Below are positions 1 through 64,000 of a stretch of DNA of 64,000 nt, one piece after another (position 1 is the first letter of the stretch; every line of letters begins with the position of its first letter). The stretch covers positions 6,324,001 through 6,388,000 of the forward strand of contig JARFIW010001082.1 of NCBI GenBank assembly GCA_036346225.1, read 5' to 3'. The notes below the pieces were generated by a model that worked only from the letters and a program-made list of their open reading frames with translations, did not search any database and was not told where the DNA came from. Source of the DNA: Platerodrilus igneus (Eukaryota > Arthropoda > Insecta > Coleoptera > Lycidae). Made by a program: the position numbers and the translations under genes.

Positions 1-28
<28 letters not shown>
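1..28. repeat. AT dinucleotide microsatellite
   Basis: A run of alternating AT opens the window. Similar tracts recur at 5843-5903, 8256-8293 and 10500-10535. Confidence 0.95.
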
Positions 29-32
<4 letters not shown>

Positions 33-109
33 GTTTAACGATCGGTATTTTGTAATTGGCATTAGCTGTTGAATACTGAAATAATATATAAATAAACAAT
101 ATGTTAGAA

Positions 110-2580
110 GACAATACATGTTGCAGATGCCAGGAGACACAGGGAGATATCAAATAGATTACATTCTTGTTCGACAATGGATAAGGAATCAAGTAAAAGA
201 CTGTAGAAGCTACCCAGAAGCAGATATAGACATTTACAACAACATAGTATTTATGAAAGTCACGCTTAAATTAAAAAATTTGATAAAATGAAATGGAAAA
301 TGTCATTGATTTTGAGAAACTAAAAGAGAAAAATACTCACAAAAGATTTGAGACAAAATCAACGAATTGCTGAGAGACATCGAAAAAATTTGATATAGTA
401 AGAACCACGAAAGAAGTCCTCTACGTCATAGGTGTCTAACTCAATTCAATACATACGTTTAAAATTATTTAAAAACTTAACTAATGTATATGATAAAGAT
501 AGTAATACGATTTGTACGTGTTTTAATTAAAGACATACGTGAACACGTTCATGTGGGAAAACGACAGAGAAGAGTATATGTCCGTATGTTTTGAATACTT
601 AACCGCCTATCCTTTGGTAATATGAACGATGCTACATTGACTTAAAATTTTCAACTTAGTTCGTACGAATACAAGTGATGATGCAGACGACTTCTTTCAT
701 GGTTTCGACTATACTAAAGCAGTAGGAGCTGAATGGTGCAACATTGAATCTAGCTTAGATATGGCCGCCACAGATATTCTGGGGTATAAACAAAAAGAAA
801 ATAAGAAACCATGAGTAACAAAGGATATTCTGAATTTAATAGAAAAAAGGTGAAAATACAAAAACAGACCAGACGAAGCAGGAAAATAGAGATACACAGC
901 CATAAAATGTGAAATTATTCACAAATACAGGAAAGCTATAGAACAGTGGATTGAAGAAAAGTACAAAGAGATACAAAGTAAGATGAAAATAGGAAAGACA
1001 AACAAAGCACACAAACTAATTATAACGAATTTCAGGGCTAAAAAACCATATAGTAAAAATATAAGAGGCGTGGGAGGAGACATCATTATAGAAAATGTTG
1101 AAAGAATGGTTAGATGGCAAGAATATATAGGGAATTTATAGGCAGGACTGGAACTAGAAGTACTAGAACAAGAATCAGACACAAAAAGGGATGACTTGAA
1201 TATCCTATACTGAGAGATGAGTTTGAAATAAAAAATAATACTGCATCAGGTATAGAAGTGCAAGCAGAAACTTTAAAGGTCACTGGACAAACAGTAACAG
1301 AACGTCTCTTCCAACTTGAAAGTTATATGTAGAAGACAGGCGAGATACCCACATATTTCAAACGTAACACTAAAGTCGCCATATCAAAAAAGAGAGGTGC
1401 AGATAGATGTGAAAATTTTAGAACAATAAACAAAAATATTAACTGGAATTGTTCAAAGATGGCTGGAAAAGCGTGCTAAAGAAATACTAGGGTAAGATCA
1501 ATTTGGATTTAGACGAAACAGGGGAACATAGGAGACCATTTTAGCTTTAAGAGTGATCATGGAGAAAACAATAGAAAAAGGTTTGTAGATCTGAAACAAG
1601 CATCCGACAATGTAAAATGGAAAAAGTGTGCGGAATACTCAAAAAGATTAAAATGAGTTATAGGGATAGACAAATAGGTCATAGCTTATACAAAGAGCAA
1701 ACAGCTGCAATAAAACTAGAGCAGGGCTAAATATTAGGAAAGGGGTGAGAGAAGGACATGCCCTATTTCTCGTTAATTTTTATCTTATATAGCAAAGAGG
1801 CAATGAATATTGTCAAATGCAGAAAGATATTCCGAATTATTTTACAAGGACAAAACGACTGATATGCTTAGATTTTCAGATGATACAGCAGTAATAGCAT
1901 CTAGCAAGGAATAGTTATAAGCAACTCTTAATGAAATGGAAACAGTACTAACATAGAGATGTGGTATGAAAATTAACAAAAATAAAACTAGTATATAAAG
2001 GAGGGATAAGTAAATTCAAAAACCAGAATACAGATAGAGAACCAAAATTTACAAGAGGTTGAGAATTTCTGTTATCTAGGAAGACAAATAACACAAGATG
2101 GGAAAAATGCAAAAGATATAAAACAAAGATGAGCACAAGACCATGCTGCATTTAGCAAGAAAAAGCAATGTTCAAAGACAAAGAAAAGATTGCAGAAAGC
2201 ATATGCATGAAGCAAAGCATTGTATGGTTGTGAAACGCGAACAGTAGGAATAGCGGACAGGAAAAAGATAGAAGCCTTTGAATTATGGCACTACAGATGT
2301 GTGATTAAGATATCATAAACACACAAAGTTAAGAACAAAGAAGAACATGGTAGGGGAAGAAAGAAATATGTGGAAAATGGTAAGAACTAGGAGAGATAGG
2401 ATGATAGGACACATACCAAGTCATGAGGGAATAGCGCCATGTATTAGAAGCAGAAAAAAAAGGAGGGATGGATGTAGACCTAGATTAGACTATTGCACAG
2501 ATAATGAAAGGCTTTGGGAATTTCAGGGAAATGAATAGGTTAGCTCAGAATCAAAATCAAGGGGGGTACGCTTCCAACCA
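110..2580 (+). mobile_element. LINE family A, copy 1 (decayed)
   Basis: Decayed non-LTR retrotransposon carrying an APE-type endonuclease and a reverse transcriptase. Reading starts inside the endonuclease C-terminus around 121-240, the stretch that matches 18930-19060 of copy 2 (motif GRYQIDYILVRQ, then the YPEADID block). About 300 bases at roughly 420-690 have no counterpart in copy 2 and look like an insertion. RT sequence follows from about 700, and the 3' end of the ORF (Y-R-C-V-I-K-I-S region) runs to about 2530. Many stops and frameshifts make it inactive. The family resembles elements often labelled craniofacial development protein 2-like in arthropod annotations, a link I make from memory of the motif set. 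Confidence 0.8.
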
Positions 2581-3350
2581 GTTCCAGGACGGAAAACCTA
2601 ATGATAACAAAAATAATTATATTTAAACCTGATGATTATCGTAAACAACTACAGGTGTTGGTTTTGCAGTATTCTTAACAAATGTTGATTATGCGTAAGG
2701 AATAATTGGAAAACTATTAATTCGGCGAGTGTCTAAGGGGCATGGAATCTTGGAAGCTCCCTTCATATTCCATGGAATATCAATAAAATAGGGTATATTT
2801 TTAGAAAACAATAGAAAGGGATAAGTGCAAAAGATATAAAAAAGGATTAGCACAAGGCCATGCTGTATTTAACAAGAAAATGCAGCTACTATGTTCGAAG
2901 ACAAGAAACATAGAAACAAGGAAAAGATTGCTGAAAGCATATGTGCGGAGCACAGTACTATATGGTTGTGAAATATGGACAGTAGAAGAAGCGGACAGGA
3001 AAAAGATAGAAGCCTTTGAAATGTGGTGGTACAGACATATGATAAAGATATCATGGACAGACAAAGTTAAGAACAAAGAGGAACTAGGGGGAAGAACGAG
3101 ATATGTGAAAAACAGTAAAAAATAGGAGAGACAGGATGATAGAACACATATGATGGTACAGAGAATAGTGCACCATATATTAGAAGCAGAGAAAGGAAAA
3201 AGAAGGAGTGGATGTAAACCTAGATTAGACTATTGCACAGATAGTGAAAGATGTAGGTTGTGGGAATTTCAGAGAAATGTGTAGTTAGCTAAGAACAGAA
3301 AACAATGGAGGTACACGTCCAACCAGTTCTAGGACTAAAAACCTATGATG
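2581..3350 (+). mobile_element. LINE A 3' tail and a second tail copy
   Basis: 2581-2810 is 3' untranslated sequence shared with 21180-21420. From about 2815 the C-terminal coding part of the LINE restarts: the open frame at 2880-3125 has TRKRLLKAYVRSTVLYGCE followed by a M-W-W-Y-R-H-M-I-K-I-S-W-T-D motif. It ends with the family terminal motif (fourteen-base block near 3310, AACCAGTTCTAGGA). The element therefore carries two C-terminal tails in tandem, as also seen near 21-22 kb and 31-32 kb. Confidence 0.75.
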
Positions 3351-3364
3351 ATGTTGATATTGAA

Positions 3365-5220
3365 AATGAGACGAGAGGGTATATAAAGTTGGATCCATTA
3401 ACTGTCCTGTCAAAGTTAGGGAGCAAGTTGCTACAGTTCTACAAAAGTATCCAGAATTAATTGGTTCATAACTGAGAATTGCTAGAGGCTATGCACACAA
3501 ATTAGAAGTGGTAAATACGGAACCTTTTCAGTCAAAAGTGTATCTGATACCAGCGGCATATAGAAAACAGGTTAATCTAAAAAGTAACAACATGTAGAAG
3601 CAGGGTAACATAGAACGATTTTCAGCGTATTTTGTAAATCGGCTTGTGGTGGTGAAAAAGAATAATGGCAGCATTCGTTTATGTTTGGATACCAGAAAGA
3701 TAAATCAATGAATGAATCCACAATTATCATAGTCCTCTCACGATCAACTCCATTTTTAGTTAGATTACGAGGAAGGTAATATTTTCGAAACTAGATCTAA
3801 GAAAATCATTTCGGTTGATTCTTTTAGAGAGACCCTTGGAAATATACAAGTTTTCAGTTGAAGATAAAAATCTATGAATTTAAAGTTGTCCCTTAGGGCT
3901 TGTCTTCATCTACAGCAGCTCTTGTCAAAGCAATGCAGTGTATCATGGGACTATATGAAAATTTTTGCATCCACCATGTGAATGATAAACTGATTTCCAG
4001 CGACAATTTAGAACAGCACTTAATGTATTTGGAAAGGCCCTTAGAACTGAATGTCGCAGGATTTAGTCTGAATTTGAAGAAGTGTGAATTTTTCCTATAA
4101 AGTGTGAAATTTTTGAATTTTCAAATCAACTTAGAAGATACGTTTATTGACAAAGATCATTGTTAGAAATATTAAAATATCCTCGATCTAAAAACATTCG
4201 TACCCGTATAAGAAGTTCATTCTTTCATTTTCACGAAAGGTAATACCACTATTTGAACTCCTGGAAAAAAAATGTTACATAGAACTGGATGGAAGAGCAC
4301 GAAAGAGATTATTTAGACTTATTTGACAATTTCATGATCAGATAGTTCTGCAGCTTTATGATTTTTCCAAACAGTCAATCTTAGAACAAGTGCTTCGGAT
4401 AGTTCCTTGGCAGCTGAGTTATATTAGATTCAGGAGGATATTGAGGTACCGATCTCATTCATATCTACGACTTTAAAACCTCATGAATCGAGTTAGCAAA
4501 AAGGAAATGCCAGTAGTGGCATTTGCTATTACTTGAGTTGAAATTTTGACACTTCGTTGTAGAAACGAATCATTTTACGCTATATTCCCTATTCAACACT
4601 AGATTCTCCAACAACAGGGTGTATAGATGGCGACTTCTTCTGCAAGATTTTGATTTTGAAATTATGTACATTAAAAAGAAGACTATTTTGTGGTCGAAGC
4701 ATTTAGCAGGAACCAGGCCAATGAAGTTAAGAAACCCTGTGACATACTTATAGTTATGAATCACTTATCACTTGAAGCAGTAGAGCGAGCCGATTAATGG
4801 AGTCAGAGCAAAACTAGAACAGAATCCGATTTACAAAAATTTTGAGATAATTGATAATGATTTGATCAAATGCTGGAATGAAGAGGAATCATATGTGTTA
4901 GATACAAAATATGCCAGGTCAATTATATTAGACTTACATCTGTGATATGGACATATTGGTATCAGAAAACTTTTATGCACTAAGACATAAACCTTGTCAA
5001 CGAAGTAGTAAGCGCATGTAATTTATGCATCTTGGATAAGAACAAAAATCATACAAATAAAAATGTTATTAAAAACATACGAAATAAAAATCCATTAGAT
5101 TTGATCGCTATAAATTATCTGAGCACCTAGATCCAAGTAGAAACAAAACATGTCAGTGATAGTCAATGTTTTTTCAAATTTACAAAATTGTATGCACTAG
5201 ACACTGTAACACTGCTTGCG
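3365..5220 (+). pseudogene. Ty3/gypsy pol remnant (RT, RNase H, integrase start)
   Basis: Broken polyprotein of a Ty3/gypsy LTR retrotransposon. In order I see: the region before RT (YPELIGS, then EPFQSKVYLIPAAYRKQV around 3450-3570); RT with VVVKKNNGSIRLCLDTRK near 3650-3700; the PLGLSSSTAALVKAMQCIMG block at 3895-3950, with the normal YVDD box changed to HVND; the C-terminal RT segment to 4100; and an RNase H end (RW.LLLQDFDFEI near 4630). An integrase zinc-finger part follows (HLRYGHIGIRK near 4940 and CNLCILDKNK near 5020), then the start of the integrase core to about 5215. Numerous stops and frameshifts show long inactivity. It may be the same family as 40985-42330, which holds the missing protease and integrase tail. 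Confidence 0.85.
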
Positions 5221-5610
5221 CAATCGAAAAATTAGAAGTTTTTTACGGTTCATACAAAAAAGTAAAGTTGATAATGATCTCTTTGAAACAATACGTTCTA
5301 TAGAAAATTTGTAAAAACGCTTTGTACATCTAAAATAGTAGCAACGACAAAGTGCCTTTATATACACACCCACACACAAAGTAAAAATATTTAATGGCAA
5401 GTGACTCAAATTCAGCCACGAGGGCATCCTCGAGCGTTTCACCCTAATTGGAGCTTATCAGGACAGGAGTAGCACAGTTGTAATATTTAATACAGACACA
5501 TATGGGAAGTACAGCATCACCTAGTTCCCAATTTGTGTCTTCGTGTCGTTATTAATTCTTTTTTTACTTTGTATTAATATGACTCATTAAACTTACGTCT
5601 CTTTTAAACT
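5221..5610. other. Unassigned AT-rich sequence
   Basis: No coding sequence or repeat could be recognised between the gypsy remnant and the Penelope-type tail. Confidence 0.5.
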
Positions 5611-5714
5611 ATTAAAAATGTGTTATTTACATATTGACTTAGCATTGTACTAGACTGTATTACTATATTAATCTAGTACAATGCTAAGTCAATATATAAA
5701 TAACACATTTTTAA
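5611..5714. repeat. Near-perfect inverted repeat, arms of about 43 bp
   Basis: Left arm 5611-5654 and right arm 5672-5714 are reverse complements apart from an occasional mismatch (core GACTTAGCATTGTACTAGA against TCTAGTACAATGCTAAGTC). They are separated by a 17-base AT-rich loop. A hammerhead-like motif follows immediately. The same order, inverted repeat beside hammerhead-like motif, recurs on the other strand at 55255-55447, which suggests the terminal structure of a Penelope-like element. Confidence 0.85.
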
Positions 5715-5760
5715 TATGTGATCAAGGTCAATAAGACCGAAACGTGACATATTTTGAAAT
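5714..5760 (+). ncRNA. Degenerate hammerhead-like motif of a Penelope-type tail
   Basis: The sequence has ATATGT paired with ACATAT, enclosing GATCAA, a short stem GGTC-aataa-GACC, and GAAAC. This is the layout of a minimal hammerhead ribozyme. The expected CUGAUGA core strand is altered (two positions), so catalysis is doubtful. Penelope-like elements are known to carry hammerhead motifs in their terminal repeats. Confidence 0.4.
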
Positions 5761-5839
5761 AATTTTATATTTTAAGAAATGACCTATATCCCAAGAATAT
5801 TTTTATTGATTTGATAAATAAAAGGTCAAGAAACATACC

Positions 5840-5842
<3 letters not shown>

Positions 5843-5903
<61 letters not shown>
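5843..5903. repeat. AT microsatellite
   Basis: Uninterrupted TA repeat of about 60 bases. It bounds the left side of the first 2.3-kb tandem unit. Confidence 0.95.
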
Positions 5904-5905
<2 letters not shown>

Positions 5906-8255
5906 CTGTGAAACCTTCAAAATTCGTGAACTAAGGTTTTCGAATCGAGCCCCAGCGTTGGGCCGTTAAGATTATGCTGTGAAACCTACAAAAAGCCTCA
6001 CCAGAGTAAAAAAAAATATTCGAGCCTCTCGAATTGGGCACCAAGGTTTGCTGTGTTTCTCGCCCTGTTGAATCTCTTCTGATAATCGCCTCTTTACTCT
6101 TTCCACCTCGGCTGCTCACCTAGTTAAAACTTTCATCCTCATTCATAGAAAAAACAAACACATTCCTACCACAAACATCAACGTTAACTCTATTTACATC
6201 AATATTCATAATACATTAAAATTTCAAAATTAAATTTCAGCATAAATTTCAGTATCATAAAATTTCAAGTTTAAATTTGTCATCATTTTAATTTGCATCC
6301 AGAATTAAAGTCCTTGTAGGATGCATACTAATGTAGTTAACAATATGTGCAGACCTAAGTCTGAATAAAAGGGAGCATCTCCCACCCCTTTACGTTAATT
6401 AAACAGGTTAGTCTAATTGAGCTCAAAGACAGACCCAAATTTTTCATCATAATCAGAACATAAACTGCTAAATACTCCTTTCTACTTAAACAAGAAAATT
6501 TTACCTTAAAATTCATAATTTGTTGTTTATACAAATTCACTACTGTCCATTTTTTTTATCAAACATTATAAAGTTATTCAACACACACCAAAACATCAAA
6601 AATCGAACAACAAAGCATACGTTACCTGAAGGTTACTGCACTCGTGGCTTCAATGTACATCGTCCTTTCTAATTTCACCATTCCAACTGGGTTATGTTTA
6701 CGTCCTCAGATTCTGACCGCTTTTAAAATTTTTCTACACCACCATTCATCTAAAATAGTTTCAGGGCTTTTCAGGAACTCAACTATGTATATCTAAATCT
6801 TGTTTTGTGGATCCAATCATGTTTAAGAATAACATTTGATTTCGGGAGTGAGTCTCCCGAAAAATAGCAAAGAAATTGATAATTCGTTCACGCTATACAA
6901 AGCTGCATACTTAAATGTATTTATTTATCGCTACTAATTTAGATAATTGGTACAGTAATACCCGCAAATATAACTAGACTTTGTTACCTTATCTATCTTT
7001 TCTAAGTGCACTAAAGCATAATAACTTGTATCGTAGCACGTATTCTGCTTGAAGTATGGTATAACAGCAAACTGTTTTAAAGTATTGAATAAAAATCGAA
7101 AATCTAAGAGAGCGGAATTCCTATACACACGGGTTTATATAATAGCGCGCTTGCACGTCGGATTTGTCCCGCAACGGACAGTTTTCAGAATTTCGCATTC
7201 TATGTTCCCTTTTCGACAGTCCGGCACAGCGATTCTACTAAAATTAGCACACGCGCCAGTTAAATCTAAGAAATTTTCACACGATACGCAACGCGTCTGC
7301 GAACAACTAATTAATTTTATACTGAAATCGTTACGTTTACACCTCTCATATCTGCATCTTATTTGCACCAATCGTAAACCTCGTGACGTTGCTCAAATCC
7401 GGTCTTTTATTATCTGTGTCTCTGTTTTACCTGTTTTATCCGTCTCTTCCTAACCTGATCTGAGTGGTACAAATCGATATTCTTTACTATCGGCTGTCTA
7501 AACTACCGTGGACTCGCGACGTGGCTTTTAAATAAACGCTGTTTTGTATTTCGTGCTAAAGCATCCGACCGTTTCCAATATACGTAGAAGCTGCATGTTT
7601 ATCTATTCAAATTTATTAGAACTTTGATATTTAAAAATACGCAGGTGTTAAATTGTAATACTTCTACGATTTGGATATTCTACGTATTTTAACCTTCTTG
7701 ATAGATTTGTATGCTAGAAACGCGTCTCATATTGAGTATTATTGGGTTTTTAATAGCTTTTATGCATATTATGTATTACTAATGGTTCAATTAACTCCAA
7801 TTAAAATAATAATGAATGGCATTGACTTCTACCCTTTAATTTTTAGCGAATACTAATTAAATATTGATTATTATTTGTACACTTTGTTAAATACCCGTTA
7901 CTTAAAAATTGAATTAATTAATATAAATTTCACACGTAATTTCTATTTGTTTCTTGGAACAATTAAATTAAATACACGTTGCGCATTTTAATTCTGCTTC
8001 TTTTTATAGAAAGCGTCTAGTGAATAATTTAAATCCCTTATTTTTAATGAAACGAATAAATTTTTATGCTCCACGGTTTTAATAACGCGTATTATCTAAT
8101 AAAATTCTATACAAACCCTACATTCTAATTGAATGATTTAAATCTTCACAGTAGGCCTTTAATTACGCGTACTTTTTCCCCAAAGCTTCCTTATACACGG
8201 TGATTAAAATTATTTGATGTCGTTAATTAATTTTCTACCCTGGTCTAAATTTGAG
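5904..8255 (-). mobile_element. Tandem unit 1, possible LTR-element derivative
   Basis: Diverged copy of the unit at 8294-10499; the two can be matched at three places. These are the left edge (5941-5964 with 8381-8403), a central CGTTACCTG block (near 6622 and 9053), and the right edge (near 8200 and 10455, just before AT repeats). Read on the minus strand, 5941-5964 gives GGCCCAACGCTGGGGCTCGA, close to a tRNA-Lys-type primer binding site, and 6028-6046 gives a second one-sided match (TGGTGCCCAATTCGAGAGG). No RT, gag or integrase is visible. The open frame at 7049-7453 has no recognisable domain, and its surroundings are richer in CpG than the rest of the region. Confidence 0.45.

Positions 8256-8293
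<38 letters not shown>
8256..8293. repeat. AT microsatellite between tandem units
   Basis: Alternating TA tract at the junction of the two 2.3-kb units. Confidence 0.95.
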
Positions 8294-8295
<2 letters not shown>

Positions 8296-10494
8296 CTTTG
8301 ATTGTTGTTTTATATGAATATAAAGTATTTAAAAATTGGGTTAAACAAGTGACGCAAATCGATCCACTATGTAAAAATTTCGTGCTCCATCGTTAGGCCA
8401 ACCTAAATTTTCATAAAAAAATTAAAAAAATTTCTTACCCTTTTATTTTGGATGCCTTCATATTTCTCTGCTCACCCTGGCTAGCTCAGAAATCGGCTTC
8501 TTCTTGAATACCTATCATTTTAAGTACATACCTCTCTCACACACACCGTCAAATGAAATTACCAAAATAACACAACAACCATACAACCTTTTATTTACAC
8601 ATATTAACAGATATAATATTTACACTTGGGTACAAACGGTTTGGTACAATTTTTACCAGCTGAATTATTAACTGCTTTAAAGCCCTTGGTTTTTACTATA
8701 TTTTAACAAATTATACATGATCCGAGTAGATGGGCCCCACATACAACACTAGTTTGACTTCATACTGGTCTATTGTGAGCTCATTATAACCCAGTTCTTG
8801 TAAATGCTTTTTAACCTTGCATTTTATCAAAGAACAAATTTAAAGACCCGTTTGCTCCTTACAACAACAATTTATAGCATGAATAAACCTTTAGATCATC
8901 AATAAACCCTTTTTTAATAATCAAATTTTATTGTCCTGCACATGTACTTTTTTAAACAAGTTTCATGGTACAAAATACGACACCAATAAGTCAAACACAC
9001 AAACACCAAAATATCAACACAAATGTTTATACAAAAACAGAAATTTAAAGTCCGTTACCTGGAGTCACCTTCATTCCTTGTCACCGCTGAAGATGGTTAC
9101 CAGAAACCCTCGTCGTTGTGTCCATCTACTACGCTGATGCCTGGATCCATAGATCCCCACCATTCAAATCTCTACTACCACTACGTTCTTCTCCCCAGAT
9201 ATAAGCTTCATCTCAAAAGTAACATTCCATACCAAATATTTCATGCATACAAATTACGCTTTCTGGTTCGTTTACCCCAAATATCATCCCTTCATTTAAT
9301 AGCTTTGTTGTAGTAACGGCACCTTTTATCTAAACAATCACCAACTCGTGCGATATCACTTTTATAACATGCGGTATGCTACAACAGCTTTCATCATTTT
9401 TAAACAGGATGTTAATGCAACTTTACTGAACACACGATAATTGACAACGATAAGAGCATTTACTACTATTATGTTGTAGATCTAAACCCGTATTCAGATC
9501 TAAATGGAAAAGAAAAGAGAGCTTTAATATCTTTGTTCGTGCATTTATATCATTTCCAAATCCCCCAGTGGAACCTGTTTCACTTGAAAAGCTTATTTTC
9601 GAAGCTACTTCCTAAAATTTTGAACATAACAAACACTGACTTCTCACAAAATCCCACTTTCGTCATGCTGATACATAGAATTTTGTTTACCACCGTAACA
9701 TACGCGCTCTTCTTGAAAACTGCTGGCCATCGACCAATGATAGAATTTCCTCTTGTCACAATGCTCCACCTCTATCAGCTATCCATCTCCGTTCTACGTA
9801 TATTTGTTGTCTCCTTTAGAACCCCTCTTAAGTTACAGAAAATCGATATCGTATCTGACCTTCACAATTACCCGTGTATATCTTACGTGACTTCTACCCC
9901 AACGCTTTATTTATATGTTTCTCTGTCTGTTTTATATTATCAATCGTTCATTCCACTTACTCCTCAAGGCATTTGATATTTAAAGCAGTTGGTCAAATCG
10001 AACGTTGCAACAAATTTCATAGGAATTCTATCTTAACGTTTATTTAAGTTCCCTGAACGTGACATTTAACAACAGATGCTTCTTGAAACAACCGACCGTT
10101 TAGAATAACAATTCTCGGTTTCTTCCCTTCTTAGTATTGTATAAATGAACGTTGGCTTTTAAAATGGAACATTTGCGTTTGAAATTATTGATTTTCTTAT
10201 GCATGTAAGCTGTCTTTTTGCTTCCATGCGTTTGATTAAATTATTATAATTTCTTATGCGTTTGATTAAATTATTATAATTTTTTATGCGTATCCTTGAG
10301 TTGTTTATGTACTCTAAAACTTTCTTGCTTTATGTAATTTTAACATTCCAATTTAAATATAGAAAAATACCTTAATACCCGTCCGTTTTCACTATAAAAA
10401 TTAATTAATTTGGCGCATAAATAATTTGCTCCTATTTCTATATACACAGTTGCTAAAATTTTATTGTCTACACCTATTTACCCTCTAAATCCAC

Positions 10495-10499
<5 letters not shown>
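8294..10499 (-). mobile_element. Tandem unit 2, possible LTR-element derivative
   Basis: Second, diverged copy of the unit at 5904-8255. It also runs from AT microsatellite to AT microsatellite and has a primer-binding-site-like sequence on the minus strand (TTGGCCTAACGATGGAGCAC region, 8381-8403). The long open frame at 9533-9976 shows no domain and is not matched by an open frame in unit 1, so I do not call it a gene. A 30-bp sequence (ATGCGTTTGATTAAATTATT plus ten more bases) is duplicated in tandem at about 10228-10290. Confidence 0.45.

Positions 10500-10535
<36 letters not shown>
10500..10535. repeat. AT microsatellite at the mariner insertion point
   Basis: TA repeat that ends exactly at the 5' inverted repeat of the mariner element. 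This fits the TA target preference of mariner. Confidence 0.9.
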
Positions 10536-10538
<3 letters not shown>

Positions 10539-10944
10539 GAGGGCGGTCCGATAAGTACTTAGCCTCACCGCCCGATAGCGCCACTATCACAAGAGAAATT
10601 TACTATCGTACAATCTCGTAGACAGCTACTGTCGAAATTTCAGCCGAATCGGACTCGTAGTTTTGTTCTGATCGCATGTGGAAGCGGGCATGTCCGTGGA
10701 TTTTAGAAAAATGGAAAAAGAACAATATCGGTCGGTGATTCGATTCTTGTTTTTGGAAGGAAAATCGCGCAAGGAAATCAAAGAGCGCTTGGATGCTGTG
10801 TACGGTGAATCTTCTGCTTCAATGGCGAACGTCAAAAATTGATTTAATGAGTTTCAACGTGGTCGCACGTCGTTTTTTGATGAGCCACGCTCAGGTGCCT
10901 CAAAAACGGTTACGTAGGATAACATAACAAAAATCCACGATTTC

Positions 10945-10957
10945 GTATTGGCAGACC
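10945..10957. repeat. SINE target-site duplication, copy 1 of 3
   Basis: The 13-mer GTATTGGCAGACC is part of the transposase codons L-A-D-R. It occurs again at 11255-11267 and 11569-11581. Confidence 0.9.
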
Positions 10958-11254
10958 TTACATTTGATTTTCCAATGCTCCACCCGAAGGTATTACATTG
11001 ACCAGTAAGCGAGTTTTTTTTACCTGGAAATTTGGAATTTTGCCGAACCCTTGCTGTTGCAAGCAAGTTAGGGATCTCTAACGTGCGTGACAACACTCAC
11101 ACACTGGACCTCCATTTTACCTCTCATCCAAACGAGGACGATTTTTTGTGAAAAATGCTCGCCTAACATTTTTCAAGCGGACCGTGTCGGAATTTGAACC
11201 CTAGATCTTGGGCATAATAGTCACATGCATACCAACTACACCATGGAGCCGCCG
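10958..11254 (-). mobile_element. tRNA-derived SINE, copy 1
   Basis: A 297-base element between two copies of GTATTGGCAGACC. On the minus strand it begins with a tRNA-like head (GGCTCCATGG; the B-box-like part reads GGTTCAAATTCC). It continues with the family body also found at 11268-11568, 31723-32000 and 23518-23790. It interrupts the mariner transposase. Confidence 0.85.
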
Positions 11255-11267
11255 GTATTGGCAGACC
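11255..11267. repeat. SINE target-site duplication, copy 2 of 3
   Basis: The exact 13-mer GTATTGGCAGACC is shared between the two SINE copies. Confidence 0.9.
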
Positions 11268-11568
11268 GTTCATTTACATTCCCAATGCTCCACCTGAAGG
11301 TACTACATTGGCCAGGAGACGAGTTTTTTGTTGCCTGGAAATTTAGAATTTTGCCGAACCCTTGTCGTTCCAGGCAAGGTAGGGAGCTTTAACGTGCGTG
11401 ACAACACACACACGGGACCTCCATTTAACCTCTCATCCGAACGAGGGCGTAATTTTTGTGAAAAATGCTCACCTGCCATTTTTCAAGCAGTCGGCCATGT
11501 CGGGATTTGAACCCGGGACCTTGGGGTCCGTAGTCTTACGCTTACTACATTGATCCACGGCGACGCCG
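11268..11568 (-). mobile_element. tRNA-derived SINE, copy 2
   Basis: A 301-base relative of copy 1, in the same orientation and directly adjacent. The minus-strand head contains CGGGTTCAAATCCCGAC, a clear tRNA T-arm/B box. The GCGTCGCCGTGGATCA start resembles a tRNA acceptor/D-arm. The two copies differ at many positions, so they are not a recent tandem duplication; two separate insertions into the same site is more likely. Confidence 0.85.
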
Positions 11569-11581
11569 GTATTGGCAGACC
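11569..11581. repeat. SINE target-site duplication, copy 3 of 3
   Basis: The exact 13-mer is followed by the continuation of the transposase reading (GCCGATTGAAGGTG). Confidence 0.9.
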
Positions 11582-12061
11582 GCCGATTGAAGGTGCGCCA
11601 GGTAGCTGAGACAGTAGGCATCTCAAAAGACCACGTGGGTCACATCCTGCATGAAATTTTGGGCATGAGAAAGCTGTCGGCGCGGTGGGTGTTGCGTTTC
11701 CTCACTCTGGACAACAAGCGCAACCGGCTTCGCCACGGTCAAATTGGTCGAATTAGGCTACGAACTGCTGCCCCATCCACTGTATTCGCCAGATTTGGCC
11801 CCGTACAACTTCTTTTTGTTTCCAAACTTGAAAAAGTCACTCGTCAGGCAGAATTTGAGTCAAATGGGGAGGTCATCGCCACCACGGAGGCCTACTTTGC
11901 AGACCTTGAGAAAACGCATTTTTCAGACGGGTTAAAGAAGTTGAAGCATCACTGGGTTAAGTGTATCGATCTAAAAGGAGACTGTTGAGAAATAAATTGC
12001 TACTTTTCCAAAATTTTCGTTATTCTTTTATAGGCTAAGTACTTATTCGACCACTTTCGTG

Positions 12062-15000
12062 ACATTGTCAAGGTTTTGACTCATGTCAATTATAGACAGA
12101 AAGCAATGCTCAAATTTACGGCTATAAGTCAAGTATTAAATATATAAATATATAGTTAATTACACAATTCCATTCGGTTCTAAACATGCAATTTGACATC
12201 AATTTCATGTTTCAATAACTCATATCTAACAAGCTACCTTCCCACATCAAATCTTTCGAGTTGATTAAGATGGCAAGTACGATAGCCCAGAAGTAACCCC
12301 CATGTATATACTACTTTGTTGCAAGACACCTTTTAGCTTTATTGAAGATGCGCGCATGCACAATCATATGTAATGTATTACGTTGTTCTGGTGATTTACG
12401 ACAACGAGATAAACATTTACTTTATTATATTTCTAATACGATACGATCCAAAACACATATTATTAATTATAATTCCAACCATAAAACCTCCAATAAGATC
12501 ATATCTTATAATATACATTATGACTAATATTATACAAAGCACAAACAGGCAGAAACAAGTAAGCAAAACTTGATGGAAACACAAACAATGTTGTAGAGGT
12601 TGAAGAGTAAACCTATATTAGTTATAAATAAAAACCTTCAGAATAATTGCAAACAGAATCGGTTTAGTTTAGTTAGACCTTTCGAATCTACTCTCAAAAT
12701 GTGCTATTTTTACACCAAATTTAAATGTTAATACAATGGATCATAGAAACATTACTTCAACATACCATTGTCCCAGAATTGCAATAACGTTGACAGACTC
12801 ATCATTTAATTCAAATTTTCACATACTTTGACCAAAGCTATTGAATTATTGGGTTATCCAAAATATGTGTACCTTATTTTAAGTTATATAAGTATTACAA
12901 ACTTCAAAAATTCTTCAAGACTTGTTTTGAAGAGGTATAAACATCTATCATATTTATTTATCAATTGCATCAAAAACTATTGCTGTTATATAAGATGAAT
13001 GTTATAATATATGTAGATGAAATCTAAACGTTTTGAGTAACCTAAATATCGTTTGGTATATTTCACTTTAAAGTAATTTAAAAAATTTACATAAAGAGAA
13101 TAAATTAAGCAACTTTTTATAGTTAATCAGTTAAAGGCAACTCTGACCTACATTAATAACTAAATATACAGAATTTGATTACATGTAATATCAAAGCATT
13201 TGTGAATTAACTAGATAAAGACATAATATAGAAAGCTATAACTGTAAAATGTTTCATCTTAAATTCTGATTGCAATTAATGAAAAAGGTAAATAAAATTA
13301 AAACACAATTTTATACCATCCAACTGTAAGCTACCAGGGTTATATCAATGTGTGTAATTATTATTTACACAAATAAAATAGTCCTTAATGAAATGTATTA
13401 AACAGATAACATAAATAGATGATGTACTTGTTTTTGAACTAGATGTCCACAATAATTATTAACTTGCCTCTGCTACTACACCCAATAAATACGTGCAATA
13501 CAATTTTGTTTGTAAAAGAAAAATAAAGCAATAATAGTACACACGCACCACAAAATACTAATTTAATCACTTGTGTACATTGTAAGTTAACCAAATTAAG
13601 TTTTTGCAATGTACAAACTTGAAACGTAAGTATCTATTTGTTATTACTTATTTATCAGCTATCTGTCGTTTGATCACTTCTGCCATTAGTTTGTTCGTGT
13701 ATATCTGCCAGGGACGGAGTTATGCACCTGTAGCAACTGCTAGGAGTACCATATGTTTTGCGACAGTGTTTTAAATACTAAAAGTTTATCTATTACGACG
13801 GAAATATAAAAGCATACTTAAATTTTTCAGCGGAATATTATTTGAAGTGCATAAGTTTGAGAATAGTATTAATACATTAAATAGCAAATATTTCTGTTCT
13901 CTACTGCAATAGATTATGGCAGCACTATTGTAAAAACCTAGTGTCCTTTTAAATCCCTCCTTAGTAAAAGCTTTAAGCTTTCTAAAATGTGCTTACCTTG
14001 AACCTAAATTTTCTTCAATTCGTGGATATATACTTATAATATTGAGAATTGACGGTCAAGAGAGTATTAAGTATTAAATATTTTGCATACATGTATCTTC
14101 CTAAGAGTAGCTGCCACTTTAATCATACTTCAATCTTCAACAGTTGTGTGGAGCATTCTGGACTATTCTCTCATCACAGCAGTTGATTGTATGAGTAAAA
14201 TGCATAAGACAGTTTCGACATTACTAGACTATACTTACCAGTCATATGCAAACAAGTCTCAGATATTCCCGATTTAGAATCAGTTGAAATGGTGAAATTG
14301 AAGCTGTTTTTGTTTCACTACAAGAAATATACAGTTCGGTTAACTTCCAGTATGTTATGCATTTGTCATCTTTGTAAAGATTTCAAATTTTATGTTACCA
14401 ATTGTTTGCTTGTGTGAGTTACGTTAGCATTTAAATAATCAGAATACAAGTGAATTTAAGGAAGTGATCATAGTTATTAAGGTATTAATAGAAACCAAAA
14501 TAACTGGATTTCTTTTAAGTTTGTATTTTTATATATTTTAATTTGTTGGGTACGATTCGAAAAATGCTATAATTTACTGTAACTACAATATTCAAAATAT
14601 CCTGATTTGAAAATAAGTGTTCAATGTAAAGGAATTATACAGTAGGTCTTTTACTTGAGCAATTTGTTAAATTTATTTGTTAGTTTTTTACATATTCCCC
14701 CTATTTGTATATTTCAGTACTATTCTTCAATGCCATTTCTTCGAATTTGTTACGTTCACTTTCCTATTTGAACTTTTGTCTCTTCTTTAAATAGTTAAAT
14801 GTCACATTACCAATATTTTCAATTATTCTAAGCCTATAGTACATCGATTTAGAACATCCACTTTACACTGCTCTATTTTAATACTACAAACTGTGGCATT
14901 GCTTATCTAAACATATACTTCATATTCAAGTTGACAAGGTGGTTATCAATAAGTTTAGTCGTTCGTTGAATTGTATTACATTTGCTTTGTCCTCGCAAAC

Positions 15001-17395
15001 AACATTTTCACGAGATCATCTATAATTAAGCAAACAATTACAGGAATATTTCTTGTAATAGTGGCAGCATCCGTGTATTTGGTAGGTACCCTTTTGGCAA
15101 AGAGTTACTAACCTTTTTATCTGTTTTAGCTCGTTTTCGATTACGTTTTACATTCTTACACACGATGTCTAAGGATTCTACGAAATAGCTTGGATTTCTG
15201 AAATTTGATAACCACCTCCAACATGTGTGGTTCATTGTGAATAAGGAAACCACAGATACATTTTTGAATATCTCAAGTTTATTAACACATGTGGATTTAT
15301 AAAGTTTTTAAGACTTCCATTTGTAAATTTTGGTACTCAGCTATTAACGACAATTAGTTATTTATAGAAATACTTATTATAAGGTTATGCACAGTGGGTA
15401 ATACACTATTTTCTAATTCTTTGCAACATGCGATTTTGAAATAATTTTCTTGTCATGCAACTTTAATTACAGTATAACATTTTAAATTGTGTAATTTACA
15501 ATTTTTTACCTTTTAAAGAAATATTGTATATTTATTATATTATACACATGCAATTTTGGTACCTTGTGGATTGCTTTATAAGCATTATCCTAGAGTTTTA
15601 AAATCTTTGGTACTTCTATTAAATATAGTATCTAGCTTATAAAATATTCCACCCTATCTAAGACTGTGGTTTTACTAATGCGGTAATTTTAGTAGTATTT
15701 AAGTTAATTCTAGTGCTGGTTGTATCCAAGGTACACTGTTGCTATTTTGTAGTAGTATAGCGACCATATAAGTATTTTAAACTGCGCACCTATTGCAAGC
15801 TTGTACTGTACCGTAGCTACTTCTACATATGTTGATACTGATAAACTTATCTAAAATTTCTTAAATAAAGAAATCAAAAAGGATAATTTTCTTATTTCAG
15901 CAGTACGAATTGTTTAGTTGGGTTTATTTTGGTTACCCACTCCCAATCTGCGATTGTTACTAGTTACGGCATCCTAGTCTTGTGACGCGGTGGTTCACCG
16001 TAACAAATTATTTTTAAAATTTGTTGATCAAATATGTCACATCATAATAACCAAGTGCTGCTGTTTTTTAAAAAGAAGAAAGAAAACCTGGTTTTTGAGC
16101 TTTCTGATTCACAGTCCCTTTGATCTGTCAAATTGTAATATTCTTAATTTTGAAATACAAATGAATCTGAAGTTATTCACACATCACAAAATATCATAAA
16201 TAAAATTTTGTGTCTAATTGAGACATTTATAAGTTTACTAATAATATTGAAAGCTGTTTAACACTCACTTCAACTATACAACTGCAAATATAGTGTAATT
16301 GCATATTGTTAAGAAACCATTTATAGTGCAAGTTGAGGATGTCACATTAGCTCATTTCTGTTTTATTTTTAATAATGATTACCCCATCCATAAATTTATT
16401 TGTCTTATTTTCATGTTTATAAAATTTCTTGATTTCTTAAAAATAAAACAAAGTTTTTGTCTGCAATTTGAGATTTGTTGCTGTGTGACATAAAGAGCAC
16501 AGGGATCGCAAGTGACCCACATGTTGTCTGGGCCTGTCAAACTATTTACTATCATAATTTTAAAAATAAAAAACACGACCATTTAGATAAATTTTACATA
16601 AATTTAAAGTTTTAAGTCTAAATGCTTTGCTTTGAACGGGGCTAGTGATGCTAAACTTCAACATTTGTAAAAAAATTTCAGATTTGACAAAATCTTTGTT
16701 CAACTGAGAACAAAATTATAAATTTTCGAAAACATACAAACAACAATAAGTATTTTGTATAAGAAGTTTACTTTCTCTACCAGTTAACCTAATATTTGTA
16801 GACCATGACATTTAAACATCAACGGTGACAACTGCATCAATTGAGAACCTTTTTTAATCTCACGCTAATTAAGAATTATCTTTGCAGATTATGTCATAGG
16901 ACATTCCACTGTAAGCATAGAAAATGATGCAGCTGGAAATACAAATTAAGATGTCATATGCAATACATTTGCTACTTCAAATCTTAAAAACAAAGTCTCT
17001 ATATATTTTTTTAAATAAATTTTTAATGCATTTATTGTAGTTGTTTAGTATTATACAATGAAGTACAAAATTAAATTGATGATATAAAAATACAACATAT
17101 GTTTACAAACCTTTAATATGACTAATTCTACTATTGGTACAAAATTAAACATCGAAATGACAAGAGAGTTTGGTTCTTTATTAAATGCTAGCAATTCAAT
17201 TTAAGTTGCTAACATAAGTATTAAAGTGCAGTTATTAATATAAGAACTATCAACAAACGGTAATATAATCCCTAATTTTCATTTATATATAATCTGTATT
17301 CTATACAAAATTTATGATCACCAAAGAGTAAAGATGTACACGACTGTAGCTGGGAAAATTCATTAATCAAACTGGTCCAAATAAAAATTGGTTAA
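12062..17395. other. AT-rich DNA without recognised gene
   Basis: I read both strands and found no domain, RNA gene or clear repeat. The open frames here are short and low in complexity. This could be unique intergenic or intronic DNA, or repeats too old to recognise. Confidence 0.5.
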
Positions 17396-17399
17396 TTTG

Positions 17400-18345
17400 T
17401 ATCAAACATGCCGTTAACTTGGGATTAAATATTCGACATTGCCAAAATTATAAACAACTTGTAAGGGAATTTCTACAAGATGGCAAATTTATTGCCATCA
17501 TAACTGATAAAGTTTCTGAAAAACAAAGAAAATCTCTTGAAGAAAAATTATTGGGCATTCAAGAAACTGTGAAAATATTTCAAAATGAAAATTATAAATT
17601 ACAAATGAAGCTAGAAGATTTGGAAGGTTATACACGAAAAAATAGTTTCTGAATACATGGCACTGTTAAAGAAGGTAATGAAAATCTGAAGCTTAAACTT
17701 ACCAATGTTAATAATTTAAATTCTACAATTTTAGACATCAATATAGAGAGAATAATATCCAAAACATGATTTTCAATAAGACAAAAATTGTTCAAGGGAA
17801 CTGGCATTCGAATTACAGGGAATATGACTAAATTCAAGTAGACAATATACCAAGAAAATGTAAAGAAATATGGTATGGGTGAAGTATGGTAATATGTTTG
17901 TGGCTAGATGAGGTAATATATCCAAAATTTGGGATTTTCACCTCATAATTTAATTTGAATAATTTACATTACAACTACTACTTGCTACTTTGAAATTAAG
18001 TATAATACTGATACAACTAGTATTACAGAAAAATCAGTAAAATCTAATATATCAAATTCACAAATTGAACTACAATATTATCAGTTTATTAGATGTGATC
18101 ATCTGACACATGGTGGTGTGTGCATTTTAGAGAAAAAAAAATCTTCAATATTCAAGTTATTAACACTGCAAAAAGTATGTAGCAACATTGGAGAAAACAA
18201 AACTAAATTCTAATTCTTTTATTATCTGTACATTATACAACCCCAAACATTCACTGTATAATACATTTTTAAATGGTCTTCAGAATTCATTGGTATATGC
18301 TTTAACAGTAAACAAATTGCATTCTAGTTATAGGTATTGATATTG
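17400..18345 (+). pseudogene. LINE ORF1 coiled coil and endonuclease remnant
   Basis: The frame from about 17419 encodes a coiled-coil-rich segment (EKLLGIQETVKIFQNENYKL) followed by DLEGYTRKNSF and, after a stop, IHGTVKEGNENL. This is the layout of LINE ORF1 proteins, where a coiled coil precedes an RNA-binding core. Farther on, HLTHGGVCILEKKK (near 18108) and SFIICTLYNPKHSLYNTFL (near 18220) look like pieces of an APE endonuclease. Stops and frameshifts are frequent. The family differs from LINE A, which starts immediately downstream. Confidence 0.5.
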
Positions 18346-19187
18346 ATTATTTGGTGTGAAACCTGCCAAAACAGAACTATATTCCATTGTGAAACCTATA
18401 AACATATTAATGAAGTTTCTCGCATTAAGAGAGTTTTTTGCAGCATGAAGACCAATTTTAATAAGCTTAAGCTTACATTGATCCAATATCCAAAATTCTT
18501 TTCGAGTGTAGACTTCAGGGTAATTCATACAGGAGCAGAGGAAGGGAATTTGAGTGTGGGGATAGTTATGCGAAAAAAGATAGACACTGTAGAAAATTAC
18601 TTACAAAAGAACGAAACGGTACTCAAGGATAAGATTAGAATCTAAACCGGTAAATACAGTAATAATACAAATATACATGCCCACCTCTAGGTACAGTGAT
18701 GAAAAAGTAGAAGAGATCTACAAAGATATTGAAGACACACTAAGATACGTAAAAGAACATGAAAATTTAATAATTACAGGGGGATTTTAATGCAGTGGCA
18801 GGCGAGGGTAGGGAAGGAGTAGCAGTAGGTATATTTGGTTTAGGCTCGACAGGGGAAATAGGCTGGTAGAATTTTGTGACAAGAACAATTTAATCATCAC
18901 AAACACATTACTTCAACATCATGCTAGAAAACGATATACGTGGAAGATACCAGGAGATATTGGAAGATATCAGATAAACTACATTCTTGTTAGACAACGG
19001 TATAGGAATTAAGTAAAAGACTGTAGAAGCTACCCAGAAGCAGATATAGACACTGACCACAACATCGTAATTATGAAGGCCGCATTTAAATTTAAAAATT
19101 TGAAAAAAGAAACGGAAAAAGGCACTTGGACTTAAAGAAACTAAAAGATAAAGATATTCAAGAAAGATTCGAAAAAAGTCAAATGAA

Positions 19188-20027
19188 TTGCTGAATGATA
19201 TCGGGGAAATATCTGATACTAAGGAAGTAAAAACAGAATGGAATAACATTAAATCCAGCCTAGATATGACGGCCAGAGATAGTCTGGGGTATACACAAAA
19301 AGAAAATAAGAAACCATGGATAACAAAGGATATCCTGAATTTAATAGAAGAAAGACAAAAGTACAAAAATAAATCAGACGAAACAGGCAAACAGAGATAC
19401 AAAGCCATAAAATGGGAAATTATTCGCAAATGCAGGAAAGCTAAAGAACAATGGATTGATGAAAAGTGCAAAGAGGTACAAACTAAGATAGAAGTAGGAA
19501 AGACAGATGAAGCATACAAACTAATTAGAATCAATTTTAGGGATATAAAACCGTATAGCAAAAATATAAGGGGCGTGGGAGGAAACGTCATTATAGAAAA
19601 TTTAGAGAAAGTGGGTAGATGGCAAGAATATATAGGGAATTTATATGCAGTAGAGGAACTAACTGCATTAGAACAGGAATCAGACATTGAAAATGATGAC
19701 TTGGGATATCCTATACTTAGAGATGAGTTTGAATTAGCATTAAAGGGTCTGAAAAATGGTAAGGCGCCGGGTACAGATAAGGTGCAAGCAGAAACTCTAA
19801 AAGCCGCTGGACAAGCAGTTACAGAACCTCTCTTCCAACTTGTGAGCTATATGTATGAGATAGGCGAGATATCCAGAGATTTCAAACATAACATCATAGT
19901 AACTATACCAAAAAAGAAAGGTACGGATAGATGTGAAAATTTTCGAATAACTTTGACTGCGCACATATCAAAATTATTAACTAGAATTGTACAAAGACGA
20001 TGGAAAAACGAGCTGAAGAAATACTAG
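19188..20027 (+). pseudogene. LINE A RT, N-terminal part
   Basis: An open frame of 279 codons leads from the endonuclease-RT linker into the first RT blocks (LKGLKNGKAPGTDKVQAETL, then VTIPKKKGTDRCENFRIT). The linker is lysine/glutamate rich. The frame starts here only because a frameshift lies upstream; it has no authentic initiator. It ends at a TAG after NELKKY. Copy 3 has the same NELKKY end in its open frame, so that stop is shared and old. Confidence 0.8.
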
Positions 20028-20087
20028 GATAAGACCAATTTGGGTTTAGGCGAAACAGGAGAATATGTGAGGCTATTTTAGCTCAGA

Positions 20088-20672
20088 GTGATAATAGAGA
20101 AAACAATAGAAAAGGGAGAAAGCGTGTATATAGGTTGTAGATCTGGAAAAAGCATTCGACAATATAAAATGGAAAAAATGTTCGAAATACTCAAAAAGAT
20201 TGGAATGAGCTATAGGGATAGACGGATAGTACATAGCTTATACAAAGAGCAAACAGCAGTAATAGAATTACACCAGGAACGTAGAGAAGTAAATATTAGG
20301 AAAGGGGTGAGATTAATTTTTAACTTGTACATTGAAGAGGCTATGAATACTGTCAAATGTAGAAAGATATTTGGAATTACTATGCAAGGACAAAAAATTG
20401 GTATGCTTAGATTTGCAGATAATATAGTGGTATTAGGATCTATCAAGAAAGAGGTAGAAGCTGCTCTTAATGAAATGGAAACAGTTCTAACAGAGAGATA
20501 CGGTAAGAAAATTAACAAAACTAAAGTACTAGTATGTAAAGGAGGGGGAAATAAATCAAAAACAAGAATACAAATATGTAACACGAACTTACAAGAGGTT
20601 AAAGATTTCTGCTACCTAGGAAGCCAAATAACACAGGATTGGAAAAGCATAAAAGACATAAAACAAAGATAA
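20088..20672 (+). pseudogene. LINE A RT, catalytic part
   Basis: This open frame continues the RT through FEILKKIGMSYRDRRIVHSL to the catalytic box MLRFADNIVVLG, where the second aspartate of FADD is Asn. KVLVCKGGGNKSKTRIQICN and NLQEVKDFCYLGSQITQD follow. Loss of an active-site aspartate indicates that this copy cannot reverse transcribe. Copy 3 at 33030 keeps FADD. Confidence 0.82.
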
Positions 20673-20814
20673 GCACAAGGCCGTGCTACATTAAACAAGA
20701 AAAAGCAACTACTGTGTTAAAAAAACAACAAACAGAGAAACAAGGAAAAGATTGTTTAAAACATATGTGTGGAGCACTGCACTGTACGGCTGTGAAGCCT
20801 GAACAGTAGGAGAG

Positions 20815-21036
20815 GTGGATAAGAAAAAGGTTTCTACCTTTGAAATGTGGTGCTACAGACGTATGATAAAGATTTCATGGACAGACAAAGTTATGAACGA
20901 AGAGATACTAAAAATGGTAGGAGAAGAAAGATATATGTGGAAAACAGTAAAAAATAGGAGAGGTAGGATGATAGGCCACATACTACGGCATGAGGGAATA
21001 GTGCAGAATATATTAGAAGCAGAGATAGGAAAATAG
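20815..21036 (+). pseudogene. LINE A C-terminal domain
   Basis: 73 codons with FEMWCYRRMIKISWTDKV, then MIGHILRHEGIVQNIL. This is the conserved tail of this LINE family. The frame stops at TAG 21034, just before an R-R-R-G-R-P-R basic stretch. Confidence 0.8.
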
Positions 21037-21180
21037 AGAAGAAGAGGTAGACCTAGGTTAGACTACTGCACACAGATAGTGAAAGATGTAGGCTATAGGA
21101 GTTTCAGGGAGATGTGTAGGCTAGCTCAGAATAGAAATCAATGGAGATACGCATCCAACCAGTCCCAAGATGGATAAATT

Positions 21181-22215
21181 ATGACGAAGAAAGTAACTGT
21201 AATTAAACATGATGATTATTATAAACAACAAGAATTGGTTGGGCAATATTCTCAAATAATGTTAATTGTGTGAAAGGATTTATTGGAAAACTATTATTTC
21301 GACCAATGTCTAAGTGTTGGGGGATCTTGGCAGCCACAGGCTGCTTAACCCCCTTCACTGAATATCGGTGAAATACGGCATAAAATTACAAAACAATAGA
21401 AGAGGAACCAAGCTGTCTACATGCTATGTTAGAATTTCGGGGAACTATGTAGGCTAGCTCAGATTATAAATAAGTGCAGGTACATGTCCAACCAGTTTTG
21501 AGACGGTAAACCTAATAACGAAATCTGATGATTATTATAAACAACTACAGGTGTTGGTTGTGAAATATCTGCAACTAATGTTGACTGTGCGAAAAGATAT
21601 ATTGGAAAAATATTAAATCGGTAAATGTTTAAGTGCTGGGGGAACATGGCAGCCACAGGCTGCTTACCCTCCTTCACAATGACTGAATGTCGGAGAAGGG
21701 TATATAATTGTTAAAGAATAGAAGGAGACCGAACCGCATCTAACAAGAAAAAACAGCGCCTATGATGAAAGACAACAAACAGAACAAAAGGAAAATTGTT
21801 GAAAGCATATGTGTAGAGCACAGCACAGTATGCCTGTGAAATACGGGCAGTCTGAAAAGTAGACAGAAAAATGGTGGCAGCCTTTTGAAATGCTGTGCTT
21901 CAGATGTATGAGAATGACAGCATGGACAGACAAAGTTAATAACAAATAGGTTATAGAAATAGTAGGGGAACAAAGATATCTGGGGAAAAAATACAAGAAA
22001 TAAAAGGGCAGAATACGTTCTAAGGCATTTTTGGGGAATAGTATGGGATATATTATAAGCAGAGATAAGAAAAAAGAGGTAGATGTAGACCGAGATCAGA
22101 TAGTGATAGATGCAGACTGTGCAAATTTCAGGGAAATGTGTAGGTTAGTTAGGAATAGGAAACAATAAGGGTACGCGTCTAACCAGTTCCAGGACTGAAG
22201 ACCTAATGATGATGA
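21181..22215 (+). mobile_element. LINE A tandem 3' tails
   Basis: After the ORF the 3' untranslated sequence occurs twice (21180-21420 and 21430-21720; both have the GGCAGCCACAGGCTGCTTA palindrome near the end). A decayed C-terminal coding tail follows at 21720-22210. The same order is present, inverted, at 31392-32515. The tandem-tail structure therefore existed before the two copies separated. Confidence 0.75.
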
Positions 22216-23005
22216 AATTATCCCCCATTGCAATGGAAATTAGCACGTGTAATTGGAACTGCTGTGTGTATGGACTGTAATGTAAGAGTGAAGCATTTAA
22301 AAACAACCAACAGTGTCAGTGTAGTGTCAATATGAAAAGTTGTGGTTCTGTCAATTGACAAGAACAAATGATTATTTTAGTGTTAGTACCTATAAGAAAT
22401 ATAAATAGTTCAATCTGTTTAGACCGCTGGCAGTTTATGGTAGCAATGTGCCCCATAACTTTTTTGTAGTAGAATAAAATTTACGAAAAGTTTGGTGTAT
22501 GAGTCAACAAGAGTTTAGCTTGTATCCTTTGCCCCAGATTTTAAAGTCAGTAATAGATTGAAGTCGCACCGCAACGCCGCATTAGTTTTAGTTGTATATT
22601 GAAATTATGTCATAACCAGATGACGAATTATTAAAGCCCTTAATATGGTCCATTAGTTATTAACTAAATACATATCTACAACTAATGTATAACATATGTA
22701 TTACACCTGTGGTTTCTGCAGTATAATGCTATATATTAATCACACTAGGGAATACGAAGAGCAGAGGGAATAATGACTCTTTATTCCCTCGTATAGACCA
22801 ACTGGAAAATAATATTATTGAATCCCAATACCTTTGAAATTTAAAACAAACATCAAATGCCAAATATCAAATACTATGTCTCAATACAATAACACAAACA
22901 ACTAGCTGTGTTGGTTTTCGCTAATTTATTGTAGAATTTCGATAATTTGGAAAGTCAAGTTATATAAATTACGCTCTCTTATACTGATACTTAGTTGTAG
23001 ATAAA
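22216..23005. other. Unassigned AT-rich sequence
   Basis: No gene is seen. A short stem (AGGGAATAA against TTATTCCCT, with flanking ATACGA/TCGTAT) lies at about 22750-22797. It shares GGGAATAATA-type sequence with the larger palindrome just downstream. Confidence 0.5.
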
Positions 23006-23139
23006 GTATAATATACAACTCGCTATAATAGCTATCATTCCCTCGGATTATTACTACACTCGCTCACTTCGTTCGCTCGTGTAGCAACTTTCATCCTCGG
23101 GAATAATAGCCTTCATTATAGCCTTGTTGTATAATATAC
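23006..23139. repeat. MITE-like hairpin of 134 bp
   Basis: The arms begin GTATAATATACAAC and end GTTGTATAATATAC. They stay complementary inward (CTATAATAGCTAT with ATAGCCTTCATTATAG; ATTCCCTCGG with CCTCGGGAAT) to a GC-richer tip (CACTCGCTCACTTCGTTCGC). No target duplication is evident, and no coding sequence is present. Confidence 0.75.
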
Positions 23140-23517
23140 TACTAATGTTGAGGAGTATGAGCCTATGGATACTATAAAAGTTAAACTCTTGCATTAACAA
23201 AATATTATTACGTAAATTAGACATACTTTATATCACTATGGTGCAATTTATAATTCAAGTTCCTGACAAATTAGAGTAAAGTTGACATCATTTTTCCTAA
23301 AATAAACTGGCTTCTCTTTGAATAGTTTTAGACTTCTTGGTATGCTAAATTACATAGTTGCATTCGTGAACATAAAACAATGACACCATACAAAGTGATT
23401 TGTGAAGTTCGTATGTGTCGCCTCGTCTTACACGATTTCTATGCGCATCTATTGTAAGACTTCGTAAAATATAGTTTTATGATAATTCTATAGAGTCCTA
23501 TTGCATAAAATCCAAGG

Positions 23518-23790
23518 GTGCTGAGTAGCGTGGTGGATATGTGTGTGATTACTATGCCTATGGTCCTGGGTCCGAATCCTGACACGGTTCACTTGAACAA
23601 TGTTAGGCAAACATTTCAAAAATATGCCCTTGTTTGGATGAAAGATAAAATGTAGGGCCCGTGTGTGTGTGTGCACGTGCATGCATGCGTGCATGTGGGT
23701 GCACAGGTGGGTACGTGCATGTGTGTGTTGTTATGCACGTTAAAAATCCCTACCTTGCTTGGAACAGCAAGAGTAGAATGAAACTAGTCT
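23518..23790 (+). mobile_element. tRNA-derived SINE, copy with expanded GT tract
   Basis: The head contains TGGGTCCGAATCCTGAC (B box GGTCCGAATCC). The body keeps the family sequence GTTAGGCAAACATTT and CCCTACCTTGCTTGGAACAG. Between them a GTGTGCATGC-type tract has expanded to about 90 bases. Orientation is plus. The open frame on the opposite strand, rich in His/Thr, is an artefact of this tract. Confidence 0.8.
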
Positions 23791-23819
23791 AAATCTTATC
23801 TTTTTTTCTTGTTTATCTT

Positions 23820-24590
23820 AAATATTTTCCAGAAGTTCTCAACAGACTGTATTCTCGGAGTTCTGAGCACTAGCAACACTGTATGATTTTTAAATAAATT
23901 AATCTGCCCAAGCACATTTGATAATGTACGGTAATATGCTAAGAGCAATTCAATTCTCGTTCATCTAAAACATTTTAAATGCTAGAGCATTTTCTAAATA
24001 GTTTGGAGCACTAGCAGCACTACAATTTTTAAATAAACTAATACTGTCCAAGCATGCTGTATTTTGAGAAAGTAATTTGCTAGCTGAAATCTTATAGTTC
24101 TTGTAGCTCTAAAGTACATTCTGTATAGTTCTCAACATACTGATGAGTTCTGAGCACTTACTTGAGCAGTATTGATTTAAAAACAGTACAAAATTGCTAG
24201 TGCTCAGAACTCCATAGAAAATGTTTTGGAGTGTTGGAAACTATACCTCAAATATTTTAGATGAGCAAGAACCATAAGATTTGGGCTAGCACATCACTCT
24301 ATTTTCTCAAAATACAATGTGTCTACAGTACGGATATGTTTAAAACTCATATAATGTTGTTGGTCCTTGGAATTCTTTACAAAACGCTTTAGTATGTTGA
24401 CAGTTAAACAGCAAACACTAGAACGAGAACATAAGATTTGAGCAAACATAACACTAACTCTCTCAAAATACTAGACTAGTATTAATTTATTTAAAAATTG
24501 TGCAATGTTGTTAGCATTCAGAACCCTTTAAAAATCTTTTATGCTTATAATTATTAAGAACTCTTGGAAAAACTAGAACTCGGAAATATT
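23820..24590. repeat. Foldback array: direct units facing inverted units
   Basis: A unit with GAGCACTAGCAACACT and TTTTAAATAAATTAAT appears in direct orientation near 23866 and 24001. It appears in inverted orientation near 24195 and 24495, so the block folds back about a centre near 24180. Conserved pairs include TTGCTAGCTGAAATCTTATAG (left, 24080; given here as a 20-base core plus one) and TGCTAGCCCAAATCTTATGG (right, reverse complement of 24270-24290). Confidence 0.7.
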
Positions 24591-25871
24591 GACAGCCTCT
24601 CAAATTGATATGCTTGTTGCTTAATTAAAATTTTATTTATTGCTTTTATGCAAGAGAACTTCTTATATAACTACAGTTGAATTATATATTTTACGAAACT
24701 TGACAATTTTATGTGTGGAAATCATTTAGGACAAAGTGAAACATAGCGTGAACTTAGCAAATTACTTTATCTCATATTTTTTGTATTGACGAATATAACC
24801 ATTCATTTAAAATAGAACTATTTAAGGGAAGACCGGAATTCTGAATATTTTATGATTTTCCGTAAAATACTATGTCAACACCACATACACTTCTGACAAA
24901 CACACTTTTAGTTAAGATTTTGTATTGCCTTCGAATCAGAGCAAGTAAAAGCTAAACTAGATTTCTTGAAATTTTTTAATCCTAAAGATGACTGATTACA
25001 TTATATCAGACGATAATACTAAATAGTTTACTAACCAGTACAAATTTATTTAATTTAGCAAATTTAATAAGTAATTTGGTTTGCAAAGGAATGTAACGTT
25101 CAGTACTGAGAATATTTCCTTAGATTCTGAAGTCATTTTTTAGAACAAGTTGCACATAAAAAGAAGTTCAATATAACCTTATTCCTGGTCTCACCATAAA
25201 GAACACGTTAAGTGCATTGTATAAAGATTTAAACAGCAACATACTTAATCGCTATTTGTAAACATATTACATACAAAAGGTTAATTTTTTAATAAACTGA
25301 ATGCAACCCCACAGTTTGGCCTGACAAGTAGAATATATGTGCTGGTTTCATTAGTGTAGACACATAGTTTACCTTGTTTTGTGATAAAAATATGTTTATA
25401 ATAAATGCATCTGCCACCCGCATGGGTTGTAAAGAATATCTTGATGCTTGAGTATCCTTAAGTACTGATAGATTTATGACTTTTAAGGTGAGAAATAACA
25501 AACACAATATCATAATTCTATTAGAGACATTTCAATCACTGACTATTCTATTACAACCAATTATATTTCAAAGCATACAAGCATTATAGTTTAAATAAAG
25601 CATAACCTTTTAGAACGGTATAGAACTTTTAATGCATTGGTCTAACAATGAGCTTAACCAAAACCTATAGAATAGTGCAATTTTTTGCCAAGCCTTGATA
25701 TTAGACATTTAATATACAAACCCTTATTTTAATTTTTACATTATTTAAACTAGTCAACTACTGAAATTTTAAATTAAAACAAAAACACACTAATGGATAT
25801 TAAGTTATAATAATATTAGAATCACACGTTTTTAAAGAATAAAATGTTTGTCGTAATAAAAACATAAAATG
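24591..25871. other. Unassigned sequence downstream of the FBXO7-like gene
   Basis: This is 3' of the minus-strand F-box gene. I looked for a continuing exon and found none that joins in frame with convincing splice sites. The open frame at 25289-25513 has no recognisable domain. Confidence 0.45.
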
Positions 25872-26579
25872 TTACAAGTGAAAATAAGACACATGCTTTT
25901 TCTTTACCGGTACCTTAACAGTATCATTCAAAAATTTACCATCGTTAACAATCTTTTGGAAAAAAAGTGAAGTTTTTGACAAATTTCTTAAAGATCCAAT
26001 ATCACAATACTTTAAAATTTTCCATACAATTTCAAGTGGCATATGCTGCAGCATACTTGATATATATCCATGTTGTGCAAAAAGAAATAGTTTCGAAGGA
26101 TGACTAATAGAATTTTTAAAATTTAAAGAAAGTTGTCTTAGGTTTTGGTATTGTGTTATGTCTATTACATGTAATGAGGGATCTAAAAGTAAGCTAAAAT
26201 TTCCTTCAGGAAAACCTTTTATATGACAATTTATAATTAAATCATCAGCAGCATCAATGCCTGTAATTATGCATAAAGATCTGGGAAATGGAGGTAAAAC
26301 AAATGACAAATTATAGGTCAAATTTCGCTTCCAATTTTTAGGAAATGTTTTTGCTAATAGTAAAATTTGTTTAAAATTGAATTCATGAGAATATTCCCAA
26401 CTTGAAGGAACACTATATGGGACAAATCCGCTTTCAAGCATTAGAATATAAATAAAAACTATTATAATATCTTGCTTTGTTAATACAATTCCTTCCTGCT
26501 TAAAGTAGTTTAACACATTTTCCAGACTTTTAGGTGTTGCTTTCTCACAACCATAATCTTCTAACAACATGCACCTCAT
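25872..26579 (-). CDS. Fbxo7: F-box only protein 7 (FBXO7/nutcracker)-like
   Basis: An uninterrupted 235-codon frame, and the only host gene I can name. FBXO7 proteins are substrate adaptors of SCF ubiquitin ligases and bind the proteasome regulator PI31. Residues about 40-60 hold the hallmark YILMLESGFVP. A PI31-like FP domain follows at about 65-175 (NLTYNLSFVLPP, the ITGIDAADDLIINCHI strand pair, HPSKLFLFAQHG). The F-box is at about 178-215 (LQHMPLEIVWKILKYCDIGS, then LRNLSKTSLFFQKI). The ubiquitin-like N-terminus and the Arg/Pro-rich C-terminus of the family are absent. The ATG at 26579 is preceded by in-frame stops, and a possible donor (AAG then GTACCG) lies near the 3' end, so exons may be missing on either side. 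Recognition is by motif memory. Confidence 0.65.
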   Translation of the reverse strand: MRCMLLEDYGCEKATPKSLENVLNYFKQEGIVLTKQDIIIVFIYILMLESGFVPYSVPSSWEYSHEFNFKQILLLAKTFPKNWKRNLTYNLSFVLPPFPRSLCIITGIDAADDLIINCHIKGFPEGNFSLLLDPSLHVIDITQYQNLRQLSLNFKNSISHPSKLFLFAQHGYISSMLQHMPLEIVWKILKYCDIGSLRNLSKTSLFFQKIVNDGKFLNDTVKVPVKKKHVSYFHL

Positions 26580-27126
26580 AGTTTAAATTTAAAATGACTA
26601 AAAGACACTAGAAAATTGAACAAATAGCTTCAAAACTAATTAGATGGGTAAAACTTTATCCATTATCAACAAAAATCTCAAATCACTTGTTGGAAGAACT
26701 AGAAAAGCTTCTTAAACAAATGCTAAAAATAAGTAAGGTTATGTTTATATATTGTTCAAAATTATACTTACGAAATGCAAATTAATAAAACTAGTTTAAA
26801 AACTACTTCAAGAAAATCCCATTAAAAGGTAGTATAATGTCCTTGTGTGTGATAAAGCAATGAAAAGTACCAGTTTAAAATCCAAGGAAAACTTTTTTTA
26901 TTTTCCTCACAACCCACATATTACTACATTGAATTTTAAATTGTGGCAGGATGCGAATACTAATAATCAATACATATACGACTCTAACACTTCAATATGA
27001 AACACTTTACGCAATAACAATAACTTTAATAAGGTTTGTTTATCAGGTTTAAGTACAGTTTCAAGTTGCAATTCAACTGTCAAACCTTGACAGAATATAG
27101 GTTAGAATAGAATATAAATTCAGTAC

Positions 27127-27235
27127 CTGATTCAGTTTGTGTTTGTTTGGTGGTTTCACTATTGTTCACTAAATTATTTTCAAAATCTAGACCCACTTTA
27201 GTTAATGTTGTATTGTTCCCACTGCACTCGGCCAT
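27127..27235 (-). CDS. Candidate 5' exon upstream of the F-box gene
   Basis: An ATG at 27235 opens 36 codons beginning MAECSGNNTTL and ending TQTES, followed by a good donor (CAG then GTACTG). The phase does not join to the F-box frame through either visible acceptor (TTTTCTAG or CTTTTAG near 26600) without meeting a stop. A further exon, an upstream ORF, or a separate transcript would have to be assumed. Confidence 0.3.
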
Positions 27236-28157
27236 TTTATATTTTATTTAAAACTTCCGTATTTAGCAACAACTTTGTCAGTTTTAAATAACTAAAATAA
27301 CTTCTTATAGTTATATAAAATTTAACAATTTACAGATGGCGCCAGATATTTAACTGTAAAACGTAGCAAAAGTAAAAGTGAATTTTTGATAGACCACTTC
27401 ATTACTTTTTTAAAAGGCTAACAAGTTTTTGATTATCTAACCTATGAAGTTTCGTTTAAAACTAGGTAATTAAATCTGTTTGTTTGATTTCAAAGTTAAC
27501 ATGCATTTATCTATTTGCATTATAGTAAAAATAAGTATTGTTCTAACCACTAATTTTTTCTTAAATAGATGTTTCTATACCCCAAAAATATTGTTTTACC
27601 AAGAGTAGATAAATTTTGTTTTTATTTTAAAAAATTTTGTTAAGCAGATAGGTAGTATCATGTATGAAAGATTTTGCATTTTACAAATTTCTTGTTTCCA
27701 GCAATTGGGATTCCTTATAGTAGTATACTATAGAATTCAAAATTACAGTCACGAAATTTCAGTCGCTGCTGTCATTGAAAAATTTTTTTTTTAAAATATG
27801 TAAATACGACAGGTTATAGGAAAGCTCTCAGGCCTGCCTCACCTTTATTAATAGTTTGTTTCAAATAAAATTCCTTATTATCCACACAATATGGTCGATT
27901 ATATTCAAAATTATGTTTTTCCAACTACTAATTGCATTTGTTATTTAAATTTTTATTTATTAACCTTTAGAAATTGTATTGTTTAATTGTGGTTAAACAA
28001 TTAAATTTACTTTAAATTAAATTCTTTTTCGAACAAATATTGAATGTTCAAAGGTCATGTGTAATACATTTTTCAACCACTCTGTTGTATATTGTATTAT
28101 GCTGGAATGATTAATTTATGATTTAATTATATAATAATTATGATTGTTAACAACACT
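27236..28157. other. Intergenic sequence
   Basis: AT-rich. No ORF, RNA gene or repeat is recognised between the F-box gene and piggyBac. Confidence 0.5.
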
Positions 28158-28161
28158 TTAA
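28158..28161. repeat. TTAA target duplication, left
   Basis: TTAA directly precedes CCCATATATT, the left tip of the piggyBac element. Confidence 0.8.
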
Positions 28162-30704
28162 CCCATATATTGCTGAAGGGGTTTTTTTATGGTTAGAGAA
28201 GGATTGAATGACAGAAATAATCAAACATTATCTTTAAACTATCAAGTTTTAGCTAAATAAACAAGTGCGCACATTTGTTTTAAAAAATGGTGGTGTCCTT
28301 TTAAAAGGACAGCAGGCTAAAAGGCTACTATAAAAATAAACTGTAAATTTATTTAATAATTGAAAATATTGCTAAACTAAGTCAACATCAACCTAATTAA
28401 ATCTTAGATGCTATAAAATTAATAAGTTTATTGTCTGAAGTGTATTTATTGCTTGTGATATAATTTGAAGCACTCTTTTGGGTGTAATGCTACTTCACAT
28501 TTTTCACACCTAAATTGCACTTTTTTATGACACTGGCCACATCGAGATTGTCTATCTTGGTATATAATTAAATGATCGATGCGGTCATATCGTGAAAATT
28601 CGTGTGCCAAACTGGGGGTTTTGGCTACCCCCCTCCGTGTCGATTTCTTGTAAGTTTCAAGCAAATTCATGGCGAGTGCTCTCCTAAAACTCAACTGATC
28701 TTTTGGTCCTTTGTTGATCCTATATAACTGCCAAGCATTTTGTACACTCATGTCAATGCATTGACAAATCAACAGAAAGTACCATTTTTTGCCGCGAATA
28801 GATGTACGGTACAAACTGATGTTTTGATCGCATCTATCCACTCCGCCCATGTAAGCATTATAAGACTTGATTAGACCAGGCTGATCAATTGTTATTTTGC
28901 ACTTTTCAATTCGCGAATATCTCTTAACTTGATTGATTGGGTATACTTGTAAATAGTTGGATGCAACATTCACAATACTATTGTCCTTTCACTTGCAAAC
29001 GATGACACGAGTATTTGACGTAGCAAACTCAAATGTCCCTCTCTTTGATCTTTTCATTATTTTTTATTTAGTTAGAGGACATTTTCCAGTTCTGTTTTCC
29101 CGCACAGTTCCAGTACCTTTTAAACCTCGATTTTTAAGTTCACTCAGAAAAGGAAGAGAAGTGAAAAGGTTGTCAAAAAAGAAATGAAATGGTACAGTTG
29201 GCCAACGGTTCTGTAAAACATCTGCATACTGTAGAACAACAGTAGGTCCTAAACCCATTGTTCTATAATTGTCTGGTAAAACCGTTGATGCTCCCTGGTA
29301 TGGGTCACACCAGTTTATGTAACCCAACCGAGTAGTTCCAACCCAAAACTTATACCCCCACCTTATGGGTTTACCTTTGATGAATTGCTTGCAAGTATGT
29401 CGACCATAGTAAGGAATCATGGATTCATCTATGCTGTGGTTTATTTCTAGAGGTGCATATAGCATAAACTTTTTGTTTAGTATGGTGATTAGCGGCCGAA
29501 CTTTTGCAAACTTATCAGTAATTTCAAGATTATTGTTATCACAGCAGTGCAAATTTCTCATAATAAAGGAAAAACGATCTCGTGGAATTGCATATGTAAC
29601 TAGTTGGTTATTAGTATCGTTTAAATTTTCCCAAAACATGTCGTCGTGGCAAAACTATATAGCCGCTAAGAACTAGAACTCCTACAAAACATCTTAGTTC
29701 ATCTATACTTATGTCTCCTACTGCATTATGTTGAGCAGCATACATATTAGTATTATGAAGTATCAAAAACAAAGCCTCATTGAAGAAAAGTTCAAACAAT
29801 TGCAACGGTGTTAATGTTTTTGTAGGCCCAGGAACAACATAAAATTCTCTAAGCTTTTCTGGAATAAGATCTTGTTTTTTCCATGACAGCTTCTGTTTAG
29901 GTTTTGTTAACTTACGTCTTTTTTTTGCAATATGTGATAGGGGTAGGTTATCTTCAGTCATATTCATCTTCAGAAGATTGTTGATTCACAATTATTTCTA
30001 CATCAGTGCGAAGTTGTCCTCCTGGTAAATTATTTATAGTTATATGATCTTCATCGCCAGAATCCTCATCGGTTATTATAGCATTTGCATCCTCGGGTGG
30101 AAAGAGCACAATACCATCTGGAATTACTTCAAGGATTTTCAAGTTCCTCCAACATTTCATGAAGCTTGAATGGTCGCCTATAAGATATTACCATAATTAC
30201 TAACATGTACTGATTAGTATCACTAAATAACACTATCTTGTATTGGCAATGTAGTTACTACACCTTTAGCTTACAAAAGATTCATACACTTTTAATAATT
30301 TTAAAATAGAGAATAGTAGCATATTTTACTGCCGTCCTTTAAAAAGGACAGGCATAATTGATGGTGAATTTTGTTAAAACTATTGAGGTTATGTGCAAAT
30401 AAGTGGAAGCCAATAAAAGTGTATAGCTTTAGCTAAGAAATGTTTCCACTCACTACTTCCAACAAAAGATATTAATAACAATATACTTACTTCCAATAAT
30501 CCATTATGCCTCAAAAATACATTCACTTAAAAAATCACCTGCTATAATTTAACTTCCCACTATTAATATGAACTAAAATCAGATGACAGACAGTTCTTCT
30601 TTCTGCTTCAGTTAACAGTGGCGCCATCATTGTGGGAGCAATGAAACTCGAAATAAGTAATTAAAGATCATTGTACTTTTAAAAGGACAGTAGGGGTAAC
30701 TGGG
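28162..30704 (-). mobile_element. piggyBac-family transposon, both ends present
   Basis: A 2543-base element flanked by TTAA on both sides. Tips: CCCATATATTGCTG on the left, and CCCAGTTACCCCTACTG on the right (reverse complement). The inverted repeats are imperfect beyond CCCA. A palindromic 16-mer, GTCCTTTTAAAAGGAC, lies at 28295-28310, with a one-mismatch version at 30334-30349. A related CTTTTAAAAGGACAG sits just inside the right tip. The transposase gene is on the minus strand. Confidence 0.87.
28446..30175 (-). pseudogene. piggyBac transposase pseudogene
   Basis: DDD transposase, read on the minus strand. The acidic N-terminus (ITDEDSGDEDHITINN) is in the frame at 29954-30160. An N-terminal domain follows at 29611-29967. 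Catalytic regions at 29064-29639 show IDESMIPYYGRHTCKQFIKG (first D) and FFDNLFTSLPFLSELKNRGL (second D). At 28446-28973, YMGGVDRCDQNISLYRT holds the third D, followed by a Cys-rich tail CGQCHKKVQFRCEKCEVALH. Frameshifts occur near 30130, 29960 and 29640, and there are in-frame stops at 29064 and about 28990 (a TGA where Trp is expected). All three catalytic aspartates survive, so inactivation is fairly recent. Confidence 0.9.
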
Positions 30705-30708
30705 TTAA
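30705..30708. repeat. TTAA target duplication, right
   Basis: TTAA directly follows the right tip GTAACTGGG. Confidence 0.8.
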
Positions 30709-31201
30709 GTTAAAACTTCATTCTTTTTTTGTTGGTTTGAAAAAATTTTCGAATACTTTACTCGATTATGTTCAGTACCTACCCATCACTTATGATTGCC
30801 TTTTCATATACGCAGAGTTTCGGGAATGATAATTGAAGCTAAGCCTGCACTTTCAACTATTGTTTAATTTCTTTTATATAGAATAAATTATTATTCACTT
30901 TCATGGATATTATTATGTATGCTCGTTAAATATGTTTATTTCCATTTTTAAACTTTAAACTTATAGCATTGTTGTTCGGTAACAGAAGTGATAAAATCTA
31001 TAGAGAAACATGGCCTTTAAAGAAGTTTTTGTCATTAAACTGATTAAAGGGCACACCATCTTCAAAAAGGTTGGTATAATCATATGTTATTATTTAACTT
31101 ACGTGACCTTTCGTTACACGATGTTGGATATATCTAAAGATCAAATTGAGAGAAAGTCTTCTTTTGAAACACCAAAATGTATACTACTTTTACTGTATTA
31201 T
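30709..31201. other. Unassigned sequence
   Basis: The open frame at 31010-31219 runs into the solo LTR and has no domain. Nothing else is recognised. Confidence 0.45.
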
Positions 31202-31391
31202 TGTAGTAATTGTACATAAAATGTAAGTACCTGCAGTCAGTTATCGCTATAGTTACAATGCAATTAAATAAAAAGAAAGGGATGCAGCAGGTACAAGTTG
31301 ACAGATAACAATTTCTATAAACAGTTTAATTTGTAATTTTATCAATGTTTGTATTCCAATATTCGATATTGATTATCTTTATTGTAATATA
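31202..31391 (+). mobile_element. Solo LTR of the short-LTR gypsy element
   Basis: Matches the 3' LTR at 42138-42330 from TGTAGTAATTGTACATAAAA through GGTACAAGTTGACAGATAA to GATTATCTTTAT. Identity is roughly 90 percent by eye. The last ten bases differ from the 42.3-kb copy, and internal coding sequence is absent on both sides. It abuts the truncated end of LINE A copy 3. Confidence 0.8.
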
Positions 31392-31708
31392 TCCCATGCT
31401 ATTCCCCAAAAATGCCTTAGAACGTACTCTGCCCTTCTATTTCTCCTATTTTATTTCCACAGATATCCTTGTTGCCATACATCTGAAGCACAGCATTCCA
31501 AAAGGCTGCTACCATTTTCTGTCTAATTTTCCTACTGCCAGTATTTCATAGGCAAACTGTGCTGTGCTCCACACATTGCTCTGTACAATTTTCTTCTTGT
31601 TCCTATGTTTGTTGTCGTACATCATAGGCGCTGTTCTTTCTTGTCAGATGCAGGTCAGTCCCCTTCTAATGTTTTACAATTTTATACCCTATTTCTCCGA
31701 CATTCAGT

Positions 31709-31722
31709 GGTTGTGATGGGGG
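31709..31722. repeat. SINE target-site duplication, left
   Basis: GGTTGTGATGGGGG here and GGTTGTGAAGGGGG at 32001-32014 match at 13 of 14 bases. The uninterrupted sequence at 21677-21690 on copy 2 confirms the insertion. Confidence 0.75.
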
Positions 31723-32000
31723 GCTCCGTGGTGTGTGTGTGACTACTACGCCCAAGGTCCCGGGTCCGAATCCCGACACGGTCCGCTTGAAAAATGTTAG
31801 GCGAGCATTTTTCACAAAAATACACCCTCGTACGGATGAGAGGTAATGGAGGTCCCGTGTGTGTTGTCATGCACGTAAAAGATCCCTACCTTGCTTGGAA
31901 CAGCAAGGGATAGCAAAATTCCAAATTTTCCAGGTAAAAAAAAACTCGCTTCCTGGCCAATGTAGTACCTTCGGGTGGGGCATCGAAAAATCACATGTAA
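31723..32000 (+). mobile_element. tRNA-derived SINE inside LINE A copy 3
   Basis: Head GGCTCCGTGGTGTGTGTG and CCCGGGTCCGAATCCCGACA (B box GGTCCGAATCC), then the family body ending near CACATGTAA. It is about 278 bases long with flanking duplications. This is a third independent insertion of the family whose copies sit in the mariner element. Confidence 0.85.
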
Positions 32001-33769
32001 GGTTGTGAAGGGGGGTAAGCAGCCTGTGGCTGCCAAGTTCCCCCAGCACTTGAACATTTAGCGATTTAAATTTTTTTCAATATATCTTTTTGCACAGTCA
32101 ACATTAGCTGCAGATATTTCACAACCAACACATGTAGTTGTTTATAATAATCATCAGATTTATCTGCGCTTATTTTTTCGTCATTAGGTTTTCCGTCTCA
32201 AAACTGGTTGGACACGTACCTGCACTTATTTATATTCTGAGCTAGCCTACACAGTTCCCTGAAATTCTCACACAGCCCGTATACAGCTCCACAGCCTGTA
32301 TACAGCTCGTTTCCCCTTCTATTGTTTTCTAATTTTATGCCCTATTTCACCGAGATTCAGTGAAGAGGGTTAAGCTGTCTGTGGCTGCCAAGATCCCCCT
32401 ACACTTAGACATTTGCCGTATTAATAGTTTTCCAGTAAATCCTTTCACACAATTAACATTATTCGAGAATATTGCCAAACCAATACTTGTAGTTGCTTAT
32501 AATAATCTTCATGTTTAAGTTCTTTCTTCCCATACCATTTTTAGTACCTCTTCATTCTTAACTTTGTCTGTCCATGATATCTTCATCATACGTCTGTAGC
32601 ACCACATTTTAAAGGCTTCTACCTTTTTCTTGTCCGCTTCTCCTACTGTCCAGGCTTCACAGCCGTACAGTGCTGTGCTCCACACATATGTTTTAAGCAA
32701 TCTTTTCCTTGTTTCTATGTTTGTTGTCTTTGAACACGGTAGTTGCTTTTTCTTGTTAAATGTAGCACGACCTTGTGCTAATCTTTGTTGTATATCTTTT
32801 GCGCTTTTCCCATCTTGCGTTATTTGGCTTCCTAGGTAGCAGAAATCCTTAACCTCTTGTAAGTTCGTGTTACATATTTGTATTCTTGTTTTTGATTTAT
32901 TTTCCCCTCCTTTGCATACTAGTACTTTAGTTTTAATTTTGTTAATTTTCATACCGTATCTCTCTGTTAGAACCGTTTCCATTTCATTAAGAGCAGCTTC
33001 TAACTCTTACTTGCTATATGCTATATCATCTGCAAATCTAAGTATATCAATTTTTTGTCCCTGCATAGTAATTCCAAATGTCTTTCTGCATTTGACAGTA
33101 TTCATAGCCTCTTCAATGTACATGTTAATTAATGGGGATAGGGCACGTCCCTGTCTCATCCCTTTCCTAATTTACTTTCTATATTCCTGCTCTAATTCTA
33201 ATACTACAGTTTGTTCTTTGTATAAGCTATGTACTATTCGTCTATCCCTATAGCTCATTCCAATCTTTTTGAGTATTTCGAACATTTTTTTCCATTTTAC
33301 ATTGTCGAATGTTTTTTCCAGATCTACAAACCCTATATACACGCTTTCCCCTTTTTCTATTGTTTTCTCCATTATCACTCTCAGAGCTAAAATAGCCTCC
33401 CGTGTTCCTCTGTTTCGCCTAAACCCAAATTGGTCTTATCCTAGTATTTCTTCAGCTCGTTTTTCCATCGTCTTTGTACAATTCTAGTTAATAATTTTGA
33501 TATGTGCGCAGTCAAAGTTATTCGAAAATTTTCACATCTATCCGTACCTTTCTTTTTTGGTATAGTTACTATGATGTTACGTTTGAAATTTTTGGGTATC
33601 TCGCTTGTCTCGTACATATAGCTTACAAGTTGGAAGAGACGTTCTGTTACTGCTTGTCCAACGGCTTTTAGAGTTTCTGATTGCACCTTATCTGTACCCT
33701 GCGCCTTACCATTTTTCAGACCCTTTAACGCTAATTCAAATTCATCTCTAAGTATAGGCTAACCCAAGT

Positions 33770-34867
33770 AATAATAATAATAATAATATTTATTTAAAGC
33801 AGGTAATCCTAATATTACAATACATTAGAATAGAAAATAAAAAGAACATGCTTTCTTAATTTAAATAAATATAAATACAAATACATTTAGTGTTACTTAG
33901 AAGTTACTCAAGACCAAAAAGAAAAATTAAGTATCAGTAAAAGCAACAATTACTTAACTAGAAGTGTGAAAATTATAATTACCCCTACCAAGTTTAGGTC
34001 ATTTGGTTTATTTTATAAAGTACTTACATTTTAGTTAAGTTTTAGTTTTTTCATTAATTCCCGTTTAAAAGATGTCAATGTATTACAGTCTCAAATATCT
34101 TTTGGTAAAGTATTATGTTTAATCAGACCTTTGAAGAATATTGAATTCAGTCTTTTTCAATTTGGTCCTTGCAACATATAAATTTCCTTATGACCTAGTT
34201 TCATGGTTATGTATTTGGTGGGCATAAACAATAAACTCATCAAAATAACTTGGCATTAATCCATTGATAATTTTAAAAATAAATATCATTGTTAAATATT
34301 CAATTTTTTCTGTAACCGATAACCATTCTAGGGTGCTTAATATTTTTTGAATGTTAGTACTTTTGCTACATTCCAGTATGATTCTTAAACCTCTGTTCTG
34401 TAGTTTTTGAAGAGTACTTAACTTATTTTGGTCAAATAAATATAGTATTGTTGCACAGTGGTCATAATGGGGTTGAATGATTGTTTTGTAGACTGTAATT
34501 TTAGTTCTTAAAGACAATTTAGGTGCTGATCTTGAGAAGAAATATAGTTTTTTGTAATTTTATTTTTAACATAATCAAAGTGATTTTTAAATGTTAAAGT
34601 ACTATTCAACATAATACCTAAATACTTAGTTTGTTCAACAATTTGTAATATTTCATGACCAATCTTCAATGTGATAGCATTTCTATCGAGTTTATTTAAT
34701 TTATTAGTATTTCCAACAACCATTGCCACAGTTTTGCTTCTATTAAGTTTCAACTTGTTTATTTGAAAGTATCTATAAATTCTATCCAAGCTATTATTCA
34801 TTTTATTTGTTGCTGTTTGTATATCAGACTCTTTGATTACAAGTAGGGTATCATCAGCATATAGATT
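33770..34867 (-). mobile_element. LINE family B, 3' half
   Basis: Reads on the minus strand from VTNLYADDTLLVIKESD (RT catalytic YADD, about 34840) through LNRSKTVAMVVGNTNKL and VEQTKYLGIMLNSTLTFKNH to the C-terminal VYKTIIQPHYDHCATILYLF segment. It ends in a (TTA)n tail at 33771-33790. Two frames (34508-34897 and 34188-34517) overlap, so one frameshift is present. CR1/Jockey-like by motif style. It is continuous with 39839-40968 on the other side of the LTR element. Confidence 0.87.
34864..34867. repeat. GATT target duplication, left
   Basis: GATT flanks the LTR element here and at 39835-39838. The LINE B reading resumes exactly across it. Confidence 0.75.
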
Positions 34868-35515
34868 TGTTACATGCCAAAAATTGGCATTGCACACTTT
34901 TTAATTTGTGAGTGAATTCGGGCCAATGTTTTAAAAGATGGACTTGTGCATTTCTGTCACTTCAGACACTTGCGTCGGCGCAAGAGGATGCGCAGACGCG
35001 GAGTGAGGAAGAAGTGCGTGGTTTCCGACACGACAATTATTAGCCAACGAGACGTCGAACAGTGAAGTTTATCGGTGTCGTGGCTTTGTCTTTTCTCTTT
35101 AAGATAACGTAGGTTTCCCTTTATATCTGTCTCTTATCGTTCCTTACCTGGTTATTCCTATCATACCGCTACAAACAAAGAAGAGGGAAGACAAATTAAT
35201 CTGATTTCAACGATGGCTAACTCGAACCACGCCCAACAACAACGAGATCAATGGAAATCAGCATGGTTCCTGCCGCAAGAATAACTGCAAGGTCGTGAAG
35301 AGCTCCACATTTTTTAGTGAGTACATTTTATCTTTTTCTTTAGGGCGCCTCTTGTATCACTGTAAACATTTTTGGTATGTGATACAATTTGAGACGCAAT
35401 TATGACGTAATATCTTATTGTGCAATATTATGTACGTTTTAGTGTGTTGCAAACTATTGTAGTGGCTCTGACACGCGTGTGCGGGACTATAACGGTTATA
35501 CCTTAGACTATAACA
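34868..35515 (+). repeat. 5' LTR
   Basis: Begins TGTTACATGCCAAAAATTGG and ends CCTTAGACTATAACA. It differs from the 3' LTR by roughly two to three dozen substitutions and small indels as read by eye. Confidence 0.9.
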
Positions 35516-35516
35516 G

Positions 35517-35530
35517 TGACGCCTAACGTG
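35517..35530 (+). promoter_or_regulatory. Primer binding site, tRNA-Lys type
   Basis: TGACGCCTAACGTG follows the LTR after one base. It matches 12 of 14 bases of the tRNA-Lys 3'-end complement TGGCGCCCAACGTG, and it sets the element on the plus strand. Confidence 0.65.
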
Positions 35531-38125
35531 TTGAAATTTGTCTTCACCTCTTGTGTATCTTATAAGGTGTTAGTTTTGAATGTCTTTATAGAAATTGGGT
35601 TTTTCACTCAAAAATAATAAAAAATAATAATTTTTAAATTTTTATTGACTTTTAAATAGAAAAAATATAATCTGGGAACATCTATCTTAGGTTGAAATGA
35701 CATTAAATACAGCTGATGTGTCAATCTGAACATTTAGGCAGCCATGTTTGATTACTGTTTTGTTTACTTCATATATTTTATTTCTAAATTTAATTAATTG
35801 GCATTGTATAAAAAGTGTATTTGTATTCTAAATTCTCTTAAATAATTACTTCATCTAATTTAGAATGAAACTAAAGTGTATACCTTTTAAATGTGTCTAG
35901 TAAATTACATAACCTCGCTTTATTCATGTGCTTTTGGATTACTAATTCTTTATGTCAGCATTTTTAGCCATTAATACTTTTATTTACCATTCATTATAAT
36001 TAAAAAAAAGGAAAAAATCCCTTAAAATGACACTAAGTTTAGTTAAAATAATTATTTTAATCCTGAAATTTTTCTTAGTTTATTCTAACTTGTTTTTTGG
36101 GTTATCTTTTTAAAAAAACCGTTGTTTCGATAACCTATATACTATCTTACCTTACTATGATTCTAAAGTGTTCCCTTAACAATCTAAATAATCAACTATA
36201 ACTTACAAATTCCTTCTTAATGAAAATTTTGCTTTTAAATATAGCTTATGCAATTAACTGAGTTTTTAGTATACCTTTTACCTTCTAAAACACTATAGTA
36301 AACTTGATTTCGTTATATCTGCTTCCTTAAACATTACAATAATGAGCTTGATGATAATGTTTTGCATTTAACTTCATTTACTATCCCCTTTCCCTACGAT
36401 GGTTGTTGATAAATTCTCTCGATATAAAAGGAATATTTTAATAATTTAGAATATTGTTTTTTTCTGTACATGTATCGTAGAATATTCATTTTGTGTAGCG
36501 AGTATGATTTTGTTTTGATAGCATATTTTTTAGATATATCGATATTGCAACGCAGCATTTTAAGATCTATTTGGTCTAGGCGAGATTTGTCGTCGAAGTT
36601 GGTTGCTCAGCAGTATGTAAGTCTAGAGGAGACTCATGAAGGGTTGGTCGCTCAACATTACATAAGTCTAGACGAGACTCGTGGTAAGTTTGTCGCTCTA
36701 GCAATTTTATGCGTTGTAAGATATATCTTTTTGTTCTTCAACAATTTTATCCGTAAATCGAATTTTAATTACTGCTATCTCTTCATATATCGATTCAAAC
36801 CACACTAGGTGGCAGGAAATTATCTTTAAAATCGTTTAAGCTTTGCATACATCCAAAAATTTTCACATTTAATTTCTTTAATGGTTTACCTAATGTTTTT
36901 GTTCTTGTTGTGAATTTGTTAACTTTACCTATTCGTTTCATTCTTTATACAGCACTTACCTTCTACACGTTTAACTTATTTACCTTAAACTAACTATCTC
37001 TTTACTACCTGCTGACTTCCCCTTGAACTTATTGTTAGGCACATATCCGCTTATTGTCTAGATCCCCCAGTATAACTCTGTCGCTTCATTTAATTAATCC
37101 TTGCACCTTTTCTACATCATATTATTTTGTTTTCAGTATTTATCTTACATCGTTTAATTTTGTGGTGATTGTCGTAACTTTGGTTGCAATAACTCATTGA
37201 ATTTTTATGATTGGTTTTAAATGATGTTGAGTGGATGCTTTTTTCTTTGGGCTCACATAGGAGCCGCGGCCTATGCCATTGTAAGAAATAATCCATGTTT
37301 GCAGTTGTAAAAAACTAGGAGTTTCTATTCTATGCTTTTTCTTCTGAATTATTACAGTCGCCCACTTTATCCTATATCATTACTTGCTTGTCCTTCTACT
37401 AACTCATCATAACATATAAACATTTTTTGTTGTTTTTTATTGAACTTCGTGGTGAGGTGCTATCTCTTTTTATTGATATCTTATCGAATTCTCAGTTGTT
37501 TTAGCATATTGGGACAGTGCGTCTGTATTTAACTGCTTATATTTAGACATTCTAGTGTGTGTATGGCGTTACCGTTTTTAAAAATTACCTTGCAACAGTT
37601 GGTTTTTTGTGTGAAGGTATCTGTAGTGATACTTTTAAGTTGTTGTTTCAACTTTTGTCTGATTTTCTTATCGTAGTGGATGCACTTGTTAGGAAAATGA
37701 TTGTACTAGTTCCCTTAAGAATCTCGTAATTTTTTAACTTATGATGTATCTTAACTTGTCTGATTAATATAGCAGGTGGTCCTTCAGACCGACCTGTGTT
37801 TAATAGGGACAACTATCTACCTTCTCTCGGACGCTTGTCCAAAAACTCTACTTTTTCTTATCCTGCTGTCTCCGTTTCTGCTTTATCTTTCATTTGGTAG
37901 GCCTGTTCTTGTCCCGGAACACCCATCTACCACATAAGAGTGATTTTTCCCTCACTCCTATGTTAAGGCTTTTAGGAGCCACTCTATCTTATATCTTTGG
38001 GATGGACGACGAAATGGCTTGGTGAGCTGGGGAATTCTACGCTATATCTTTAATGTATGTAGTCATAGCGTGCCTTAGCGTGCTGGTACGTTTTGGATCC
38101 ACCTATTGTTATCTAGTTTTATCCC
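35531..38125 (+). other. Internal non-coding region of the LTR element
   Basis: T-rich and without long frames, apart from 36470-36808. In that frame a 15-residue unit is tandemly repeated (LVAQQYVSLEETHEG, then LVAQHYISLDETRGK, then FVAL). Differences between units are conservative, but no domain is recognised. Confidence 0.6.
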
Positions 38126-38257
38126 AATATCTTTATCTTACCTATTATCTTTGATAATAACTTGAGCTTAATATCTTTATCTTACCTATTATCTTTGATA
38201 ATAACTTAAGCTTAATATCGTTATCTTACTTATTACCTTTGATAATAACTTGAGATT
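38126..38257 (+). repeat. Three tandem copies of a 44-bp unit
   Basis: The unit starts AATATCTTTATCTTACCTAT and contains CTTTGATAATAACTTGAG. The third copy has several changes. Confidence 0.9.
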
Positions 38258-38285
38258 TTGCATTATCTTTTTTGTTTTCTTAACG

Positions 38286-38783
38286 TTTGGTATTTATGAT
38301 CAGACGTAGGAATTATTTTTTGAATATTGAGTGAAGAAGCTAACCTGATGGTAGCGATGTAATTTGTTAGGTTAGTAATGTAAGAAATTAGTAAGATGGT
38401 ACTGTTGGTAAATTTTTTAATTCACAACCATGCCATGAACAAGTTTTGATGTGTATTGTTTATGAAACCAGAGTACCAGTACATAAAAAATTTGCTAAAG
38501 TGCATAGTAACTTGCTCTTTTGGACATTTTGAAATTTGGTATTTATGATCAGACGTAGGAATTATTTTTTGAATATTGAGTGAAGACGCTAACTTGATGG
38601 TAGCGATGTAATTTGTTAGGTTAGTAATGTAAGAAATTAGTAAGATGGTACTGTTGGTAAATTTGTTAATTCACAACCATGCCATGAACAAGTTTTGATG
38701 TGTATTGTTTATGAAACCAGAGTACCAGTACATAAAAAATTTGCTAAAGTGCATAGTAACTTGCTCTTTTGGACATTTTGAAA
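38286..38783 (+). repeat. Tandem duplication, period 249 bp
   Basis: The segment beginning TTTGGTATTTATGATCAGAC at 38286 repeats at 38535 with only a few changes. This suggests a duplication younger than the divergence of the LTRs. Confidence 0.93.
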
Positions 38784-39195
38784 TTTGAGCATTTCTTGCC
38801 AAAGAAAAAACAGTTGAGATGCAATGCTTATGTGCGTGTGCACTCTAAAACTGTATTGTTAGTTTTAGTTATAGTATATATGTTAGGCGACTTGTTGCAT
38901 TTATTCTAGTTTTAGTAGTGTTTCGTGCTCTCCGACAATTTTGTGCTATCGATTATAACTGCGCCACATTAAAGACTCGTGTGTGCACTTATAAATGTAG
39001 TTCAAAAACAATGGGGCTACACATTCCGTTTCCTGGTAAATCGTAAGACGTATTATCGGTTGAAAAAACCAGGTGGCGCCTAAAATAAACGTTTTCTAGA
39101 ATTTAAGTTAGGGTTTATGTAGGTTAGTTAGGATTTAGATTTTAAGCTTTTACCGTGCTTTTTAAGATTTTTTTCTTTTATGGCTTTGTCGCGAT

Positions 39196-39834
39196 TGTTA
39201 CATGCCAAAAATTGGCATTGCACACTTTTTAATTTGTGAGTGAATTCGCGCCAATGTTTTAAAAGATGGACTTGTGCATTTCTGTCACTTCGGACAGTTG
39301 CGTCGGCGCAAGAGAATGCGCAGACGTGGAGTGAGGAAGTGCGCGGTTTCCGACATGACAATTATTAGCCAACGAGACGTCGAACAGTGAGGTTTATCGG
39401 TGTCGTGCCTTTGTCTTTTCTCTTTCAGATAATGTAGGTTTCCCTTTATCTCTTATCATTCCTTACCTGGTTATTCCTATCGTACCGCTACAAAGAAGAG
39501 GAAGACAAATTAATCTGATTTCAACAATGGCTAACCCGAACCACGCCCAACAACAACGAGATCAATGGAAATAATCAGCACGGCTCCTGCCGCAAGAATA
39601 ACCGCAAGGTCGTGAGGAGCTCCACATTTTTTAGTGAGTACATTTTATCTTTTTCTTTAGGGCGCCTCTTGTATCACTGTAAACATTTTTGGTATGTGAT
39701 ACAATTTGAGACGCAATTATGACGTAATATCTTGTTGCGCAATATTATGTACGTTTTAGTATGTGTTGCCAACTATCGTAGTGGCTCTGACACGTGCGTG
39801 CGGGACTATAACGGTTATACCTTAGACTATAACA
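39196..39834 (+). repeat. 3' LTR
   Basis: Second copy of the long terminal repeat, TGTTACATGCC to ACTATAACA, followed by GATT. Confidence 0.9.
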
Positions 39835-39838
39835 GATT

Positions 39839-40968
39839 AACAAATTCACATTCGTGGTCAATACTCTGAAAATCATTTAAATACAAAATAAATAACAACG
39901 GTCCTATAACACTTCCTTGAGGGACACCATTTCTTACTAGCACTGAACTAGATATTGAATTTCATACTTTCGTTTTTTGTCTTCTATTTGACATGTAGTC
40001 ATCCAACCATTTTATCACTGTTCCACCAATGCCATAGTGTTGTAACTTAGTCAATAATAATTGTCTGTTTATTGTCTCAAATGCTCTTTTAAGGCCTAAG
40101 AAAACAGCAAGTATATACTCATCTTGATCAATGTATTGCTTCCACTTACTAAAAGTTAGCTGAATAGCAGTTTCACAAGAGTGCTTAGATCTAATACCCG
40201 ATTGATTACAATCCAATAACTGGTTACTGTCCACGTAGTTTATTAATTGGTTATATACAGCAATTTCTAATATTTTTTCAATACAAGGAAGTGTGTATAT
40301 TGGCCTGTATTCGCTTGCTAATGTGGTGTTTTGAACTTTAGGAATAGGAATTACTGTACTACATTTTAGCTTGCTTGGAAAATTGCCAGTTCTTAAGAAG
40401 GAGTTGACCAGATGAAGAAGAACATGCCCAATTGCAAAGGTTACCTTAATTACTTTTGTGTTTACTGTATCTAACCAGTTACACTTGTTAGGTAGATTAT
40501 GAACAATTTTTTTTATATCATGTAAGGCTAACAATTTAAATTCAGTAAATTTGACATCGTGGCTACGTAATGGGTTTAGTCGATATAGATTATTAGAGTC
40601 TGGGATACTCCTTACAATATCGTCAATGCTGTTCACAAAGTAGTCATTTAAATGTTCAGCTATATCCTTTTGTTCTCTCATAATGATTTTATGGTGATTA
40701 TTTTCAAATTGTACTCTTTGTATGTCACAATTATTTTCTTTATTACTAACCAACATTTTTAATATTTTCCACATTTTAGTGCTATCTCTTTTGTTATTGT
40801 CAATTTGTTTTTCATAAACTTCTTTTTCTTTCCTCTTCAATAAATTAACAAATTGATTTCTACATGTTTTATAATCTTTCCAGTGTACAGCACATTTATT
40901 GAACTTGAATTTTTTATAAGCAAAGTCCCGTTCTTTAGCTTTGGCAACGCTCTTCATTGTCATACCAC
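39839..40968 (-). mobile_element. LINE family B, 5' part (linker and RT N-terminus)
   Basis: Open frame 39962-40963 on the minus strand. A lysine-rich linker is followed by RT blocks: STVIPIPKVQNTTLASEYRP, IYTLPCIEKILEIAVYNQL, then DCNQSGIRSKHSCETAIQ and AVFLGLKRAFETINRQLLL. At 39840-39960 VRNGVPQGSVIGPLLFILYL and LNDFQSIDHECEFVN lead into the YADD segment on the far side of the LTR element. The upstream endonuclease is missing, so the copy is 5'-truncated next to a gypsy fragment. Confidence 0.87.
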
Positions 40969-40984
40969 TTTAAACAGTTATGCA

Positions 40985-41345
40985 AACTCCGATTCTAGGA
41001 AATATTTTGTTACTGTCTACTAGACTAATAAGCCGGTTCAATTTGAAGTAGATTCAGGTGCGGGGTTTACATTAATTCCTGAAGATGTGTTCAAAAAATT
41101 AGAATTAAATGTATCCTTAATGCCAACCGAAGTTTATTTCTGTGCTTATATGAATGATGTATTCCTACCAACAGAGAAGATTACTATACGCGCAGTATAT
41201 AACAAATGTAGTTCCACTGAAGAAATTTACATCGTTCCAGCAGGTTGCCCAGCTATTCTTGGACGGATCTGGATCTGTCATCTAAAAATTAAATTAGAGA
41301 AGTTAGACGACAAGATGAATATCACTTTAAAAAATGAATGCTTGT
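40985..41345 (+). pseudogene. gypsy aspartic protease fragment
   Basis: The frame contains VQFEVDSGAGFTLIPEDVF. The D-S-G-A box is the active-site signature of retropepsin-like proteases, here processing the retrotransposon polyprotein. CPAILGRIWICHLKIKLEKL near the end matches the C-terminal protease region. The 41087-41347 stretch is open, but an in-frame TAG lies at about 41020. RT and RNase H that should follow are missing, so a large deletion joins this directly to the integrase tail. Confidence 0.8.
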
Positions 41346-41489
41346 AATACCACTATTGACTCTGTGGAAGCAGTCTTAAGTAAGTACTCAGAAAGTTTTG
41401 AACAAAGAATTGGATGTATTCCAAATTAAAAAGTGTCGCTGAAGTTACGTAAAAATGTCCAACCTGTTTATACAATAGAACGGTCTAGC

Positions 41490-41872
41490 AGAATGCTCAG
41501 TACCAACTCTAAAAGAGTGGGTAAAAGCATTGGAAGAAGACCCAAGGCAATTGCACATCAAAGTGCAAGAAATTCTATTCCGGTATCGTTACACACCATT
41601 AGCTTGTGGAAAATTTCCAGCAGAATTATATTTACAAAGACAAAAAGGATTTAAATTAGATGCCATTCAACCTTATAAACCATTTCCTAACTCTCCATCA
41701 AACCATTGTGTACGATCAATTAAAGTGGGGGAGAGGGTTCAATCAAGACAGTTCTCAAGAAATAAACACATATGGTTATTTGGTACGGTTACTAAAAAAG
41801 TAGGTGTTTTACACTTCCTGGTATGGTTGGACTCTGAACGTGTGGAAAAATGACATATTGACCAACTAAGAT
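41490..41872 (+). pseudogene. gypsy integrase C-terminal region
   Basis: Contains ILFRYRYTPLACGKFPAELY (end of the integrase core), then RSIKVGERVQSRQFSRNKHI and WLFGTVTKKVGVLHFLVWLD (the C-terminal SH3-like/GPY-type domain), ending at HIDQLR. One TGA interrupts just before HIDQLR. A Pro/Ser/Thr-rich stretch follows up to the polypurine tract. Confidence 0.82.
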
Positions 41873-42137
41873 GGACATTAGTTGGAAAAGGTACTTTGCA
41901 AACTCCAACAGAAGAACGGCCTTCAATCAGCCGTGTGCCTCTCTTAAAAGATCAAAGATGCAACTCTGGAATATCAGATGCTACCAGAACCAGTTCCAGA
42001 AGTTGTGCCGCTACTGCTACAAGAAACTCCACTGCTTCGACGTTCATAGCGCCAACTTCGGCGCCCTTGTCATTTGCAAGACTATATATACTATTATTGA
42101 TTATTTAAAATTAAGTGTTCCTAAAAGTGAGGGGGAC

Positions 42138-42330
42138 TGTAATAATTGTACATAAAATGTAAGTACCTGCGGTCAGTTATTGCTATAGTTACGATGCAAT
42201 TAAGGTAATAAAAAGAAAGAGATTCAGCAGGTACAAGTTGACAGATAATAATTTGTATAAACAATTTAGCTTGTAATTTTATCATTAAATGTATTCCAAT
42301 ATTTGATATTGATTATTTTTATCGGCTACA
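42138..42330 (+). repeat. 3' LTR of the gypsy element (193 bp)
   Basis: A purine tract, AAAAGTGAGGGGGA, lies immediately upstream. The LTR runs TGTAATAATTGTACATAAAA to ATCGGCTACA. The related solo copy is at 31202-31391. Confidence 0.85.
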
Positions 42331-43010
42331 ACCGATATAGCAATTATTTTAATTATTCTTATTAATAACGGCAACGACAGTAAAAACTAGTGTAGTCTTT
42401 CAATAATCGTATATGCAATTTACACTAAGTAGGAGAAGTTTTTATATTTTTAATATGGCTGATTTTGCTTTGAATATTATACTGAAGTGTCAAATTTGAT
42501 AATATTTAAGTGGCATTTTTTATAAAAGTATCCTCTGGCGGATGCTTACTAAAAATAGTTTAAGAAATTTCTGATTTGTTGCATACAATGAAGCTTATAT
42601 TGCACAAAATAATTGAACGGTTTGGGCCTGCAAACACAATGGTTTAGCTATCTTAGGTCGTAGATTGTTTACTCGTTGAATAGAACAAAATCAATGTTTC
42701 CAAAATATTATACAAAAAAATTAAGTATTAACCTGTGGAAAATATTGCAGCTTCCTGGGTTGTATCATTAATAAAAAAAGTTAGTACACAATTTAGTCAG
42801 TATCTAAATTTTTTCAAAAATATTGAACCAAAACACTTCTCAAATATATAAATTACTCTGCTCCTTACGATATACTCTTGCAACTAATCCTAAATTGTTA
42901 GTTCACTTACTAAAAAGTTAAAACTACAAAGAAATTAATTAAAAATTTAGAAGAAATGAAATTAATAAAAAAAAACAAGCACAACAACATGTTGTTATGG
43001 TTTTTATAAG
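42331..43010. other. Unassigned AT-rich sequence
   Basis: No gene or repeat is recognised. Confidence 0.5.
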
Positions 43011-43014
43011 TATG

Positions 43015-43960
43015 TAACTCGTCTTTAAAACTAATAAGTGGCCAATTCTACAAACAGAGCTACGAAATGGTGATGGGAAGTCCACTATCACCATCCTTAA
43101 TAGTAATATATTCATGGAAAACTTCCGTTTTTAGATATTCTAGTTAGCAACAACGATACAACAATTAAGACGTTGGTCTACAGAAAACCAGTGCACACAA
43201 ATAGATACTTACACTTCGAATCAAACCACCCACGCAGTGAAACGAGGAAGTATCAAAACCATGTATGATAGAGCAAAATTAATATAATTAAACGAAGAAA
43301 TTTTAGAGAAAGATAGAGACCTAATCAGATATACACTAATAACAAACAACTATCCTAAAAGAATAATAGAGAAAGAAATGAATAAAGTCCCAAAAAATAA
43401 ATAAGAAGAAAATAGAAACAACGATACGCATCAAAAATGCTCTCAATACCCTACATAAAAGGATTCTCTGAAAAATCTAAAGAATAGGAAACACATTCAA
43501 AATCAAAACAGTAATTAGAACCAACAATACACTAAGAACACAATTAACCAAAACAAAACCCAATACAAAATTCAAAAAACTATCTACAAAATACCGTGCG
43601 AATGTAACAAGTTTTATATAGGGGAAAGTTCCAGAGCATTTGAGGTTCGATTAAAAGAACATAAAACATATAAAAATAGAAATTTTGAAAAATCCATGCT
43701 TTACCAACATGCATGGGACTCCGGTCATAAAATAAAATGGGAGGATCCAAAAATTATTGGCAAAGAAGAAAACCGCCAAAAATGCAAAATCAAAGAAGCT
43801 GCTTATATAACCCTACATAAAAATAACTGCATAGCAAACGAATCCGTGACTTTCAGTAAACAATTGATTTCATTACTAAAAGAAATAACAAATGAAAATC
43901 AAATACTCGGAATATCTAGGTAGCATTGCAAGTTTTTCCTGGGTTTTTCTTGCGATATTA
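43015..43960 (+). pseudogene. Penelope-like element, RT C-terminus and GIY-YIG nuclease
   Basis: The RT end shows GQFYKQSYEMVMGSPLSPSL near 43040, then FRFLDILVSNNDTTIKTLVY and RKPVHTNRYLHFESNHPRSE to about 43240. A decayed linker follows. The GIY-YIG domain starts near 43585 with IYKIPCECNKFYIGESSRAF and continues EVRLKEHKTYKNRNFEKSML, then YQHAWDSGHKIKWEDPKIIG. The frame 43696-43923 is open to its stop. The RT plus GIY-YIG order is diagnostic for Penelope-like retroelements. The 5' half is missing. Confidence 0.9.
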
Positions 43961-44364
43961 ACATGAAATGCAGCCTACATACGTGATTTCTATTTTTTAT
44001 TTATTTATAATAAAACATGTATGAATCACTGACGTGAATAACAATTTGTCAAATACAATAAAAATATATTAGAATATACAAAAAAAAAAAATCACCAAAA
44101 AGATGGAAATTATATTATAAATCTTCGGAGGACAACCTTAAAGAACCAACTGAAGCTAAAAACTCAGGTATTGTGTAGAAAGCATTTTATAATAAGAACC
44201 TTTTTATATTTAATTTAAATTGATAAATAGGCAAATCTTTTATGCTAGAATGAAGTGCATTATAAAAAATACAGCCAAAGTAGTTAGAACCATTTCTGCT
44301 CCTACTTAGCCTATGGTAAGGTACAACCAATTTTCCCTTGTTGCGAGTGTCAAAGTGATGAATA
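43961..44364. other. Penelope downstream flank and LINE C 3' region
   Basis: Contains an A13 run near 44079-44091 and, from about 44200, sequence continuous with LINE C. The LINE's 3' end and any tail repeat could not be placed. Confidence 0.4.
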
Positions 44365-46975
44365 TCAGTGTTGTGTTGATATTGAAAGATGTTTTTTTAT
44401 GTAAAGCAGACATTGTAAAATAAACAGACAAGGCAAAGTTAAAATTTTAAATTTTATAAAAGATGCACGGCAGTCATCACGGAACCCAAGGTTGGACATA
44501 ATGCAAACAACTCTACGTTGAAGCTTGAAAACCCGAAGGGAGCCGCTACAATGACCCCACACAATTATAGCATATGAAATATGACAATGGAACATGCCAT
44601 GATAACATGACAGTAGCACATTAGGTGAATGTGATCTTACCAAAGAGTTTATGAGATAAATAGTTCGGCAAAGTTTTTTGCATAGCAGATCACAGTGGGT
44701 GTCCCAACTTAATTTGCTATCCAGGGTAATACCGAGAAAACTAGCTTCTTGCTCCTTTGAAAAAGAATCCCTTTTTAATGAAAAAATTATTTGTTTGGTT
44801 TTATCCCTATTCAGGGCAAGTTTGTTATCATTGAACCATGATTCAGTGAGGCATAAAGATGTTGTACTGTCAGCTACCAGTTGAGCCATATTATCACTCT
44901 TATTATATAGAGTGGTATCACCTGCATAAAGGACAACATCACACTTGTCTTTTAGAAAAAAAGGTAAGTCGTTAATAAAGCATAAGAAAAGAAGCGGACC
45001 GAGGATGGAACCTTGAGGAACACCAGAAAAAACCTCACACATGCTGGACAATTTGCCTTTGTAAAAAACCCGTTGAGACCTAGCAGTCAGATATGAAGCA
45101 ATTAGCTTAATACTATCTTCATCAAAATTTAAACCTTTTAATTTGTTAACTAAGAGGGCATGATCAACACAATCGAAAGCCTTAGTCAAATCACAGAATT
45201 TAACGGCAAGATAACTACCCTCCTCAAAAACATCTGAAATTTTATTTACTAATTTGACTAATGCATCACTAGTAGATAATTTTTTCGGGCTTGAATTGCT
45301 CAGCACAAAACAAACTATTATTTTCAAGATAAGAAGTAATTTGAGTATTTAATATACATTCAAAAACTTTCGAAAAAGTGAGTAAAAGAGAAATAGGACG
45401 ATAGTTCTTAATATCAAACATACCCTTTTTATGAACAGGGATCACTTTTGCTTGTTTTAGAATATCAGGGAAAACTGCTTTCTTTATGCAAATATTAAGT
45501 AATTTGGTTAGTGGAATAAGAATACTGTTGATAACTGATTTAACTAAAGAGATGTTAATATTAAACAAATCCTTCGATCGGGAATTCCTCATCACTAAGA
45601 TAACATCTCGTACGTAGTTGAAAGAAACTTCTTCAAAATCGAAAGAGGGTACCAAACCAGAGAAACAATGTGTATAAGTAGTTGTGGTACTGGTGTTAGT
45701 ATTAGATAAATTGGATAAGATTTCTGCAACAGAATCAATAAAAGAATAGTTAAAGTCATCGGCTGAGAAACGAGTGTTCATATCATTGGCTCTATTTTTA
45801 GAATCTTTGAAATTATTAATCAAATCCCATTTTCTTTTATTATTATTTTTAGCTCTAAGAATGTAGTTGTCATAGGCATTAATTTTAGCATTTTTGAGTG
45901 CATGACGATAAGCATATTTTAACTTATTAACATGCAGTTTGAGTTCTGCACTAGGAAAAGCATCATAGAATTCAACATGAAGTAAGTAATTATCACGCAT
46001 CTTTCGTAGGTCATCCGTAAACCAATTGACAACTATTTTGGAACAGCTATTCAATATCCTTAAGTGTTTGATAGGAAAACATAGATCAGCTGCAGAAGCA
46101 ATTATAGACATAAAGTTAGAAAATTTGTCATTAATGGACAGACTATTATCATCAATAAAGTTCCAGTTAACTAGTTGGAGATGATTAAAAAATTTATATT
46201 TCCCATATATTGTATCAGGTCGATAAGATTTATGATGATTAACAACTTTAACATTATCGTTAAAATTTAATTGAGTGGCAAGGCCGAAATGATCAGACAA
46301 GCCAGTCTTAACCACTCTACAAAGAGAGATGGAATATTGGTAAAGATTGTATCAAGACAATGAGAAAGACGAGTAGCTGTTTTATTAACAATGTACAAGC
46401 CAAAGGAAAGAAAAAAATCAATCAGTGTTATAGCTGCTTTCTCAGTAGATTCAAAATGTACATTAAAATCACCACAGACCAAGAGGTGAGACCTAAAAGG
46501 CAAACCAAGGCGCTTAAATACTCTGTGAAGCGTTTCACAAAATATGTCAATTGATCCCTTATTAGGGGATCTATAAATAGTAATAATAGTAAGATTGATA
46601 CGATTAAAATGTATTGCACATAATTCAGCATGTAACTCAATTGAGTATTTATTGATCGACTCCAACACATTAGGAGTGGCGTAAAATTTCTCATCTACAA
46701 AAATAGTCACTCCTCCCCAAGAAAATTTAGATCTGACAAAGCTAGATATAGGTACCAAATTATTAATTTTAACAAAATGTAGAGCATCATTCTTTATGTT
46801 CACTTCAGTTAAACATAATGTCACATTTACTTTTATTAGAGATAAAAAATGCTTCCATGTCATTAATTTTATTGCTTAATGATTGAATATTCAAACAAAA
46901 AATATTCAAGGTTGAGACCCCTGGAGATTTACGAAGTTTATCCTCATGTATTTTATTAAAAACTGATTTGTCATA
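44365..46975 (-). pseudogene. LINE C ORF2: APE endonuclease and RT
   Basis: Read on the minus strand. The endonuclease start STLNIFCLNIQSLSNKINDM (about 46920-46865) is followed by a frame break, then the frame 46267-46863 (IDIFCETLHRVFKRLG, HLLVCGDFNVHFEST). After a second frameshift comes 45269-46315, with GLSDHFG and IPVHKKGMFDIKNYRPISLL. After a third, 44365-45327 has CEVFSGVPQGSILGPLLFLC. The catalytic box is LYAGDTTLYN, with Gly in place of the first Asp of YADD. The C-terminal LSCYHGMFHCHISYAIIVWG segment is intact. CR1/Jockey-like in layout; inactive. Confidence 0.88.
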
Positions 46976-46977
46976 GT

Positions 46978-48170
46978 TTATTGAAAACCCCTACTCTGAG
47001 CCTGATTACTTTTGAATCTAAATGGCTTGACAATCACATGATTACCCCATAAATTATTTGACAATATTTTACTTACATGTAAATTATTTACACCGATTTT
47101 AAAAGACTTATAATTGTTAAATTTGGTAGTTAATTCAACACAAGATGAAGCTTCAATGCTGTTTTTACTAAGAAATCCCAAGATATCTTCGTTATTAAAT
47201 TTAGGATGTACTCTAGATACAAAAATAAATCTGGATTTTTCAACTCCTTGTATGTCCGAGTCTGCGTTATTACCATAAATTAATAAGTTCTTATTATTTT
47301 TATTGAGGTTAGAATTTAAAGAGGTGTTCTTAGAAGTCGGCTTATTTAAGTTAGCAGGTCTCAATTTATTAACAGGAGCTGTAGAACAAAGTGGTTTTTC
47401 CAAATTAGATAATGAGGCAGAATCTTGAGTGTCTAAATTAATAATTGTATTCATAAGTTGCCCTTGAACTTTTGCTAATTCCGGTAATGCAGTCAACAAT
47501 TCACCATTGTTATTGACAACAGTAGTTGTTCTGGCGGGATATGAGTCACCCACATGTTTATTATGTGTATTTAGCTTTTTAAATTTATCTATTCGGACTG
47601 CCATATTTCACAAATCATCATTGCAAGTAGCTTTAGCGACGGCAACCGCATTAGTTGAATATGACGCATCCATTTGCTTACTATGTTTAAGATCAGAGTC
47701 AAAGTGCATTGAACTTGAACTTTCACTTGTACGAGATCTACGCGGCGCACATGTAGTCAAAACCGGTTGATCACAGTTTAGCTGAGCCTTAAATGAATCA
47801 TTTTGTAATTGTAGTATAACAATTTTCTCCTTTAATAGTGCAGCGTTTTCGTGCAGTAAACAAATTTCATTGCGAAGTGAAGATATCAGTTGTCTTTGAA
47901 TATCACAAACCATATTAGGAGCCAAATTTTCATTGGCATCTGGAATGGCGGAAAAAGCCGAAATAGAATCGATTGTGTTAATACAACAATTAACATTGGA
48001 TTCATCAACAAAATGCAGCTTTTTTTGCTCAGCACAACTTCTGTGGAAACTGCTTTGCACATTTTGCATAAAACACATTTAGGGCCACCGGAAGCTCCCC
48101 TAAAGCACACTTTACAAATAATTTTATTGGAGTCATCAACACGCGACCCGTCTTTGTCGGACATTTTTAA
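46978..48170 (-). pseudogene. LINE C ORF1 (PHD-like finger, coiled coil)
   Basis: The N-terminus (ATG 48162, MSDKDGSRVDDS) has CKVCFRGASGGPKCVLC. After a frameshift near 48075, FHRSC completes a C2-C2-HC PHD-like finger of the kind found in CR1/Jockey ORF1. A leucine/glutamate coiled coil follows (SSLRNEICLLHENAALLKEK), then a Ser/Thr-rich linker. A single TGA at 47608 separates it from the in-frame downstream part MAVRIDKFKKLNTHNKH. The C-terminus (RFIFVSRVHPKFNNEDILGF) resembles an RNA-binding fold. ORF1 ends a few bases before ORF2. Confidence 0.78.
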
Positions 48171-48189
48171 CTTACTTAATTTATACACA

Positions 48190-49015
48190 CAATAACTATT
48201 TACATAAATCCTCTCAATCGTATAAATAGAAACATGTTAAAAAATGTTTTCCAATCCTCAAGTTATTGAATTTATATGAAATTTAACTATATAAAAATTA
48301 ATCAGCTGATTTCAAGTTAAGCATATTCGCTACCTCAAAGTCGCTTCCAGGGTGCAACACAAATTAAAGGCACACATTTTTCTAAACTTTAAAATTTTCA
48401 CCTAATGTATTCAAGCCAAATATATCAAACATTAATAAATCGTCACTTTCAATTTATGTAAAAGGTCTAACTTGAAATTTGTATTATTTTGACAAGGGTC
48501 CTAGGCCATGGAGCGAAACGTAAATAATGACGATTTTAACAACTATGAGTGATTTAATTCCCAAAGAAGAGTAAGAAAAATAATTTTTTGACATTTCAAA
48601 TATGGTTTTTGCACCTGGAAAATTTGAAACTAAAAAAGTAAAACAATAGCGAAGGGTTTTATGTTGTCATGAAGCTAATGCTAGTTAATGCTGCAATTCT
48701 GTACACTTGATCGTGTCTGTAAAATCATAAAACTGTTGCTTACCGGAAATCTATAACTTGTTTCCTTATATATCTACAGAAACTGGTATTCTGTAAAACT
48801 TTCTGCATCTGTACAGAGATATGCTATAGGTTGCACCTATATTCATGGTCGTACTTTCGAACTATTTTTTATATTTTGAGGTTAAATTACTCTATTTTTA
48901 AATCCAAATTGGTGATTATTCACAAACCTAAATTGATTTATAATGCAGCAACAACGTCCACAGTCAGCAATACCTAAAGTAATATTCTTTGGAAGTACAA
49001 CTTCTATAAAATAAT
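48190..49015. other. Flank between LINE C and Harbinger
   Basis: Probably holds the LINE C 5' untranslated region and the Harbinger left end. No terminal inverted repeat could be assigned. Confidence 0.4.
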
Positions 49016-49019
49016 TACA

Positions 49020-49960
49020 TTTTAGACCTGCGAAGAACCCTATTTACTTGCTAGCAGTCCTGCAGGAAAGCGAAAACGTACAAAAAATACATCGACATTG
49101 CAGTACGAATTCTATCTACATTTCATGAAAAATGATTATAATTTCTGAAGTGGGACAATTAATCCAATTTTGGGCGACAATTATATAGATAAGGTATGGG
49201 AGGAATTAACAAATGTTTTAAATGGTATTGGGGATGGACCTAGTTTGTCTACAGATGAATGGAAGAAGGTTTGTTATTTTATTCTGCAATATAAAAGTAA
49301 ACAGATTTGAGATTTTTAGAGGTTTGTTGACTGGAAATATGCATTACGCAGTAAATTCAAAAAATGTAACGCATACCGAAAGAAAACCGGCTCTGAACCG
49401 GAATCAGATATTAAATTAACCCCATTAGAAGAAAGAGCACTGGGAGTATGGGGAAAAGTTGCTGTTACTAGAAAACCATTTGTAACTGATTATGATGGGG
49501 ATTTAATATTTGACAGATGATGAAGCATTAATTGTTTCACTCTCAAGAGGGATAAAGTTGAAGTGGACTGATAGCAGATACACGGAGCTCAATTTACACA
49601 ACTGAGATAACAGACACGTTCTGTAATGCTATTGCATCAACATCAAAACAATCTGAAACATGCAGAACAGCAACTGCACCAACACATGTTGATCCTGTTA
49701 CTAATTTAATGGGACAATCTATCAAAAAATCAAAAACTGCTTTAAGGGTTAAACCACTTTCTTTCTTAACAGAGCTGTTACAAGCTACTGTAAAATGCGA
49801 AAATAATTCAAAGGAGTTGAATACAATTTTAAAACAATTTTGTGATAATTATATAAACATTAAAAAAGAAAAAAATCGAATTGGATTACTGAAACTGAAT
49901 TTTGAAATGGCAAAATACAAACATGAAAATACTACATTTAAGTTTGATAACGAAAATTAA
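49020..49960 (+). pseudogene. Harbinger Myb/SANT-like DNA-binding protein
   Basis: The accessory protein of PIF/Harbinger transposons binds DNA and partners with the transposase. Exon 1 (to 49268) contains KRKRTKNTSTLQYEFYLHFM, one TGA, then DKVWEELTNVLNGIGDGPSL and STDEWKK. A 51-bp intron, 49269-49319 (GTTTGT...TTTTTAG), joins in frame to RFVDWKYALRSKFKKCNAYR. The Trp spacing fits the zeste/Myb-SANT fold. A coiled C-terminus follows (49709-49960, ELLQATVKCENNSKELNTIL). Two or more frame breaks lie between 49500 and 49700. Confidence 0.78.
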
Positions 49961-50124
49961 GATCATTGTGTATTTATTCTTGGACATATTAATAAAATAG
50001 AATTCACACATATTTAACAATTAAAATATAAGCTATAATATATTAATTATTGTTGTGTGGAAAATTACTCCTAATATATTGATTTCATGCTGCCGGGCCG
50101 AGTTCTAGAATATCATTCTTTATG

Positions 50125-51222
50125 TCATGTATCACTACAATATAAATAAATAATAACGTTGCTCTTTTGAACACCTTCATATTTATCATCGGCACATACA
50201 ACTTGTTCATCCCTGTATTCAATATCCTCCTCATGAACAGGGAATTTAGCTTTCAAAGCCATGTTATGAAGAACACAAGTGTAAATAATTCTTGTAGCTC
50301 GTATTGGGTAGTATAATAGCATTCGGTGTCTCGATAAACTCCTAAACCTGCCTTTTAATATTCCATTTGTTCTTTCTATCACGTTACGAACAGTTTTAAG
50401 CTTTTGATTATACATAGCTTCTGGGGTGCCATCTTGGAACAACTGCAAATGGAGTAAAAAGCCATGGCTCTAATGGATAACCGCTACCTCCTATAAATAT
50501 AACGTTAAAAAAGTTTTATTGAAACAGAGGTAGAACTTCCCTATTAAATGTGACTGTGTATCATGATGCTCATACTCGTGCTGTTGATGGTTTTTAATAT
50601 TGCACATTTGCCATATAGCTGCATCCATGATATCTTGCACAGCATCCTATAATTGTTGCATTTGAATCTGATACATGCACTATAAGAGTTAACATGAAAA
50701 ATGCATTTCTATTCTACTACAATTCTGTGGTTGGTGAAGGGATGCTAATCTTAAATAAATTTCCCATCTTAAAAATTGCTGGACTCAGCTGTGTACTAGA
50801 GTAGATAACTCTGAGCAACTACAATAAGTATGCATTACATTAATGGAATGACGTCCTTTCCTGTTAATGTATACAAATGGAGGATGATCTTGATCTGCTA
50901 CAGGTGGAGCAAGTATCTCAACATGCGTTCCGTCGATCACTCTCAATACTTCACGTGCTTCCCATTTCTCATAAAAGCTATAGAGGTATAAATAAAATGC
51001 TCTTTGTAATAATAGATATGCTCATGATAAACCTACTCTTGTTTAATAGATTTTTTGTTTTCTAGAGTTGGAAATTTTGCCCAAACTCTAAATTCTTAGT
51101 GATTAACAGACATGTCATTGACAATTCTGCTTATGGCTGGCTGACAATGATATCCAACTGTTGTTGCCTACAGAATTTTGGAATGATCCAGTTGCAACAA
51201 CCTTTAAACTAGTCAATACCTA
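50125..51222 (-). pseudogene. PIF/Harbinger (HARBI1-type) transposase
   Basis: DDE_4 nuclease in several exons on the minus strand. VLTSLKVVATGSFQNSVG (about 51215) and SRIVNDMSVNH (about 51130) are the helix-turn-helix part. After an intron-like gap, FYEKWEAREVLRVIDGTHVE carries the first D (about 50940) and YINRKGRHSINVMHTY follows. IGGSGYPLEPWLFTPF (about 50480) lacks the second catalytic Asp, since GDSGYP is expected. VRNVIERTNGILKGRFRSL (50125-50448) has the catalytic Glu. The gene converges tail to tail with the Myb-like gene. Stops and a one-base shift near 50448 inactivate it. Confidence 0.83.
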
Positions 51223-51850
51223 AAAAGTAATGTTTTTAAAACTATAAAATATATAATAATTCTTTATTGTCATAATTATGTTACATGCGAGAAAAAATAA
51301 ACTATTCAAAATATAAATGGACAATATGTTAAAGAGCAGTATCAAATATTATTTCTTCTACCTACTATTCCTTAAGACAGAAGAAAAAACTATCTAATAA
51401 CTACAATACAGGTATGTAGAGCTGTTTCAAAATCTCAGCGACCCTGAGATGCGCAATGGAGGAAGTGAGAAACCTTTAGAAAGGATATAACAGGGTGTTT
51501 TCAGTTCAACCTAAAAACATTACGATTCGCTAAAATAACCCTTATTGTAATATCAAATTATTAATGTGTATACAAATACCTAACCTTACTACTAATCTAT
51601 GATAAAAGCAAGGCGTATTTCACTTTTGAGTTTTATATTACTTCTTGGGACTAAATGAATTAAATAAATCATATAACGAATGATTATGGGATATTCGCTT
51701 TAAGATCAAAGTTACCATCCCTTTCGAACAGGAGGAATAAACTGTCAAAAAATCACACTGGTAACTCCATTCTATTTAAATACCTAATCTACATAATACA
51801 GACGGTAAACAAGGTAATATATAATAAACAGTCTAATAAACAGTAATTCT
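51223..51850. other. Unassigned sequence
   Basis: No gene or repeat is recognised; probably includes the right flank of the Harbinger element. Confidence 0.45.
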
Positions 51851-51852
51851 TT

Positions 51853-52128
51853 TCTTAACTATCCTCCCGAGTCTTTATGCTCGAAGGAGTCCTTATGTAG
51901 GTTACTGTTAGAAATAGATAATAATTATTAAGAAACAAATCACTTAACACATTTATCAGAACAGTCTGTAATAGTTTTAACAACAAAAAAAAACAAGACT
52001 GTTCTGATATGCATGTTAAGTGATGTGTTTTTTAATAATATCTATCTCTAACAGCAACCTAACCTCAAAAAGCCTATCGCCGGACTCGTTTGAGTGTAAA
52101 GACTCGGGAGGATAGTTAAGAAACAAAT
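51853..52128. repeat. Palindrome 1: shared core inside locus-specific arms
   Basis: The inner arms (AGGTTACTGTTAGAAATAGAT from 51899, paired with 52010-52072) are shared with palindrome 2. The outer arms pair TTCTTAACTATCCTCCCGAG (about 51853-51871) with CTCGGGAGGATAGTTAAGAA (about 52104-52123). These outer arms are not found around palindrome 2. The first motif is given here without its last base where it exceeds twenty. Confidence 0.85.
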
Positions 52129-53653
52129 TTTTGCGCCAGGCTTACAATAGTCGTAGGAAATTGGAGGGACGTTCACCGCAGTCCCGTCCACGACGTCACA
52201 AAATATCATTCTAGGCTGTTGTGTGCTTAAAACTGAGAATGATGCCTCGGTTATGTAATTATAAATTTTGTTTGAAACAGTTTTTATTTTAAGTATGGAA
52301 TAATTTAAATCATCATCATCATCATTTAAATCATCATCAGGCAAACTCAAGTCTGAAGAATCACTATCGTGGTTAACATTTATTATTAGTTCCTCTATGT
52401 TGTCTATTATATATTCCCTACTAAGGTAGTCTTTTTCTGTTTTCTCTACACGAGAACGAATATTTACCCATTCTTCATGACCAATAAGTATTGAACTTAT
52501 TTTCGGCCAACTTCCATACATCCTCTTAATTTAAAAGTTGTGTTATTTGCAGTAACATGATTTTTTATCATTGCCTATATTTTTTCAATAGGGTTGAGTT
52601 CAAGATGATATATGGGGGCAATCGCAACACTGTAAGGCCATGTTCGGCTAAAATTTTATCAACAACATATTGCTTACATGGAGGCTTATGTTGGTTAATA
52701 TTTGCATATAGTTCTGATTGTGTATCTTTAAGCTGAAAAGTTATGTTTTTTTTTCAGTAGCCAACACCTCACGTCTTCTTTTTTCCAAGCCGTAGTTGGA
52801 TTTGTTTCCTCCGTCGCATTATGATGTGATGCATTATCCATCACTAACACAGAGTTTGGTTCAAGGTTTTGTAATAATTTATCTTGTAACCATTTATAGA
52901 AATTTCTATGATTCATTTCATCGTGATAATCACCAGTTTTAAGTCCAGACTTAAAAATTAGCAATCCATTCGGAACAAAACCTTTTTGCCACCAGCATTT
53001 ATAATAATTAAACGTTTCCCTTTAACTAATGGTGCTTTTGAACATTGATCTGAACCATCGTCTCACGACTTCGATACATTATGTGAACTGTGCACGTAAG
53101 TTTCATCACAATATATAATATTTCTTCCTTCTGATCATTATTGTACTTTTCATAAAAAATCGACTCGTGCTCGGATTTGTGTTTTTTCAATTAAGACTTT
53201 TCGATTGTCTTGGCACTTCTTCCAACGAAACCTCATTTTATGCACCAATCGTCTAAACCAATTGATTTTTCCACAGAAATTAATTTTTTCACATTTGAAA
53301 GCTTCAAATACAGCCTGCATTGTAGGTTGCTTATGGTGTGTATTCGGAAATCGATAAATAATTGTACGCACAATTTCTTCTTCAAATTCATCTAATATAG
53401 ACTTTGGACTACCTTTCTTAATGGTTTTCCTTGGTGAGGTAAATTGTAACTTAGCACCAACTGGCTGCATTTTGCCTTCTTTAATAATTTTCTTAACAGT
53501 TGTTAACCCAACACAGCTGCTTCAGACACTATTTTGCTCAAACTGTTCAGCAAAATCATATACTGGCCAGTATCCATCTGCTCTCATATAATTGTAAAGA
53601 TTATATATAATCTCATGGCCTTGGCTATGAACAATTTTTTTAGAATTGCTCAT
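52060..53653 (-). pseudogene. DDE_3-type (IS630/Tc1-mariner-like) transposase
   Basis: ATG at 53653 opens MSNSKKIVHSQGHEIIYNLY, then a helix-turn-helix region to 53150 with one TGA. The catalytic motifs follow with frame breaks: IIYCDETYVHSSHNVSKS (first D, about 53110-53060), NSVLVMDNASHHNATEE (second D, about 52850-52800), and ELNPIEKI.AMIKNHV (third, Glu, about 52600-52560). The tail (VNHDSDSSDLSLPDDD) is acidic. Stops near 53150 and 53060 inactivate it. It lies exactly between the two palindromes, but I cannot show that they are its ends. Confidence 0.8.
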
Positions 53654-53917
53654 AATGAAGTCGAATCTTGCCTAAAATAAAAAAGTTTGTACTCAAGAAA
53701 TATTAAATTTAAAAACATTTATTTACAATTTCAAAATAAACAACGAAGTGTAGTCTTGAAAAAGACTGTTTTATAAATATTATTAACAATGGGAAATTAA
53801 ACAAAATACAGATAACAAAAATAGACAGGAATGGCAAATGTCAAAATTAGGTGTCTAGAATATGCAGTATCGGCTCGGCGGTAAGTTAAGAACATAGATT
53901 AGATAAGATTAATATAG

Positions 53918-54218
53918 ACAAGCCACTTTCATAACGACCATCTCACGCCAGTAATGCCGTGGCTGTAATGATAGATTAGGTTACTGTTAGAAATAGATAT
54001 TAAAAAACACAAATCTCTTAACACACATATCAGAACAGTTGTTGTTAAAACTATTGCAGACTGCTTTGATATGCGTATTAAGCGATTTGTGTTTTTAATA
54101 ATAATATCTAATTTGTGTTTTTTAATAATAATATTTATTTCTAACAGTAACCTAACTTGTCATTGCAGCAACGGCATTACTGGCGTAAGACGGTTGTCTT
54201 TCATTATACAAGCACGTG
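53918..54218. repeat. Palindrome 2: same core, different outer arms
   Basis: The core AGGTTACTGTTAGAAATAGA is at 53983-54003 on the left, with its complement on the right at 54130-54150. The outer arms pair CACGCCAGTAATGCCGTGGC (about 53945-53964) with the complement of CGGCATTACTGGCGTAAGA (about 54173-54191). Locus-specific sequence is thus itself inverted around a repeated core. Confidence 0.85.
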
Positions 54219-54870
54219 ACTTTTTGTTACTTTAATAAACAGATTTAATCAGAATAATAAATATGATTAGAACAGAGTAATCTAACAAATATTAATATAA
54301 CCTGTAACGTGATGTAGTGCAGAACAAATATTTTTTTGTATGAAAAATGTATAAAATATATTCATATGGTAACATCGGCTTTAAAATTATATTGTAGTAA
54401 CGTCAACGCTGTTGGAGCCATGACTATCATTACACAATACTATATTTTCATTTTGGTCTAGTTTTGTCAGTAATATTTGGGATTTCTGCGCAGGTCGCTG
54501 ACATTTTGATTTCTATTCAACAACGTTGTAGTAACCTGATTTTTTATTGTCTTGAATACATTGTAAACTATAGCTGTAATTATTTTGGTATATTTTTAAA
54601 ATAGAATTATTTTCTAATGAACAACGGGCAATTTATAATTTGATGTGAAAATTGCCTAATCTTATAGTCTGTTTTCCTTTTTAGCGGCTTTCAGATAAGT
54701 TACTTAACTGAATATGTTCAAATACATATAAAACAAGGTTTTTGCGGTTTGTAAACTCTATGACCTAAAGTCTTTTATTGAAATGTTATGCTTAATGAAC
54801 ACTATTATTGTTGAAATCGAAATATACAATATTATATTGTCTGTTTTAGATTATTTCCTTTTTTCATCTG
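54219..54870. other. Unassigned AT-rich sequence
   Basis: No gene or repeat is recognised. Confidence 0.5.
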
Positions 54871-54907
54871 GTTTGTGTTTGAACATGACTCCAAAGCGCT
54901 AAGTATG

Positions 54908-55045
54908 AGTGCATGCATGTGTACCTGGTTGTGTGCATGCGTGTCTGTGTGTGCATGCAATTGTGTGTTTGTCCAAGCATGGGTGTATGTTTATGCATTT
55001 GTGTGTGTGTGCATGTGCGTGCGTGCTTGCATGTGTGTGCACCTG
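54908..55045. repeat. GTGTGCATGC-type low-complexity tract
   Basis: Purine-pyrimidine alternating sequence, potentially Z-forming. It resembles the expansion inside the SINE at 23.6 kb but lacks the SINE head. Confidence 0.8.
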
Positions 55046-55254
55046 TTGAGCAATTTTTATGTGGCCTCACACCAAAACCTTACCCTAGTGTGGACTAGCT
55101 GAGCTCAGTGGCCATACACATGACCCCATAATTTTTCTCGATTTTAAATGATTCACAGTGGTATATGAGTATTTCAATCTGATCTAGTTTATCTTGACCT
55201 ACTCCCAAGAACTAAGAATATTTATCTATATAAGTTCATTTATTACGCAGAATC

Positions 55255-55302
55255 TTCTCTATTTACGCGTTTCGGGCCAATGGACCATTTTCGAAATAGC
55301 TA
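55255..55302 (-). ncRNA. Hammerhead-like motif of a Penelope-type tail
   Basis: The minus strand reads CTATTT-CGAAAA-TGGTCC-att-GGCCC-GAAACGCGT-AAATAG, with the outer six bases pairing and a short internal stem. This is a typical arrangement near Penelope-like element ends. The conserved CUGAUGA strand is not intact, so activity is unproven. Confidence 0.45.
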
Positions 55303-55447
55303 CAACTTCACAACATATACAATAAATAAATAGTAAAATAAGTTTCAAACATGTAAATTAATTTAAAAAAGAAATGTATTCAATTGACAACTGGTATGTA
55401 ACATATATTTTAGTATTTATTTATTGTATATGTTGTGATGTTGTAGC
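55303..55447. repeat. Inverted repeat beside the hammerhead-like motif
   Basis: Arms of about 42 bases (TTCACAACATATACAATAAA against TTTATTGTATATGTTGTGAT) are separated by about 60 bases. The organisation is the same as at 5611-5760. Confidence 0.8.
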
Positions 55448-55477
55448 AGTAGGTGGTTTTTGCCGGTTCTGGTCCCG

Positions 55478-55537
55478 CCGCCGCCTCCTCCGCCTCCACC
55501 TCCGCCGCCTCCTCCGTCTCCTCCGCCTCCGCCGGTG
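55478..55537 (+). repeat. CCG/CCT trinucleotide repeat
   Basis: A GC-rich triplet repeat that stands out from the AT-rich surroundings. In one frame it would encode polyproline, but the frame continues into unrelated sequence and no gene is evident. Confidence 0.9.
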
Positions 55538-55539
55538 TT

Positions 55540-58330
55540 TAATATTTATAACCATTTTTTATCTTTCGAGATAAACCTATCTTGTTTGGTATCAATTAAT
55601 TATCAATTAATATTAGAATTTTCTCGCAAAAATTTAATAATTTATTTTATCCGATTCAAAGTTTAATAAACTAATTACAATTTTTACAAAGTATAACATT
55701 TATCTTCCTCGTTTAACCAAATCCAAGCAGGTTAAAGTAACCTGTAACAAAAAATAGAAATTAATGTGTTGATTAAAAAAGACCTGCAACAAAAAGAGGT
55801 TAATGTACTGTTTAATAAGAGCGGAAAAGTGTTTTCGCTCAATAAGACATATTGTTGTTAATCTAACAATATGAGAATAATGTAAAAACATTCCAATGTA
55901 ATGTGTTTTTAATATATAAATGGGAAGGTCGACTTTGGCGTAATCATCGCTCCGAATTACATGTGAAAGCTGTATATAATTTCTTTTTAAAAGTGTATAT
56001 CTTCTCCAAACAAATACGGTTATTACAGTAGGAAAGTATGCTAAATGCGAGTCAATAAATAGCAATTTAATATTGCTTACTGACCTACCTTAATTAGGTT
56101 GCTGTACTATTAGGAATGATGTACTTTTTGTTGTCCTCGCCCGACAAACTGATTTTATTAATTAATTGGGTATAAAGTTGGTGTTTACATGGTTTTGTTT
56201 AAGACCTCGTACATATTTTTCGGATTACTAGAAGACGTTAAAACCATACTTTTTGTGTTAAAGGATTTCACATCGGTAGTCTCTTCTCCCATTTTGGTGT
56301 AAACGCCGTAGAGTTCGAAATCGACTTTTATTGCTGTATGTTGTATTCTTTTTTTTTATTAAGTAATCGAATAAATCGTTCCTTCTGCTGTAACGATTTT
56401 ATTTTCCATCATTATGTCTGCAGATATTTAATATATTTACTTAATAAGAACCAACGTAAAGCATAATAATGCTACACAATCCACTAAATAAATATTACAT
56501 ATTGTCCAATAAAATATTAGCTTTCAATTCAAATTTTAATTTATGCGGTGACAAAAGATACTTTTCTATTAGTGTCATTCTTAGAGCTCCCTCTGTTAGA
56601 CGATTGTAGCGTTGGGCTTGTTGTCAAGCGGTAACTCGCGTGATATTATCACTTCCAATACAGCTGCCGTCAGAAGAAATCGAATTGTTCCTTGAACGCA
56701 AGGACGATGACGTTTGAGGAATCTACGTGTTGGAAGCACGTGAAATTTAAAATTGTTTTCGTGAGATAATATCGTCTCCGACGGCACTTTTGTTGTCCAC
56801 TTGCTGGAGAATAGATCGCAGATGATGAGACGATATTTTGTTTGAAGGGCCTTTGGTTAACAGTAAGTAGTACTGTTTTAGTAATCTTATTAAATAAAGA
56901 TTTTTCAGTGCAACTTTGAAATAATATGCAACTTTTAGTTAACAGAACTTTTGTTTAACGTAAAATTTTGAATACATGCTAATTTTTGTTAGCATGTAAT
57001 TTATTTAGCATGCAACGTAAATTTAATCAACATACAACGTAGGAAAATTTAGAAAAATTTAAGAATTTAACCTTTGTACGAATGTGGATTTGACGAGTAT
57101 CAATTAGTTAATATGCACGCCGAGATATGGTTTGGAGCTTCAATAAGCAGCAAATTTGGTTGTACCGAATTGGAGATTTCCTTTATTTAAGTGCTGAAGC
57201 AAGACGCCTAGCAGGTATTTTTCCGTCAGATGAACATCTGGTATGTAAATTTGCTTTCGTATGTCAGCTGTAGCATGGATATAGCAGACAAATAATTTTT
57301 TGTTTAATCACGTAATTTGAACTTCAAGTTAGGTGAATGACAGACTATATACTTTTCATATTAAACAACAGGAACCTGTAAATTTTCATTTTTAAATCTT
57401 TTTATTAATACATTGAAATTACGGAAGATGTCATTATGAGATAAGGAAAGTTAAATTCTAGATTTTATGAAAATTGATATAATTATTTGAAACATGATTT
57501 ACTCGAATCATTAGAAATTAAATTTATACGTTACATATTTCACTAATAGCTGAGTGGAATATTTTTGTGAGGTTAAAGTAGTGCTACTCAAACCAACCGA
57601 AATTGTTACATATAGTTAATTATTCAGAAAGTAAACTCAGGCTCACTCATTTTTAAGTAAAATTTGGCTAGATATTTCTAATAGAAATGACCATATTTTA
57701 ACGGTGAAAAGTACTTATTATACCAAGTACTTATGTACATATTTTTTCAAGAATTTAAATTAATCAAAATTATATTAAAGGAAAAAGATGTTTTGTAAAT
57801 AGCACAATAACTAAATACTGAAGGAATAGATTTTTATTTTTTGTTCAAGACTATTCTTTTTAATTGGAATGAATGAAGGTTGATTCAAATTAAATTTTTA
57901 AATTTTGGGTATAAATGCACAAACAGTGCTATCTTTGTTTAATCTGTTCACAGGTGTAGCAGTGATGTATAAAGGTCAAAGTCGAGCCATAAGGTAAGAA
58001 ACTTTAGGGATTGTGTTGTTTTTAATAAATTATATAGCGGTAATTGAATATAGGTTTCCGCATTCCCCTTGTACAAGGGACTTAAGTAAGGTCTCCTTCG
58101 TATAGAAAAATTCGGTAGCGCCATATTCTTTAAATTTTTGGTCGCAGTCCAACCCCGACCCACAGCTCATGTTCTACCCAGAGCAAATAGTTCGACTAGC
58201 CGCTTAGCCTTTTGAGATTTCCTCAACTACGAGCCATTTTCCATCGGAACTTGCCGTGGGCTCTATCCGCTTACTGGAAATCCTCGTAAAATTTTCTTGT
58301 GCCTTTCAGCTGGTCACATAGAAAGAAAAC
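55540..58330. other. Unassigned sequence with one block shared with 61 kb
   Basis: No gene is seen. The block 56118-56195 (CCGACAAACTGATTTTATTA) resembles 61047-61115 (GATAAACTAATTTTATTAAT) at roughly 70 percent. The open frame at 55700-56065 has no domain. Confidence 0.5.
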
Positions 58331-58865
58331 CTAATAGGAAAAATCCCTTAATATATCGTAAAGGTTATACTGCTTCGAAAGAAACTCGGACACTGCATCG
58401 CCCACACTGACATTCTTTATGCGATAGCTAACCATACGGATGTTAAACGCTGTGCTAACCATTTCTACACCATCGTCGTCAGTATCGGTAACTGATGCAT
58501 TTTTATGTTTGTTGCTCCGTAGATGACCAGGGTATGCAGACTTTAACACCTCCATGTCGCACACTTTACACATAATTCGTGGTTGTTTCGTACAAGACCC
58601 TTTAACAGCTGGCGGAGCTGAACGTTTACTGCTTAATGACATACCGTGCTGTTTTTCCCTTGTGTCGCTGTAAGCTATTCTCGTAAAAGCGATACCGCAA
58701 GACCCACAGTTTAAGCACTTTGCTGCGGACGGATGTATAAGCTTAACCGTGGACGATGTTACACCACGACATTTGTTCTGGTGCCGTTTGAGAGCATCCC
58801 TCCTGGTAAAGTAGACGTGAGAGGGCTCGCATTTAAAAAAGTTTAGTACAAAACAAAATCCGCGC
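58331..58865 (-). CDS. Zinc-finger protein fragment, mobile-element type
   Basis: The frame is open from a TAG near 58868 to the stop at 58331, about 177 codons, with the first ATG only at 58642. Three fingers are visible: FKCEPSHVYFTRRDALKRHQ-NKC (the second Cys is Ser), CLNCGSCGIAFTRIAYSD, and the matrin/U1-like CKVCDMEVLKSAYPGHLRSN-KHK. Then come DDDGVEMVSTAFNIRMVSYR and IKN. From memory, this finger set followed by an AF.xRI.xYRI segment precedes a protein-primed family B DNA polymerase in some arthropod mobile ORFs. Here the frame ends soon after, so at most a fragment remains. An upstream exon or truncation must supply the start. Confidence 0.5.
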
Positions 58866-58869
58866 TATA

Positions 58870-60335
58870 AGACTTTGGTTAAACTTGTAAGCAAACTAAC
58901 TTATAACTAAAAAGCTTACTCTAGCGTACCTGATTTATGTTCCCTATAGAATGCATACCGAAGGTTTCCGAAGACGGTCGAACAATGTTGAGGATTCAGC
59001 GGGGAACTAAATGACGTCATAATCCTCGCAGCTCGTCCAATTCATTTAGCGCCAATGCATGCGCCCGGTTCGCTTCGTTAGAAACACCGCAAAACGTCTT
59101 CCATGTTATACAGGTCGGCAATCGCATCGCATGCATATTAAAAATCCAAAAGGGTTATAGCACACGCACACAAATTGGTTGCAAGCCGTGCATTAGAAGA
59201 TGCAGTGCTACTATAAACAATAACTTAATAAAACATTTTAAACCTTTACTAAGGGGATACCAAACTTGTTGCCTACAGAATACTTACTAATAAAACAATT
59301 TAATTTTAAAAAAACTTCTACGTTATATTTTCGGAAATGCTAGGCTTGAATATTTTCTTTGGAAACAATCGAAGATTGCCGAAGACACTCGAAGAGTGCA
59401 CAAACGCGGTCGCTAAACCAATTAGCATTAATACCAAGTATTCCGTACTTTCGTAGGTTGTTCATTTCCTAAAACCAAATCTTCCGCATAGCGGTCGGTA
59501 TCACGTAATTATTTCTAGAACCGGTAAGTACTCGATATCGCCCAAATAGAGAATTAGATGCTCGATGTCCGTCAACCCCGATTCCCTCGTAAAAGGTAGA
59601 AAAAAACTCGGTCAATCATCCATTATACTTCGACTCACCCCCGTTCTGATAATTTACAAACATTTTTCAAACGACAATGGGCTGAGAATTTTTAAACCTC
59701 CGAGGGATCTTTAAGTCGTGATCAATTACACATCCGAGCTATGCGTAAACTAACATATTTTGTAGCAACTGTGCACTGTATAATACATGCATACCCCTTC
59801 TCTGCGCTACTGCTATTCTTGTAGTTGCTTGAAAAAGTCCGTCGTCCTTTTTACTGCTAGGGCCGCTAAAAAGCACCATTCCATACTTTCTTTATAAGTG
59901 TAGCACATCGCGCACTTTTTTGTCGGTTAATTAAATTTTGTTTATGTAGGTCTTTACACTTTCGCTTATTTTAACATCTAATACGATCGATTAACCACTT
60001 TCGATTATTCTAACGGGGAGCCACCATACATCCCGCCGCACCGTTCTTTTTGAATCCAACGATCCTATGGGCTTTCGCACACTTACACCTGACGTATCTT
60101 TCCTACTATTTGTTAAACAAAAACTACCGGTATCGCCATTGTGGACCTAAACAGATGTTTGTGGGTGTGTACGAGAATATGTAACCATATACATTAACCA
60201 GTCTAAGCTATTTTATTTAGTCCACGAAAACTATTATTTTTCTAAACCACAATTAATAATCGCCATTATAGGTTCCACATTTCTACCATTTCCCAATGAC
60301 TGGTGCTACGTACATGGAAACTTTAATTTCTTATT
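58870..60335. other. Unassigned block with internal repeats
   Basis: GTTTCCGAAGACGGTCGAAC (58965) and GATTGCCGAAGACACTCGAA (59371) are related. ACTCGATATCGCCCAAATAG (59528) recurs diverged as ACTCGATACCATCCGAATAA (61146). No intact gene is seen. The block probably contains decayed copies of the 61-64 kb element. Confidence 0.45.
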
Positions 60336-60433
60336 GGAGAGAATTCTTATTCTCCCACGCACTGCTGCGTAGTTGCATGTCCATTCCTTTTGGAGGTATA
60401 TGCTCGTTATAGGTTGTAAGACCCTCGGTTTTA
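60336..60433 (-). pseudogene. Degraded paralogue of the 61.4-62.6 kb ORF
   Basis: Matches 61734-61827 at about 80-85 percent by eye, including CTTATTCTCCCACGCACTG and the unbroken TTATAGGTTGTAAGACCCTC. Frame-disrupting differences are present. It shows that the Rep-like gene belongs to a repeated family. Confidence 0.8.
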
Positions 60434-61228
60434 CTTAACTACACTTCGTGAGACCCTTTAATCTTTTAATCGTATCTTTCTCGCCTACAATACAGTAGGA
60501 CTTAGCCTTACTACCAACGAATTCTAATACTGGACCCCCATTAAATTCGTCTTTAAATTTCCCTACAACTTTTTTGTCGACAAGTGTTATATTGTATTTG
60601 TTATACGCGGGGTAGTCACTCTTTTAAGATAAATATATTTTGCTAGGTATCAACTAACATTAAATTTTTCTAGAGACCCCAAATCTGTAAATAAATTTTA
60701 AATAGGACCACCCCATACAAAGTTATGCCTTTTAAAGACCCAAATCACTGATTTTTGCCCATCTTTATTTAACTAAATCTTAAAACCCTTTTTCGCTACC
60801 CAAGACATATGCTTTAACCAACCATTTCCCTAGAAATCTAAAAACGCTGTGCCCTCGAACACAACGTGGAGGTAACACGTATATTTTGTCAACCCAAATA
60901 GAAACAAGAAGGATTTGGAAGGTGGACGAAGAACTTAAAAATTATGGAATTTGAAAACTAATATATACAATAGATTTACAAAATCTATACAACTATCTTA
61001 GATTTATATCTTTATGCCCACAATGTGTATGTTGATGTGCTCCCAGAATGATGTTACGCTTGTCATCTTCGCTCGATAAACTAATTTTATTAATAAGCTA
61101 CGTGTACAAATCGTGTTTTTTACTCCGGATACATACGCAGACAAGTACTCGATACCATCCGAATAAAGAATTGGATGCTTGGCAACTGTTAACATCCGCT
61201 TCCCTCGTGTACGCCCAGACACATCCCA

Positions 61229-61276
61229 GCCCATGCGCACCCCTTGTCCATGCGCACCTCTGCCCATGCGCACCCC
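61229..61276. repeat. Three CCATGCGCACC repeats
   Basis: CCCATGCGCACCCC, CCATGCGCACCTC and CCCATGCGCACCCC occur with 17-19 base spacing, 125 bases beyond the 3' end of the Rep-like gene. GC-rich relative to the surroundings. Confidence 0.85.
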
Positions 61277-61318
61277 CTTTTATAAATAAAGAACAATGTT
61301 ATATACTATTATAAAATG

Positions 61319-61324
61319 TTTATT
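61319..61324 (-). terminator. Possible polyadenylation signal AATAAA
   Basis: AATAAA on the minus strand, about 77 bases after the stop codon of the second ORF half. Confidence 0.45.
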
Positions 61325-61400
61325 CTGACATTATACATAACAAATTTAAAAATATTTAATACCAAGCATGGAGTCATTTAAACTTAATTTGAATACAAAG

Positions 61401-62582
61401 TTATACACAGAAGACAGTCCTTTCTTTATGTTTGTTTGGAGTGGTTTTAATTTTATCTAATTTTATTCGCAGCTTAAAATTTAAATCGACACCCAAGTCT
61501 TCTATCTCCTTTTCTAGCCAATAGTTTGATACATAGAGAACGTCTAGGTTTTCGAATTGTAAAATGTACCGAAGTTTGCCTCTATATTTAAAGTCTTTGA
61601 TTCCACCGACAACCAGATCCATTCCTTCGTGTAATTCTTGCAGCTTGTGACAATCTTTTAATCGCAGCTTTCCCACTATATCCTGCATACGTATCTTGTT
61701 AGCTTGATCGACTTCTTCTTGTCGGTATTGGAGGAAATCCTTATTCTCCCACACACTGTCGCGTAGTTGCATGTCCACCACTTTTGGGAATATATGGTTG
61801 TTATAGGTTGTAAGACCCTCGGTTTTAAATGATCCGAAAGGTTCTTTACTAGGCAAATATACAATGTTTAGCGGAACCCCTTTGAGTGTGGTGTACGCCA
61901 AGGTTACGAAACCCGCATTCCTTAGTTCGTCTTTGTTATATGCCATTTTGATAAATACGTTTTTAGAATAACCTTTTAAAAAGTATACGGATTTAGTACC
62001 ATCTTTTTCCGCAAGAACGCCTACATAACTAAAAGAGTCTTTCTTACTAACTGCAAATGCATACAGCTTGTAGAACCCGGATGTACTTAAGTCACTCCAT
62101 CGGCACATAAAATAATCTTTTAATTCTTCCTCATTTTCTCTAATAAGATGTTCTTTGTCTAACACATCTTTGTATTGTTCGCGTATTGTCGCAGTGTTTT
62201 CCATGTAGTCCAATTTCCGCCTTTTTGCATCCATTTCCTCTAATTCCAGTTGTTTTTTCCTTCCACTTACAGCGTATGGTATGCATAATGGGACAATTTC
62301 CTTTAGCGTAAACGGATAGAGTTTACTACCAATATTTACGCGTTGTCGTACAACCCCTGGGCGAATGTTAGGTGTATTTATCAATCCCAATTCCGAAATG
62401 ACTATTTCTTTTGGAATTGTAGAATATGGTGTTGCAGATTGTGTAAAATATGTACTACCTGCTTTAATGTAGCACTTGTTTAAGATTTTTATTTTATCTG
62501 GGCTGTCTTCTTCCTCTACTATCTCCAAATAATTTACAGGTAAATAGTTAAAACTAAAAGCCGAAAGCACATACTTTATCAA
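61401..62582 (-). CDS. C-terminal half of the Rep-like protein (ORF B)
   Basis: Open for 393 codons, plus about 12 more upstream to a TAA. It lies in the -1 frame relative to ORF A and overlaps its end by about 40 bases. It has no ATG at its start: the nominal first codon is TTG, and the first Met is in MDAKRRKLDYMENTA. This suggests it was, or is, translated as a continuation of ORF A. It includes a basic KRRK with a charged helical/coiled stretch (about 110-160), then FYKLYAFAVSKKDSFSYVGV and KSVYFLKGYSKNVFIKMAYN, and a lysine-rich C-terminus. I do not recognise a family. No internal stops occur, unlike almost every other frame in the window. Confidence 0.75.
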   Translation of the reverse strand: MIKYVLSAFSFNYLPVNYLEIVEEEDSPDKIKILNKCYIKAGSTYFTQSATPYSTIPKEIVISELGLINTPNIRPGVVRQRVNIGSKLYPFTLKEIVPLCIPYAVSGRKKQLELEEMDAKRRKLDYMENTATIREQYKDVLDKEHLIRENEEELKDYFMCRWSDLSTSGFYKLYAFAVSKKDSFSYVGVLAEKDGTKSVYFLKGYSKNVFIKMAYNKDELRNAGFVTLAYTTLKGVPLNIVYLPSKEPFGSFKTEGLTTYNNHIFPKVVDMQLRDSVWENKDFLQYRQEEVDQANKIRMQDIVGKLRLKDCHKLQELHEGMDLVVGGIKDFKYRGKLRYILQFENLDVLYVSNYWLEKEIEDLGVDLNFKLRIKLDKIKTTPNKHKERTVFCV

Positions 62583-63640
62583 TTTTTCCTTTCCTTTGGT
62601 TTTTCGGACAACTTAATCTGCAAGCCCGTCAATTTCTTTGTATTACCATTCCCCCAATACACGTACTGTAGTAGGTTATTAAATACTAAACAGCAGCTAT
62701 TTTGTAGCTTATCCGATAGCTTACTCCACATTTTGGCAAGTGGTACCGAGTACATTGGCGCCTTTAGGAAGTATAACTTACTATCTTCCAATAACGTTAA
62801 ACAGTCTTTTAAGGGATTATACACCCGTTCCGCACTGACATAGCTTCCAATTGCACAGTTGTATATTAGCGCTTCAAATCGCGTAATACCATGTTCTTTG
62901 GCCAAAGTAGACGCAAATGTTTCCCTTAAACGTACATCTGGACAACGTAAAAAATCTAGTATATGATTGCCAAGTTGTTTATTAACACCAGGACTTGTTA
63001 TCTGACACACAAATTTGTTGTATATCTTAATTCTTGCATTGGTTGTTAGCCATGTTAAACAATCAATTCCCACAGTTTTATCGTTGTCAACTATAATATT
63101 ACACTTTTCCTCGTATTCGCCCTTATAGCAAAAGTTATGGTTTGTAGTTAAATAATTACACATCTCCATCTTGCTAAATATGCCCGCAAAATCTTGGGTT
63201 ACATCCATGTCAAAAAGATAATAATAATCTTTTTTGAGTCCGTCTAATATATCTGGTAGTTCCTCCAATAAAGTTTCCAACTTAACATCTGCTAGTTCCA
63301 CTTTGTACGGAACACATATAGGATTTCGGAATTTTTTATTAATACATTCGAGGTCTTCTTTTCCGATAATTTCTTTTACTCTCTGACCCATCTTGTTAGT
63401 GCTTTCCAGAGAAAACGGAAGCTTAGCTTTAACACCATGCCTAGCGGAAACAAATCGGTCGAACTTTCTTCGTAGATAACTGTTAAATGCACCACAAATT
63501 TCTTTTTTTAGGATAAACATCCTTTTGTTTGCAGATGCTTGTTCGGTGTCAGAAAGGTCGCAAATTTCCAACTTATTCTATGAAGCCTCCTTGGCCGTAG
63601 TGCTCTTTATACGATCAATTTCTAAGGGTCGTTTTAACAT
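62579..63640 (-). CDS. Rep-like replication protein, N-terminal half (ORF A)
   Basis: ATG at 63640 (MLKRPLEIDRIKSTTAKEAS), then one in-frame TAG at 63578-63580, then 330 open codons to TGA 62579. Motifs in order: YYLFDMDVTQDFAGIF (about residue 140 of the mature frame), CLTWLTTNARIKIYNKFVCQ (about 215), RCPDVRLRETFASTLAKEHG, and ITRFEALIYN (about 260). The order of an R/M-x-D-x-x-x-D-F strand, a basic-hydrophobic-YNK strand and T-R-F-E is what I recall of Rep_trans/phage-type rolling-circle initiators. No HUH motif is present, so this is inference. Iteron-like repeats end 22 bases upstream. An alternative is a novel transposase. Confidence 0.65.
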
Positions 63641-63661
63641 AGTCTACTGTAACAAAGTGAT

Positions 63662-63826
63662 CTTGAACCGGTCTTGATCCGATCTTGATCCGATCTTGAT
63701 CTGATCTTGATCCGGTCTTGATCCGATCTTGATCCGATGTTGATCTGATATTGATCCGATGTTGATCCGATGTTGATACGATGTTGATCCGATGTTGATC
63801 CGATGTTGATCCGATCTTGATCAGAT
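63662..63826. repeat. Fifteen 11-bp direct repeats, iteron-like
   Basis: The unit CTTGATCCGAT (variants GTTGATCCGAT, CTTGATCCGGT) is repeated without gaps at 63662, 63673, 63684 and so on to 63816. The period is close to one turn of B-DNA, so all copies face one side of the helix. It sits directly upstream of the Rep-like start codon. Candidate replication origin, transposase-binding array or promoter element. It can also be read as a frame with 11-residue repeats (minus strand, ATG 63851 to 63615), which I treat as a by-product of 3 x 11 periodicity. Confidence 0.92.
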
Positions 63827-64000
63827 CACTTCCCCGAAGTGATTTCAGCATCTGCTAGGACGGAGTGGTCTTTTTCCGGCCGATTTCCCGAGGTGATTTC
63901 GACAAAATCTTCTGGAACGAAGTGATCTTGCTTCCATCGGCTCTCCTAAACAATTTCGGCAGTTTGCTAGGGCGAAGTGGTCTTGATCCGGTCAACGCCC
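63827..64000. repeat. Three longer repeats of 54-58 bp reaching the window edge
   Basis: Units start at about 63834, 63888 and 63946. They share a GATTTC/AATTTC block, TGCTAGG/TTCTGGA, then CGAAGTGGTCTT or CGGAGTGGTCTT. The last unit ends CTTGATCCGGTC, the sequence of the 11-mer, so the 11-bp array may have expanded from the end of this longer unit. The array is cut by the window end. Confidence 0.75.

What the first reader, a model, noticed from the sequence alone, without database searches (positions are those of the whole stretch)
61401..63826. Rep-like gene of about 745 codons directly behind an iteron-like array: candidate undescribed replicative element
The sequence shows fifteen 11-bp direct repeats, 22 bases, then an ATG and 2.2 kb of reading frame with only two lesions, in a neighbourhood where all other element genes are heavily broken. 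The motif order D-M-D-V-T-Q-D-F, R-I-K-I-Y-N-K and I-T-R-F-E resembles rolling-circle initiators of the Rep_trans group. Iterons plus initiator is the classic plasmid/virus replication layout. No RT, DDE nuclease or tyrosine recombinase is visible. The combination in an arthropod genome suggests a young replicative transposon or integrated plasmid/virus-like element.
Basis: partly seen in the sequence, partly recalled or inferred. Interest (0 to 1): 0.92.

Follow-up and report, generated by a model that had tools for sequence, protein, structure and literature searches.

The report
Insect transposon with plasmid-type replication starter
A mobile DNA element found at thousands of places in one large, probably insect, genome carries a gene whose protein is predicted to nick DNA the way bacterial plasmid replication starters do, and it likely borrows its integration step from virus-like Maverick elements, a pairing that our paper searches did not find described for a transposon.

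Summary
The gene is real; the "iterons" are not its own. Window 63567-61401 (-) is a decayed copy of gene A (795 aa when intact); a 41-base probe from it matches 5251 places in the 2.7-Gb genome. Two models rank Rep_trans plasmid initiators first in Foldseek and Y-x-K, R-x-E and D-x-T-x-D are conserved, but Pfam, motif II and profile comparison fail: "works like", not "member". Four of four copies read to both ends (8.7-11.8 kb) have perfect 6-bp target duplications and Maverick-like AGTAG/CTACT ends, one left end differing by one base. The L009 copy shows no integrase, polymerase-core or capsid ORF; ORF B matches the N-terminal part of a polinton polymerase. Twelve of 17 copies have inverted arms, mean 95.6-99.2% identical, against 88.5-93.6% between copies. 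Best reading: a replicative fold-back transposon with a Rep_trans-like initiator, integrated by Maverick integrase in trans (both steps inferred).

The parts
61401..63567 (-). Gene A remnant: Rep_trans-like initiator, 5'-truncated (about 73 codons missing) and with a frame break near 62.6 kb
   Evidence: ORFs; about 96-98% DNA identity to other copies and homology limit at 63567; intact 795-aa copies
63188..63211 (-). DMDVTQDF: motif I-like (D-x-D-x-T-x-D), predicted metal-binding strand
   Evidence: position; conservation; motifs from papers
63014..63034 (-). RIKIYNK: motif III-like, predicted catalytic Tyr with Y-x-K
   Evidence: position; Tyr in 49 of 50 rows with a residue (A6, 58 rows)
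62873..62887 (-). ITRFE: motif IV-like (R-x-E), predicted metal-binding Glu
   Evidence: position; Glu in 45 of 46 rows with a residue (A6, 58 rows)
58331..58864 (-). ORF B remnant: C2H2 fingers plus N-terminal part of a polinton-type PolB
   Evidence: other copies; zinc fingers in the L009 and L034 forms; the L034 form is 42.5% identical to the N-terminal part of a PolB in the same genome
58370..61400 (-). 3' part of the element copy between gene A and the ORF B region
   Evidence: 90% identity to the L009 copy
56182..56389 (-). Further piece of the same arm, separated by a foreign insertion of about 2 kb (56390-58369)
55561..55625 (.). Short match to the ~341-bp repeat of the terminal inverted repeat
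63565..64000 (.).
   Evidence: NOT part of the element

Best explanation
This is a decayed copy of a high-copy transposon whose main gene encodes a predicted Rep_trans-like, tyrosine-nicking replication initiator, and which likely replicates through a fold-back intermediate and is likely inserted by the integrase of Maverick/Polinton elements acting in trans. Shown: 5251 places match a 41-base probe from the gene; four of four copies read to both ends have perfect 6-bp target duplications and inverted ends of the Maverick type (one left end differs by one base); the L009 copy, whose ORFs were listed through the element, has no integrase, polymerase-core or capsid ORF; the second ORF (zinc fingers) matches the N-terminal part of a polinton PolB; 12 of 17 copies examined carry long inverted arms that resemble each other more than other copies. 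Predicted: gene A folds like RepD/RepSTK1 with Tyr, Lys, Arg, Glu and Asp of the active site conserved on the expected strands. Inferred: gene A nicks the element, a displaced single strand snaps back through the terminal repeats and primes its own copying, which would give arms that end at a different point in each copy; ORF B may bind the ends; integration happens in trans.
For: Copies: 5251 places with at most 3 mismatches, backward control 0 (fragments and both arms of one element count apart); 121 scored protein matches (capped list), 12 of 121 with an open frame of 803-804 codons and no stop in the match; those 12, fetched, all have an ATG ORF of 794-795 aa. Relatives: hemipterans, Schistocerca, Mytilus. 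Fold: P0004 model, 4cwe rank 1, E 1.2e-3, prob 0.94; P0012 model (pLDDT 85.4, pTM 0.83), 4cij rank 1, E 3.9e-5, prob 1.00, 4cwc rank 2, 4cwe rank 4. TBP, the other fold at E <= 0.001 there, is the similarity that Carr et al. report for Rep_trans itself. Active site: D188 52/53, D192 51/52, K250 49/50, Y252 49/50, K254 48/51, R299 44/46, E301 45/46 rows with a residue (58-row A6), all in predicted strands or at their edges; Tyr in a strand as in Rep_trans, not in a helix as in HUH. Ends: TSDs AATTGA, CAGAAT, TATGTG, TCCGGA, 4 of 4 copies; vertebrate Mavericks have 6-bp TSDs and (AGT)2//(ACT)2 ends, which the L009 copy has exactly. ORF B vs polinton PolB N-terminal part 42.5%, E 4e-43. Arms: 12 of 17 copies with inverted arms of 300 bp or more, mean identity 95.6-99.2%, against 88.5-93.6% between L009 and 16 other copies. 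pN/pS median 0.37 over 45 pairs of 10 intact ORFs (crude, and intact copies were chosen).
Confidence: 0.6

Rival explanations
1. Gene A is itself a divergent cut-and-paste (DDE-type) transposase that makes the 6-bp duplications; the Rep_trans likeness is convergence.
For: Conserved acidic residues in D...D...E order; TIRs and 6-bp TSDs are what DDE enzymes make (general knowledge). A few low-probability rows (0.02-0.35) are actin-like ATPases, which belong to the broader RNase H-like class (recalled).
Against: No transposase or integrase is among the 50 rows shown of either Foldseek search; the best rows are Rep_trans and TBP sheets. An almost invariant K-x-Y-x-K and R-x-E has no set place in a DDE site (general knowledge).
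Confidence: 0.15
2. Gene A has a TBP-like sheet that only binds DNA (regulator or end-binding protein) and is not a nuclease.
Against: Conserved Tyr/Lys/Arg/Glu/Asp on predicted strands match the Rep_trans active-site pattern; Rep_trans itself resembles TBP.
Confidence: 0.15
3. The element is an internally deleted Maverick, and gene A is an ordinary accessory gene of insect Mavericks.
For: Maverick ends and TSDs; ORF B from PolB; a gene A fragment lies about 2.5 kb from a capsid gene (L023 9616-10000 and L052 1-837); 3 of 121 gene A copies lie within 100 kb of a PolB place where about 0.8 is expected.
Against: That fragment is a degraded, rearranged partial copy (pieces 83-94% identical). The three neighbours are 40-84 kb away, none nearer, among 121 gene A copies and 87 PolB places (capped lists; of 115 PF03175 rows I dropped 28 second parts of genes).
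Confidence: 0.15
4. Integrated iteron plasmid or virus.
For: Array beside the gene in the window.
Against: Array absent from the other copies; no relatives found in prokaryote species genomes or in IMG/VR; TSDs and TIRs.
Confidence: 0.04

Closest known systems
Rep_trans replication initiators (PF02486: RepD/RepDE, RepSTK1, phage RstA-type, MobT/NicK relaxases)
   Same: Predicted curved-sheet fold (Foldseek rank 1), Tyr in a strand with Y-x-K, R-x-E, D-x-x-x-D on other strands
   Different: No Pfam match, no significant profile match, motif II and the Arg of motif I missing, a longer stretch between Tyr and R-x-E, long N- and C-terminal parts, found in animal genomes
Maverick/Polinton elements (and adintovirus-like proviruses)
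   Same: 6-bp TSD, AGT/ACT-type ends, TIRs; ORF B matches the N-terminal part of PolB
   Different: 8.7-11.8 kb; no integrase, PolB core, ATPase, protease or capsid ORF seen in the L009 copy; has gene A
Helitrons and replitrons (HUH, Y-transposons; recalled except)
   Same: Would use a nicking Tyr initiator for replicative transposition
   Different: No conserved His pair, Tyr not in a helix, TIRs and TSDs present
Foldback elements (FB, Galileo; recalled)
   Same: Very long, length-variable inverted arms with tandem subrepeats (~341 bp)
   Different: Different protein, 6-bp TSD, Maverick-like ends

Membership tests
Rep_trans (PF02486) | Match above the Pfam cut-off | tested here: not met
   No PF02486 match: 20 members; four distant relatives; own genome 0; control Bacillus subtilis rings
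Rep_trans (PF02486) | Curved antiparallel sheet of RepDE/RepSTK1 | tested here: inconclusive
   Foldseek rank 1 in both models, but VIA-align ties with or favours TBP, itself the reported similarity of Rep_trans
Rep_trans (PF02486) | Motif III Y-x-K with Tyr in a strand | tested here: met
   Tyr 49/50, Lys 48/51 rows with a residue (of 58); strand 247-253. The motif's later Glu is not conserved (Cys)
Rep_trans (PF02486) | Motif IV R-x-E | tested here: met
   Arg 44/46, Glu 45/46 rows with a residue (of 58); Ile where the motif has W/L
Rep_trans (PF02486) | Motif I R-x-D | tested here: not met
   Both acidic residues kept (52/53, 51/52), but the Arg position is Asp
Rep_trans (PF02486) | Motif II T/S-x-Y/E-x-G | tested here: not met
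   I-x-C-x-T at RepD's spacing from the Tyr
Rep_trans (PF02486) | Motif N' Asp on strand 1 | tested here: inconclusive
   Asp 44/45 rows with a residue, in strand 64-75; no residue-level superposition was available
Rep_trans (PF02486) | Profile similarity | tested here: not met
   hhalign against 11 phage Rep_trans; 10 of 60 shuffles reach the score
Rep_trans (PF02486) | Tyr-dependent nicking | not testable with these tools
   needs protein
Maverick/Polinton | 6-bp target site duplication | tested here: met
   4 of 4 copies read to both ends
Maverick/Polinton | Termini 5'-(AGT)2//(ACT)2-3' or alike | tested here: met
   L009 exact; L011, L016 AGTAGAG; L015 left ATTAGAG, right CTCTACT. The L009 terminal 20-mer is found at no other copy
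Maverick/Polinton | PolB, integrase, ATPase, capsid genes inside the element | tested here: not met
   L009 copy: gene A and ORF B are the only large sense ORFs listed; ORF B holds only the PolB N-terminal part
Helitron / HUH | HUH His pair | tested here: not met
   no His among the invariant and nearly invariant columns of A5
Iteron plasmid/virus | Iterons upstream of the initiator in other copies | tested here: not met

The most novel reading that the evidence does not exclude
A new class of eukaryotic transposon: a Rep_trans-type tyrosine nickase, so far known from bacterial plasmids, phages and conjugative elements, drives replication of an animal element that snaps back on itself to form variable hairpin arms and then parasitises the integrase, and perhaps the polymerase, of Mavericks, making it a satellite of virus-like transposons spread across insects and molluscs.
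Probability: 0.45. Interest if true: 0.95.

Novelty: categorically new. Interest (0 to 1): 0.85.

Why it matters
Known eukaryotic nick-and-copy transposons use HUH enzymes (general knowledge). A Rep_trans-like initiator in animal transposons would be a second, independent route from plasmid-type replication to genome invasion. Maverick-type ends without an integrase would make it a satellite of virus-like elements. The arms, alike within a copy and different between copies, turn the replication mechanism into something that long reads can test directly. At about 5000 probe matches it may make up one to two per cent of this genome (inferred: matches times about 9 kb; an upper guess, since fragments and second arms count too).

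Tried and rejected
Rejected: iterons. Rejected as evidence: PHROG match at E 0.18; PDB sequence matches at E 0.8-1.2. Led nowhere: PDB profile search with A1 (0 matches); searches of GTDB species genomes (52 pattern matches, none a relative) and IMG/VR (421, none); BFVD fold search, whose only match at E <= 0.001 is a nameless 920-residue protein at TM 0.14, followed at E 1.0e-3 by an uncharacterised iridovirus protein (TM 0.18). Ginger transposons do not fit: 4-bp TSDs and TGT ends (PMC2836005, passages). XacF1 and Cf1c were fetched as Rep_trans yardsticks, but the XacF1 initiator matches REP_ORF2-G2P (HUH-type, recalled), so SMA9 and ten relatives were used instead (PF02486, E 5.5e-19). The capsid-protein search of the own genome did not complete, so capsid genes were not mapped genome-wide. 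The C-terminal half of gene A was not folded with confidence (residues 352-493 of P0004 under pLDDT 50), so its role is open. Terminal duplications were read for 4 copies only, those with both ends in hand. In one search I compared 87 of 115 PF03175 rows, dropping 28 second parts of genes.

Full report
What is in the window. The finding lies on the minus strand. One search lists two ORFs, 63571-62579 (330 aa) and 62582-61401 (393 aa), the two halves of one gene, and the 11-bp array at 63659-63827 (15.4 copies, 89% matches). The window is C1010:6324001-6388000 of a 2.71-Gb genome of 1723 contigs. Named relatives are mostly hemipteran insects: Cacopsylla, Laodelphax, Cinara, Planococcus, Nilaparvata, Aphis, and also the locust Schistocerca and one record filed under the symbiont Baumannia, which I take for insect DNA, and the mollusc Mytilus. 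That the host is an insect is therefore likely, not shown.

Copies. A protein search of the own genome scored 121 copies (first look: 19496 candidates; a capped list); 12 of 121 have an open frame of 803-804 codons with no stop in the match, and these 12, fetched, all have an ATG ORF of 794-795 aa. A 41-base probe around the catalytic tyrosine, with at most 3 mismatches, matches 2571 + 2680 = 5251 places, its backward control none. Fragments, and both arms of one element, count apart. The window gene is about 96-98% identical in DNA to the copies compared.

The array is foreign. Homology between the window gene and the other copies fetched begins at window 63567. Intact copies continue upstream for about 73 more codons from an ATG in another sequence context (L009 3994 to 4214). 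Window 63565-64805 is 94% identical to C1160 (L056), and neither L056 nor L057, two of the seven other places with the array, has any match to the element. The array pattern has 47 matches at 8 places in the genome. Right of the window the left arm of the copy follows at 64869-65025 and 65622-66187.

Anatomy of the element. Copies L009, L015, L011 and L016, the four for which both ends are in hand, are 8724, 8785, 11125 and 11828 bp long and have perfect 6-bp target duplications: AATTGA, CAGAAT, TATGTG, TCCGGA (4 of 4). Right ends read CTACT in 4 of 4; left ends AGTAG in 3 and ATTAG in one. The terminal 20 bases of L009 occur only at its own two ends in the whole genome, so its outermost stretch is unusual; the other three copies share another outer sequence. 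Outer parts are inverted arrays of a ~341-bp repeat; in L009 the two terminal arms are 97% identical over 1051 bp. Inside lie gene A and, in the L009 copy, ORF B of 222 aa (frames up to 278 aa in many other copies). In the ORF listings (80 or 100 aa and longer) the L009 copy shows no integrase, polymerase core, ATPase or capsid ORF; the longer copies were not listed from end to end. The L009 copy sits inside the integrase gene of a polinton: an rve match on the right flank (E 1e-9) and a sub-threshold Chromo match on the left (22.8 bits, cut-off 25.1), with phospholipase-like and double-jelly-roll capsid genes beyond.

Inverted arms. Of 17 copies compared with themselves, 12 show inverted duplications of 300 bp or more with mean arm identity 95.6-99.2%; five (L009, L013, L015, L018, L021) show none within the slice held. 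L009 compared with 16 other copies over its 3' part gives 88.5-93.6%. Arms are thus more alike within a copy than between copies, and they end at different points in different copies. I infer that arms are made, or made equal, about once per insertion; a snapped-back single strand priming its own synthesis would do this, but gene conversion is not excluded.

Maverick link. A study of vertebrate Mavericks reports 6-bp target duplications and (AGT)2//(ACT)2 end motifs (PMC8097293, passages). The L009 copy has exactly these; the others come close. ORF B (278-aa form) aligns over 214 columns, 42.5% identity, E 4e-43, to the N-terminal part of a polinton-type PolB of the same genome, with gaps and stops in that PolB stretch (L055), and has C2H2 fingers. 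Gene A does not look like a Maverick gene: 3 of 121 gene A copies lie within 100 kb of one of 87 PolB places, at 40-84 kb, where about 0.8 is expected by chance, and none nearer (capped lists). A slight excess is thus not excluded. I infer integration by Maverick integrase in trans; it was not observed.

The active site. In RepD the nucleophile is Y191 with R189 and K193; D142, E214 and D46 bind the metal; R140, D146 and R212 are conserved. A review lists motifs N' D, I RxD, II T/SxY/ExG, III YxKxxE, IV W/LxRxE, with Tyr in a strand (PMC5714925, passages). In the 58-row alignment, counting rows with a residue, gene A keeps D188 (52/53), D192 (51/52), K250 (49/50), Y252 (49/50), K254 (48/51), R299 (44/46), E301 (45/46) and D66 (44/45), in or at the edge of predicted strands 182-194, 247-253, 297-305 and 64-75. 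Motif II is missing, the motif I Arg is Asp and the Glu of motif III is not kept. hhalign against 11 phage Rep_trans sequences finds no match at full length; with the domain alone the best alignment sets motifs I, III and IV in register, yet 10 of 60 column shuffles score as high. I therefore file it as working like Rep_trans, not as a member.

Selection. Over 45 pairs of 10 intact ORFs a crude count gives median pN/pS 0.37 (range 0.24-0.69); intact copies were chosen, which lowers it. Full-length relatives at 44-58% identity to P0028, most without an organism name, argue for the same.

Literature. Searches for Rep_trans with eukaryotic, insect or transposon terms, for Rep_trans with Polinton, Maverick or Helitron, for Rep_trans alone (78 papers, 40 listed, none on a eukaryotic transposon by title and start of abstract), for replitron (3 papers) and for non-autonomous Mavericks show no such transposon in the listings seen. 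The library lacks most subscription papers, and Repbase/Dfam was not available, so novelty is provisional.

Verdict. A real, high-copy element, by its intact copies probably active not long ago, of a kind that I found nowhere described. Gene A as a Rep_trans-like nickase: likely. Maverick-type integration: likely from ends and TSD. Fold-back replication: plausible.

Noticed in passing
L009 2183-2476 and L023 1462-7146 (C1295 about 675-690 kb): A polinton with integrase, phospholipase-like and double-jelly-roll capsid ORFs is interrupted in its integrase gene by a copy of the element.
   Followed up: partly
window 63565-64000 (to about 64805): Foreign repeat of about 1.24 kb rich in short tandem repeats, 94% identical to C1160 401.2-402.4 kb; the array pattern occurs at 8 places.
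   Followed up: partly
window 56390-58369: About 2 kb of foreign DNA inside the window copy, between L009 positions 9513 and 9509.
   Followed up: no
L009 5955-6056 and 7444-7545: A 102-nt stretch of gene A recurs (82-90% identical) in the 3' non-coding part of 14 of 14 copies L009-L022.
   Followed up: no
L053 and L025 flanks (C1267 about 496 and 508 kb): The L016 copy is flanked by sequence like the element's own 5' region, so it seems nested in another copy.
   Followed up: no
L009 3536-3790: Centre of the element holds short repeats with CCTAACC-like blocks, which recall insect telomere repeats.
   Followed up: no
P0083 (806 aa): A distant relative with a very different, Ala/Arg-rich composition, perhaps from a non-insect eukaryote.
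   Followed up: no
window 32515-34900, 39962-40969, 44365-46875: Broken non-LTR retrotransposon-like ORFs (by eye) elsewhere in the window.
   Followed up: no
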